Source of the DNA: Morchella semilibera | Taxonomy: Eukaryota; Ascomycota; Pezizomycetes; Pezizales; Morchellaceae | Length of the DNA stretch: 64,000 nt | Assembly (NCBI GenBank): GCA_009192285.1 | Contig: CM018604.1 | Location: forward strand, 1,674,001-1,738,000 | Reading direction: 5' to 3' | Part shown: positions 1-64,000 of the stretch, piece by piece | Numbering within the stretch: position 1 is the stretch's first letter | Layout: every line of letters begins with the position of its first letter | Notes under the pieces: model-generated | Told to the model about the DNA's origin: nothing | The model's database searches: none | The model's input: only the letters and a program-made list of their open reading frames with translations | Program-made: the position numbers and the translations under genes

Positions 1-1862
1 TGTTTCACCGCCTCCAACCTCAGTATTAGCTCGGGCCCAAACAAATAACCGCAGCGCTAGCTAGGCGGCGCCTACTTAAAATTGCATCGCCTTTGGTACC
101 TGAAGATGCAACCTTAGATACCCTCCCCTCCCTCTAAGACGCCTTTCTAAAACACCACCCAATCACACCAACTAAAAGGTGTTTTAGGCGTCCATTATTA
201 ACATTTCTTGGTCCATATTCCAAAGTAAAGCCTTTCCAGTGACTGGATCAGTTGAGGAACTACTACTACGTTTATCTCGGAATCGGCGGGGATGGATAGG
301 GATCCAGGTCAATGGGATTCTACCTTATCGAAGCTCTCCTAATGGAGGGAGAGGGAAAGGCCCATGAACTGCTCTAATACCTAGACGTTGCATATATGCA
401 CTTAGGTAATGAACATATGCGCGCCCCGTCCGCCGACCATTGATGCGCCATCATCATCTTCTCCATCATCGAGCACTCATACCACGCAAGCTTCTTCTTC
501 TCTCCTCCTCCAAACAGCTGGTACGGAAACACCCGCATGGAAACAAAACATACATCACCGATGGCCCTACCTAAAACCAGAGTCTACATATTACATATCC
601 AGGTATATATCTGCCCACATCCACGCATGTCTTGTAATGCGCTGAGCCCACTAGTTAGCCACATCCACATCGTATATAATTCCACATCGAAAAAAAAAAA
701 AAAAAAACTACATCACAACCAATCCACCCCCACCGCCAATTCAGTTTCGACCACCACAACCCAACCAAGTATACTAGCCAGGTCACATATTCCAAACATG
801 ACACTTCAGATCGCGACCGAGATGACCGGTCTGTCTGCCTGTCAGTCTGTCGGTCGATAGAGTAGGTATATATATACCGTCCATACTATCCATCATATTC
901 GCCGCCCAGTGGCAGCAGCAGCCCATGCACAAAGTAATTGGCCAGTCCCACCCAGTCCCCAGCCAACCAGGCCGGCTATCACTTTTAGCAGAGCAGTGGC
1001 ACATAACCCTATAGAAGCAGGAGCCACAGAACGGACGGAGCATGACCGTGCACGTAAGACAGACAGGTGCACATCACATCACCCCCACATCCCACCTATC
1101 TCGACGCTCCAAGTGTTCCAGCCCAGATCACTCTTTGAGCTCACACACGCCCTCTCTCACTCTCTCACTCTCTCACTCTCTCTCTCTATCTCACTCTCTC
1201 TCAGGTGAGTGCCCATGGAGGTACAAGGAGGTCCAGGTTTTATACTGGTATACTACTATACTCTACGTATACAGCTAGCTAGCTATCCATAATTCATCAT
1301 CATCATCATCATCCCAACAACAAAAAAAAACCCAAAAAACCAAATCCAATAATAGTAAAAATAATAATAGTAAAATAATAATAAATAATAAAACATGTAT
1401 TCCCCGTAATTGCCACCGTTTCATTCCGTTTCGTTTCGTTTCCCCAATCCGAATCGTGATTCATAAGTATGTAATAAAAAATGGTGTGTAAAAAGAATAA
1501 AATAAAAAAAAGAGAGACAGAGAGGCGTGATAATAACGAGAACCCCCAAAAGAAATAATTAACCCCAAAGAATTTCATAAAACCATAAACCATAAAGATA
1601 ATAAAAACACACAAAAAAAACTCCCTCTAGCCAAAGAAAAAGAATAAGACAAAAGAGACATTTTCCTGTCCCGTATAGACGAATGTTCCTAAACGCAGTA
1701 GTAACAATAATGATAATATACTCTCACGGGTGCAATAATCCGCCAAAGGGGGAAAAAAAAAAAAACCTGTCCGCCCAATCATTCCCCCTCCACCCTCTCC
1801 CTCTCCCTCTCCCTCTCGGCCACCGCCTCGTCCTCCTCCACGCCCTGAAGCCAACCATGTAG
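1..1862. other. Intergenic, no gene seen
   Basis: No supported coding region. Reading frames here are short and follow simple sequence. The stretch holds a hairpin at 138-192, an A-run near 690-707, a CT-rich microsatellite around 1145-1203, a CAT triplet run near 1297-1312 and a long A/T-rich patch from 1315 to 1625. It lies 3' of the deaminase gene, so it includes that gene's 3' untranslated region. Confidence 0.6.
138..192. repeat. Imperfect inverted repeat (hairpin)
   Basis: GACGCCT followed by TTCTAAAACACC on the left faces GGTGTTTTAGGCGTC on the right, separated by a short loop. The arms differ by a small insertion (TTC). It could be a tiny remnant of an inverted-repeat element or a transcript hairpin. 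No target duplication is clear. Confidence 0.4.
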
Positions 1863-4800
1863 TCACGCCATCTCCGCCTGGGCCTCCGCCTGCTGGGCCT
1901 GCGCACTCCCGCTCCCGCTCCCACTGCCATTCCCATCCCACATAACCTCGAGCCTCAGCACCGCATCCGGGAAAAAGATATCCAGCACCATCTCCTCCAA
2001 GCTCTTCACCACCTCCTTGACCCTCATACCGGTAATCTCCCTCTCGGCGGGCCTCAACGCAGTCCGCACTCTACACCCGACCCGCTGCTTCGCCTCTCCC
2101 GCGCCGCTGCCGCTGCCGCTGTTGTTGTTATCGCTCAATCGGCCGCTAAAGATCTTCTCGCCGAGGGTTTTGTCGTCGTGGTCCGGCCCGGCAAGGTACA
2201 GGGTATACTCCGTCTCCTGGAGCCTCCGCTTCTGGCGCATCCTCTGCTGGAGCAGCGAGGAGGAGGTGGCAGGGGCAGCCTCGGACGACGAAGAGATTGT
2301 CGAGAGGGCGCCGCCGCGCAGGCGTGCGCGGACCGAGGTCTCCGTGTCGCTGTGGTAGGGCGGGATGCCGCGGCTGAGCTGCGCCTGGAAGCCGCTGGCT
2401 TGGACAACGTCTGCGATGGTCATGCCGCGCTTGCGTTGTGCCGTCAGGCCGCTCTCCTGGACAAAGTCTGCCGTGGCGCGGTCAATAGCTGCGCGCTTGC
2501 GGTCGATGGCCGCGGCGGAGATGCGTGGGAGCTTGCTGCTGCTGGTTGGGGAGGCGGTGGCGGCGGTGGTGGGGTCGACGCGCTTGAGGGCGCGGCCGCG
2601 GCGTTCCGTCAATGTGCGTTTGGGTGGGGGGATAGGGTGGGTGGATTCCTCGGAGGAGTCGATGATTGTGATTCCGTGCGGGGTGGCGACGGTGACCGGG
2701 TGCGGAGAGTCATCTTCGCAAGAGTAGGAAGGGGAGTCTTCGGGGTCGGTGGGGAGGAGGGTGGGGGAGGGTGGGATTGTGATGGAGAGCGGGATGGAGA
2801 GCGGGGATGGGGATGGAGTGGTGGGGCCCGCACGCTCGACAACAGCCTCGATGGACGAAGGCGGAGCAGAGGAATTGAAAGACTCGCGAAGTGAGATCTT
2901 ACTGCTACTCTTCTTGAGTCCCAAGCCAGCCGCAACAGCGACGACAGCCGCCGGAACCGCCACCGCCACCGCAGCAGGATTCTGGTCGACGGTCTCGACA
3001 GCATCTGCCTTCCTCTCGACCGACAACGGCGACATTCGCTTCTGCGCGCGGGACCTAGACGGATGGCGCCCAGGGACATTCGGCGATCCCCTCGGCGTAG
3101 TGCGGGTGCTGGTGCTCCCGGCCTCGCTGGACGAAGACCCCTTATACGGCGGGAGCTCGACCATTGTTGGCGAGCCTGCGGTGACGGCCATGGCCATGGC
3201 GGTCTCGAAGCGCGCAACGCTGATTGGCGACTCGCGGCGCAGCAGCGAGGCGGTGATGTGGCCGGGTGATGGCGGGCGTTGTTCACTGGCCAACTCGTGT
3301 TCGTGCTGGACGGGGTTCTCCATGCGGATATATCTGACGGCAGATGGGGAGCGGGACGTAGAGGCCTTGCGGTTGGAGCGTGAGACGGACCTGGGGACGG
3401 GAATGGAGCTCTTGCTGCTGCTGGTTGTGGAGGTTGAGGTAGCATCGGTGGGGTCGGTGTTGGCCCTACGGAGGGGACCAAATGGTTTCGAGACGGACCT
3501 GGGGCTGGGGGACTCGGTGTCTGATGCGGCAGGGACCCTTCTGACCTCCATTGCAGATGCAGAACGGACATGACCACGCCTTGCTGGAATCTCTGGCGCA
3601 GCAGCGGGTCTTCTGGCCACAGAGGCAGACCTCATAGGTGTTTTTGGGGTAACGGGTGGTGCAGCTACAGCCGGTGCAGCCTTTCGAGAGACTCTGACGG
3701 ACTGTGAGCGGGTGATTGTCGCTGTAGTGGCCACTGCCGACTCGGCCTTTGGGGCCTCCACAGGGCTCCCCCGTTTACGTGTGGACCTGGCGACGGAGAC
3801 TGGGCGAGCAGCAGGAGGAGACTCCCTCGCCCTTGACGCGGACCTCTGCGGGAGCGGAGGAGCATCCGCCGCCATGATTGCCGGCATACGCTCGACTGTT
3901 GCTGCCACGACTGCTGCTGTTTCTGCTGCTGCCGGGGAATCAACAACGTGCTTGCTTCGTGATTGGCGTTTTGTGTGGGGGTGGTGGTGGTGGTGGGCCT
4001 TGTTGGACTCCTTGGACGAGTCCTCGCTGACGGAGGTGCAGCTGGACTCGGACGATAGGTGTGGAGAACTCGGCTCCGGGCTTGAGCTGTCGCCGGAGGA
4101 GTCGGTGAGCTTTGATGTTGCCTCGTCCTGCTCTTGCTCCTGCTCCTGCTCGTGTTGCTTTTGTTGTTGTTGTGGCTTTGGGGTCTGGCGTGCAGAGGCC
4201 CGGATGTTTTGGAGGTTTGAGGCAGCGGTGCTGGGGCGTGAGAAGCTGGGTGAGATTGGAGATAGTGGCGATCTTGGAGTGATGAAGCCAGACGAAGAAG
4301 TAGCAGCAGTAGCAGAAATAATAGCATTGACAGGAGTATTCGAGACTGGCGGTGGAAGTGTAGCAATAAGTGACTTGTGATGTGGACTCGACTCCTCTGG
4401 CTTCTCCCACAGCATCTTCTTACACGAGTCCTCAATGATCCTCGCCATTTTCTCCACCACAAAGTCCAGCATGACCGCGTTCTCGGGACTCGCACAACGA
4501 ATGGTGGGCACGGTCCAGGCATGATAAATATTCTGGTGCGCCTTCGAGACGGTGAAGCGTCGCTGCAGCTGCAGGAACAGCCCACACAGAAAGCACGACT
4601 TCTTGCTGCACCCAATGAACCCCGGGTGGTCAATGTGCGCGTTCTCCTCGTAGAACTTGACCAGCTGGATCTCTGCGTGCGTCGTGGGCGCGCTCTGACA
4701 CAGGTCCTGGAACTTTCCAGCCAGCTTCTCGTTACTCAGGTCCGTGATTGTGCGGAGCCGGCTCATGGATAACGCCTCATTTGCGGAGCCCGTGAGGTCC

Positions 4801-6043
4801 TGCGCCACATCGCCGACATAGACGCCCTTGAAGCCGCTTGCGGCCTTTTCGTCGAGGGCTGGCAGCGCGGGCACGGTGTCGACCTGTGCGCCTGTGAAGA
4901 GGTCTGGGAACTTTCTTGCGGCGGCCACGAGCGCGTTGCTGGCGGTGCGGTAGCGCCCGAGCTTCTCAACCATCTGGACGATCTGGCGGCGGCTCGCGGC
5001 CGTCTTGAGGCCGCTCTTGAAGATACGGGAGCTGCGGAAGCGGTAGCAGGTGTCGAGGAGGCGGTCGAGGTCTCTGGTGCACTGGGCGAGGTCTGTGGTG
5101 CTGGTCACGCGGATGCAGAGGTCGTAGATCTTCTGCAGGACCGGGTGGGCATCGTCCGTGGGCAGGGGGAGACTAGATTCCGAGTCGAGACGGGGGGCAA
5201 GGGCTTCCTCAAAGTGGGTGGACAGGGGGCGGGTGCCGTGGGTGAAACGGTCGACGAGGTCGGCTTGGACTTTGGCTTTTTCGAGGTCCAGGACATGGGC
5301 CCAGACGGTGGCTTTGATGTCAGAATCGGTGTGATCTGTTGGGAGTGTAAAAATTGTCTCTTGTTAACGCCGGTTCTCGTTTCACGGGAGGAGAGAATAT
5401 ACTCGGGGTAGAAAAAAAAATAAAAAATAAAAAACATGGGGCTGCGATCATTGCCATTGCTAGTGCTTAGTAGCTCTTAGCTACTACTAAGCTTCCGCCC
5501 ACAACCAACAACTAGCAATAGCCACAACCACAACCCCCAATATCAAACAGCCAAACATCAATGAAAAAAGAAAGAAAAGGGAAATAAAAGTAAAAACCCA
5601 CCCTCATCAGCCCTTCTCCCAACCTCCCTCACAACCCCTCTCAACCCCTCCAGCACCTCCCTCGGTACACCCTCATTCATCGCAATCCTAAACCTCAACC
5701 TCACCCCTCCCCCCTTCCCTCCCTCCTCTCTCGGCACCTCCTCGATACAGCACGCAGCACCACTCCCGTCCCCGGCAGCCAGGAACGCAAAATGGTCCGC
5801 AATCTCCCTCTCCGTCTTTGGCGGCAGGCACCGGCGGCGGCGCCTCGACTCCTCCTCCTGCTCGAGCGTGATCGAGTGCTCGGTGGTGATGGGTGCGGGC
5901 GTAACAAGGCATTGCAGCGCAACCAGCTGCACAAACTTCTTCCGGGAGCGCTCGGGCCATGTGAAGGTATTTGGGTCTGTGGGGACCTCGATATCGTGGA
6001 TTGGGGGGCGGGAGGAGGCGCGGCTGCGGCGGCGGACGGACAT
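1863..6043 (-). CDS. OTT_1508-like deaminase domain protein
   Basis: Two exons on the minus strand, 6043-5602 and 5335-1863, joined in phase (donor GTGGGT, acceptor CAACAG), give 1304 residues. The start at 6043 opens an Arg/Ser-rich N-terminus. Around residues 367-398 there is a HAE motif (His367, Glu369) followed by a Cys390-x4-Cys395-x2-Cys398 cluster. This is the zinc and catalytic signature of the fungal OTT_1508-like branch of the nucleotide deaminase superfamily, in which His and two Cys bind zinc and Glu moves protons. The C-terminal two thirds is Ser/Pro/Ala/Thr-rich with His and Gln runs and looks disordered. The extreme C-terminus (LRLEVMWDGNGSG) is Gly/Ser-rich. The substrate of this family is unknown; base deamination of nucleic acid or nucleotide is inferred from the fold. 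The neighbouring TRM6 gene lies on the same strand 3.2 kb away and need not be related. Confidence 0.8.
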
Positions 6044-9000
6044 GGTTGCTATCTGTTGCTATCTTTGTTCGTCGTTGTAGTAGGTAGTCCTTAGTGTTCT
6101 TTTGGGGGAGCTGGGTATAGCCCACGGGTCATGAAACTGTTGTGAATGGACTCTGGATGCTGTATGTAGTAGGTAAGTAGATATGTAATTTCCAGTCCCC
6201 TTTCCCTTTTTTTTTTTTTTGGTTCCGGATTCCTCTTTCCCTTCTTCTTCTTTCACCTGAAATCAGGTATATATATATATATATAACCACCTTTTTTTTT
6301 CTTCCTTTCAAACTCGAACCACCTTACCAGCAGGTGATAGTAGATAGGTACGCACGGTGTGTGTGTGTGAGTGTGTATTGAATCGGGGGGGGGGGTATAA
6401 CAGATAAATATAAAAAAAAGGGGGGGGGGGTGTGGTTGTGGTTGCGGTGATCGTTTTATTTCAACTATATAAAAAAAGCAGAAGCATCATCAGTATCAGG
6501 ATCATCAACACCAGCAGCAAGCAGGACCAGCAGCAGCAGCAGCAGCAGGACCAGCAGCGGACATGCATTAGCAGAAAGCAACAATTCCGTTCAGGCCACC
6601 CTTGATATATACCTTCTTTTTTTTTTTTTTTTTTTTTTTCTTTTCAAACGCACTCCGCAGTGCAGCGGGGGGTGGGAAGGAGAGAGTTACGAGTTTTTTT
6701 CACTTCACTCGCCTTCTTCCCCCTCTGCCCCATCCATGTAGGTAGGTGTATGTAGGCAGGCAGGTATGTAACTCCTCTGAGAGCAGCTGCTGCTGCTCTA
6801 CCCCACAAGACAAGAGTTCCTGCTCCTGCTCCTAGCTACATGCTAGCTAGCCTTTTTTTCCTCTCGCTGCTCGTACCAATGGATGCGTCCACGTCAACGC
6901 CATGGTGTGGGTGAGCGAGTGAGTGAATGAGTGAGAGAAAAGGAAAAAAAAAAAAAAAGGGATCTCTGGCGATAGGCCCGAGGATCGATAGGCACAGGCA
7001 GGCAGGCGGGTTACATGAAATGCGGATAAAGCAATAAATTGTGTTGCCCAGCCAGCCCCAGCCCCATCCACTTGTTACAAACTGGCCTGGCCTGGGGGGG
7101 GGGTTCCTTTTCCTGCAGAGACAACCGTTACGACTGGAACAAGTGAAGTTAGGGAGGAGTAGGTAGGTACATAGGGTATAGAGGTAGAGGCAGACTCAAT
7201 TGCTCAATTGCCATCACCATCAAGTAGAGTCCTACTTAAGGTATCGGTTTCTGGACTGGCCTGGCCTGGCCTCTGGTCTGGTCTGGTCTGGTCTGGTCTG
7301 GTTTGGTTTGGCTTGGGGTGGTTGGCTCGTCTGCTGGCCAGCACGACTCGTCCTGACCCCAGTCATACATTACAAGAATTCATGTAGAGTACTCATCACG
7401 TACTCTACTCTACTCTCTCTGCTAACTCTTCTCCTTACTCCTCTTAGGTACCTACATGTACATACACAGAGCACATCCTCTGCCGCATACCTGCCCACTA
7501 TCATACGAATAATACCATTCACTCTCGGGGGTGTGTGTGAGTAGAAGAAGGAGGAGCGCATCCGAAAGAAGCACCACCCGCAGGACGGACCGCGAGAAAT
7601 CGAATCGCAGAGGGAATCTTACAGCCCACGGAAAAAACGGACGGTATGGGATTGGATGAAGGGAGGGAAGCATTAATCAAGCAGGTAAGCAGGTAAGAAA
7701 GCAAGAATAGCAGCAGCTGTAATCTGTATGTAGCAGTACTGCTCGTATGTAGTCAGGTTAGGTATCCGGTATGTAGAGAGCAGAGTAGAGAGTAGAGTAA
7801 GAAGTACCTACATACATACATACCTTAGACAGGAAAGCCAACAGGATCCCTCCATCTACCATACATACCTTCACCGCCCCCTCATGCTCATGCTCATGCT
7901 CATCAATCCTCTTCTCTTCTAGATACCCAGAATTATAGTACCTACCTACCTACATAGAGAATACACTCCACCCGTATCGCCCACATTCCAACCCCAACCA
8001 CAGCCGAGAGGGGGAAGGTGAAACCCCACTAACTTCCCCCCGTTCCGCTGTACGGAGAATTTTGGCTCGGCACGAACCGGGGGAGGGAAAGACAACGCGA
8101 CCGGGTAGAGCGCACAGAAAATGGGAAAAACTTGTCTCCGGACAGGGCAGGAATATCCCTCTCCCTCTCTACTTTACTCCTAGCAGCATGTGGATGTATG
8201 TGATGTGTATGTAATGAATGTAGCCCGGGGAAGGGTCCTCTTCTCTGCTTCTCTTCTCTCTCTTTAGGAGTGAGTAGAGTATTGTAACTCCTCTCCCTCT
8301 CTCGCTATCCGCATTTTACCCGCGAGCCAACTGGATCAATGATAGCAAACCCACTTCCACTCCACCGTCCACCGCCAGTTTCAAGTTCGCAGTGACGCAA
8401 AAAAACATTCATGCTTTAAAAAAAAAAAAAGCATCAAACCAAAAGACTAAATTTAAGCTTGTTACAAAAAAAAAAAAGGGCGGCATAAACAAGTACCTAC
8501 TCGCCGAGTTACAAACAAGGTTGTTACAAGGCTACTGTTGTATCGTGGAGAAACAGTTTTAGAGTCCTTCCTGCCCGTGGCGCACGCAACAACCTAATGT
8601 ACCAGGATCCCCCCCCCCCTCAGAGCAAACGCCCTTCTCATCATCATCATCATCATCTGTAACACGCAACCCTTTTTTGTGAATTGTGAGCCCTATTTTA
8701 CCCACCACCACTTACCACCGCAGTGATGCCATTCCCGGAGCAATTGGAGGGAGATCGAGGTGCGCCTGGAAGTAAGTAAATACGATGGAGCTCTAGTCCA
8801 TTATGCCACCTGGGATTTACGCTGCAGAGAGGAGGGAGGGGGTACATTGAGTAGGTATTCCCCCCATAGGTACCGCTGTGGGCTGTGAGTGAGTGGGGTC
8901 ACGTACGTAGATCACGGCTGCACTGATCGCCCGGAGGAGGTGGGGTATCTGAAGGATCCGAAACAGGACGGACAAACGGGCACGGTGAAGAAGGATTAGA

Positions 9001-9243
9001 GGAAAGAGGGGGACAAAAGCAAAAGCAAACGCAAACAGAATAGAAGAGAAGAGAAGAGAGGAGAGGAGAAGAGAAGAGAAGAGAGGAGAGGAGAAGAGAA
9101 GAGAAGAGGTGACCGCAACAGCAGGACTTTTTAATTGCTACGGGAATATTATCTATGCCCATACGAATTGCTGTATTGAAAAAAAAAAAGAAAAGAAAAA
9201 AACAAACAAACAGAGAAGAAAAAAAGAATGTATACCCCTATAG
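6044..9243. other. Intergenic, microsatellite-rich
   Basis: 3.2 kb between the start of the deaminase gene and the end of TRM6, with no supported gene. It contains TATATA and TG runs (6268-6380), a CAG run (about 6526-6548), a T-run of more than 20 (about 6617-6640), a GGTCT pentanucleotide run (7270-7305), a CTCATG hexanucleotide run (about 7881-7902), a GAGAA/GAGAG pentanucleotide run (about 9040-9108) and many TACCTA/TAGGTA words. It presumably carries the deaminase promoter next to 6043. Confidence 0.6.
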
Positions 9244-11095
9244 CTATACATCTCCCCTCTCGCCCTTGATCCTTTTCTGCGGGCTGCCCATCTCCTCCCC
9301 CACCTCCCCCTCCCCCACCTCCCCATTCTCCTCCTCCTTCCTCTTCTTGCCTGCCCTCCACACGCCCCTGGCCTCCACCTTCCCCACCACCGGCACCACC
9401 CTCGTCGCACACATGATGCACCCCTCCCCGCCGCCCCTACTCGTCATGACCGGATGCGTCCTCCCGGGCAACACCTGATACCTCCTGGCGCGACTCTCCA
9501 TGACCGTCGGCGCCAGCAGCAACGTCGGGTCTAGCCCCTCGCCCCCTCCGTTCGCGATCCACTCCGCCTTCTTCGCGCTACTGTAGAGGTCTGCAACCTC
9601 CGTGACGCTCTCCCTAGCGCTGCCATAGACGGCGATCTGCGCGCTGCCGCGCAGCAGTGGTACCGCCCACCGCAGCACCCCCGACAGCTCCATATATCCC
9701 GCCACCAAGAGGCCGTCAAAGCCGCCGGCGGCCGTTGCGTCCGCGATTGCCCTGGCGTGTTGCCAGCGCCGAAGCTTGCGGTAGTAGGTTCCGCGCTTGC
9801 CACTCCTGAGGTCTGTGAGGCCCGGCGGCTCGACGGGGCGCTGTAGCGTCATGTCTGACTCTGGTGAGACGACCTGTAGCCAGTTGAGGGTGTGGAGGTG
9901 TGTGTGCAGCGGATGGGAGGGAGTGGGGTTGTTGGTGTCGTAAGAGAAGTATTTGAGCAATGAGAGATTGGGCTGCTCGTTGGGGTGAATGAGCGTTATC
10001 GTGTTGCAAGTCTTGAGGGGCGCAGGTGGCGGGTGCAGGCGTGTCGTGTATGGAGCAGCAGCTGTAACAGGGTCAGTGGTGTCTGCGGCGGGGTCCTCGG
10101 GGGTGTCGGCGGGCTCTACGGCAGCGGCGGCGGCATTGCCATCGTCCTTGTTCTCGTCAGAGGTGTCGTTGTCGGGGGCGTGGTGGAGGAGTCCCAAGCG
10201 TTCTGCAACGGCCGCGACGAGCAGGCCGCCGGTCTCATCGACGACTAGCCAGCGGCCGCCGTAGTGCACGTTGGCTAGTGACAGCATGAGGCCTAGGGTC
10301 TCGTCGCGGAGATCAAGGATCTTTTGCGGCTCCTTGGCATCGAGGAGGTAGTTGTTGAGGGCGCTGACGGTTAGTGGGAGGACGGTGAAGCGGCGGAGGA
10401 ACTTTTTGGTCTTGCGCAGGGTGTACTTTTGGAGGGAGAAGGGCGTCTTTTGGTGGATTGCGGTGTGCGAGGAGAGGAGTTTTTGGACGAGGTCCTGGAA
10501 AAGGTGGAGAGATTAGTTAGATTGTGAATTTCTAGATAGAGAATAGGTTTATAGGAATTGGGGGGGCGCAATTGCAATTGCAATTGCAATTGCAGTAAGC
10601 CATTGTGGTAATGATAGTGTCAATGATCACACTACCACAATCACCCCCGACCCTCCAAACCTGAATCAAAAAACTTATACATACCCTCCCCGACCCCGTC
10701 CCCATCTTCTTTGCCTCTTCAATTTCCTCCCAACTCATCTTCTGCGCATTCGGATCATCGACCGTCTCCCTATTCGTGCGCATGCCCTCCTCGCCCTCGC
10801 CCGCGACCTCGAGCTCGTAGTGTCCGCCAGCCTCTACCTCGGCGTCTGCGTCGCCACCGAGCACATCGCGCGTAATCTCCGCAGCACTCACAGCACGTAG
10901 ACCAGACAGGGGCGCATCAAGGATGTCGAAGGTGAGGTTGTAGGGGCGGTAGAGGAGCGCGTTGGACGGGAAGGACCCAAACTTTCCGAGTGATATTGTG
11001 GTGTCGGGGGTGATGAGGAGGATGCGGGGGGCGCCGGAGGGGAGGCGTATAAGGATATGCGTGTGGGGGAGGATGCGGTCATGCGGGGATGCCAT
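9244..11095 (-). CDS. TRM6: tRNA (adenine-58-N1) methyltransferase non-catalytic subunit TRM6
   Basis: Exons 11095-10685 and 10494-9244 joined in phase 0 (donor GTATGT, acceptor TTCCAG) encode 553 residues, usual for fungal TRM6/Gcd10. In yeast this subunit pairs with catalytic Trm61 in the nucleus to make 1-methyladenosine at position 58 of tRNAs, which stabilises initiator Met-tRNA. The N-terminus (PHTHILIRLPSG, then TISLGKFG and DDPNAQKMSWEEIEEAKK) and the start of exon 2 (QKTPFSLQKYTLRKTKKF) match the Gcd10 family. The C-terminal half keeps the methyltransferase-like fold (NVHYGGRWLVVDETGGLL). It lacks a clear S-adenosylmethionine motif, as expected for the non-catalytic partner. The C-terminal tail is Lys/Glu-rich. 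The intron of 190 bases is long for this window and carries a CAATTG repeat. Confidence 0.93.
10569..10594. repeat. CAATTG hexanucleotide microsatellite inside the TRM6 intron
   Basis: Four tandem copies of CAATTG plus a partial copy lie within the single TRM6 intron. The unit is itself a palindrome. Length variation here would not alter the protein. Confidence 0.85.
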
Positions 11096-12170
11096 TTTTA
11101 GAATTCTCTGTCCAGGTTGGGGGGGTGGAGGGGGTCTAGAGGGGGGTCTAGAGGGGGGTGGAGAGAGAAGCGGTGGTAGAGGAGAGTGAAGATGTCCAAA
11201 GAGAGAAAATTGTGAGTTACGGATGCCAAGAGATTGATACGGTATAAAGCGAGAGATGTAATTTAGCCATGGTGGGTTAGGGGTCGAACTGCTGGTAGGG
11301 CTGGGAAATCCGGGGAATGAATTAAATGTGATGGAATCGATGTGATGTGATGGTGCCTGTGTTACAACTCGTTAGATAGATCTTTCTATAATAATAACAA
11401 TAACATTGATAATAAGACCTTTTGGAGGGCTGCATCATATGCGCCGAGCAGATGTGTGCCTGTCTTAATGATGATGATGGCCATGGGGCATATCCGCTGC
11501 TATCGCGATCCCGATTAATCTGTTTTTCTGCCTGTCATGTATCTAATCTGTCCATCCGCCTGTCCCACCGGGTATGCACAAGACGGTTTATGGTAATGGG
11601 TAAAAACAAATAAAAAAATAAAAAAATGCATCTATGCACTCGATCTCATCGTTTCCTCCACGGGATGGTGCTGGTGGTGGTGGTGGCCATGGAAGGTGGG
11701 GAAAATACATGTATTTATTATTAATTATTGTATTCATATATATATGTTGACCCCCCCCGCCCTGAAGTGAAAAAAAATAAAAGTCATGAACCGGTCTGGT
11801 ATGTTCGATCTGATCGAGTTCAAGGTCTCGGGATAAAAGAGAACCGATCCATCTTGAACAGTTGGAGATCTGAGGGATATGCCCACCCCCACCATCGATT
11901 CACCACCCGCCCCATCCGCATTGATTGACTTAGATGATGACCCCCGGATGAAATGGGCTGAGGAGGAGGAGGAGGAGGAGGAGGAGGTCTTTGCGCTTGA
12001 GATGAAATCATTATGGTTTATGTCTTCCCCCTCTTCCCCCTCGCAATGTGTGCTAATAATATTAGATATCCGCAATATCCTTAAGCTTATTGGTGATATC
12101 ATCACTGGGGAGTCGACATCGGATGCTATTTGTCTCTGCGGGGTTTTTTTTTTTGAATGATTGAGGGGTC
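11096..12170. other. Intergenic, TRM6 upstream region
   Basis: No supported gene. The sequence just upstream of TRM6 is G-rich with two GGGGGGTCTAGA-like words (11120-11160). Further away are ATG/GAT triplets near 11468, a C-run near 11750 and a GAG triplet run at 11960-11987. Confidence 0.55.
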
Positions 12171-15100
12171 GAGTCAGCCTTAATTACGGTCCCTTATACT
12201 ACACCACCCAAAGGTAAGCAGTACTTTATTCCTCTCATCTCATCCTCTCTACACGTTTTTGTACCTCTTCTAATCTTTGTCTGGTTTCCTCATCTCATCG
12301 ATCCATTCACCCTTATCCGGGTGAGAGATATAGACAAAGGATCTGATGCCATCTCCTGCGGCGGGCTCTCATGATAGCGGTTCCTTGTCTCTCTTTCAGT
12401 AACCCCATAACCAGTGTGTTGCAACTGAGCAAATACTCTATTGGGATGCAGCTCAGCCAACTTCTTTAATTTCGGCGCCCCAAAACGCATGTGCACCGAA
12501 TCAGAATATGAGAAGCCCTGCAAGAACGCCCCTACTATTGATAGCTGATATAAATAGCCCGAATTGTGCTACTAGCAGTAATGCTAATCACCGAATAGTC
12601 GTGAGGTCCGAGGCTTTTCATAAAATGATACCGATGACTGATGATTATTGGTACGCGCAACCTTCTCAGTAAACGGGCACGGAGCTCCTGGTAAGAGTGG
12701 GAAATTGATCGGATACATGTGAGTGTCCAGGACGTTGGAGCCCAAAAACATAACCCACTCCCGGAGTAATGTTGTTCTTGTTACACCATTTGTGTGTTAT
12801 ACCCCTTCCCTAGTAGTGGTGCCCGCCGTTTAGGTCGGCCCTTGACTTTTATAGGTATAGTTATCACCATGAAGTGTTTTGGCAGCTCGAAGTTTGTTAT
12901 TATTAGTTCCAGTCATCAACGCCCACTCTTGGTAAAGGTCATAGGAGAGAGCGTGTCCTCCCCGCTCTGAGAGATAAGGGATAACGGCCAATCCAGTGAA
13001 CGCGGGAGTGTAGGACTTAATGCCTGCCTACGGGGAATAAAGCACTTCAGTGCAATTAAGACCGTTTATGTATTCCTGACAAAAAGGGTTATCCAGAGTG
13101 ATTTTTTAGTATCACAATTGCCTTTTAGTGGTTACAACCCGTGTCTATATCCAGCACCTTCTCAACTTCTAAAGAGAGTCGTCCGGGGGATTTCTAGGAG
13201 CTCCCTTTCATTTTTGTATATGGCTACATGTATTTCTAGCAGGTTTAAAACACTGCGAGCTCTTAGCCGTTGTAGAAAAGAAATTCCTATGGAGAGTATC
13301 TCTCCCATACGATGACCAGCTTATCTCCCATGGTGTTCTTGATAGATTTCTCGCATCAGTGAATTGAATCATAAGCTATCACTCTGCGTTTTTACCCAGA
13401 TCACCTAGGTTTCAATTTTTTTTACTCACCCATGCCCACAGCTGATCTCGCCCACAACACAACCAGCCTGATGCGACCCATGGATCCAGTTTGATAATCA
13501 AGTGTGGTGGTCTTGAATCATCTGGTTTAATGCAGGCTCGGGCTTCACGCGAGCCTAGGGCTACAAGTTCCAAGCCAACTCGGGTTTGCTATCCAGCTGA
13601 GCTTGAGGTACCCCACGAATTATATACCGTGGGTACATTGGGCCTTTCCCACCCCTCCCGCGAAGCTGCTAAATGTTCTGGTGCTAGAACATGTCAGTGT
13701 CTAATCCAGGAAGGATAGTGGAGATAGAATCAATTGATCAAGTATACATCCCCTTCATCGCCACGGTGGAAGATAGGCCCCTATGTGCGCTGAGCCTTAG
13801 CACCAGAGAGATTTGCGGATTGATGGGGCTATACCCCCCCTGACCCTCAGGCCAAAGCCCAAGGACCAGGAGAGGCCTTTGATCACGCTGTCTCCCCCTC
13901 CTATTCGTAGCTTTTTTATCTTGTGGTTGGGCGGGGGGTTGTTGTGATTCGTTATAGATATGGCAGTCCACGTAAGCCTTTTTGTTGCTCGGTATTTCTA
14001 ATTTCCCATCCTCCCTATAGTCACCTTCCCCTGTATAGAGTCAGCTCCACTCTTTATCAGCTCGCCTTGGACTCTTTTAGGCCCGAGTTTGCGCAGTATG
14101 AGGATCCAAGAAGTGTAAGGCTCAGAATTGCTACGCGTATTCTGTTTTGGCTTTGTGCGCGCAATAGATTCTCCCTTCTCCCACAGAGGGGGACTTTATC
14201 AGTTTCTGCGGCCCTCTTAAACCTTGGACCCCACCAAGAGTAGTCCGGGAGAGAGAAAGGGTTTCAGTGCGCACCCCACGGTCTGTAGGTTCTAACGAGC
14301 TCTTGTGAACCTTGAGACTATCATTTACCCTCCACAAAAAGATACAACTGATCATTTCATATTAAGGCCTTCTTAGTCTCCGCAGATTTATTGTGCCAGC
14401 CTTTTTGGTTTGTTCAAGCCCTAATTGAATACCCGAAGCTCAAGAGCTCGACGGGGACGGACATAGTGTGGTACAAATATTTTACGCTGTACTGGTTTAC
14501 TCTAATTGCAGAAGGTAGCGAGGGATCATATAATGATAGCTACAGGTCCCAGGGGAATCTCGATAAACATGGAATTAGGAAATGAATCACCAAATATCAC
14601 TCGCCAGTCCTCACTGGACTGCACCTGTAGCAATAGACACGGGCCTATCCTTGGCTCAGGTCAGCCCCGGATACAGAGAAAATTAATTGTTCTGGCTTAC
14701 TAGTTTCACTGGTTATAGCTAGGATCAACTTTGAGTTCAATCCCCCCGTTGCAGGCCAACCTCCAAGTCGATCGCATGCTTTGAGCTGGTGGGCAGCTTT
14801 ATTTATACTTCATACATGCGTGCAGCCTGATGAGCAGCTTTAAGCCATGTTACAAACATGTAAACGTAGAAGTTTGTTCCAACCACCTCCTAGCTGTCCG
14901 TAGGGCATGGGAACGAGACTGCATATACATGTAGTATATGTACTACGCTTATTTCGTAGAACCTAGGTCATCAAGTAAGCTAGTCTAGATTGAGGTTGCT
15001 CTACTCGTGCTCAAAGCTACACTCAAGGCTCTATCGAGGTTCTGAAGGTGAGAAGCCTCTGACCTTTGAACTTTATCTCCAACCTTTGCGAGAGATTTAG

Positions 15101-17297
15101 GACGCCTCGCAACCACCAACCCACGCGGACCATCATATCCATTAGGTCTTACAACCCACTCATCCATATGTGCAAAGCCATCAACTGACCAAGGTTCCGA
15201 ATAAAAAAAACACATACTACGCCCCATATTATTGCTCTACAAAACCCCAATAAGGAAGGAATGGCTTGTGGCATTTATCCTTCTGCTCCCCTTGACCGAG
15301 CTGCTTTCGCACTATACCGTGGAATTAAGCCCTTACAGATCCTCTAGCCGCCACGCACATTATCACCTTCTACTTCTAGATGATATTTCGGTGGTTATAC
15401 CGTTATTAGTAGCTCGCGAGCTGCATCACCGCACATAGTCTTGCCCCGGGACAAAGGAGCCCATGACAAACCGCTTACTTACCCTCAACTACTTGGGTGT
15501 TCGGAACGCGCAACGAAGCTCTTAATATCCATACAGGAGGCCTCTTCCGGTCGGGGTAATGTGCTTGACCACTAGGACCTTGGCGCCCATAACAGGTGCT
15601 TAATCCCACGGGTGTAGTGTAATTAATTGTACACAACTCGGGCAAGTAATGTGTCCTAAGGATCGTATATATTTGAGACAATTTGTCTCTGTTCGCCCCA
15701 TAGACTACACGAGCTATTAATTGAGGGGAAATATTTAAGATTTGGGCTGATACCCTTTTACCTGGATCCCCCCAAAGTTTTACGTAGTTCAAATGATTGG
15801 GACGCACGCACAGCTTCATAATTGGAAGCTACCAATCCAACATGGTCACGCCCAGGAATAAATCATCAAAAAAAAAAGGAAAACAACGAGACTGAGAGAT
15901 AGTGGAAGTGACAGGTCTCAAAAAGCCTGCGATATCGAAATAAGAGCCAAAAGGGCAAAATTACTTGACCTAAAATAATATCATCGGCTCATGTACCCGC
16001 GGTTAGCTTATTTTGAAGGTACGTCTGAACCTCTAAATACCCGCCCTACTACTTGCTATAGGTCGCATGTATGAAGTAACAAACAAACAACTTGCAATAG
16101 GTCAGCCTAACTCACGACGAGTGACACCATATGATCCTCAACCCACCAACCCAACCAATGCTGGCAAAGCTAAAATAGTTACCCACGGCAGGAACATTCT
16201 AATCCAACCTGATCAGCACCGCCTTCATTTCATTTTTGGTTCCGCCAATTGTTCAGTCCATATTTAGAATAGAACGCAACGTGTCCCAGACTCCCGTTTG
16301 GTTCGCCAAGACAACCCTAAAGAGATGCGTCACGTTACGTCACTCGTTTCTTATTCGTCCGATTTTCCCTTGAGTTTTGTTTCGTGGGAAGCTGGGTTCT
16401 GAACTTTACCTTCCCTGTATCAAAAAGAGATCTATCAACAACACCCGAGTGGATTTCAATTACGGACACGACTGATTAGATGAACAGTGAGGGGGTAACT
16501 AGCAGTAATAAACACAAACTCATTCCTGAGGGATATATTGAAGAGAACTTACCCCTCGCTCATTAACGTTGACAGCAAGGTTTCAAAATGCGAGTTTCGG
16601 CGGGAGTCTTATCACGGTATGACAGCGTCTTGTTTCACAAAAGTCAGTTGGGTCCCTTTTTTTTTTTTTTTCTTTTTTCTTTTTACGTGTTTTTAATATT
16701 CCCTGAAGCTCCATCTCCTTTGAAGCAGAATAACGCCCACCGGATCATTACCTTCATTACCGCCCTCTTGGGCCGCCGCGTCATTAATTCCATCATTACC
16801 CCCTTTACAGTTTCCTTTTGATCGGGGAAGTCGTGCAGACAGGCCCAAAACACGTACCTTTCCCTAATTGCAAGAATGGCCCCCCCTCCCAATTACCCCC
16901 CCGCCTAAATCAAAAATAATGAATAGCAGTAACCGCCCGCTCATAGAAGGAGAAAATATTAGCCAACGATAAGCAACCACGAGTGCTCAACCACACAAAT
17001 AAGGTCACGTTCGGGTTATATACCCCGACCGCGACCCAGAGGCAATGGGGAGTTAACCACCTGGCAGGAGGACCCACGTTAAAAAGAAAAAAAAATAAAT
17101 AAAAAATCACACCAGATCACTGAGCGGAGAGTATAAAACAAATAGAAATCGAAAAAGAAAAGAAATAAAAAAAAGGCAACTGAACATCCCCCTACGATCG
17201 TTGTCATACATAAGGCCAGATCGTCGGGCTGAAACAGACCATACCATCGGAGACCTCGTGTTTATGAAACAAATCCTTCCAACTCCTGGCCGCAAGT
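12171..17297. other. Gene desert of about 5.1 kb
   Basis: No reading frame here has a recognisable domain, a long open span or a convincing intron chain on either strand. Base composition is more even than in the flanking microsatellite DNA, and frames are broken by stops every few dozen codons. It could be an old, decayed repeat or transposon, but I could not find matching long terminal repeats or terminal inverted repeats by eye. A T-run lies at 16660-16673. TACATGTA palindromes occur at 13225 and 14926. Confidence 0.5.
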
Positions 17298-18572
17298 TCA
17301 AAGTATGTCCCCGCAATTGGTGATCTCCCTCCACGCGCTATTAACAACACCTTTTGCACCCCCTTCTCTTATTCTCATCCTGATCATTGCCAGATCTAAT
17401 CCGGTCTTCCCCGACGCATCGGCCATATGAGGATCAGCTCCATGCTCCACTAATATGCCTATAACCTCTTGCCTACCAGCCCACACCGCACGGTGCAATG
17501 GAGTGGCGCCATAATCGTCCCTTGCATTTGCCTCTGCACCTCTCTCGAGCAAGACCTTGACGACCTCTTCCGAGCCCGCCTTTGCTGCAAGATGCAACGG
17601 CGACCATCCAAACATATCCCGCGTGTTTATATTCTCAGCACATTTCGCATTTTTAATAGTGCGCGAACCGTGGTTGCATCGGCAAGCTTGGCCGCTAGAT
17701 GCAACGGTGATTGGCCCATCAGTGTACGACTCGTTGGATCCGCGCCATGTGCTAACAGCGAACTCACCATTACGGACGTGCCAGGATGAAGTACGCTAAG
17801 ATGAAGAAGCTTTCGCCCAGTGGCGGGATCAGTGTAGGATGTTGTGTTTTGCGCCGTGCTCCAATAGCAACGAGGCCATTCCCGGGTCTTTGCGTTCCAC
17901 GACGGCCCAGTATAGGGGCGCACGACCCTGTGCGTCTGGGAGGTTAACGCAGGTTGTTGTGTTGGACAGGATTAATTGCACTATTGTGTAATCACCGCGG
18001 TAGACGGCCTCATGGAGTGCAGACCGGCCACACGCATTGAGTGTATTAATGTTTGACAATTCTTCATCGGATGTGAGGATTAGTGTGGCAAGATTTTTAT
18101 GACCGGCCTCAACGGCCCAAAATAAGGAGGTGTATGTTATGCATTTATAGTGGAGAATGAGTTCCGCACCCGCGCCGAGGACATCCTTGACTGTGTCCAG
18201 CAGCTCACCGCCCTTCCTCCCCGTGGCTGCACGGGTCGGGGGCAGAATTAGTGATGATGGCGGTGTGGCGCCGGCGGTCGGTTGTGTGTTCAGTGTTGGA
18301 AGGATCCTGAAGGCCGTGGTTGTTTTTGTCAGTATTTGACTCACGAGGATACTGTTGGATGAGGCAGCGGCCCAGAACAGGGCGGTGATAGAGAATTCGC
18401 CGTAACATGCGAGGGTGCGGAGGCGTGGCAGGAGGAGAATCGCGAGGCGGCGGGATGTGCGGATTAGGGAGTATAGGGAGCAAGGGAGGAGGTGTTCGCC
18501 GAGGTTGAGTAGGAGCTCGTTGGGGAGCGTAAGAAGGTGGGATATAGGGCTGTCGATCGTAAGACTGGTCAT
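17298..18572 (-). CDS. F-box/ankyrin repeat protein, interrupted by two one-base shifts
   Basis: The start at 18572 leads into an F-box-like N-terminus (LPNELLLNLGEHLLP, then LYSLIRTSRRLAILLLPRL). At least six ankyrin repeats follow, with ALFWAA, ALHEAVYRGD, PLYWAVVER, PLHLAAK and TPLHRAVWAG cores. F-box/ankyrin proteins are large families in Pezizomycotina and are thought to recruit targets to SCF ubiquitin ligases. As written, the frame breaks twice. Near 17847-17850 (four A on the coding strand) the ankyrin frame moves by one base, as if one A were extra. Near 17650-17654 (five A) it moves back, as if one A were missing. The repeats read on correctly between and after the shifts to a stop at 17298-17300. 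Either both are homopolymer sequence errors or the gene carries a decayed middle section. With both shifts ignored the product is about 424 residues. Confidence 0.75.
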
Positions 18573-21480
18573 TATTACTGCAATTGGATGCTGGAGATAT
18601 TGTCTTTATGGTGGCGATGAGGGAGTTGACGAGTCGAACTGTAGCTGGCATTTGTGGATCCGGGGGGGGGGGGTGGAGGGATAGATGTGTATGATATGTA
18701 TGGTGGTATGTGGGAGGTCTGGGGAGGGAAGGGAGTGGAGAGATTTTCTTTTCTTCTTTTTTGTTCCTCTTTGGTTCCTTGACCGGTATGCGATGTGTAT
18801 GTAGGTGCGTAAGTGATGGCCTATAGGGGTGTACTCTATGTGTACTATACGTGTATGTATGTATGTGAATGCGGTTGGTATTTGATACCTTGAACAATAT
18901 ATTGGCTGGCTGGCTGGCTATGGGTACCCCTTTGTGTGTCTTTGTGTTGATAAAGTTGCAGGAAGATCTCGCAAGCTGTCCTCGGAATGATCCAGGGGGT
19001 TGAGTGAAAAAATGTTGGGGGGTTGCCGTTATCTTAGACAATGTTAGTAATCGTATCGACATGCAGCTAATATGGGGCTGATCATGAACCATCACTCGGT
19101 CTCACCTTAGGTCAAATTTTTGTTTTTTTTCTGGGCACGCTAAGGTGGGGAGTGTGTTTGGGGCAAGAGACAGTCATGGATATAAAAGGGAACAGTTTTG
19201 GGGTCCGAGAAACATTGTTTGGGGCTGAATATTGAGCTCGGTTAGAAGTCTATATTGGCAATTTTATAATTACCTGGGGTTTTCGGGGGTGCTAATGTTT
19301 TCCGGAGGTGACAATATTGTCGGAGGGATCGACTGACGAATTGAGCAACTGACTTTATGCGGTGTCACGTGCAATCCATAATAAGGCAAATAATAATTAG
19401 TACGGATTAATAAGAAATCAATTAAGGGTTAGGGTTATTCATCGGTGAAGGGGTGAATTGAATACATTTTTAGATCCTCAGATTCTCAGAGTTCCAGGTT
19501 TTTACTTTTATTTAGTTTTTTTTTTTTTTTTTCGCAAGCAGAAGGCCCGTTCGTCTAGTGTCATGCAGGATGATGAAGAAGAAGAAAAAAAAAAAAGAAA
19601 GAGGAAGAAGAAATGTTAATCAACATGGTGTTGCTGGAATCCTTAGATGCTCATTTGGCCGAAAATGGAAGCCTACATAATGTATTAAGAAAGTGGATAT
19701 GTTGGTCTAATCGATAGTGATCGGAAGATTTATTAGTGGGGATAACATTAGGGGAGGAATTGACGAGTTGGTAAGGGGGGGGTGGGACTCTTAATCTAAA
19801 CTATCGATCCTCACCCAACTTGTTAACTTAACATACACAAAGTATCATTGACATTTCACAGAACAGAGACAAAAACAGCCCAGAACTCACCTCATCCTAT
19901 CGCTCCACAGACCTTAAAAACCTTTCATCCCTAGTAACTTGAACTAATCACCATGGAGCCTCACACAAGCACAATTACCGCCAGTACGCTTAGGAGCACA
20001 CAACAACCATTCACGGCCAGTACATATACAGCCGCGATCCTATGAGCCGCACATTGTTTCTTTTGCCAAACGCACAACAGGGGGGTGGGAGTTAGTGGGA
20101 GACCGGGGGTAGGGGAGTGTTGTAGTTATTGTACGGGGATATTGAGGGAAACCCTGATGATATAGAGGAGGAGGAGGAGGAGGAGGAGGAAGAAGAGGAG
20201 AGAGAGGGGGGGGATTACACGGTTGAAGTGCCCTTTTGGCTAACACAACGTGTTTGGTGGAAAGACACAGTAAGAATTAATGTAAGGTTTCTCTCCTGCC
20301 CCAATTCTTTCCTTTTGACTGACTACGACTCATTCAATCCACTATCCCTATCCCTATTCATTCCCCCACTTACTTACTTACTCTTCTGCCTTGCCTACCC
20401 CCCCCCCTCCCCGCCTGGTCTCCCTGGCGCGGCGCTCACCATAGCCGTGCCACCACGCCAACTAGCTATTATGTACTATGTACATAGTATGTTACGGCCC
20501 CGCCGTCCATCTTATTCTTTTTTGTATTTTATTTTATTTTTTAAAAAAGTTCCACTTTCATCCCTCCACCACCGCCCCCCCGCTAAAAGAGAGAAGTGCT
20601 AGCTGTCTATATACTTTATTTTCTTACCAACCGCAGTCGTCCACGTCCACTCTGCTGTTTCCTTTCCGATATCCCCTCCACCCTGACCTAGAATTCTTCC
20701 CCTGCCCTTTCCCACGGCACCCCTCCACCACCCCTCCCCTCTCTGAATTCACCTCCGGAAGAATTCGTTGTGTGTGTGCGCTTGGCAAAGTCTCTCGATA
20801 AGCGATAGACGATCCCCCGCAAATCCTAAAGTACATGCCATCCTGCAGCTCTCCGTCTCATAACTTCTCCTGCACACTACGTATTGCTTGTCGACTTGAC
20901 TGCTTTACTGCTTGCTCACCTTTTTTTTTCTTTTTTTTCTTTTTTTTCTTTTCTTTTCTTCTTCTTCTTCTTCTTCTTCTCTTTTCACTCTCTGCCTTTC
21001 TCCCTTCCTCTCATCCCCTCCCCCTCCCTCCTTCCTCTCCCTCTCCCTTCTACCTCTAAACCCTCCCCCCCCCCTCTCTCTGGCTCCTCTCATCTCCGCC
21101 AGCCTTGTGAATCTTCTGCATACTCCTTTATCTCCCTCAGATCCACCCCACCTCCTTCCACTACTACTACTACTACTTCTTCTTCAGCTGGTAGAGAAAC
21201 CCACTCTATCTACTATCTGTCTTTCCAAGTTTCAACGTCTGGCGGGTACAGTCAACACAAACTCTATCCAGAGTAGCTTCTACCTTTGCCCCAAAGCTTC
21301 ACCCAACGCTACATCTTGAGTAGTAGCACTAGTACTAGTGGTAGTGAGTGTGAGTCTGAGCTCTTGACAGCAACCAAAACCTAACGAGTACAATATAATT
21401 ACTCACGGCAGCAACACCAAACAAACACAGAAAGAGCTAGAGGAAAGAAAGAAATAAATAAATAAAATAATATCTTCAAG
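18573..21480. other. Divergent intergenic region between two F-box genes
   Basis: 2.9 kb separates the minus-strand ankyrin gene from the plus-strand F-box gene. No supported gene. It holds a GAG triplet run near 20166-20205, C-runs near 20400, long CT/T tracts at 20920-21080, and a CTA/CTT patch near 21160-21185. The pyrimidine-rich block ending about 400 bases before 21481 is typical of fungal promoters and leaders. Confidence 0.55.
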
Positions 21481-24400
21481 ATGACTACCCCTCCCTCTAT
21501 CCTCGAACCGGACTGGATGCTCTGGGACTCTCCTCTGCCTCTTCCCCTTCAAGCAGGTGTGGATTTACAGCATATATCGTCGGACTGGTCCATGGGAGCA
21601 TGGGCTGGCAGCAGTAGCAGCAGCAGCAGCAGCAACAGTCCTGAAGCCTTGCCAGCTCTCACCCTCCCTCTTCAACTGCAGCAACCCCTGCAACCACAGC
21701 AACAGCCTTGCCAGCACCCCACCACAACGGTCGCCGCCCCTCCATCGAAGCGTCGGAAAAGCATCGGTGGCATGTCCGTGCGGCTGTCTTTCCGGAAACC
21801 CATATTGCGGAACCCGAACTCCTCACCAGTACCTAGAAAATCCCCGAAAACCAAACCAATCTCCTCGCACATTCCATTCGAGATATGGCTGGAGATTTTT
21901 TCATACTGTGCCCCCGCGCAGCTGGCGAAGCTCCGTCGGGTCAATTCAAGCTTCAAGGCGTTCATAGACGATGAGAAGATTTGGGCCAAGAGTCGGCGGA
22001 ATACGTTCCCAAACTATCCGGAGCCTATGTATGGTTACCCAGAGAACTACATGTGGAATTTATGGAAAGGCAGTGGGTGTGTGATTTGTGGGGCGCCTAG
22101 ATTTAAGAAGTGTTACTGGACTTGGGGAATTAGGCTGTGCACTGTGTGTTTTAAGGATAATAGGATCAGGGTATGTGTCTGATGTTATTTTTTTTTATTC
22201 ATTTCATTTCTAAAGGTGATAGCGGGTGGGGGCTAATAATCTTTGGTAGGGTGATGAAATTACTGGAGAGCGCGATTTTGTCAATGCTGCACAAGTATGT
22301 CTAAGGCATTGTTTCGTATCGGGTGAGCCCCCCCCCCCCTGCTTCTGAAACATGCAGCACATCAAACATGTCCGTCGGTTGAAATTACAAGACTTAAAAA
22401 AGTCTTACTCATTGTTTGATTTGTAGGGAAATTCGTTTCGACTCAGCGCGGGAACTACTATGGTCTCGGTGGGGGAGACCCGTGCTATTGGAAAGACGAA
22501 GTGGAGGCGTTCAAGACTGCCTATGCAGAGAAGAAGAGCCAGGAAGCCGAATTTCCGGGAATCCTCGCCACTTTTATCGAGTTTGAGAAGGACAAGGTTA
22601 AAGCGCAAATGGATTTGGCGGTAAAGATGTGCGAGTTCGAGAGACAGGGTATGGCTTTGGAACCCCGACACCACCTGATAATTCTACAACCTAACATGTG
22701 CCCTTAACAGAAGCTGTAGCCCGCCGTGAGCAACTTGCTGAAATTCGCCGTCAACGTCTTATTTCGATCCCTGAGAAATGTAAAGAACACTTTAAGCCTC
22801 CAATTCCCGAGGGCGTCCTTGACCTCATCCCGTCGTACCAGGCTGCGCTCAAGGCTGGTAATATACTCACTGACCGTGGCTGGAAAACCCTGGTCACGAA
22901 AATCACAGGCGAACGCACAAGAGCCGAGGCGCAGTACCAAAAACGCCAACAAGAGAAGGAACAGGCACATCGGAAATATACTAGCCTCAGACGGAGAGTC
23001 CAGAGAGAGGAAGCATTGGATTACAAGAATCTGCGAGAGCTCAGACCCGCAATGCCAAAACTTCTGAAGTATGCAAAAGAGTTTATCAGAAGGGAAGCTG
23101 GGGCTCTTTGGCTCGAGCCCTCGAGAGTCAGGTCCCTTATAATGGAGACGTTCAAGTATTGCAGACGCACTTGGTACGAGAAGAACCCCAAGAGTCCCCT
23201 ACCATTGAGGGCAGCATACTTCATCTGGGAAGAGGTAATCGAGGAAGCCTTCAGCGGTAAAGGGTTCGATGTGATTTTTGGCTGCGGCCATTGTGTCTTC
23301 ACAGGAACATGGGAGGACATTATTTTCCATCTCGCAGTAGAGCACCTCAAAGAGGATAACATGGATGGGCTTGCGAGGTATCCCATCGAGTTCCAACTGG
23401 ACGAAAAATACACCCAGAAGAGAGCAATCCCAAACTGGGATGGTGCAGAATGGCCAGAAAGTCTTCCGATTCGTGTTCCAGGTACAAAATTTAACCCTAA
23501 ATACTGCAAGACCAATCCCCCAAAGCCCGACGTATCGGCTAGCACATCTACATCAAGCTCGCCAAAGCCTAGAAGGCCAAAAAAGCCAGGAACACGGGAT
23601 GAGCCCGTTTGCATGTTTTCGAGCACTAGTTGTACTATAAAGCCGCAAACATCAATACGCATGCTTATCCTCCGCGCCATCACGGAACTCAACGATCTTA
23701 ATGTCCCACCTTTCTTCCAGCTGTCCATCTTCTTCAAGAAACTCACACTAGAATTCAAACGCTACAAGTACCGCGTGGAGTTCAACGAACTGTATTACGA
23801 GTTCATCCGAATCTGTAGCCGCCCTGAAAAAACTCCTGCATGGTTCTCCCACGACTCAATGGTGTGCCATACGTGTTTGTTCAGTTGGGGTGGAAACGAG
23901 AGTATAATCACACTCATGCAGCACTTTTTTGAGAAACACCACTTGAAGAAGGATTGGCGAAAAGACATGCTGCTCATGCCTGGACCTCCAGATATAATTG
24001 ACATGATCTCAAAGCTTAACGACCGCCAGACCGAACTCCGCTGGGAGCAGCGAGCGGCAGAACACCAGCTTGATGTGAGCAGTGCGAGAGAGAAAATAGC
24101 GCATGCGCATCAAAACGGAGAGATTTTGTGTCCGATAGCACAGCTGAAGGAGATTCTAGTGTTAAAGCAGGGCGTTGATGTCTTTGAGGGCGTTGAACGA
24201 AAGAATGGCGAGCTCCTAGTCCGGGACGAAAATAAAGGCATGGATAGGAAGAGGAAGCGTGAGCCTTGCGAGGCTTTTGACGACGACGATTCCCTCGAAG
24301 AAGGGAGCAATAAGGGCAAGGAGAGGGAAGGATCCGAATTTTCTTTTGAGGATTTCATCGCCGAAAGTGAAGGTTCGGATCTTGGTAGTCCCGAGGATTC

Positions 24401-24500
24401 CTTCGAGTACAGTCTGAGTGACCTCGCGATCAGCGGGATTGACTCTGAGAATTGGGGCGAAGATGATTCGATGGACATCGATATGCACCCGGAATATTGA
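21481..24500 (+). CDS. F-box protein with cysteine-rich segment
   Basis: Four exons, 21481-22170, 22250-22322, 22427-22648 and 22711-24500, join in phase to give 924 residues. The ATG follows an A-rich leader. Residues 1-120 are low complexity (Ser and Gln runs). An F-box follows at about 135-175 (HIPFEIWLEIFSYCAP, AKLRRVNSSFKAFI). Next is a cysteine-rich piece (CVICGAP...KKCYWTWGIRLCTVC) that could bind zinc. The middle is helical and charged (EKEQAHRKYTSLRRRV). Further Cys/His pairs (FGCGHCVFTGTWEDIIFHLAVEH and CHTCLFSWGG...HFFEKHH) look like degenerate C2H2 fingers. The tail is acidic and ends SMDIDMHPEY. Probable role is substrate adaptor of an SCF ubiquitin ligase; the target is unknown. 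The large fourth exon is uninterrupted, so the gene appears functional. Confidence 0.85.
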
Positions 24501-26949
24501 TACGGCCGATTCACGACACGAACTGGAAGAATTGATTAGGGGGATTTCATGATAAAGATCTGGCAAGTTATATTCATGGGTTTGTGATTAATTTTCCTCT
24601 TCTTTTTTCCTTTTCCTTTTTCCTTTTCTCTTTCCCTTTCCCCAACCTTTTTTTTTTCCCTTACGATGGAGAGAGAAAATTTTTCATGGCGTATTTGATT
24701 TGGTCGGTTGGTCATAGATTGATGGTGTTATTCTTATTTCTTTGCTCTTATAGAAGGTTTCCTTTTTCTCTTCATCGCTTTCTGAGGGCGGTTCGGTGCC
24801 CTCACTATTTCACATAGTCATTTCGGGATGGGGGTTTTTCATGGTTTTTTTTCTCTCTTAAACTAATTTCTTTTAGTCTCATTTCTCTTTTCTCTCTCTT
24901 GCTTACTCTTCTGGGAACATTATGCGGGGTGTTGTGTGAGCGGTCTGGTTTTGTTGCTTTTATTTCTGTTGGGGCGGGGGGCGGTGTTTTGATTCAAGGA
25001 TTTTCTTCTCAGGTACATGTCCTTGGTCCTCCCTCCCCTTCTCCTTTATACCGTTCAATGTTTCTTTTCGGATCTAGGAATTGCTAGCTAGATTGATATA
25101 ACTCTCTGTTATGTTGGGAGTCTGGTTGGGCGGTGGTGCGTTTTATCCCTAAGGTCCGGCTAGTTTGTGGTTAAGCAATTTCACTGGATTTGAGCTGGTT
25201 TATATTTGGGGTGTTATTTTTCTCTTCTTTTTTGGTTATGAAAGTTTGTGGATTAGTTATAACGGTTGTGTTGTTTTGTTTATAATTATAATAATAAAAA
25301 AAAAACCTATAGTCAGCTACGGTCAGGGCGATACAGTGCTTCATAGATTCTCACTCGGACAGTTTAAGGGTTGGGGTTTTGTTCGAGGCTGCGCATGTCG
25401 GGGGGCTTGGGCCGATACCAACAGCAGGGACGCCCAAGCTGCCATCCCATCTCCTATGAAGAAAAACAATCACTGCCTGCCTGCCTACCTGCGCCACCAC
25501 GATGAGGCTGGCCAGAAGTACCCCTCATCCCGCTTCGCACTGAGTTTCCTGTGCGCGTGCGAAGCCGAGATACCATCGACAGCGAGGTGTTTTATAGCTA
25601 CAAACACGCTACCTATATCACAACTACTACATAAGTAGCTAATCAGCTGCTAGGGACGCTGAGCTATATCCCTCCAGCCAGTCAATCAACTAGTCAGTCA
25701 GTCAGTCAGTGAATCATCCCTCCGATCCTCACGATCTACACGCTCAATCAACCTAGCCATGTCATATCATGACTCTGACAGACTGACAGACTGACACCCA
25801 CGAGCCTGGCTGTGCAGCTGATGCAGGTCGAGCCTGGTAGCGTAGTACCAAGGGGGCGTGTTTTGTCGCTTCATGGGGTATCACTCGTGCCAAGCCAGCG
25901 GAGGGGAGGGGGAGGGGGGTTGTGTTTGTGGCGGAGGAGGGGGTGGTAGGTGGGGAGGGGGGGTGAAGTGTGGAGGTGAAGTGGGGAGGGGGAGGGGGGG
26001 TTACCATAAGGTCCAGTGGCGGCGCTGGGGGATTAAGGGTGGTGGTGGGCATGGGACAAATGGGTTATCCTTTGGCAAAAACAGCTAAGATGACAAGCCC
26101 TAGGTCCTTGACGAGACGAGACAAGACAAGACAAGACCGGCCATCATTGGGCGCGGCATGTCTCTGACTACATACATACATATAATATGTACATACCAAC
26201 ATATATACGCCCCACACAACCCAACCCCCCAAGCCCGCTTTAATTCTGCCACCACTGCGGAGGGGGTTCGAGGCAGAACCTACCTCGTGGCTGACGCTAC
26301 GGACCACGCGCGGGGGATGCGGTGCGGAGGTGGTACTTATAGTTGTGCTATACTTACTACATGTAGATATGTAGATGCACTCCCGGTAAGCTACAATACT
26401 AAGCTACTCTCTATTGCGGGTTGTATTGGTTGGCTGGCTGGTTAGGAGGGCCGGGCAGGACGGTTAACGGGCCGGGGTCGGTGGTGCGTGGGGGGGGGGT
26501 TGACTTTACTTCTATGCGTGCCTCCTCCGTATGTCCCGTGCACGTCCCACCGCAGCAAATACTATACTGTAGATACAAACTCCTCTCTCCCCAACAGCAA
26601 GTACTGTAGATACAAATCTCTCTCTCTCTCTCCAGCAGCAAGAACATCTCAGCCTCCGCTCCCGACATCACGCACTGTCAATGATTCCCCGACTGAACCT
26701 GTACGCAACCCTAACCCCGCGGTGACACAAGCAACACCCAATGCGTGCTAGCGCCTCGTGCTCTACCGCGACAACACGCGAACGATTTCGACTCTCGTCA
26801 TCGCACTCGTTCTCACCACCACGTCTCGCTCCTCTACAACTCTCCCTCTCGCTCTCTATACAGCTCTCTCTCTCACTCTCTCTCTCTACAAGGTCTGCAG
26901 AGCTCGCCTCAATCCCCTCTGGTCTGCACAGACTAGATAGCTGAGAGCA
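24501..26949. other. Intergenic, no gene seen
   Basis: 2.4 kb with no supported gene. The first 800 bases are T-rich on the plus strand (3' region of the F-box gene). It contains tandem CAGT words near 25690-25720, G-rich DNA at 25900-26060, and CT microsatellites at 26615-26635 and 26850-26890 just before CWC27, consistent with a pyrimidine-rich promoter. Confidence 0.55.
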
Positions 26950-28676
26950 ATGTCGTCCGCCTACACCCTCGAGCCCCAAACCAAGTATGCCCCCTCCACC
27001 CCCCTCCAATCCCACCACTAACACTAACACCCCCCCCCCCCAGTGCCAAAGTAATCCTACACACTACCCACGGCGACCTAGACCTAGAGCTATGGGCAGC
27101 CCAAACGCCGCTGACCAGCCGCAACTTCCTGCAACACTGCCTGGACGGCTACTACACAGGCACGACCTTCCACCGCCTGGTCCCCACCTTCATCCTGCAA
27201 GGCGGGGACCCCACGGGCACCGGCCACGGCGGCGAAGCCATCTACGACGGCGGGCTCTTCGCCGACGAGTTCCACAGCCGGCTCCGCTTCAACCGCCGCG
27301 GGCTGCTGGGCATGGCGAACACGGGGCGGCGCGACGACAACGGCTCGCAGTTCTTCCTCACGCTCGGCGACACAAAGGAGCTCACGGGGCGGAACACAAT
27401 GTTTGGGAAGGTGGTGGGCGACACGCTCTATAACCTTGTGCGCATGGGGCAGCTGGAGGTCGAGGACGGGACGGAGAGGCCCGTGTATCCGGTTGAGATC
27501 ACGGGGGCTGAGGTGGTTGTGAATCCGTTTGAGGATGTGAAGCCGAGGGAGGCGGCGGCCGCGAGGACCGAGGCGCTGGAGGAGAAGAGGGCGGCGGGGA
27601 AGAAGGCGGCGGCCGGGAAGAAGAAGAAGGGGAAGGCGCTGTTGTCGTTTGGTGGTGATGAGGGGGAGGAGGAGCCGGAGCCGGTGCTCAAGAAGCCAAA
27701 GTTCAACACGAGGCTTGTTGTTGCCGCACCGCTAGAGGAGGAGGAGGAGAAGCCAGAGAAGCAGGTAGAGAAGCAGGTCTCTGCGCCATCCACCACCGGC
27801 ACACAGAACGCCATCACAACGGCCGAGACAGCCACCTCCGTGACGTCCAAAGACATGGACACCCTCGCCGACGCCCCACGCTCCCCATCATCATCCCCCT
27901 CGCCGCCCCCGCAATCATCCCGCCTCGCAGAAACAAACGCCCAAATCGCCGCCCTCAAGCAATCACTCCGGCGGAACCGCGACGACAACGACCACGATAC
28001 CACCACCACAACAACCAAAAAACCCAAGAAATCCCTCCTGGCAATCCAGAAGGACCTCCTCCCCGCAACATCAGTCAAGGGCCGCAAGCGCAAGCGCCAA
28101 GCTGCCTCTGGCGGCGGCGGCGACGACAACGACGAGACACTCGACGCACTGAAGCGCTTCCAGCGCAAGCTGACCTCCGCCTCCGCCTCCGCCACTCCAC
28201 CACCACCACCACCACCAACCACCACCACCGCCGCCGCCACACCCACCACCAAGGACAGCAGCGATGGGATCGGGAAGAGCGCCCTAGACGAAGACGACGA
28301 GGCGGCGCTGTGCGACCTGCACTTCATCCCGCAGTGCGCGTCATGCGGGCTCTACGACCGGCCGTCGCGCAGCCCCAGCCCCGAGGCGAGCGGGAAGCTG
28401 TGGAGCCACGCGCTCAGCTTCGAGAGGGACCGGCTGGGCAAGGACTTGACGTGGAAGAAGCGCAACGAGGAGCTGGTCATCATTGACCCGCGGGAGAAGG
28501 AGAAGGAGATTCTGGGCGCGCGGCGGACGGGGGGCGGCGGGGGGAAGGGGAAGGGGGTGTTTAGGAGGGATGGGGGCGCGGGGACGGGGACGGGGGCGGG
28601 GAGGAGGGAGGCTGGGGGTGGCGGTGGGAGTGGGAGTGGGAGTGGCGCGGGGCCCAGTTCGGGTTCGAAGGGGTAG
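26950..28676 (+). CDS. CWC27: Spliceosomal cyclophilin-type peptidyl-prolyl isomerase CWC27
   Basis: Exon 1 (26950-26984) and exon 2 (27044-28676) join within codon 12 (donor GTATGC, acceptor after a C-tract) to give 555 residues. Residues 1 to about 175 are a cyclophilin domain (KVILHTTHGDLDLELW, FHRLVPTFILQGGDPTGTG, GSQFFLTLGDTKELTGRNTMFGKVVGD). The Trp that helps bind the substrate and cyclosporin in cyclophilin A is replaced by Glu (DTKELTGR), as in human CWC27, so isomerase activity is doubtful. A Lys/Glu/Ala-rich linker follows. The conserved CWC27 tail is present near residues 450-510 (DLHFIPQCASCGLYD, WKKRNEELVIIDPREKEKE), then a Gly-rich end. CWC27 joins the activated spliceosome (Bact complex) with CWC22 in the nucleus. 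The C-terminal half is unusually rich in single-residue runs (Thr, Pro, Gly). Confidence 0.93.
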
Positions 28677-30073
28677 ATGCGTGCGGGTGTATGTATGTAA
28701 TTAATGTGGTGGTATAGCGTGAAATAGGACCTATGTATCTTCTCTACTGTTCTTCTTGCGTGCGTGTGTGACAAACCCAAAACCCACCACAGACCCCAGG
28801 CTACCAACAGCGTCTACCCACCATACGCCAGCAGCACACCAGTACACAGCTGTAAATACTCGTACACCCACCCAGAAACGCAAGAACCGGCACAGTGGTT
28901 CACAGCCCATCACTCGCGCGCCAAGCCTCTCGGGGGTTCTATTACGGGTTGTATACCATCTACCACCACTACATGCGTAGCAGTAGTAGTAGTGGGCCAG
29001 GCGAGATTGTTCCATGGCAGTGCGGTGGTGCGGCCATACGCTACACTACACTACACACCCCAAACGAGCCCCGTAGTACTCCCGGTCCCACCACCGGAGC
29101 AGTCACCTTTTCATGTACTGCACCGATCTACTTGTACAAGTTGTTTCCCAACCCTGCAAAATCGTGCCGTCGCATCACCTCCCCCGGGGTACACGTACAG
29201 CGGCAAAAGCACCTTCTACTTCCTAACTGTGACTGTAACAAGAGCTACATTGCGGCCATGGGTATGTATGAGTATAGTATGCGCAGGATAGGATTCAGAC
29301 AGGCACAGTATAGTACATAGGGTGCATGCGGCCAGGACCTTTCGGACGGGGCTGGGCTGGCTGTACGTAAATGTAAATACCTGGGGTATGTCGGCACTGC
29401 ATGTCCTACGTTAAACACCCCCCACCTCCGCCCAATACGTATACAAAAAACACAATACCCCCCCCCAACCCCAACCCGCCCACCCACAGCAGGTAGGTAG
29501 GTACATAAGCACCATCCAACCGCATTCAGAGCCACAGCCACAACCGCAAGTGTACCAAACCACAGCTGCTTCTACACACCACACACTCCAACTAGGACGT
29601 GGGTGGGGATGGTGGGCTGTAGGCGGGAGACAATACTTGTACATGTAGTTTCGCCGCAAGCACTGTGCAAGTGCGTGTAAGTATAAGTATTCGGCCCATG
29701 GATGGAGGGATGGACCGAAACAGTCTATTCAATCCAGTATCTACTGTTTGCAGCCAAACTCTACTTAAGCTTTCCAACGTCCCCGCGCAATCACAGCCCC
29801 TCACTCGAAACAACCTCGTATCGGAGATACCCAAGCGAGCAGAGTAAAACAGCCTGTCCCACGGTGCCCTGCCACCCCATTGGCTGCATCCCATGTCTTT
29901 CTTTCTTTCTTTTTTCTTAGCCTCATGCAGCTGTGTTCTATTCATGTAACCCCCAAAGATACGGGGGATTTGCGATCTGTGTGTATCTCAAAGTATCATA
30001 CAAACTACATATAGTGTACATGTGCCTCTGCACTTTCGAGCTGGAGAATAAACAAAAGAAAAAACTAGCCATC
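28677..30073. other. Intergenic, no gene seen
   Basis: 1.4 kb with no supported gene. CTACA words repeat at 29040-29055, there are C-runs near 29460, and a TACATGTA palindrome at 29640. The last 150 bases form the leader of the following membrane protein gene. Confidence 0.55.
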
Positions 30074-31243
30074 ATGGAGGAGAATGGAGAATGGTTGTGC
30101 AGAGCTAAAATCCTCTCCAACCCCGATATCAGCGGGATCGGCGTACGTGTACCCTCCGCGTCCTGTGCTAAAATTGTATTAAGTATCCACAGGTAATCTC
30201 CGCCTTCTTCGTGCAAGCCTTCCTCGCCAACCTGATCGGCATCTGCATGTACTACTTCTCAGGCCGCTGGCACCGCTTCACCACGTTCCCGCGCCTCGCA
30301 TACCAGCACCTCAAGTCCGGCGGGAGCCTCAGCGGCCTCCCCGCGCTCCCGCGCGCGCTCCACCCCGCAAACCCGCGCCGCGCGGCAATGTTGACCGACA
30401 TCATCCTGCTGACGTCCGACATGCAGACGCTGTCCGGGGTCGCGCTGATGGTGGCCTCGCTGTCCCAGTTCCCGGCGCTGAGCGCCTACCACGCCGTCAT
30501 GGTCGGGAACATGGCGTGGATCCCGTCAATGTCACATCATCTGGCCATCATGTATGTGTGGGACGAGCGCCCGCACGGCCGCTACAATGCGGTGCGATAT
30601 GCCGCGGTTGCGCTGTATGCCGTCCTGTATGCCGTCTACTGCGCGTTGACCTACACGAGCGTTCGCCGGCGGTGGGACCTCGAGGCGGATTGTTTCCGGG
30701 CTTGTAATTCTAGCAATTGCGTTGGCGGCTACAAGGAGCGGGACGCGCTGCTGGGGTGGGTCTTGGTTAATCTGGTCTTTTTCGTGTCCGGCTATGCTCC
30801 TGCTACTTGCGGCTTCCTCGCAAAGATGTTTGTGAAAGGGTCATGGCCGTGGATGAAGCTTGTTGGACATGTTGCGTTTTCGGCTGCGTTTTGGCTGCCG
30901 GTCATGACCTTTTGGACGGTGTTTACACTGCTCGGCGTGTTGGGGTATCGTAGGGCCAACAGGGGGCTGCTAAGTGGGGATGCGGAGGAGAAATGGGGGT
31001 TTGGACAGGTGATTGCGGTTGTGTCGTTGCTGCTCGTGGTATTCGAGTTTTGGAAGTCGTATGTTAGTAAGTAACCCCACTTCGCCGCAGGTGAGCACGT
31101 GTGCTGATTGGTTTTTTGTAGAATATAACGAGACAAACCCAGAGGAGGATCCGGCGCTTTGTAGGTGCACGTGCTTCTGTGGGAAGCGAGTTGATAGCTT
31201 TTCCAGTGTGGGGAGCGGAGGCATGGTTTCGGTAAACTTTTGA
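30074..31243 (+). CDS. Fungal integral membrane protein, about seven helices
   Basis: Three exons, 30074-30142, 30193-31066 and 31122-31243, join in phase (donors GTACGT and GTAAGT; acceptors CACAG and TGTAG) to give 354 residues. The N-terminus has NPDISGIG, a motif common at the front of uncharacterised fungal multispanning proteins. Hydrophobic segments follow at roughly residues 25-45, 85-110, 118-140, 150-172, 195-215, 225-260 and 268-290, about seven helices. A loop between helices 4 and 5 has Cys residues (ADCFRACNSSNCVGG) that could form disulfides. The C-terminal tail is hydrophilic with a CRCTCFCGKR cluster, which could be acylated or bind metal. No transporter or enzyme signature is recognised; a plasma-membrane or endomembrane location is inferred. 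The start is set by the exon that restores the NPDISGIG motif. Confidence 0.8.
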
Positions 31244-34200
31244 GTCATGTGTAATATAGTGTATGTATCAAATTGTAAATATTTTCCAACGCACTTTTTT
31301 GGAGGGAAACAGAACCAAGGGAAATCCGCATAGTCGGCGGTAGCTTGATGTTGAGAAGCCTACAAGTTTAGCATAGCCACGACCGAGATCAAGCCTACAT
31401 ACCACACCTACTACTAGAATCCTGAACCATTTTTAGTCACCTGTAGAGAAAGACAAGGCCCATGCAATCAATGTCGTGTACAGAGTATCCGCAGATACCT
31501 CCTAATGCCCGTCATGGGAATAATTGAACCATAATATGAAGGTGTTTTTGCACAACCTCTTCTTTGCCCGATCTAAGAGCTGCAAAAACAAGTCTTCATA
31601 TCGAGATTGTCGACACCAACCACTAGCACAGTTGTATGAGTGATTGTTATCGGATCATGTCGGAGTAATGGCTGTGTATTTTGAAGGTGTGAGTAGCAGC
31701 CCCAGAGAAAAGATTATACGCTTATTTTACGGACATTGATATTATATATATATCATGTAGTATCTCGTATTACTATATGATAACACACATACCGCGGATA
31801 CAGATGTATAATTAACGAAATTAAAGGTCACGTTCTGCAGCGTCGAGGAGGATATGGACCAATAAGATGTGCAGCAGTTTCCGCCCAGACTCTCCGGTTC
31901 GCGCATATAAAAAAACGCTCTGCAGCTTTGATACCATAACATCTATATCGGGGTTGAAGTAGAGCGATACTGGAATTTTGAAAAAGAAAATAGGACCGGA
32001 ACCGTTTCTAGTCTCGGGACAAATCTTGGGACGAACCGCCCTAGCAGCGTCCGAACCATATTCCATGAAGAACTTAGGCAACCAGCCTACATAGCCGGGT
32101 AAATCCGTATGCACCGACGAATTGGTACATCAGTAGGGATTCCACATTGGGATCAGGTAGGTAATTATGTGTGCTCCGCCATCTGCCTCCTATCAAATCA
32201 GATCCAATCTCATCTCAAAAGATTACAAGGTGTCCTTCCTCCCCAGGTTAGAAGGAAGTCTCAAGTGCCAATGATCCAGTGGCTTTTCGGGATCGACGCA
32301 ATCCTTGATAGGGGCACAGTACTTTCCGGGTCCGAGGGACGGAACCCCGTGGGTCAGAATTGCGGTACGTGAGAGGCTCCCCCCCCCTCCCCTTTTGTAT
32401 GTGCCGTCGCGTATCTAGGTGGGTAATAGAATCTCAGACATGCTTTACCCAATCTCGTCGCGTCGTCTTGCCTTAAGTGGTGGACCTGCCTGTCGGTTTT
32501 TTTTTTGTGACCTGGACTTTATCCTCAGAGAAATTTCAATATTGATTGCCTGTTGATGGCGTGCCGGTAATGAGATTTCGGGTCTCGTCTCCTTGCCCAC
32601 ACTCCCGGGAGTACGTATCCAGTTGATAGTCTCAACCTATTTCATAGTTACTCGGTAGGTTTCTGAACGACGTTAATCAGTCAGTCCGTCCGTCCGGGGA
32701 TGACTGAGTCGGCGGATGGACGTGTGTTGGGGATAACTGATCATGCGACTCGATTCTTGTTCTGGCTCCTGGTATTTGGGTTTAGGTGTTGTACTTTGAT
32801 ACATAGATAGTCAGCCTGGTGGGTATTGTGGAGAGACAGCCCCGAAATCACCATCCATGGAGAGAGGCACTCTAGAAGTTCTCGAAGATGTGGGCAATCA
32901 TTCGGAATTTATCTCATACCTAGGCTGCATATCTAGTGTATTTATGTTGCGGTAATAGAACCCCCTTCAGACCTGACAAATCTCCGTAGCTGGAGTTGAG
33001 GGCTGGTAGAGTAGCCACTCGGGGAGAGTAACTTGTGATATGGAGGTGTAACTGCCCTCGAAAACCTGTAGTGAAAAAATTCCCTTTTGGAACAGACCCC
33101 CAAATAGGGAAGCCCAAAATGGTCGATACATCCCTATCGGAAAGTAGGAGTCCTGAAAGGGAATCATAACAACACTCTTTCCTCCCACACCATATCCATT
33201 TATGCTTGCACGTGATAAGAGTAGACCCAACAAATGCACGGGCGACATGCATGGCACTGCTCTCTTGGTAACACATTTGTTCCTTCATTTGTTCCTTGGT
33301 TTCTTTTTTTTTTCTCCTGGGGGATTGGGTAATGTGTTAGGTACCTAAGTACCGATAACAGAAACTTAGTTTTCGATATACATGTAATCATGAAGTTGGG
33401 TTTGATTTGGTCTGGTATAAGTACATACATGTAGTTGAGGAGTTGTCTTTGGGTTCACTCTACTCTAGATTAAAGTAAAGTAAGGTATGTATGCACTGTA
33501 AGTATCCAGTTCCTGGCCAATTCTCGGTACTTCGGATGACGGTTCTCATGCACTGCCTTCTTCTTTTTCTCCTTCTGAGCGGCCGGCCTTGAAATGTGGA
33601 CCGGCAAGTCTTGATCGTGAAGATCACGATAAGACTTTTCTTTGGCCCTTCCCCTTCATTCTCATATTTTGCCTCATGCTCCCTCATGCATATGTTGTTT
33701 CGGTCTTTGATTTGTGTATCATGGAGAAGAAGAAGAGCCCGGAGGTTTCCTGCACCATGGAGCACAACTGGCGTGATCCATCCCGACAGAGAATTTTGCA
33801 TGGCCTATGCAGGTGGGTTTTCGTTTCATGGGCGCTACCTATGGCGGGACACCGACAGGGTATATAATGTGGCCCAAGCGGGGAAGGAGAGGAAGTGGGA
33901 ATTTGTTCTAGCGTGCCAGAAACCTTCTTGTCCGATATGATACATGTATTGGCCGCGGGAGGGGCCGGGTTTGGATGGTGGGGGAAGGGGCAGAGCTCAA
34001 GTCATCTGGTTTTCTAGCTGGTGGGAAGAATTTGCTCCCAATGCACAATGGGCAGAGGTGGGTGATGATGTGTTTCTTGATGTTTCCTTGAATCCGCTGC
34101 CTTTGTCATGTCATGTCATGCTCTGGGAAGGAACCTTCAGTTGAGATTAAGTGAGAAATTGAGGCCACGCACGTCGGTTTCTTGGATGAGCCCTGTTCTA

Positions 34201-36154
34201 TGGTACACGACAGCACGACATGACTTCTATGGTCCGCCAGCTATATGACAGGGCGGGTACAAGTTACTTACATATTGTTTTGACCGCCACCCCTTGTAAC
34301 AGCCCGGGGGCCAAAGCTGACTGGTTGGTTGGTTGTCGGAGTTTTTGAGCCGTGGATAGTGTTTTTGCCTAGGAAGTGTGCATAAGCTGTACCTACATAT
34401 CATTCTTCAGCAGAACCTCGTCAGGCTACCTACCTGCATACACTAAGCACGTAAAGCACATTCGTAAAGTACGTGCTCTATATAACATAAACGCAAATTC
34501 TCGAGAGTTTAGCACAAGCCTTCTCACAGGTAAAATTTGCAGTTGGGGTAGTAAAGGGCATAGATACCTAATTAGATACAGTAACAATTTTATCCAGGGA
34601 GAGAGTTCCTATTCTGTGTGTCAATGTACCAGATGCAGTCCACTCCATCCACTCAATCACTGACTGATGCTTGGAGTTCCAACCAAGAGTGAGCAATCCG
34701 CCGAATGCTTGGCCATTGGCGGGTAGGCCAAAGAGCCACAAGCGGCGTAAAGCGAGTTGTTTGGCTTTGCTGTAATATTCCACATACTCTAGTTATGTAC
34801 TGTAGGTACTCATCCCAGGTCCGATCTCAGGAGAGTTTAGGTAGGATAGGGATCTATCTTTTTTTGGCTGTGACCCCCTTTCCCTTCCTCTCCTTCGCTC
34901 CAATTGATGCTGCATTCTCCCACTTTTCCTCATTCTCCCCTCGCATCGCATCGCATCTGAATAGCCAACCAAACAGTTAGCCGTCGTTGTTGCTGCTCCC
35001 GTGCCTCTTAGCAGTAAAATCCGCATAACTTATGTAGAGTGTAGGAGATCCTTCCGCCATTTACCAATAGGTTGTTACAAACATCCAGTAAATTTATCTC
35101 CAAGTGGTCATCCAGCTGCATACTTCTCGAATGAGATTATAAAGGTTACACTTGATTCGCCTGTCCTCGTGCGCTCGTGCTTCCAGTGCATCTACTTTTT
35201 CTTTCGTTTTTCCGTTTTTTTTTTCCCACTCATTTCCCCCCCAGCTTTGTTGCCCGAACCGTCTCCCCCCCCGTAGCTATCCAGACTACCCGTGCCCTTC
35301 TCCATCGGCTCTGATCACACCTCCTTTTTCAATCAGACCCCCCCGTCACACTCTAACCACCCCTCCTCCACCCCCCTTCAGGACATTTTGCTCCTATTCA
35401 TCTCATCACTCATTCATTCACTCTTCAACGCCTTCCTTTCCTCAACCCCCTACTACACCTACCCCCCTCCACCGCCACAAATCTTACTCTGGTGGACTGG
35501 AACACCCCTTACCACATTTCACGACGAGACTAGAGACGGAGAAAACCCCTCATCATAACGACTTCCCCGCCCCTTTCCCGTTAACGAGACCCACGCCTTT
35601 TAACGATTATTCACGAGCCACGCAACGGAAAGACGACTTTGTGACATTATCGAGAGAAAGAATAGCAAAAATTATATCCTACTCATCCTAAGAAAAAAAG
35701 GCATCAGCATTTCTCTAGCATCATCATCATCTTCTTCGTCCAGGTTCTACATATTTCTATAGTTTTTTTTCTATATTACGAAAGAAAGACTTGAATTACA
35801 ATCGGGACGATCTTCCGAGAAAACGTTCACAACAATACCGCACTTTTAATACAAGGTTCGATACAACAAAATCATTTAATTTCAATAAAGCAGACAGAAA
35901 GAGAAGGACGAAAAGTCACTACAAGAGTCATCTAGATAAGAAACTACGGTCACATCAAGACGGTAGTTATATTTGGTGATCTGACGTCGTTCAGGAATCA
36001 TCAAAGTTTTTTCTTTTCTTTTCCTTTCTTTTCCAACAAAGGGGCTTCGGTATCCTTTACTTTTAAACTTGTCCAAAGGGATCTTATTACGAGTCCCCTA
36101 TATATACATATTCAAACCCTTTTAAACGTTTATCACATCATCTAAGCGATAGCA
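31244..36154. other. Gene-poor region of 4.9 kb
   Basis: No supported gene. Short open frames at 31821-32114 (-) and 33589-33867 (+) have no recognisable domain or exon partners. Three TACATGTA palindromes sit at 33379, 33426 and 33941. The last 1.1 kb (35040-36154) is pyrimidine-rich, then A-rich, with CATCAT runs, and looks like the promoter and a long leader of the RNA-binding protein gene; it includes several small upstream frames. Confidence 0.55.
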
Positions 36155-38238
36155 ATGGCTAGCCATCACGACGGATACTACGACACCATCGGCTCCTCAC
36201 GATCCCCGACCGGCCAACACCAACAACAACAACAGCAACACCAGAGCCTCCACAGAGCCTCCTCGAGGCATTTCGAAACATTTGCTTCCCAGAGTGGCCT
36301 TTATACTGCCGAGGACCACGCTGCAAGGTTCGATTCTCGTTATGGCGATTCCACTCGTTTAGGTGCAGTCACTGGGTACGGCTACGATTCAGGGGCGCAG
36401 ACCTGGAATGCTAGTAGTTTTGGGGGAGGTGGTGCATTGGCTGCTATGGGTGGCGCTACTGGCAGGATCAAGACCCCGTCAAGGCAACGAAGCGCTTTAC
36501 CAGCGGTATGTAGCAGTGGGGGAGTTAGGTAGAAGTGGAGACTAACCTTCTGATAGATGTGGACTGATACTGCACCTGTATCTTTGCCTACGGTCTCACC
36601 ACTTTCTGGTATGGGGAATGTTCCGTTGGGCCCGTCCCCCATGCGAACCGAGACTGTTGGATCGGATCCCGATGAGGAGTTGATACCTACAGCTATCGTC
36701 ATCAAAAATATCCCATTTGCTGTCAAGAAGGAACAACTAGTGCAATTGATGACAGAGCTTAACTTGCCACTTCCGTACGCATTCAACTATCACTTCGACA
36801 ATGGTGTCTTTAGGGGTCTTGCATTTGCGAACTTTACAACCGCTGATGAGACAGCAACTGTAATTGATGTCTTGAATCACTTCGATCTCCAGGGCCGGAA
36901 ACTTAGAGTAGAATACAAGAAGATGTTGCCCTTGGTTGAAAGGGAACGAATTGAAAGAGAAAAGAGGGAGAGGAGAGGGCAGTTGGAGGAGCAACACCGA
37001 CCTGTGCAGATGCAGCAGCAACAGCCTATCATCCCACTATCTACCTCTCCATCTCCCAGCGCCTCTCGGACACTCCCAGGTTAGTATTCCTTCCCCCAAG
37101 TTTTTATTCGAGCCAGCTCGTGCCGTAGTGCATTGAGACTGCATAGTTCATTACTTGCCTGCATCGTGCAGAGTGCATAGACTAATGGTCACGTCCAGAC
37201 GTAGACTTGAACGATCCACAGACTTTGCAGTTCTACTCACAGCTCCTGCTGTTCCGCGACGATCTCTCTCGAGAGGCTCTTATTTTTCCATCTACCCTTT
37301 CTCCACAGCAGCGCCGCATTGTGCACACCCTTGCACACCACATGGCCTTGGCACATGTTTCTCGTGGCACTGGTGAACAGCGCCAAGTGCATGTTTTCCG
37401 CGCCCCAATCTCTGGGACTCCAAGCATAAGCCCACCGTCGATTCCCACGACTGTTCATCCTGTGGAATCGCATCAGCGACGAGTGCTGACTAGGGCAACT
37501 ACTATGGATTTCAGTGACGCCCGCTCAGAGGGAGCAGGAATGTATTCAACAATAGGACGCCACGGAAACTCTCTATTGGATATTCCATCTTCGCCTTCTG
37601 GTAGAGGAGATATGCATAGTAGACAGAATCTTCGTGCGGCAAAGTCGTTTGCTGACTTGCGATCTTATACTCCATCACCTGTGCCTTCTTCTGCAAGCTT
37701 TCCTGCCGCTCTCGGAGGCAATATTTCTCGGTACACAGATTATGGCGCCAGCGTTACTTCTACTACCCCGAGTTTGACGCCAACTGCGACAGGAACTACC
37801 GTGTCTGCTTCTAATGCTAGTGAGTCGTTACTTGTGAATGGACTTGCTGGAGTGTCGCTTACGTCCTCCTTGGGTGGTAATCTCGGTGTCGGTGGAACGA
37901 GCCTTCGAGACCCACGGGATCCTAGGGGTGTTTTGAATTTTGATAGAGAACGACAAAACGGAAGGGACAGCAATCACGATGTTTCAACGCCTGTTAGTGC
38001 TGGGAGTAGTAATGGAGGTATGTCAACAAGGGGGTATGGAGGTATGTCGCCGTACAGCGATGAACCGACATCAGCAAATTCGATAAGAAGCGAGAGGGAG
38101 AGAGGCCAAGTAGTGCCTTCTAGACAACCAAGAGGACCGGATCCGGATAGAAATGCAGGGTTTGCGTCCAGGAGGCAGCATCGTGGGGGTTCTGGGGAGT
38201 TGGATGTCCAGTCAGGTGTTGAAATCGTGGTTGAATAG
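36155..38238 (+). CDS. RRM and R3H domain RNA-binding protein, PIN4/Cip2 type
   Basis: Exons 36155-36505, 36557-37079 and 37199-38238 join in phase to give 637 residues. Residues 1-160 are low complexity with a Gln/His run. An RRM occupies about 161-245 (TAIVIKNIPFAVKKEQL, then FRGLAFANF as the RNP1-like strand and GRKLRVEYKK). A charged helix follows (RERIEREKRERRGQLEEQ). An R3H domain spans about 292-362 (DPQTLQFYSQLLLFRDD, RRIVHTLAHHMALAH with the Arg-x3-His motif). The remainder is Ser/Thr-rich and disordered. The order RRM then R3H is that of budding yeast Pin4 and fission yeast Cip2, linked to checkpoint kinase Rad53 and to stress mRNA control. A similar cytoplasmic RNA-binding role is inferred. 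Many S/T-P and SQ sites in the tail could be kinase targets. Confidence 0.87.
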
Positions 38239-41200
38239 AAGGTTTATTTTTATTTTTTTTATTCAGATTTCCTTGTTTTGAAAGTATATTTGTTATTGCC
38301 TCTTAAGTCAACTCTAGGGCCTTTGGGAGCTTTTTGTGTGATTCTTATTCTACTTATTTCAATTATTATCCCTGAACAGTTTTCTCACTGTTGGGATTCC
38401 CTCTGTATTAGATAGTACGATGTCTATGATATGGCAACGAATACGAGGGGGAAACAACAAAATTAAGAAAGACGGATGTTATTTTTCTTTTTCTTCTCTT
38501 TCTTCCTTTATTTCATATTTTGTGCGTTGGGACGGGCCCAGGTGGGAAGGCTATGAGGATGGTACCTTATTATATAAAGAATTTTCAGCAATGATATGGG
38601 GATTGGAAGGGAAGCGTTTCTTATGTTCTTCTATCAACAAGGCAGGAAGGTCTTTATGCTCGTGTCGTATGTCGGGGAGGTTTATTTTATATATTTTTTT
38701 TATTTGAGTTTGCCGTTTTATCTCTTATATGCGCGTTTCCGTTTTTCGTTATTCTTTTATATTGTACTTGGTTTGATATCCAGTGTAATGCCGGTGGTGG
38801 GGGGGGATATTTGATAATAGGTTTAAGGTAGGCGGGGCGATTTATGTAGAGTATCTAGTTTGTTAATTTTGAAAAGTTGTTTTGTTTCTTCTATAAAGCC
38901 TCTTCGACCAAGGATAATTTAGTGGCACCAGACCAATTTTTGGCGGGGGGGGGGGGGGGGGGAGATTTCGATCCATTAGAGTTCGGTTACTCGAGTGAGG
39001 GCAGCAGTCACTTCGGGCTCGCTCATGTGGAACGAGATTGCCTTCTCTGCTAAGTGATGACCGAGTAACATCACCGAGTATGAGATCTAGACCACGGTAT
39101 CTACATCTCTCAATTCAAACACCCTCATCCATCGATCCACCTTATTTTCCGGGACTCAAACAACTGACTGAATTCCTAGGTCCACCATATGCGCAGATTG
39201 TGATAGGTTTGAGCAAACGGTGCTGGCGGGTTACTTGCGTCACAGTGGGGTTATGACGGCTGGCAGCATATGCCATGCACACCCCTAGCCACGCACAAGC
39301 ACTCACGGTAATTGAATCGCGGACGAGAACATCGGCAGGCTTAAATCAAAAGGCCATGAGTCGGGCGTTGGTTGCATAAGGCGTCGAACTCTGTAAAGCT
39401 GTAGAGTTCAGGATATTGAGATTCCCTTTAAGTTGCGTGATAACCTGCTGTATACTAAAAAGATATGCGGCATCAACCCCCCATTGATACCACGACCATT
39501 CCCCGCCAGTCTGTCACCCAATAAGCTCCACGAGGGAGTTCGAGGCAACTCAACGAGAGACTTTGGAATATCGAAACACTAAAGTTCTGTAAGGGATGCA
39601 CCTTGGCGGCGGATCACTCTGGGGTGCCAAAGCTGCCGTACACCACATTTAATATCACGGGACATCATTTCACCGCGAAAACTGCAAGGGCTTTTGGCAG
39701 CTTTCTCGGGTTCTTATGCTTATAATGGACTAAAAATACAACTATGAATGTAGGTCTCGGAATCCCGTTCAATAAATTATAAACAGTTGCAATATGTATC
39801 CTGTAGATACTGACACCTTTGGTCATGAGCCTATAATATAATGTGGAGGAAAGAGTAAGAATATATAGGTACACCGGGCTATTCATATGGAGTGGACTGA
39901 CTATATATGTTGTGAGAGTGTGTGTGTGGGGTTGAGATATATCTAAGTACTACCCACAGTTTAATGGTAAGAAAGAAATACCCCAAATGAGATGCGTGCC
40001 AAACTAACCTTCTAGGAGAAGATACCAAAAATCCCGCTTGATAGATGCATTAATTACAAGTAATAGAGATACATTATTATTTTATTAACTTAAACATCTG
40101 TACGTTCCTAAGCTTATGATAGAATTTAGTCCATCATATTGAATCAGTCATACCGAGGCGCCGAAAGAAAAAAAGCTATTATAGGGCCTTAATTCTTGCC
40201 GTTCAGCCACTAACGACCCTTGCCCTGTCACTGAAGGGAGGTAAGATTTCGTCATAACCTTCGGGTTTCATACGTGTATGAAGTATAGATAAATAAATAA
40301 ATAAATAAATAACAACCTTCTTCATAGTTGATCACTCGTAAAAGCACGTGGCTACTCCAAGGGCTTTTGGTCGACCCATAGCCATATGTATACGGCAATT
40401 CACATTCAGTCTCATACGCATGACTACAGGAGAAGACTCTATATGTGTATATTAAACAGGAAGCAATAAACTAAAACTAAAACGAAAAGGCAAAAAAAAA
40501 AGGTGATAATTAACAGCCCCCAAAAACCGTTGCGACCGTTTAAGTGCTTTTTTCCTAAACCTGAATTAATTAATTACTCGATCGCGATTGATTTCAGGTT
40601 CGTGGCCTTCAATTTGGTTCTCAGTGCCACTGAGTAATACCACTAATATTTCCACACACACCTTACTTAACTGCTGGAGATTTCTGTATGCGCTGGGGCA
40701 AAGGCAATTGGTCTTGCTTATCCTTTTGAAGTACAGAAGACCATCTATATAATGTGTTGAGGTAGGATGACATCAATAGTTGAATCTTATTGGAGGTAAA
40801 ATGCACTTCTCTTCTTTAAAACTCAACCTTCCTAGGTAGAAGGATGAGATAAGACCAGCATGGGCACCAGGACAATCGAATGAAACATGTGTTTAGTAAC
40901 AAACAGCATGATTTCTGACGGAATCTGACCTACGGATTTCTCTTATCGAAGATGTCTGAATTTTCGTTTACCGCTTACTATTCTACCCCTGCGTCAACTC
41001 CATGTGAAAAGGAAGAGTGAAAACGTTGTGAGTGCAATGAGGGACACTTCTAAGGGTGCATAGATATAAAATATATGAAACTTTGACTACTCCTGAGCTT
41101 ATATATGTTGCAGATATAGCTGAGGGACTGAACACAAAAACTGACATCGAGGATATTTGTAAGATACGTATTCCGAGTGATAATATGTGACTAAATGTTG

Positions 41201-41839
41201 ATATGGCCTACTTTAATCAATTTCCAAGTGGCGTCTACCTCATTCTCAATTTTGCACACACTCAAAAAATTCCCTGCGTATCATAAAGTATGCATATGGA
41301 GATGAGAACACTGGTCCTCAGATTTTCGGAACTTGAAAACCCGATCATGACGATGTCTCACATCAAAATGCACCTTTGAGTGCAAATTAAATTTCTTCAA
41401 GGCAAGTGATTGTCAAAAGTGTATACTTCGTCCAGTTAGGAGGAGATATCAGAACTCAAAACACCTCAGCTAAGGGACTGCCTGTCACGCACATCGAATT
41501 ATGTAAGATGCCAAGTCTCTGGTTTATCGGTTGGCTTTACATATGAGTTCTACCCTCACTCCAAACACATATTTGATCTATCTACGATGGTACGGGGTAT
41601 ATTTGATCAGAGAATTTCGTGAGGATCTATATAAAAAGTTTGCTAAGGACTAGAATTGAGTTGGAGACTCGAGTTCATGTCTCAACTGTACTAATGGATC
41701 TTGATTTCTATCAGGCCTGGTGATTAGCCGAAGTGGTATCACACATGAGCGGATCTCACGAGGGAAACTCAAAACACTTTAAGGTTTCGTTGTGTCATGT
41801 TTATAGAAATATAACAAAAAGCTAAAAATACCCATAGCG
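38239..41839. other. Gene-poor region of 3.6 kb
   Basis: No supported gene. T-rich 3' region of the RNA-binding protein gene to about 38800, then an uninterrupted run of 18 G at 38945-38962, AAAT tetranucleotides at about 40287-40313 and generally A/T-rich DNA up to the tRNA-Arg gene. Frames are short and broken. No terminal repeats were recognised. Confidence 0.5.
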
Positions 41840-41934
41840 GCCCTGCTGGCGCAATGGTAGCGCGTCAGACTTCTATTAGAGTTTCTTCTCTTCTGGTTAT
41901 CTGAAGGTTGCGGGTTCGAGCCCCGCGTAGGGTT
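41840..41934 (+). tRNA. tRNA-Arg(UCU) with intron
   Basis: Acceptor GCCCTGC pairs with GTAGGGT (G1-U72 and one further wobble). The D arm is GCGC/GCGC, the anticodon stem TCAGA/TCTGA with loop CTTCTAA giving anticodon TCT, and the T arm GCGGG-TTCGAGC-CCCGC. A 23-base intron follows position 37 (41876-41898 approximately), the usual place. The mature length is about 72 without CCA. Odd points are the G1-U72 pair and a T at discriminator position 73. A-box and B-box internal promoters are intact. Confidence 0.85.
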
Positions 41935-44900
41935 ACTAAACTACGAGTAACATCTCATTTTTACCGTTTTCTTTTAAAACACCGCCTATCTAAAAGATAG
42001 ATCTCGGGAGATTTTTTCCCGCACCCCACAGGAACTTTAGTTTTTAAAACCAGGTACGCACATGTGTAGATACCCTAGTGGGGGTTTTGGGACACTTCTA
42101 ATTGAAATACAGGCACTGGCATTATATGCCTAAATCTCATACACCAGGGAGCTTTTCGAAATTGACCCTATATATCGGGTGTCGGGATCCGGAAACCAGG
42201 CAAATAGGCAGACTTGTATCCAGTGCACCGATTGGCCACGATCACCCGCCATCCCACCACTCATCTACAACGTTCCCGTCTCCAACTCTCGCAAAGCATG
42301 TCCCCCATGAGCTACTCCTAACCAGGAACATGGCCGCAACTCAACCTGACACATCTCAGCTACAAACCTGAGTGATAAAAGTGACTTCTGAATTTAAACG
42401 AATGCCAACAGACAGTCCAAGAATGAGATACAGGCCGTTGAGGGAGGAAAGGGGGGGGGTGAGGTAGCCACCAATAATTGTCTGACCGCCAATCCACCAC
42501 CCCTTCAAAGCCACAATTATAACCATACGTGGGGGCAGAAAAGAACTCACAGGTGAACAAAGCGATTGCCATCCAATGGTTTGGAAGTTGGAGATACGGT
42601 GATTGCTATTTGTGCACGGTCGCTTTTAGGCATACCTACATACCTCTCTGAAAGTCTCCGTATGGATTTACGGTGGTTCGCTCCGGCCGCGGGGGATTGG
42701 GGACTGGAACCGGAGTAAGGATCGGGAGGAGCTCAGCAGTCTGCGTGTGCTTGATTCTCGGGGGTGCCGTGGACACAGGCGATCACTCGATTCTTCGGAC
42801 CAAGGAAATCTGACAGAGGAAACCTTTCCGTAGCATCCATGTACTTGGTCGTTTACGGTTAGAGCTTATGATTACGGGGTGATATTTTTTGCACTGTTCA
42901 TGCTCATGTACATCATCAGAGTAGGGATTAAAAAGTGTACAAATCCACATTGGGGTTTGGGCATCAAAGTGCTGCACTATGTAGTACTTTGAGAACATGG
43001 TCTTTTTTTTTTTTATATACTTGTTGGTTCTATCTTTGGCTGTGAGCAAACCGCCTGTGACGATTTCGATACGAAGGGATTAATGTTTGCTAACCCACCC
43101 CCCCTCCCCCTCCACATGTCTCTGGGCGATCCCACGGCGGGGGGAGGCCGATAGGTAGGGGCTTGAATAGTTATGAAGCAGTTTGGGATAATTCCGCGTC
43201 GAGTCCCGCCCCACCCCCCCCCCCCTCCTCCCCTCTCTTGATATTCTGACTGGGTCCTTTTGAAACGCAAAGCTTCCTCTGCAGACCAATGCATTCGTAA
43301 AACCGCTAGTAGGATCTTCTCTGCCGCACACATGACTAAACCGTATCTCTACTGCACTTTACAGAGGGCAGCGGGCTTGTCCTTTTTCCGGTGATCTCTG
43401 ATGCACCTTCAGAAGGTACTAGTACTGTAAAAGCAGAGGCGTGCGTACATGCTCTAGTCTATGTACTCTACTTGTTTTGCAGCTCATGTTTCTGCGGAAA
43501 TTACTGGCGAGGGAGAGTGAGGGGTGCGGGAAAGAATGTAAAAATATATGTATGTGTCTTAAACGTGTCGAAGGGGCGTAGAAGGGGGAGAGAGAGGATT
43601 GATTGAGGTGGGGGTGGGGGATTCGAATGTGGCTGTAGAAGGGGGGGGAAGCTTTGGCAAGCTCTGTCCATAGCGCTGATTCTGGAGCTTAGAATTAATC
43701 TAGGGTCTCCAGTGGCTTACGTTGTCGTCTGTGTTGAATCCCGTAAGAACCGGTAAGATCATTGACCCTTACGTGGTGATGGATCTCTGCAACTGCAACT
43801 ACCCTCCCTCAAGATCATCGAGTGATTAAATATGATTTTTCCCTGCCAAATCTCCCCTCACCCCCGTTAAAAACCCATCGCCGAATAACGGGAAGCCGGG
43901 AGATATATTACGCCAGCAAGGTATTATATTGGATCTGCCTGATGTCATGTACTATTGAGCTTTTTTCTCGTTCGTTTCTGAGAGAGTACGACTGCACCGT
44001 TGTGCATGCAAGACGCTCGGTTACTCCCGCAGTAGAGCGATATGCAGCTCGATAATCAGTTTGGGAGGGGTTGCAGGAGGCACCAAAGCTTTGAGGGGGT
44101 AGTGAGGGGAAAGAAAAGAGGACGAGAATAAAATAATAAGATCAAGGTACTCCTTAAATATTAGGTAGTTATTGGAGTGATTGCGTACTAGAGAACTTCA
44201 TGGTATAGCATATTGTAAAGTAGTAGTGAGGAGGAGGAGGAGGTAATAGTAGTTGTAGTAGTAATATGTAGTAATAGTTGTTAGCCGTTGCTCTTGCTCT
44301 TCTTATCCCCCCTCTCATCACTACCACCAACTCGGCGAACCCTTTCGTCCAAACCAAACGTTCACCACCACAACCCTCACCACCACAACCACCCCCACCT
44401 CCCTCTGCCCCACCGCCATGAGAAACAAATTAGCATCCAAAAAGCTCCAAGAAACCCCGGTTAACAAACATCCCCCCTTTACCCTCGTTGCCCTGACTAA
44501 CCCCCATTTCGCTTAGCCCACCTCATGCGCCCGCCCCAATGCGTCCATCATGTGCTGGCAAGCTACCTTCCCCGACTGGCTCCACGTCAATCCCTCGAAC
44601 ATCCGGAGAACACGTCTCTCAGGTTCTTGGAGAAGCTGTAGCCGGGCATCGCAGACTGGTCTCATGATGGATGTTGTATGACAGCATTGAGGCAACGAGG
44701 CAAGGTGGGTGGATATGCAATCTGATATGATAGCGAAGGTGGGAATAGAGCAGCAGCAGAAGCAGCAGCAGAGTACCTGCCTGCTTGAACTCTCAGCCTC
44801 TCTGCTTCTGCTTATCCAGCTGCCTGTCTACTTTTGCCTGTCTATCTCTGCCTACCTAATGTCCGCCTGCCTACTTGCGTTGCGAGTTAATTGCCTTGAT

Positions 44901-45688
44901 CATTGACTGAGCTGCCATGTACCTGCCATGTAGGCCATCTGCTCGGTTCAATTGCGATCAGGAAAAAAGTGCAATTGTTACTGTTAAACCGGAGAACCGA
45001 TTTCAATTACTAGGTAGCTAGTTAACTTTCTCAATTGACAGTTAATATTTTCTGCCTGAAGGGATTATTACAGCTACCATTATCGGCAAGTTTCACAAAC
45101 TTACGAGTTAAGATCTATTTCCTGTTTCAATTGAAACATTTTTTTAAATCCCCACATCCTGTAACCCACTGGTTCGGTAATCTCTCGATTCCACTCCATC
45201 CGTTTTGTTCTCTTTTCACCGATATGCACTCTTGGGGTGGGGATAAGAATTAATAAGAGAATAAGGAAAAAGGAAAAAAAAATTCCAAGCAAAAAAAAAA
45301 AAAAGATTCAAGACAGTACTGCAGTACCTACACCTAGGTACACGGAGCCCATGGTCCACCCAGTTGGAAATTGCGTCCCGGGATAATTCAAATACCTCCC
45401 CCTCCCCTTCTTGCCCCTTCCCAAAAATCATTTCCATTGCACAGTTCAATTACGAGCAGCACACATCTGATCTCTATCTTTCTTCTCGAAACATTTCTGC
45501 AGTTGATTTCTGCTATATTATCATTATCATTATCATTATCTATCGTTATCGTTATCATATCTTTCCATCTCTTATTACTACTGCCCTTTGTATCGTACCT
45601 CTGGCCAAGAAAAGAATATAGCCCTTTTATTGTCCCATCTCTCTCTTTCTAGATCTCTCTGCATCTCTCCCATTTTGTATTGTCCACA
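41935..45688. other. Gene-poor region of 3.75 kb
   Basis: No supported gene. C- and G-runs at 42451-42460, 43210-43230 and 43640-43650; GAG triplets near 44230; AGC triplets near 44752-44772. A CT-rich, then ATC-rich stretch (about 45500-45660) precedes the orphan gene and looks like its promoter and leader. A small frame at 44513-44695 (-) is open but unrecognised. Confidence 0.5.
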
Positions 45689-48135
45689 ATGTTTCCACCC
45701 AGCTGCCCTCCGGCATGCTTGAAACGCAAGACCCCAAGTACCCATTCCACCTCCAACAAACGGGTTCGGCTCTCGGGGGTTTTCTCTCCCCGTCTTATTG
45801 TCCCCACCGGAGCCCGGCGTACATGGGGTTTTACCAAACCTCCCCGTTTCATTCTCGACCCCATTGCAGTACAGGGAGCTAAACGGACCCTCACCGAGGA
45901 TGAGGACATATTCACACCGAGCAATTGTAAAGTACGACTTCTAGACAACCGGGATGCCCTTTTCCTGCCAGGTTACAAGAGGCTCCCAACCAAGAAGCAA
46001 CGGAAGCGGAGCTTGTCTACCTCGTCGCCGTCCAAGAAGTCTCTTGAAGTTGTAAGGCTACGGAGACGGGAGCAGTTCAAACGCCAGCTGCAGCGTGTAG
46101 ATTCAGGCATTTGCATGGACTCTGATGAGGACATTGACCTTGATACCGTTGTAGAGGGTAGTAGCCCTTTTGACGGTTTCGCTTTCACTGGTACAGAATT
46201 CTCTTCCTGGACGTGAACATCATGGGGTATCACTCGTAGGTATAGGTACTGACACTTGTCCGGAATCAGGCTTGATTGTCGACATGGATGAGGCCATGGA
46301 GACTACCGCTACCGCTACCGCTACGGAGGGGGACGATATGGATATTGAGGACGCTATCATTAGTACGGGTGCCACAACCGCTGCGGCTTCAAAAGAGGGT
46401 AACACTGACTCCGGGTCGGCCTCGACGGAGCAGGCTACTTCTAGCTCGAAGGAAGAAGAGCTCAAAGACATGGTGGTTGATGAGGTGAAGAGTGATGTAG
46501 TGGTGGAAGAAGAAGAAACCAAAGAAATAGAAGTCGAAAGGGAAGAAGATAGGGATTCTGGTATCGACGTGGAGCTCTCAGACGCCGAAAAAGACCCGGA
46601 ACAAAAAGAAGTTGACGAACAACTCTCGCCCAAGGAGACACCCCGTCAAGGAGAAAGCACCCAAGAGACTTAGCATTGATGAGTTGGTAACATCAACCGA
46701 ATCTACTGTCAAAAAGGAGGAAGAAGAAGCAGATGATGAGGATGACGAGCCGCCAAGAAGGTCAACACGTAGAAGGTCTGCAAAGCCTTCCGCTCTACCA
46801 ACAACTGTCGAGGAAGAGGAGGAGGAAGATAAGGAAGGAGTTGATATGGTAAAACGAAGCCCACCTAAGCCCACCATCAAGGAAGACGAGGAGGTAGAGA
46901 GTGAGAAGGAAACCGAGAAGGAAGAGAAAAAAGAAAAGAGAAAGTTGTTACGGCGAAGGGCCAAGGTAGAGGAAGTAGACTCTGAGGCATCCGAAAATGA
47001 GGATGAGAAGAAGTCAAAGAAAAGAGTGGTGAAAGAAGAAGTAAAAGAGCAAGTAAAGGGAGGAGCTAAAGTAGAAACAGAGGGGGAGAAAAAGCAGGAG
47101 ACGGTAGAAACAGACAAGATGGAGGAGGACACAGAGGAGGTCCTGCGTCACACCCTAGAAGATACAGACATGAGCACAGATGAGGACTACGTCCCTGCAG
47201 TCGAAGAACAGACACAAGACGAGGATTCTGTTGTCGCGGATAGCCCCACTGAAGAGGATGTTACAATGAGTGAAGACGAAGATATGGCTGAGAAAATTAT
47301 CGAAGACATAAGCGCAGAGCAGCTACAGAACGAGGCTAAACAAGAGAAGAGTGCTGAGGCAAACAAAACAGAAGAGTCTAAAGACATCGAGACCCCTGAT
47401 GTGGTTGTTAAGGACTCCCCTCCTCAAGTCCCCACTATTGAAGTTAAGAAGACAGTAAGGCGTTTGGTACTTGCTCCATCAAGGCAGGATGAATTTGAAA
47501 GTAGGTTTATCACTTGACCACTAGAACTACTATGCATACTTACAAGGACTCTAGTCTCAAAAATGATGTTGTCATTCCCCAAAACTCCTAGAACTCCGAG
47601 AAGTCCAAATATGTCTCGTTTCAACATCACTATGTCCAAAGCGCCTCGCAAGCTTGAACCTATTCTCTCTCCCCGAAAGAAGAAGTTCGGCAAGTCTGAA
47701 GATCTTGTGAAGAGACTAGCCGCCAAAAAAAAAACAGTTGCTGCCATTCAATCCCGCAAGTATGATCATCAAGTCGCTAATTTGCGGCATTGAACAAGCG
47801 ACTAACTATTTTTTCTAATAGATATCTCAAGACATGCGTACAGAGATCCCATCAGCGATGAGGATTTGACTGCGCGCAAGAGCTTCTGGGAGGACGAAGA
47901 TGTAGATGATGTATACGTCGATGACCAATATCAACGTACAGACTGGCCTCTCAAGACCTGGGGAGCCAGCACCTGGATGGCCGAGAATGGGAGTGCATTG
48001 ATCGAATTTTTGTGTCAGGAAACTAGAGGGTTTCAACATGGCATGGTAGGGCAAAGTTATTGGACGCTTCCCCTTTTTTATTTTGTTTTTCCTTCGTTTT
48101 CTTTATTTTTGATGCCTCTCTAGATCTGGATCTAG
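45689..48135 (+). CDS. Acidic low-complexity orphan protein, frame disrupted
   Basis: Unrecognised. Proposed exons: 45689-46190, 46240-47500, 47555 to about 47767, about 47835-48045 and a short last exon to a stop at 48133-48135. The first intron (49 bases, GTACAG to CGTAG) and second (54 bases, GTAGGT to CTCTAG) restore phase. The N-terminus is basic with FSPRLIVPTGARRTWGF. The middle is long, Glu/Lys/Asp-rich and repetitive (RRSTRRRS, DMSTDEDYVP), suggesting a disordered nuclear protein. The end is conserved-looking (RDPISDEDLTARKSFWEDED, TDWPLKTWGASTWMAENG). Two defects are visible: a one-base shift at the four-C run 46641-46644 (one C too many) and a phase conflict at the fourth exon, solved if the ten-A run at 47725-47734 had nine. 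Without the last intron the frame would end at 48123. Confidence 0.6.
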
Positions 48136-50033
48136 ACTGTACACTTGTACTCGAGCATTCTGTATAAATGGGCTGGGGAATGGTGGCAGGATATGACTTT
48201 TGGGGCGTGTACGGCGTTAATGATTGTTTCATGCATGAGCGAATAATGATAATGACGAATCTCATTTGTAGGGATAAGAGTTAATAAACTTTGCTATGTC
48301 ACATCTATACCCGTGTCCAGATTTTCAATGGTTAAAGAAGTCCGCGATCGACGTGAGGCAACATGTAGCGTTGAAACCACAAGAGAACAAAAAAAGCAAA
48401 AAAAAGACGGCAGAAAATACTAGCGCAATGGAAACTTAAGCGAATAGGGGATCTGATGAGGTACATGCATAAAATGTAGTGTTGTTCCGTCCCCGAAAGC
48501 ACAGTCACAACCATGTGTAGACCTTGGGTTGTGTGCGGCTGAGGATCATATAGATCGAGTGATTGCCGATGATTGATGTGAATAGATTTGGAACCCTGAT
48601 CGTGGGACTCCTTCGAAGAGGGTTTTATGCCCACGGGCCCCCGCACAATCGGAAAGCCAGGAACTCAACGCCAACTACATGCAGTTGAATGATCTTCGTA
48701 ATTTTTGTCATAAGACCCAAAGATACAATGATCAGGCTACGTTAATAGGTACTTCGTACATGCCCCAACTTTTCTTTGAAAGGGTGGGATGTCTAAAAAT
48801 CTGAGTGTTCAATTAGCTCAAATCTTGATAGAGATGAAATGCAGGGAGTGGAGGTGCAGATAACTCTAAGGCATAAATTAACCCGCGTATGGTATGCACT
48901 CATAATACATGAAAGAGGTATATATATCTGACTAAATTGAACTTCTATTACTGGCTAGGGGCCCATAGTGATCAATCTTGGTTACGATTAAAACAGCTAG
49001 ATAGAGACAAAGAGCTTAATCCTTCAGAGATTGCCCGTTTATGCTTATTAACCCTACCACATAGAGTACCGACATGGCCCCAGGCGGACAGAATAACATC
49101 TGTTAGTAGCAATTTGAAGAGATGATCGCCCAGGCCATGAAACCGGCGACAGAGTGGTATTCACAAGAGTGGGAAGAAGCCGTGGAGCTGCACTATCAGC
49201 CTGTCGCTAAGAAAGGCCAGTCGCTGGACCTAATCCCTGAGAACAAGCCAAATAATGCTTGATAAAGGCTTGACCAATGACGATTTAATCCGATATTAAT
49301 TCATTGATATCCAATAAAGTAGGACCGACAGTCGTCACATGAGACAGGGCAAATGGATCTCTAATATTTACCCCTAAATTATGATCTAGAATAAGCGTGT
49401 ATTCCGCGTATTTTGATTGACGACCAATGCCGGATTCCGGTTCCACGAACATGGTATCCTTCGGTTCTTACTCGCCCCGGGAGAATGCAATGATATGTAT
49501 GTATGCCGAGCCCTTGACAAACCGAAATATTCGGGAACTCCGTCCGATAGAACGTTGCGATGTGACGCTTCTCTGGTTAGTCAAACGTCTGATCTTGGAG
49601 ATCCTGCAGATACTCCAAGTTATAAAAGTTATAAATATCTCAGGACCGTAAGGGGGGTGGGGGGTTCGGATCTATTGGTTCTACTACTGCCACAACATAG
49701 GCTCTAGTGGTTTGACCAACTGTTTGGGGATTGAGTTGCCCACTTGTTGGTTATAGGTATATGATCATCAGGTGCGTTATTTACCGCCTGTTTCCGGAAA
49801 GACTTTTCTGAGCGGAGGAGGAGAAGTGTACCCCACCAAGTTTGTTTCCGGGTCTGCAATGGATTTGACACCGGAACTTGCCGTTGCTTATCGATAAGGA
49901 TTGGTGGGGTGAAGGTAGTGGGGGAGCAACGGATTTTTTTTCTGAGCTGCATCCACCTTCAACCCCCCCGACATAGATACCTCCACGAATCTAAACCAGC
50001 AATCTATTCACCCTACGTAAGGAAATATAGAAG
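48136..50033. other. Intergenic, possible gene relic
   Basis: No supported gene. At 49122-49262 (+) a 46-codon frame starting at ATG has protein-like composition (EWYSQEWEEAVELHY), and the preceding frame at 48937-49125 also looks protein-like (RLKQLDRDKELNPSEIARL). Together they may be a fragment of a decayed gene, but no family is recognised. The last 100 bases lead into deoxyhypusine synthase. Confidence 0.4.
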
Positions 50034-51329
50034 ATGGCAACTCCACTCCCATCTGCGCTTCAGACTGATGAAACGTCCTTTATCACCTTTCCGCCACCCC
50101 CCGATTCCCCCCAACCCCTCCCCACAGCTGAAGAATCTAGGACGGAAGACCGCCCATCTGGTGCCGCTGATGCAGTCCTGAAGCCTTCCGACCCGATTCC
50201 AGAGTCATGGACCACTCGTGAAGTTAAAGGCATTGACTTCAATAGCTTCAAGGGCCGCCATGTAACAGTTTCGGACCTGATCACAGGCATGGAAACCATC
50301 GGCTTCCAGGGCTCAAATCTTGCACGGGCCTGCAAGGTTGTTGATGCGATGCGTACCTATCGTTCCCCGGAGACCGGCAAAGGCTCCACGATTTTTCTGG
50401 GATATACCAGCAACTTGATTTCCTCTGGCCTTCGAGAGACAATCCGATATTTGGTTGAGCACAAACATGTCTCTGCCATTGTGACAACAGCAGGAGGGGT
50501 TGAAGAGGACTTTATTAAATGCCTTGCCTCTACATACATGGGCGCCTTTAACCTTGACGGTGCTACCCTGCGTAAGAAGGGCCTAAACCGTATCGGTAAT
50601 CTTATCGTTCCGAACAACAACTATTGTCTCTTTGAAGATTGGGTGGTGCCTATTCTCGACGCCATGCTTGAAGAGCAAGAAGCCGATCCAGAGTGTATTT
50701 GGACTCCGTCAAAAATGATAGCACGCTTAGGAAAGGAAATCAACGATGAAAGAAGTGTCTATTATTGGGCTTGGAAGAATGACATCCCGGTTTTCTGTCC
50801 TGCCCTAACTGATGGAAGTCTTGGAGACATGCTGTATTTTCATACATACAAGAGCTCTCCAAAACAATTAAAATGTGATATTGTGGGTGATATTAGAAAG
50901 ATCAACTCACTTTCTGTTCGTGCTGAAAAGGTTGGTGCGATGATCTTGGGAGGTGGCATTGTTAAACATCATATTGCCAATGCCTGCTTAATGAGAAATG
51001 GGGCAGAATACGCTGTGTTTATAAATACAGCCAGTGAGTTTGACGGGTCTGATGCCGGAGCAAGGCCAGATGAGGCTGTCAGCTGGGGAAAAATTAAAAT
51101 GGATGGAGAGGCAGTTAAGGTAAGCAAATCAACTGCCGTCATGTGCGTCTTGCTAACTTTTTCATCTTTCCAGGTCTATGCTGAGGCCACCATTGTATTC
51201 CCTATGATTGTTGCTGCGACCTTTGCGAGACCATCTGAGCCTGGCTCACAATACGAGCCCGAGATAAAGAAGGAGGGCCAGGACGAGGATTCCGCGACTG
51301 TATTCAACTCTCAAATGACCCCCTCTTAA
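50034..51329 (+). CDS. Deoxyhypusine synthase
   Basis: Exon 1 50034-51119 and exon 2 51174-51329 in phase 0 give 413 residues. The enzyme transfers the 4-aminobutyl group of spermidine, with NAD, to one lysine of eIF5A in the cytosol, the first step of hypusine synthesis. Hallmarks are [53 protein letters not shown], and [35 protein letters not shown], with the catalytic lysine at residue 311. The C-terminal [18 protein letters not shown] closes the domain. The intron is 54 bases, a multiple of three without a stop, so retention would insert 18 residues and stay in frame; splicing is chosen because it joins EAVK directly to VYAEA as in the family. The N-terminal 50 residues are a Pro-rich extension. 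The gene converges on the CCCH-ankyrin-AAA gene 340 bases away. Confidence 0.95.
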
Positions 51330-51669
51330 ATCCCATACTTGATGTCGGAAATAGATACCCCTCCTATACCTTTTTCATTTACCGGTGCGGAGTTTTTCTT
51401 TCTGGATATCTTTTGTATATTCTTTTCTTTCCCCGCAAAACATGCCCCGTAGTATTACGACTCAATCAAAAAGATCACCGTTTCAATATGGGTAGATAGG
51501 TTTTTACCTCTTTTAAAATAGACTTTCGGTCTAGCAACATCTTGTTGGGGAAAGGGAATAAGTTTATAAGAGAGTGAGCTGATTCTGAGGTTAAGTGACA
51601 ATTCATTCATAAACAACAATTTAAATAAGCGTGCCTTCCACCCTGTACCCGAAATGATGTGTATTGAAT
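51330..51669. other. Short convergent intergenic region
   Basis: 340 bases between the stops of deoxyhypusine synthase and the CCCH-ankyrin-AAA gene. T-rich with TTTGTATATTC words; it should hold the poly(A) signals of both genes. No gene seen. Confidence 0.5.
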
Positions 51670-54302
51670 TTAGTCCTCCCACTCTCCCCTGACCATCTCG
51701 ATATCTATAAGCCTTCCTACCTTCAATGATTTCATACCGCCAGCGCTGCTTGGTGTCCCCGATCTTGCTCCGGCGGAGCTCTCAAAGTATGAGCCAGCAT
51801 GACCACCTGGTCTCCTCACAGTTCCGTTCTGCCTCACTCTAGCCCTATCTTTCTTTCCAACAATTTTGCGTATAACGACCTGTTCTTTGGAGGGGTCAAA
51901 AGACAACCGGTACCTCTCATATGGGCTACTATTCTTCTGGTTAAGAATCCAGTCTGTGCACCCTAGCCATTCCTGCGTAATGGCGTCGTGCACCGACCTT
52001 TGGATTTCACGCTCAATAGACCGTGCACCGTATTCAATTTCGTAGCCGTTTTCAGCCAGGTGTCTACAAACCGCCGTTTCCCCCTCAACCTCAAGTTCGA
52101 TATGTCCATGATTATATCTTTACTAACATCGGCTGCTAGTGTACGTTTAAGTTTCAATAGGTACTTATGCGCGATTACAGACTGCTCAGAGGGCGAGAAC
52201 GGTAAGAACGGCAGGACCATGGAGATGCGCCCAGCAAAGGTTGTCTTCATCAGTATCGCAGTTAGAAACATCATAGAATAATCATCGAGTATTGGGGACC
52301 TACCCCAAATTGGATGCTGAACTTTCTTAGAAACTTGCTTTCAATTTGATTCATGACACCCGCGAGAAGCTGATAATCCTGGGTATTAGGGTTGAGGAAG
52401 ACCTCGGCGTTGGCCTTGTAGTACGGCTCAATAATGTTATCCACCTTACTGGTGGTAAGAATCCATATCACTCTCGAGCAGTCTATCTCCGTGTCGTTTC
52501 TTACGCCCCGACGATCACGGTGTACTCCTAAATAAAATTAGCTTAGTAGCTCACCGGTCAAGTCAGGACTCAAGAAATATCTCTCTAACCTTCATCAAAT
52601 GGGATTAGAAGGGACTCATGCACGGCAGGCCCCATCTTCTCGAACTCATCTAAAAGTACAATAGATCTTTGACCGTGGTTCCGACATAAAAAGTTGTTTA
52701 AGGTTGAACCTTGTTCATATCCTGGGGATGGCGCCTTAGGGCCGAACAGGTCAGTAACGCTGGTTATTCCAGCACAATCAATGGCCAAAATATCTGCCGA
52801 TAAAAGAGTCTGCATGCTCTTCGCCAGCTCTGTCTTTCCATGTCCACTTGGCCCTGCATTCGGTGTTGGGGCATAGAGGTTAGACCTATATTCTAGAGGC
52901 TGGAGGGAGTAATTAGCTGATGAGCTCACCGACAAAGGTTACAACCAGAGGTCTGGGATTAGACTTGGAGAGTAGTAGATGGCTCAATATTCTCCGAATT
53001 AATAAGCCAGTTGCGAAGTTCTGACCAACCACACAAAATGGCATCTGGAATAGGTTTGGACATCGTTCCATTCGAGCGATTAAGTGTTCCCGCTCTGTAC
53101 GTGGGCGTAAAACTCTCGCTTTAGACAACCAATATCTTTGTGAGATATTAATGGTGCTAGCAAGTTTAATCCTATACCTCTCTGATAGCCATGATGGCGC
53201 AGAGTTGGTAGAAGGCCTGGAAAACGTATGGTTGTTGGAATATTTATCTAAGAATATAAGATCGTCTGGTATTTCTGTAGGGTCAGCCCCACTTGCCAGT
53301 AGGATCCGTACCATCTCAGTCGTGTCTGCTCTTGACCCATGCATAATAGCAAAGGCTAAAAGTGGTATGTTGTTAGGGCCGGCCGTTGCGTTTACAGATA
53401 CGCTGCGATCAATCAGAAGTTTCAATGCTCTGGGTTCGTTTGTAGCTACAGCAAAAAATACAGGCGGGATCTTCTCGTATGAAGACGCCCTGTCTAGGTC
53501 AAGATCTCGATCTGAATATCCGCTTAAATATTGATCGACGTCTAAAAGTTGAAGAGGCTCTGCAGATAGGAGCATAACTAAGGCATCAACGTCGAATTCT
53601 GGATCGACCGTGATGGGATATCTTTTTCTTAACTCTCTGTACTGGGCAAAATCGGGTGGTAACAAGGTCTCCCATAGGTCACCAATGGCCACGGGGCTCT
53701 CTGTATAATCACGCTGTTGAGTAGGTGTTGCCGGTCTATTTGATGCGGTTGTGGATTCCGCCACAGAACGGGTGCCCTGATAGAGATGGTTCAGTGCAAG
53801 GCCTTCATGCCTCTAGATATGGTGATCAAGGGCTTACATTAGCTTTTTTCGGGAACCATTCAGTTACATTGGCACTAGCTTGAGTTTCCCAGGCAGCATC
53901 AACCCCAGGAGGCCTAGTTTCGTGCCAATTATTCCCGGCGCTTGCGGATTTATGGTCCCATTGACCTGCTGGCACATGGTCCTCCCACTCTTCTTCTATA
54001 ATATTAGGCCTGACAGCCTTTTCTCTACTCTTTCCATCCTCAGAGCTATCCCCGGCGTTGCTTTTCACCTTTGGGGGCGCCTTCGGTGGACCTAGGGAAA
54101 GAATTAATATCGGAAACCTAAGCCAAGAACGGGACTTACCTTTATCGCCATAATCGATCCAAGTTCTTGGAGGGTCTGCTAGGACTGGCGTATCGATATG
54201 GAGGAAATTACATCTCGCCCCATGCTTACATTGGCCAGTCTTTTTCCAGAAATAACAGGTTTTCTCGATCGAACCCACCGTGGTGGTACTATTGGTACTC
54301 AT
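51670..54302 (-). CDS. CCCH zinc finger, ankyrin and ClpB-like AAA ATPase fusion protein
   Basis: Six exons on the minus strand, 54302-54140, 54091-53838, 53776-52930, 52853-52590, 52527-52304 and 52244-51670, join in phase. Residues 16-35 form a C-x8-C-x5-C-x3-H finger (CYFWKKTGQCKHGARCNFLH), usual for RNA binding. Two ankyrin-like repeats follow at about residues 245-320 (VFFAVATNEPRALKLLI, EMVRILLASGADP). A AAA+ module starts with Walker A GPSGHGKT (422-429) and Walker B IVLLDEFEK (484-492), then PFDEG and TIDCS-like ClpB elements (TEIDCSRVIWILTT) and GRISMVLPFLPFSPSEQ. The C-terminal lid reads HIELEVEGETAVCRHLAENGYEIEYGARSIEREIQ. In exon 6 the frame moves by one base near 52106; one missing base restores it, or a very small intron hides there. 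Corrected length is about 775 residues. ClpB relatives are disaggregases; a role at RNA or RNP assemblies is inference. Confidence 0.8.
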
Positions 54303-54716
54303 CTCTGTCTATGTTTTGTTTCGTTTGGGCCCAGGATTTCGATATCTGCAAAGTTAAACCTTATTTAATTAATCATAACCGTGGGAGGGGGCAACGATGT
54401 ACAAGGAGAGGAAGAGGGGTGTAAAGAACTGTCTTATTTATGTAGCCTTGTTCGATGGGTAGGAGCAGATATCTGGGCTACCCTCCGAGGGCCTGCTATC
54501 GTTTTGTGTGGGGTGGAAAATTGCGTTTAAAACCGGGCTATTATTGCATAACATATAAAAAGATGCCAAGCTCATGACCCTGTATGAGATGCAATAACGG
54601 TTCAGTCATAAACGTCAGGACATCAAGAGTACAAGACCAGGGATCTAATAAGAATATATTTGTATATTCAGGCATACCTATTTAGGCATCCAACAATATC
54701 GAACCTCGAAGCTGGT
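54303..54716. other. Intergenic between AAA fusion gene and Harbinger element
   Basis: About 400 bases with no gene. It carries the promoter and leader of the minus-strand CCCH-ankyrin-AAA gene and ends at the AAT target duplication of the transposon. Confidence 0.5.
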
Positions 54717-54719
54717 AAT

Positions 54720-54778
54720 AGAGACTTTTAGCCACGGGTGCGAAAGGCAACGAACAAAAAATTATTAATTCCCAAGAC
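54720..54778 (+). repeat. Left terminal inverted repeat of the Harbinger element
   Basis: Begins AGAGACTTTTAGCCACGG and ends CCCAAGAC. It pairs with 57691-57749 at 55 of 59 positions. Confidence 0.92.
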
Positions 54779-55038
54779 CAGGCCGCATGAAAGGGCTAGA
54801 GCAATTATGGAAGTTTTGGACGACATTCTGGATGCAGGATGCAGACAAGGAAGGGAATCCAAGTAGCCAATAATATTGATGATATAATGAGGGGTTGCGT
54901 GCTAACATTGTCTGTTTGTAGGCCACAGGTACGCGGAACCATTCTAGAAGTCATCATTGCGCGGACGCTTTCCTGAAGGCCACCGTTACGCGGATTCTTT
55001 TTTTCATCAATCGTTACACGGATTCCTGTTAATCCCAA

Positions 55039-56374
55039 ATGGATCCTGTTCCTCCATCCAAATTCTATCGGTATACGAGCCAAACAGAACCTCGCCACCA
55101 TCCAGCTGCTGGTGCAGCTATGAATGCAATTCCTTCCAGAGCGGATCCGAGTCCCTCTAATCTGGTTCCTTTAAAGGAGTCCTTTACTCCTAGCTGCTTG
55201 ACCAGTCCTCCACACTTTCCTTCTATACTTTCTCAGTCCGGACCTTTGGGTTGCCCGCAATCGTCCTCGTCGTTACGCGAAGTCTTGAACTCTAGCGATT
55301 TGAATAGGGATCCAACACCACTACCGAGTGGGCAATTCTCCGGAGATGCGCTTGATTCAGATTTGGATAATGGTGATCTAATAAGGGATGAGTTAGCTTC
55401 TTTGAAGCAATACAAGGCACTTTGTGGTTTGGTAAAAGAGATCAGACCTTATGCTTGTGCGAAGGGGGAGGTAACAAACAGCTGGCAGTTGGTTTTGGAT
55501 TTGCTTCACTCTAGCGGGTTCTATTTGTCTAAAAAGAAAGCATTGCCGACTCTTCGAGATGAAGTTAAGAAGTTGATAGGGTTTAAGGAAGGATTCGACA
55601 CGATGGAGGAGGTTGACGATTGGTTAAGTGAAAAAGTAAAACCAGGAAAAAAGAATAGCAAGACGCCTATTTTCAATGTTAGCAATGCAGGGAGACCGCC
55701 CCAAGCAGGAAGACCTTACCGGAGTTTTCCTTTTAGTCAAGAAGAAGTAAGAAGTTCTATTCCATAGCTATAATGCAATTCTGACTCAAATCAAAACTCT
55801 TTAGTTAGCCAACGGTCTTGCATCCAATCTTGAGTATATTGCGGATGAGTGGAAGATAGCAAACCTGGACAGAGATCAACGCACAACGGAGAAAAAGCAA
55901 GCAGAAGATGATGAAAGAAGAAGGTTTGATCTTCTAAGAAGAAGTGCGGCTTCTACAAGAGTATTGGTACAAGAACTTGAAGCTGCAAGTTCTGATGCGG
56001 TTATCGCTCCCAATCCACAAAGGAAAAGGAAAAGAGTGCGGAGGGACATTCAATCTTTGAAAATCAGACGTGTTGAAAATGGAGGTGTAGAGGTCGTTGA
56101 GACTACTCTTAATTCTGATTTTAGTATACCTCTTCCCATTGCTGGTCCAGCAAGCTCTTCACAAGAGTTGCCCTCTATTCCGCATCATAAAACACCTGTA
56201 CCTGTCAATCTTTTACCTTCATTTTGGTCGGATCTTACTCAACCACAGCGGGAAAGTGATGAGGAATGGAAAGAGGAGAATAGACGTCAGCTTGATGATA
56301 TAAAGGATGAATTAGTTAAGGTAAATGATAATTTAGAGCGAGTTATTTCAGCTCTTAAATTCTTTCATGAATAA
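55039..56374 (+). CDS. Harbinger accessory (ORF1, possibly Myb/SANT-like) protein
   Basis: Exons 55039-55746 and 55805-56374 join in phase 0 (donor GTAAGA, acceptor CTTTAG) for 425 residues. The first 110 residues are Ser/Pro-rich. A helical block at about 118-190 (LKQYKALCGLVKEIRPY, then TNSWQLVLDLLHSSGF and LPTLRDEVKKLI) has one Trp and helix spacing like the trihelix/SANT DNA-binding proteins carried by Harbinger elements; the match is by pattern only. A coiled stretch follows in exon 2 (DEWKIANLDRDQRTTEKKQAEDDERRRF), then a basic patch QRKRKRVRRD that looks like a nuclear localisation signal. The C-terminus is helical. In better-known Harbinger systems this partner imports the transposase into the nucleus and binds the element ends; that role is inferred here. 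Repeated words such as GTTACGCGGATTC and GTTACACGGATTCC lie upstream at about 54920-55025. Confidence 0.78.
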
Positions 56375-56379
56375 TGATA

Positions 56380-57561
56380 TTATGTACATTTTCTTAGATA
56401 TTCTTTAAGAATCGGTGGACAACAGTTGAAATATAAAGTAGTCTCAGAACCGTAAATACAGATATGGATATTAGTTAGGATTGCTGCGACACAATACTGT
56501 GATCCAATTGGAGAATTGAACAATCGCTGAGAAGATTTGAGATCTAAGGAACTCCAAAGACGTAGTATGTCTGCAAATCCCCACTCAACCGCCTCCCTAC
56601 ATGCCGACATTCTCTTATTGAACCATTTCTCGTCTTCTGTCAAGTCTCGTAACATATGTGAAAATGGAGATAAGAGTGCAGAACAAAGTGGGTAGGCAGG
56701 ATCACCGTACATATAAAAGCCAGATGCATGTAATTTTGATCGTTCTATTAGATTACTCTCCCGTAATAGAGCATTATCATTTCTTTTCCCCTCATAGGGA
56801 CCGAATAGATGATAAATTAATCCATCTGGACATTTTACTGCTGAATACTTCAAAGCATGCAAATGTTTATATCCATTATAGCAATCTCTCTGCCATTTCG
56901 ATGGGCGACATATAGGCCGTATTGTACAATCTATGAATCCCCAGCAATGGTCAAGTGGTGCGCCTTTTTTGTGTATTTTGGTTGCAAAGAGAGAGAGCCG
57001 ATCGTATGTCAAATGACCTTGAAATAACTGTTTAGAATACTTTTTACGAAATAAAACCAGCTCACTTACCTGAATCAAAGTCATTTAAAAGAAAGCCCCA
57101 GTTATCAGTAATATATTTTAACATCCAGTTTATACATTGTGAGATCGATGAGGGATGATAGCCGAACATGTATTGCATCGTTTGAAGTCGAACAGGCCAG
57201 GCCAAACGGGCGCAAAGTAGGAAAAACCCCTCCTCCCGTGTGAAAGGTACACCAGAAGGTACTGTAAACACTTTTGGCAATCCCAATAAACGTGAAATCT
57301 ATTAAACAATGATGAGCATTAATTTATACTATTGCAGAAAGTAATAGTTCATACCATACTGATATCACTAGATGTGAATCTTGTTAGGTGCCGGAACTCG
57401 CTATCTGTCATAGTGGAAAAATCTAACCGAGACCTACTGGGCACCCGGTAAAACAGAAATGTCTCTGATAGATAAAGTAAAATAATTTCTTGTCTCGCAT
57501 TTCTTAGGGCTTTTTGGATCTCTGGTTTGATCCTCTTCGTGCAACGGGCTGAAGACTTCAT
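56380..57561 (-). CDS. PIF/Harbinger DDE transposase
   Basis: Three exons on the minus strand: 57561-57355, 57298-57070 and 57017-56380, joined in phase (donors GTATGA and GTAAGT; acceptors AATAG and TCAAG), giving 357 residues. An ATG at 57678 in the same frame would add 39 residues; I prefer 57561 because homology-like sequence begins after it, but the longer start is possible. The DDE_4 nuclease triad is complete: Asp175 (GFIDCTIRPI), Asp251 (YMYGDPAYP) and Glu290 (CREAVEWGF). The N-terminal half has the helix-turn-helix-like region typical of the family (MTDSEFRHLTRF, MQYMFGYHPSSISQCINWM). The GPYEGKRNDNALL motif after the first Asp also matches. It cuts and pastes element DNA in the nucleus. 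The upstream inverted repeat (57691-57749) must hold its promoter. No disabling change was seen. Confidence 0.88.
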
Positions 57562-57690
57562 TGTTGACTCGAGGTATTGATGACCCCTCACGCAAACCCA
57601 ACCTTTACAGAACTTGATACTGAATTGCCTCTGATCACTTCTATTTTTGCTATAGCTTTCATGCACGCACTCATGCATGACTGGGATAAA

Positions 57691-57749
57691 GTCTTGGGAA
57701 TAAATAATTTCTGGTTCGTTGCCTCTCGCACCCGTGGCTAAAAGTCTCT
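57691..57749 (-). repeat. Right terminal inverted repeat of the Harbinger element
   Basis: Inverted copy of 54720-54778 with four mismatches. It ends GGCTAAAAGTCTCT and is followed by AAT. It lies upstream of the transposase start. Confidence 0.92.
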
Positions 57750-57752
57750 AAT

Positions 57753-58203
57753 GGAAGGGTTTAGAGAGGACCTGCCGTTGACTCATTAAAATATTGCAGT
57801 ATGTACGGCGCCATATTGGGCTTCTGCGGCTGACATTACATACTGTCCATAAAAATATTGCCATGTCTCCATGTAGCAGCAGTAACTCTGAAATATTTGA
57901 CTTGAGGTGTCGTGTTGTCCTAAAATATTCCAGGTATAAGTATAAATACCCTCTTAGAGCTAGCACCTCACAGTGGCCCTCCAAAGTAGAGTAGATACAT
58001 ATTTGAAGATTTTTGTAAAGGTATTTAACAGGTACCTAAGAAGTATATCGGGTTTAGGTTATAATAGCGTTGCTATCTTTCTGGCGTGAGTTACGAGGTG
58101 GGGGGGGGGGGAGGGGTAGGGCAGTGGGTTGGGCGGTATGGCGGGGCTGCACATTTTTTACTAGCAACACACCAACCGTGAATAATGTCAAGCAAAACGA
58201 TAC
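57753..58203. other. Intergenic, no gene seen
   Basis: 450 bases between the Harbinger element and tRNA-Leu. It has a G-run at about 58100-58110 and no coding signal. Confidence 0.5.
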
Positions 58204-58284
58204 TGAATAGAGTGAGGATCGAACTCACGCGGGTTGCCCCACTAGCACCTGAAGCTAGCGCCATAACCACTCGGCCATCTATCC
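58204..58284 (-). tRNA. tRNA-Leu(CAG)
   Basis: Minus-strand, 81 bases. Acceptor GGATAGA pairs with TCTATTC, discriminator A73. The anticodon stem is CTAGC/GCTAG around loop TTCAGGT, giving anticodon CAG. The long variable arm (TGGGGCAACCCGC) marks a class II tRNA, and the T arm is GTGAG-TTCGATC-CTCAC. No intron. Position 37 is G, as expected for Leu. It lies between the Harbinger element and the GFA gene. Confidence 0.95.
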
Positions 58285-58388
58285 GTAAGAGTGGGGGGAC
58301 TCATAAAAAACAAAAGCCAAAAAAGCTCTGCCAAGACATGAATCCAATGACTACAACTTCCTATGTGTAACTTAATATACATTTTTTT

Positions 58389-58909
58389 TTACTGAGTTTC
58401 TAATTGGGTTGCTCCCTCCACTGGAGTCATAAATGATGGGCGGTACTTGACGAATAGTTCTGCGGCTGGCTTGAAGTTCTGACATCTATAATATATATTA
58501 GTTAGTCTCTGACACTTATATGGACATCTGTCATGTATATTGGTAGTATACTCGAATTGAGCTATACATGTAGTACATACCCTCCTTCGATAAGGCTTCC
58601 CTTGACAATCATCTTCCCCGCCAATGCTTCCGGCTTTGTAAACATCGTACACCCACACTTTCCACAAAAGTACTTTGGCTTTGGCTTTCCACTCTCGGAT
58701 CCAGTAATTTTGTAAACCGCCATCAGGCCCTGAGGGTCTTCGACAGTGACAGCAGTCTCTTCGAAGGCAAAATTAAGCTGATAGGGGCCGCCAGCACCGG
58801 CTGAGCAGTGCTTACAGTAACAGTAGTTGATCTGAATTGGGTCCGCATCTTCCTTGAAAGTGAGTTTGATTCCGCCGCAAAGACATCTCGCTGGTGGGAG
58901 TGACGGCAT
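58389..58909 (-). CDS. GFA-family (CENP-V type) zinc protein
   Basis: Exons 58909-58581 and 58485-58389 join in phase (donor GTATGT, acceptor TATAG) for 141 residues, standard for the family. Zinc ligands are all present: Cys9-x-Cys11 (RCLCGG), Cys30-x-Cys32-x2-Cys35 (YCYCKHC) and Cys82-x2-Cys85 (YFCGKCGC). GFA (glutathione-dependent formaldehyde-activating) fold proteins bind zinc and may act on S-hydroxymethylglutathione, but fungal copies are numerous and their substrates are unknown, so formaldehyde activity is not assured. The C-terminal exon supplies FKPAAELFVKYRPSF, the usual end of the domain. The 95-base intron contains the palindrome TACATGTA at 58565. The start is the ATG opposite 58907-58909. 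It is probably cytosolic; there is no signal peptide. Confidence 0.9.
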
Positions 58910-59281
58910 TGTGTACTTTGAAGTAAATTAGGTAGGATAGAGCTAGGCTTCTGATGGTGGTTTTCGGGTTGGGGGTAGCATCACTAACTTTATACTGAAT
59001 TTTCCTCGGAAACCAATGAGTCATGACGTAAACCTCTTAGGACCACAGCACGGCGGGTGTGATTGCCGTTGGGTGTGCATCTGGAGGTGTGTGCATGTAG
59101 CTACTGTGTTACCCTGTGTGTATTTCTAGGTCTGGTACTGGACCAATGGGTTGGTACTGGTCCATAAGTACATTATGTATGTCAATGTACTTGCCAAATT
59201 TATGAAAATACAAACCTTGGTTATATTCTCCTAAGCTTAAAGATTTGGCAAGTAAATAATCTGTATGCGGGTACGTACTTA

Positions 59282-59523
59282 CATGTACCCCGGGGGTCCT
59301 CAAAGTGATGCAACGGCGACAAAAACCACAAATTTCGTAGCTACTGGCCACCATGTCCAAAAGTTGGGAAGTAATTTATATATGTCGAATTGCATCAGGC
59401 GGAGCTATATAATAGTAAATGGAAATACAAATGGAAAAAATTGACTGGGTCTAGCTTTGGTGGTGGTCGCGACACTAGAATATCGAGTTTGTTGCATCAC
59501 ATTAAGGACCCCCGGGGTACATG
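59282..59523. mobile_element. Small inverted-repeat element (MITE), 242 bp
   Basis: 33-bp terminal inverted repeats, starting CATGTACCCCGGGGGTCC and ending GTGATGCAAC on the left, with two mismatches on the right (59491-59523). The interior has no coding capacity. TTA stands directly before the left end and TTA occurs three bases beyond the right end, so a three-base TTA duplication typical of Harbinger-type MITEs is possible but not clean. Its ends differ from those of the resident Harbinger element, so another transposase is implied. Confidence 0.8.
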
Positions 59524-59758
59524 CAGTTAAATGGTTTGAGCTGACGAAAGAATTATATTCATAAACTAAAGTTCAATGAACTTTTGTTAGGCGTTGACCC
59601 TTGAAAACTCGGTTTTGTCTTACTGCCAAACGGGCCCTTAGACTTAATTTAGGGATATGTCTATAGTGTGGATCTATCCAGTGTGAAAGATGAGATGAAA
59701 TCACTATGCAAGACGGATATGATGTGCGCAAATGTGCTTGGTTGCGGCGAGTCTCATA

Positions 59759-59919
59759 CAGCGAAAACTTGCTATAACGGTGCCTTCTATGACATAAGGG
59801 TAATCTTTAAGTAACAATAACACTTCTCTGTCCTTTTTGTCAGGCCTTCAGCACCAGCACCTTTTATATAAGCGTAACCTCTATAGCTATAACAGTACCG
59901 TTATAGTAAGCTTTCGCTG
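59759..59919. mobile_element. Tc1/mariner-type MITE, 161 bp
   Basis: Terminal inverted repeats of about 23 bp begin CAGCGAAAACTTGCTATAACGG on the left and CAGCGAAAGCTTACTATAACGG when the right end is read inward. The dinucleotide TA stands on both sides (59757-59758 and 59920-59921), the target duplication of the Tc1/mariner superfamily. There is no coding capacity, so it is non-autonomous. A partial internal copy of the end motif (GCGTAACCTCTATAGCTATAAC) lies near 59871. Confidence 0.8.
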
Positions 59920-59921
59920 TA

Positions 59922-61667
59922 ATATTCAACTCACGATATATATCTAGTAGAGAAGAGGGGAATTACTTTATTGGGTAGCCTGGAGAGCCTAGTGGCATTC
60001 TTGAGTACCCAATGAGGCTATACACCTATAGTTTCGACGATTCTCACAACGCGTGAAATATATCCACTGGGCCTACATGGTACTTAGAGAGCTGCGGTAA
60101 TTGGTGCACTGTGCTGTGACAAGCTAGGCGTCACAGCTACCTTCAAATAGTGTAAGAGGTTGGTTCGAGTGAAAATTAACTAAAATCGTACCTAGTATTA
60201 GCTAAATGCTCTTTGTGTGCTCTATAGCGGGGTGGAAATATGGGCTGGGGAAGAGTGGAGGGCCGGTGAGAGGCATGGACTAGGCAGGCACAGGATAGCC
60301 CAGTCATATGAGGGTCCAGAAGAATATCGAACAGTACAGTTATACGTTAGCATTGAGATGATCATCATGAATTACAAGTTGTCGCCTTGGTGTACACGTT
60401 ACTTTAAATATGTATAAAAACCTCTACCTCAACTCACAAAAGGTAACTGAGGGTAAAGGAGCGTCTATTCTAATCTTCTTTTGTCAGTTCTCCGTAAGCT
60501 ACCTCTTTCCTAGCAAAGCTGGTTTAAAATCTGGTTGCTTAGGCGGGATCAATCATAGGATTCACGACCAGTGCGCAAAATATAGCGTGTAGTGTAGTCC
60601 ACAAGGCCACTCGAGGCAAATAGTTAGTATGTTGAGATCTATGAAATTGTCTTCTTACCTTGCTACCAGAAACACCGGGCCCGCTGGATACATGCCCTTA
60701 ATACTATGGTTGCATAAAACTCGAGTAGCTCGAGGAAAGCAGGATTGTGTGCCTCGAGCATACTCGCCCAAAGCATGGGATCTGTTCCTTGAGCTCTCTC
60801 TCGGCTGAGCTACGGGGCATGGCCTCGAGCGTGAAAGCCTTGTGGACCACACTGAACATAAAGCACGCTCAGCAAATGCAAATGTTGCTAACTCGAAGGA
60901 TTTTGGAGTGAAGTGCTAGTGGTTACTTCTGTTAGCTCATTGCCCACGACTTTGTACTGTGTTACCGGATAGGACCCTACTCAAGACCCCTTCTAGAGGG
61001 GTTAGATGTATAATTTACACACATTACCAACTATGAGCTACTAGAGGTATGTGCTTCAAGGGTACGCTTAAGGTGGGTACTTTTGACATCATCAGCGCTG
61101 GAAATGTTTTCCACTCACCAAGGAAAGAATATTCTTGAGCGTCTATGAAGTACTGGAAGTGGATATAGGTGTTTGATTATAATGTTAGACATAATAACGT
61201 TTATACTCGTTTGGTATGAGAAGATTAGTAATTAACTGCTGAGTACCGGTCAATATAGTTTTCCCGACTTTTCTATGTGCTGCTCGAGATCACGCACCTC
61301 AAGGACAAGGCTGAAAGAGATTCATTCTTGTGGAGTGCCTCAACTCTATTTGCCTTCTGCGTCAATGGTATCCTTCTGAGGAAGGTTAAAAAGTAATACG
61401 GCTAGGTTACCCTCTTCACGAACGGGAAAGCTTGGCTGGCCAGGCAGCTGGAACATAGAGCATGGCATAGGGGAATACTTCGAATCCGCATGCCCACTCG
61501 AACAAACTGGGTCTAAATTAGATTATAAGCCGAACAAACACAGGCAACAGCAAACGAGATCAGCTAGATAAACTAAACTAACCTTTTAACTTCCGGCCAG
61601 TTCACATATTATTATATGTCTGACATAAGCCCAACATTAGAAATATTGAATGTCTTGTTGAAATTAG
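59922..61667. other. Gene-free A/T-rich stretch
   Basis: 1.7 kb with no supported gene. Frames are short and broken. CTCGAG and CTCGAA words are clustered at 60610-60830. Nothing else was recognised. Confidence 0.5.
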
Positions 61668-61676
61668 CCTGTGATA

Positions 61677-61797
61677 TTGTCTCGAACCAGTCCCAATTGG
61701 GTTTAGTGTCGTTGCTAAATAGGAAGTTGGGAGCCAAAGTAACGCCAAGTTTAATAATTAATTAAGACCACCCAACCCAACGTCTGGTTCGAGACAA
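61677..61797. mobile_element. MITE, 121 bp, with 9-bp target duplication
   Basis: Terminal inverted repeats TTGTCTCGAACCAG are perfect over 14 bp at both ends, with further partial match (GGGTT) inward. The nonamer CCTGTGATA directly flanks the element on both sides (61668-61676 and 61798-61806). A 9-bp duplication with inverted ends points to a Mutator-like (MULE) or related transposase. There is no coding capacity. Confidence 0.8.
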
Positions 61798-61806
61798 CCT
61801 GTGATA

Positions 61807-62694
61807 GTACATAGTAATAATACCAATAGAAAAATACTTTATTTGCTAAAAAGTATTGATAGGTGCAGTGTACCAGTATTAAGATTTAATTTATGGAGCG
61901 GTAAACAGGTCAAAAGTAATTTTGCCAGCTGTGGTAAATTATTTTACCACTGGTGGTATAACATGCTGAAATTCAGAGTGCTTGTGTGCATTAGTCTCGA
62001 AATTAATCATTTAGTAAGTTTTCTTGGCATTGATTCGCCACTGGTAGTAAATTAATGACCGCTAGTGGTGAATTGACAGCCTGTCCTAGTGTGACGGAGT
62101 AACCCGACGCAAAGAAGAAGATGACAATGATGACGCAGAAGAACTCGAGGGGCACACCGAGCGACGAGGAGACTGACGAAAACAAGGGCGACACCGGGCA
62201 GGTACAAGCACAGGTACCGGCGAGGGCAAAGGCAAGGGCAAAGGCACATGGGCACAGGACAGAGAGAGTGAGGACCAGATGGACCTCAACGAGAACGATG
62301 AGAGATACTATGAGTTTCCTCTGGTCAGAGGAGCGAGTATTTGGTACGAAAGGCTATGGCTTAGAAATAGGAGTACATCAGCAAGCCTATTCAACCCTAC
62401 CGGAGGCCCGGGAGGTGTGGGAGACGTTCGGAGACACCCGTCAAACTTTCGATCTCCAGGGGCTTACCCGCCCGTACGAGGGCCTCCTGAGCCTTTGCAG
62501 GAGCCTCCCGAGCCTTCAAGAAGGCTTAGCGGGCTCTCCTGATGCTAAGCGGCGCTCTCCTGGCGCCATCTGGAGGCTTTGTAATATTCTCTCCCAAGAG
62601 GCTGCGAGATATCGTAGACCTCCACACTAGTAGGAGGTTTTCGTTTAGAGAGGCTTCAGAGACGCTCTGTTATAAGCCCAAGGATGAGTAGGGC
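61807..62694. other. Stretch before the minisatellite
   Basis: No firm gene. A short palindromic patch with GGTAAATTATTTTACC lies at about 61933-61948 and similar CACTGGTGG/CACTGGTAG words follow. Two overlapping frames at 62121-62630 (+) are open but low complexity, and from about 62400 they share GAGCCT/CTCCTG words with the 101-bp repeats, so they are probably derived from repeat DNA. Confidence 0.4.
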
Positions 62695-63720
62695 GTTCTC
62701 GTGAGGGCTCCCCAAGCCCTCCTGCTATCTCCGGAGGATTAAGCGAGATCTCCCAAGCTCTCCTGTAATCCCTGCCAATCTCCTGGGCTCTCCTGAGGGC
62801 TCGCCAAGCCCTCCTGATATCTCCGGAGACTGCTGATGATTAAGCGAAACCTCCCAAGCTCTCCTGTGATCCCTGCCAATCTCCTGGGCTCTCCTGAGGG
62901 CTCGCCAAGCCCTCCTGATATCTCCGGAGACTGCTGATGATTAAGCGAAACCTCCCAAGCTCTCCTGTAATCCCTGCCAATCTCCTGGGCTCTCCTGAGG
63001 GCTCGCCAAGCCCTCCTGATATCTCCGGAGACTACTGATGATTAAGCGAAACCTCCCAAGCTCTCCTGTAATCCCTGTCAATCTCCTGGGCTCTCCTGAG
63101 GGCTCGCCAAGCCCTCCTGATATCTCCGGAGACTACTGATGATTAAGCGAAACCTCCCAAGCTCTCCCGTAATCCCTGTCAATCTCCTGGGCTCTCCTGA
63201 GGGCTCGCCAAGCCCTCCTGATATCTCCGGAGACTACTGATGATTAAGCGAAACCTCCCAAGCTCTTCCGTAATCCCTGCCAATCTCCTGGGCTCTCCTG
63301 AGGGCTCGCCAAGCCCTCCTGATATCTCCGGAGACTACTGATGATTAAGCGAAACCTCCCAAGCTCTCCCGTAATCCCTGCCAATCTCCTGGGCTCTCCT
63401 GAGGGCTCGCCAAGCCCTCCTGATATCTCCGGAGACTACTGATGATTAAGCGAAACCTCCCAAGCTCTCCTGTAATCCCTGTCAATCTCCTGGGCTCTCC
63501 TGAGGGCTCGCCAAGCCCTCCTGATATCTCCGGAGACTACTGATGATTAAGCGAAACCTCCCAAGCTCTCCCGTAATCCCTGCCAATCTCCTGGGCTCTC
63601 CTGAGGGCTCGCCAAGCCCTCCTGATATCTCCGGAGACTCTTGAAGATTAAGCCAGATCTCCCATGCTCTCCTGTAATCCCTGCCTATCTCCTGGGCTCT
63701 CCCAATATCTCCGAGGACTT
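62695..63720. repeat. Minisatellite, ten units of 101 bp
   Basis: The word TAAGC recurs at 62740, 62841, 62942, 63043, 63144, 63245, 63346, 63447, 63548 and 63649, a strict 101-base period. Each unit holds CTCCCAAGCTCTCC, TAATCCCTGCCAATC, CTCCTGGGCTCTCCTGAGGG and CTGATATCTCCGGAGA. The middle seven or eight units are nearly identical and the first and last have diverged. The period is not a multiple of three, so it cannot code a protein repeat in one frame. Spread by unequal exchange from one founder is likely. Confidence 0.95.
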
Positions 63721-63820
63721 TCAAACTATTACTAATCTACTGATACCTCAAAATCCACTTTGATTATTCATACCATACATAAAAATAGGAGTCCTCCCCC
63801 AAAATCACATATCCACCGTC

Positions 63821-63859
63821 GAGGCGGGAGGAGGCTCTTGAAATGCCTCTCCCGCCTTC
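63821..63859. repeat. Inverted repeat near the right edge
   Basis: GAGGCGGGAGGAGGC faces GCCTCTCCCGCCTTC with a loop of about nine bases. It lies downstream (minus-strand sense) of the partial reading frame at 63881-64000. Confidence 0.6.
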
Positions 63860-63880
63860 GCCATGCCCACGTCCCCCAAA

Positions 63881-64000
63881 TCACTCAATCGCTGCTGGTG
63901 CCTTCCCTTTCTTCCCGCGCGCCTTTGCAGCTCTCCATGCGGCTATATCCGCAGCTAATTGAACATCATCCTCCTCCAGGCCGACTCTGGATATAACCTC
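63881..64000 (-). CDS. C-terminal end of a protein, cut by window edge
   Basis: On the minus strand the frame is open from the window edge to TGA at 63883-63881 (39 codons). The sequence is protein-like and helical (LEEDDVQLAADIAAWRAAKA) with a basic tail (RGKKGKAP). No family is recognised. Its position next to repeats makes a transposon protein possible, but that is a guess. Confidence 0.35.
   Translation of the reverse strand, partial: EVISRVGLEEDDVQLAADIAAWRAAKARGKKGKAPAAIE

Follow-up and report, generated by a model that had tools for sequence, protein, structure and literature searches.

The element at positions 54720-57749 of the window, a 64,000-nucleotide stretch of Morchella semilibera DNA, was very probably a cut-and-paste transposon with two genes and a complete structure, belonging to the Pangu group of the PHIS superfamily; this confidence applies to its identity and general mechanism, not to present activity. 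The element was 3,030 bp long and was bounded by two 59-bp terminal inverted repeats, the left one at 54720..54778 on the plus strand, starting AGAGACTTTTAGCC, and the right one at 57691..57749 on the minus strand. Comparison of the ends revealed that 55 of the 59 positions were identical and four were mismatched, and that both termini began with AGAGAC. Direct reading of the flanks showed a target-site duplication, AAT, at 54717..54719 on the left and 57750..57752 on the right. The accessory gene on the plus strand and the transposase gene on the minus strand were convergent, with a gap of 5 bp between their coding ends. The repeats, the flanking triplets, and the convergent genes had all been described in the original prediction, which was confirmed in nearly every detail, although its group label, Harbinger, needs correction.

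The transposase gene was modeled with three predicted exons encoding a product of 357 amino acids. Exon 1 (57355..57561, minus strand), with the ATG at 57561, was followed by a predicted intron of 56 bp (57299..57354, phase 0, GTATGA...AATAG), exon 2 (57070..57298), a second predicted intron of 52 bp (57018..57069, phase 1, GTAAGT...CAAG), and exon 3 (56380..57017). The putative catalytic residues D175, D251, and E290 were located in exon 3 in the contexts FID(175)CT, YGD(251)PAYP, and REAVE(290)WGF, so that the triad originally proposed was recovered in the three-exon model. A search with the DDE_Tnp_4 profile of Pfam (PF13359) had been suggested along with it, and the transposase matched all 158 positions of this profile (1-158) at 71.1 bits (E 1.1e-19; cut-off 24.8 bits). 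The alignment thus took in the entire DDE catalytic region, which is the criterion for PHIS transposases. The match to DDE_Tnp_1 was borderline (23.4 bits against a cut-off of 23 bits). No NCBIfam model matched the transposase at E<=1, phmmer against the PDB gave 0 matches at E<=1, and no relatives were found in the scan of prokaryote contigs. A Pfam search for a TET/JBP dioxygenase domain found none in either protein. The single-sequence fold of the catalytic exon was poor (pLDDT 32).

A relative of the transposase was found at locus L066 (C21:121500-128500), which was also present on the duplicate scaffold C22. It contained an uninterrupted, intronless ORF of 354 amino acids (positions 2889-3953 of L066) that was colinear with the window transposase over 354 codons at 68% amino acid identity, straight across both predicted splice junctions. 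The two segments without counterpart in L066, of 56 and 52 bp, were not multiples of three, had the form GT...AG, and ended at the junctions. The two-intron model was supported because the intronless ORF aligned across both junctions. Codon positions 1, 2, and 3 were 72, 83, and 42% identical, respectively, which therefore indicated an old divergence in which the protein sequence was kept while the silent sites changed; dN was 0.25 and dS was saturated, so no ratio could be given. Exon 2 of the convergent accessory gene was also kept in L066, at 35% identity across 170 alignment columns and with an internal stop. One eroded terminus, AAT followed by AGAGTCTTTTATCCACGGGCG, agreed with the window element at 18 of 21 bases. 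The 21-base end motif matched L066 once, and none of 200 shuffles had such a match, whereas the 14-base motif, with two matches, was not significant alone since 29 of 200 shuffles reached this number. A second end and accessory exon 1, looked for at the L066 locus, were not found. With an intact transposase ORF, one end, and half an accessory gene, L066 is possibly a retained gene.

The same reading for the window copy, namely two domesticated host genes of transposon origin, was very unlikely. The single copy would suit it, as would the conservation of amino acids between the window transposase and that of L066 even though the silent sites were saturated; however, the window copy had complete terminal inverted repeats with intact AAT on both sides, MITEs elsewhere had the same ends, and domestication fitted the one-ended L066 better. 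By a weak parsimony argument, it is possible that the two introns of the transposon were gained in the window lineage, because L066 and the distant relatives L003 and L006/L007 (37% identity) aligned across both intron places without an intron-sized gap. Against such a gain, in L008 a stop-containing extra segment lay a few residues ahead of the second intron place, near which the L058, L060, and L065 matches broke up.

The accessory gene was modeled with two predicted exons encoding a product of 425 amino acids. Exon 1 (55039..55746, plus strand) was an open frame starting with ATG and contained a conserved core at residues ~116-206, to which relatives were found in the genome. It was followed by a predicted intron (55747..55804, GTAAGA...TTTAG) and exon 2 (55805..56374, stop at 56372-56374). 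The stretch of L066 homologous to exon 2 started at LANG, immediately after a TAG. Three further relatives were located at C20:2747388-2748116, C19:4116272-4116820, and C19:2192680-2193294; both C19 sequences contained stops, and the two C20 pieces contained none. The four cores shared invariant L, P, G, W, K, and P residues. No Pfam family scored above its cut-off in the accessory protein, at E<=10 neither it nor the four cores were matched by the Pfam Myb/SANT models, and a profile of the core gave only weak and implausible matches in the PDB, the best being a designed TIM barrel (E 0.015). The single-sequence model of the core showed several helices at low confidence (pLDDT 52), in an order that may resemble that of Myb/SANT. 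The protein carried a basic stretch, RKRKRVRR, at residue 309. Because of this stretch, and because PIF/Harbinger mobilization requires two element-encoded proteins according to PMC2836001, the accessory protein is probably a DNA-binding or nuclear partner. The C20 relative (L071, C20:2747200-2748300), with its two stop-free pieces, had no DDE_Tnp_4 match within ~80 kb and a MITE sharing the element's ends ~3 kb away (C20:2751004); it is possibly an orphan accessory gene.

To characterize the insertion footprint, both ends were placed by alignment in 35 rows, which corresponded to 33 distinct loci after removal of two duplicate-scaffold rows; these loci were chosen from the best DNA matches and not from all loci with the inner-end motif. 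A perfect 3-bp duplication was found in 21 of the 33, the window element included, and consisted of 13 AAT and 8 ATT with no other triplet. At the remaining 12 loci, the ends were damaged or misplaced, or the triplets differed by one base, as in L024 (AGT/AAT). When the sites were oriented to AAT, Y preceded the triplet in 18/21 and R followed it in 18/21, and the target therefore reads Y-AWT-R. Searches with the joined flanks of 16 insertion sites gave matches across the junction for L049 only, an insertion in a dispersed repeat, whose joined flanks were crossed by at least 23 listed matches. All four of the empty L049 sites that were fetched and aligned had a single AAT where the filled site had two. 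For L012, L014, and L024, the repeat matches of the joined flanks stopped at the junction. No empty allele was found on the duplicate scaffolds, since the C21/C22 stretches compared were near-identical and the insertions were common to both; for the MITE locus at C22:1754398, the 7 kb of C21 that were compared contained no match. The scaffold pairs C21/C22, C12/C13, and C9/C10 appeared to be duplicated, and some sequence in the assembly may be redundant: identities of 99.97-100% were found in five stretches of C21/C22 and one of C12/C13, each 3.1-3.6 kb in length, parallel matches between C21 and C22 extended from 28 kb to 1.29 Mb, and C9/C10 showed one parallel match.

The duplication is the character by which the PHIS groups are distinguished in PMC4482050: TWA in PIF/Harbinger, AT in ISL2EU, none in Spy, ANT in Pangu, CWG in NuwaI, and TNA in NuwaII. 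The same paper gives Pangu elements AG or GG termini as a rule, a mean length of ~3.5 kb, and terminal inverted repeats of 11-40 bp. The Results describe a DDE-only transposase and a second ORF without known motif, and the Discussion places Pangu among the groups with a Myb/SANT second protein. Pangu corresponds to Harbinger2 of Repbase, as stated in PMC12730594. The window element resembled Pangu in its A-N-T duplication (AAT/ATT at 21/33 loci, and at 4/4 aligned empty sites, all of one insertion), in termini starting with AG, in its two ORFs with a DDE-only transposase and a second protein without known motif, and in its length of 3.0 kb. It differed in its longer terminal inverted repeats, 59 bp against a reported range that is descriptive and not defining, in the middle target base, which was A or T in 21/21 where Pangu has N, in the Y/R preference flanking the target site, and in the MITEs sharing its ends that were documented here. 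On its sequence characters, the element is classified as Pangu/Harbinger2 by duplication, termini, and ORF content, and it is a new, well-supported family of this already known kind. Pangu has been reported from two ascomycetes; its transposases form a clade next to bacterial IS5, and in the survey of 2015, which covered six PHIS groups, it had the fewest potentially active families, 2 of 34 (PMC4482050).

A canonical PIF/Harbinger element, with a TWA target and a Myb/SANT partner, would also have a DDE_Tnp_4 nuclease, two genes, a terminal inverted repeat starting with A, and MITE partners, and the core of the second protein was predicted to be helical, at low confidence. However, TWA was found in 0/21 of the distinct loci with perfect duplications, and the Myb/SANT models failed to match the accessory protein and all four cores, which made this identity improbable. 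The Harbinger label was thus right for the PHIS superfamily, the completeness, and the two-gene layout, but not for Harbinger in the strict sense, with AAT/ATT at 21/21 and never TWA. Pfam alone suggests Harbinger and the insertion footprint says otherwise, which is a trap for the labeling of such elements. The element was also similar to bacterial IS5 in its ANT target duplication (a link made in PMC4482050) and its borderline DDE_Tnp_1 match, but it had two eukaryotic genes with predicted introns and no NCBIfam match at E<=1. It shared with PHISTA, the TA-duplicating PHIS elements of rust fungi (PMC12730594), its status as a fungal PHIS element, but it duplicated AAT/ATT instead of TA and a TET/JBP dioxygenase domain was found in neither protein. 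The features of ISL2EU (AT duplication, THAP and YqaJ domains), Spy (no duplication, AAATTT target, single transposase ORF), and Nuwa I / II (CWG or (C)TNA(G) duplication) were not those of this element. Separately, the two best-scoring DDE_Tnp_4 loci of the genome, L067 (C3:597500-604000) and L068 (C21:2653700-2660200), had inverted repeats readable as TA-AGGG...CCCT-TA and TA-ACGG...CCGT-TA, respectively; both are single loci with the TA-duplicating look of PHISTA. In the paper listings and text passages covered on Pangu, fungal Harbinger2, and Morchella MITEs, no earlier description of the present family was found. PMC6164635 reports 34 PIF-Harbinger elements in one M. importuna strain and 3 in another, and the word Harbinger is absent from the main text of the Morchella crassipes genome paper (PMC7014384).

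A search for copies with the same ends, also suggested originally, was performed in the 56.76-Mb genome. The inner-end motif (<=3 mismatches) occurred 71 times, versus 0 for the reversed control, and formed 49 clusters, or 44 distinct loci after five C21/C22 pairs were merged by inspection as the same locus on duplicate scaffolds. The window element was the only full-length copy found among the 40 of 50 candidates scored. The other DNA matches listed were either L066, on its two duplicate scaffolds, or confined to the terminal 70 or 76 bp. Most of the measured loci were gene-less MITEs of ~270 bp. The 20 MITEs with perfect duplications were 243-308 bp long, except for two of 605 and 817 bp, and they had only the terminal 60-76 bp in common with the element, their internal sequences not matching it. 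L024 was a 395-bp MITE with another short repeat inside. The MITEs L017 on C8 (up to 586925) and L018 on C4 (from 684901) were identical over 271 bp with unrelated flanks, and further pairs differed by 1-4 substitutions plus indels. Identical MITEs at unrelated loci on different contigs indicate that the MITE/element family moved recently. Recent movement is supported for the family in this way; a recent arrival of the window copy itself, as had been proposed, would rest on its intact frames, the contrast with broken neighboring genes having failed for the one neighbor read through.

Two types of right end were found, a full-length one, which the window element has, and a shortened one. Seventeen of the 20 MITEs fitted the shortened type better, some of them poorly, and the right ends read GACTCT in 13/20 and GTCTCT, the window element's own end, in 3/20. 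The single surviving end of L066 read AGAGTC inward, which is the GACTCT type. It is a serious alternative, which we rate somewhat below even, that the window copy is silent and fixed and that the MITEs owe their movement to a different autonomous element, since lost, for example one of the L066 sister lineage. Such an element would account for the majority right end, which resembled the L066 end at one diagnostic base, and the mismatch of the internal sequences and the single full-length copy would fit it as well. On the other side, the window copy had two open genes with introns of the GT-AG type, its DDE triad was intact, and the MITEs L014 and L023 matched the ends of the window element at both sides. 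This alternative is compatible with the Pangu class and contests only the role of the copy. Present-day activity would be conjectural for the window copy, which may be silent because only one full-length copy was found.

For the Pangu transposon as a whole, the DDE transposase would excise the DNA bounded by the AGAGACTTTTAGCC termini, with the accessory protein probably assisting as a DNA-binding or nuclear partner. Insertion with a 3-nt stagger at Y-AWT-R sites would then duplicate AAT or ATT. The same machinery may have moved the ~270-bp gene-less MITEs in trans, that is, the machinery of the window lineage and probably also that of the one-ended sister lineage (L066). A more specific picture is tentative and less likely than not: a Pangu lineage with long terminal inverted repeats and a W-restricted target (Y-AWT-R), with its own accessory family (core RPY/RPW, G, W, K, P), whose transposase would have gained two introns after its split from the intronless sister and which would still be mobilizing MITEs in the living fungus. 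With a complete copy, end-sharing MITEs, and a resolved target site, the element offers a concrete candidate Pangu transposase/accessory pair for functional study, and the MITEs with its ends are candidate strain markers.

The element was located upstream of a CCCH zinc-finger gene, whose ATG (54302) was ~420 bp away, and a tRNA-Leu gene was at a distance of ~455 bp. The neighboring genes had been thought to contain frame breaks, which was not borne out: the right neighbor, a GFA-domain gene and the one neighbor read through, was open through one GT-AG intron, and in the CCCH zinc-finger gene on the left the one ORF inspected was open. Just left of the element, at 54524-54614 of the window, was a copy of a second, different family of short inverted repeats, with 26 more matches elsewhere in the genome when duplicate scaffolds are included; one copy of this type lay inside the MITE L024 (C2:1948576-1948652).
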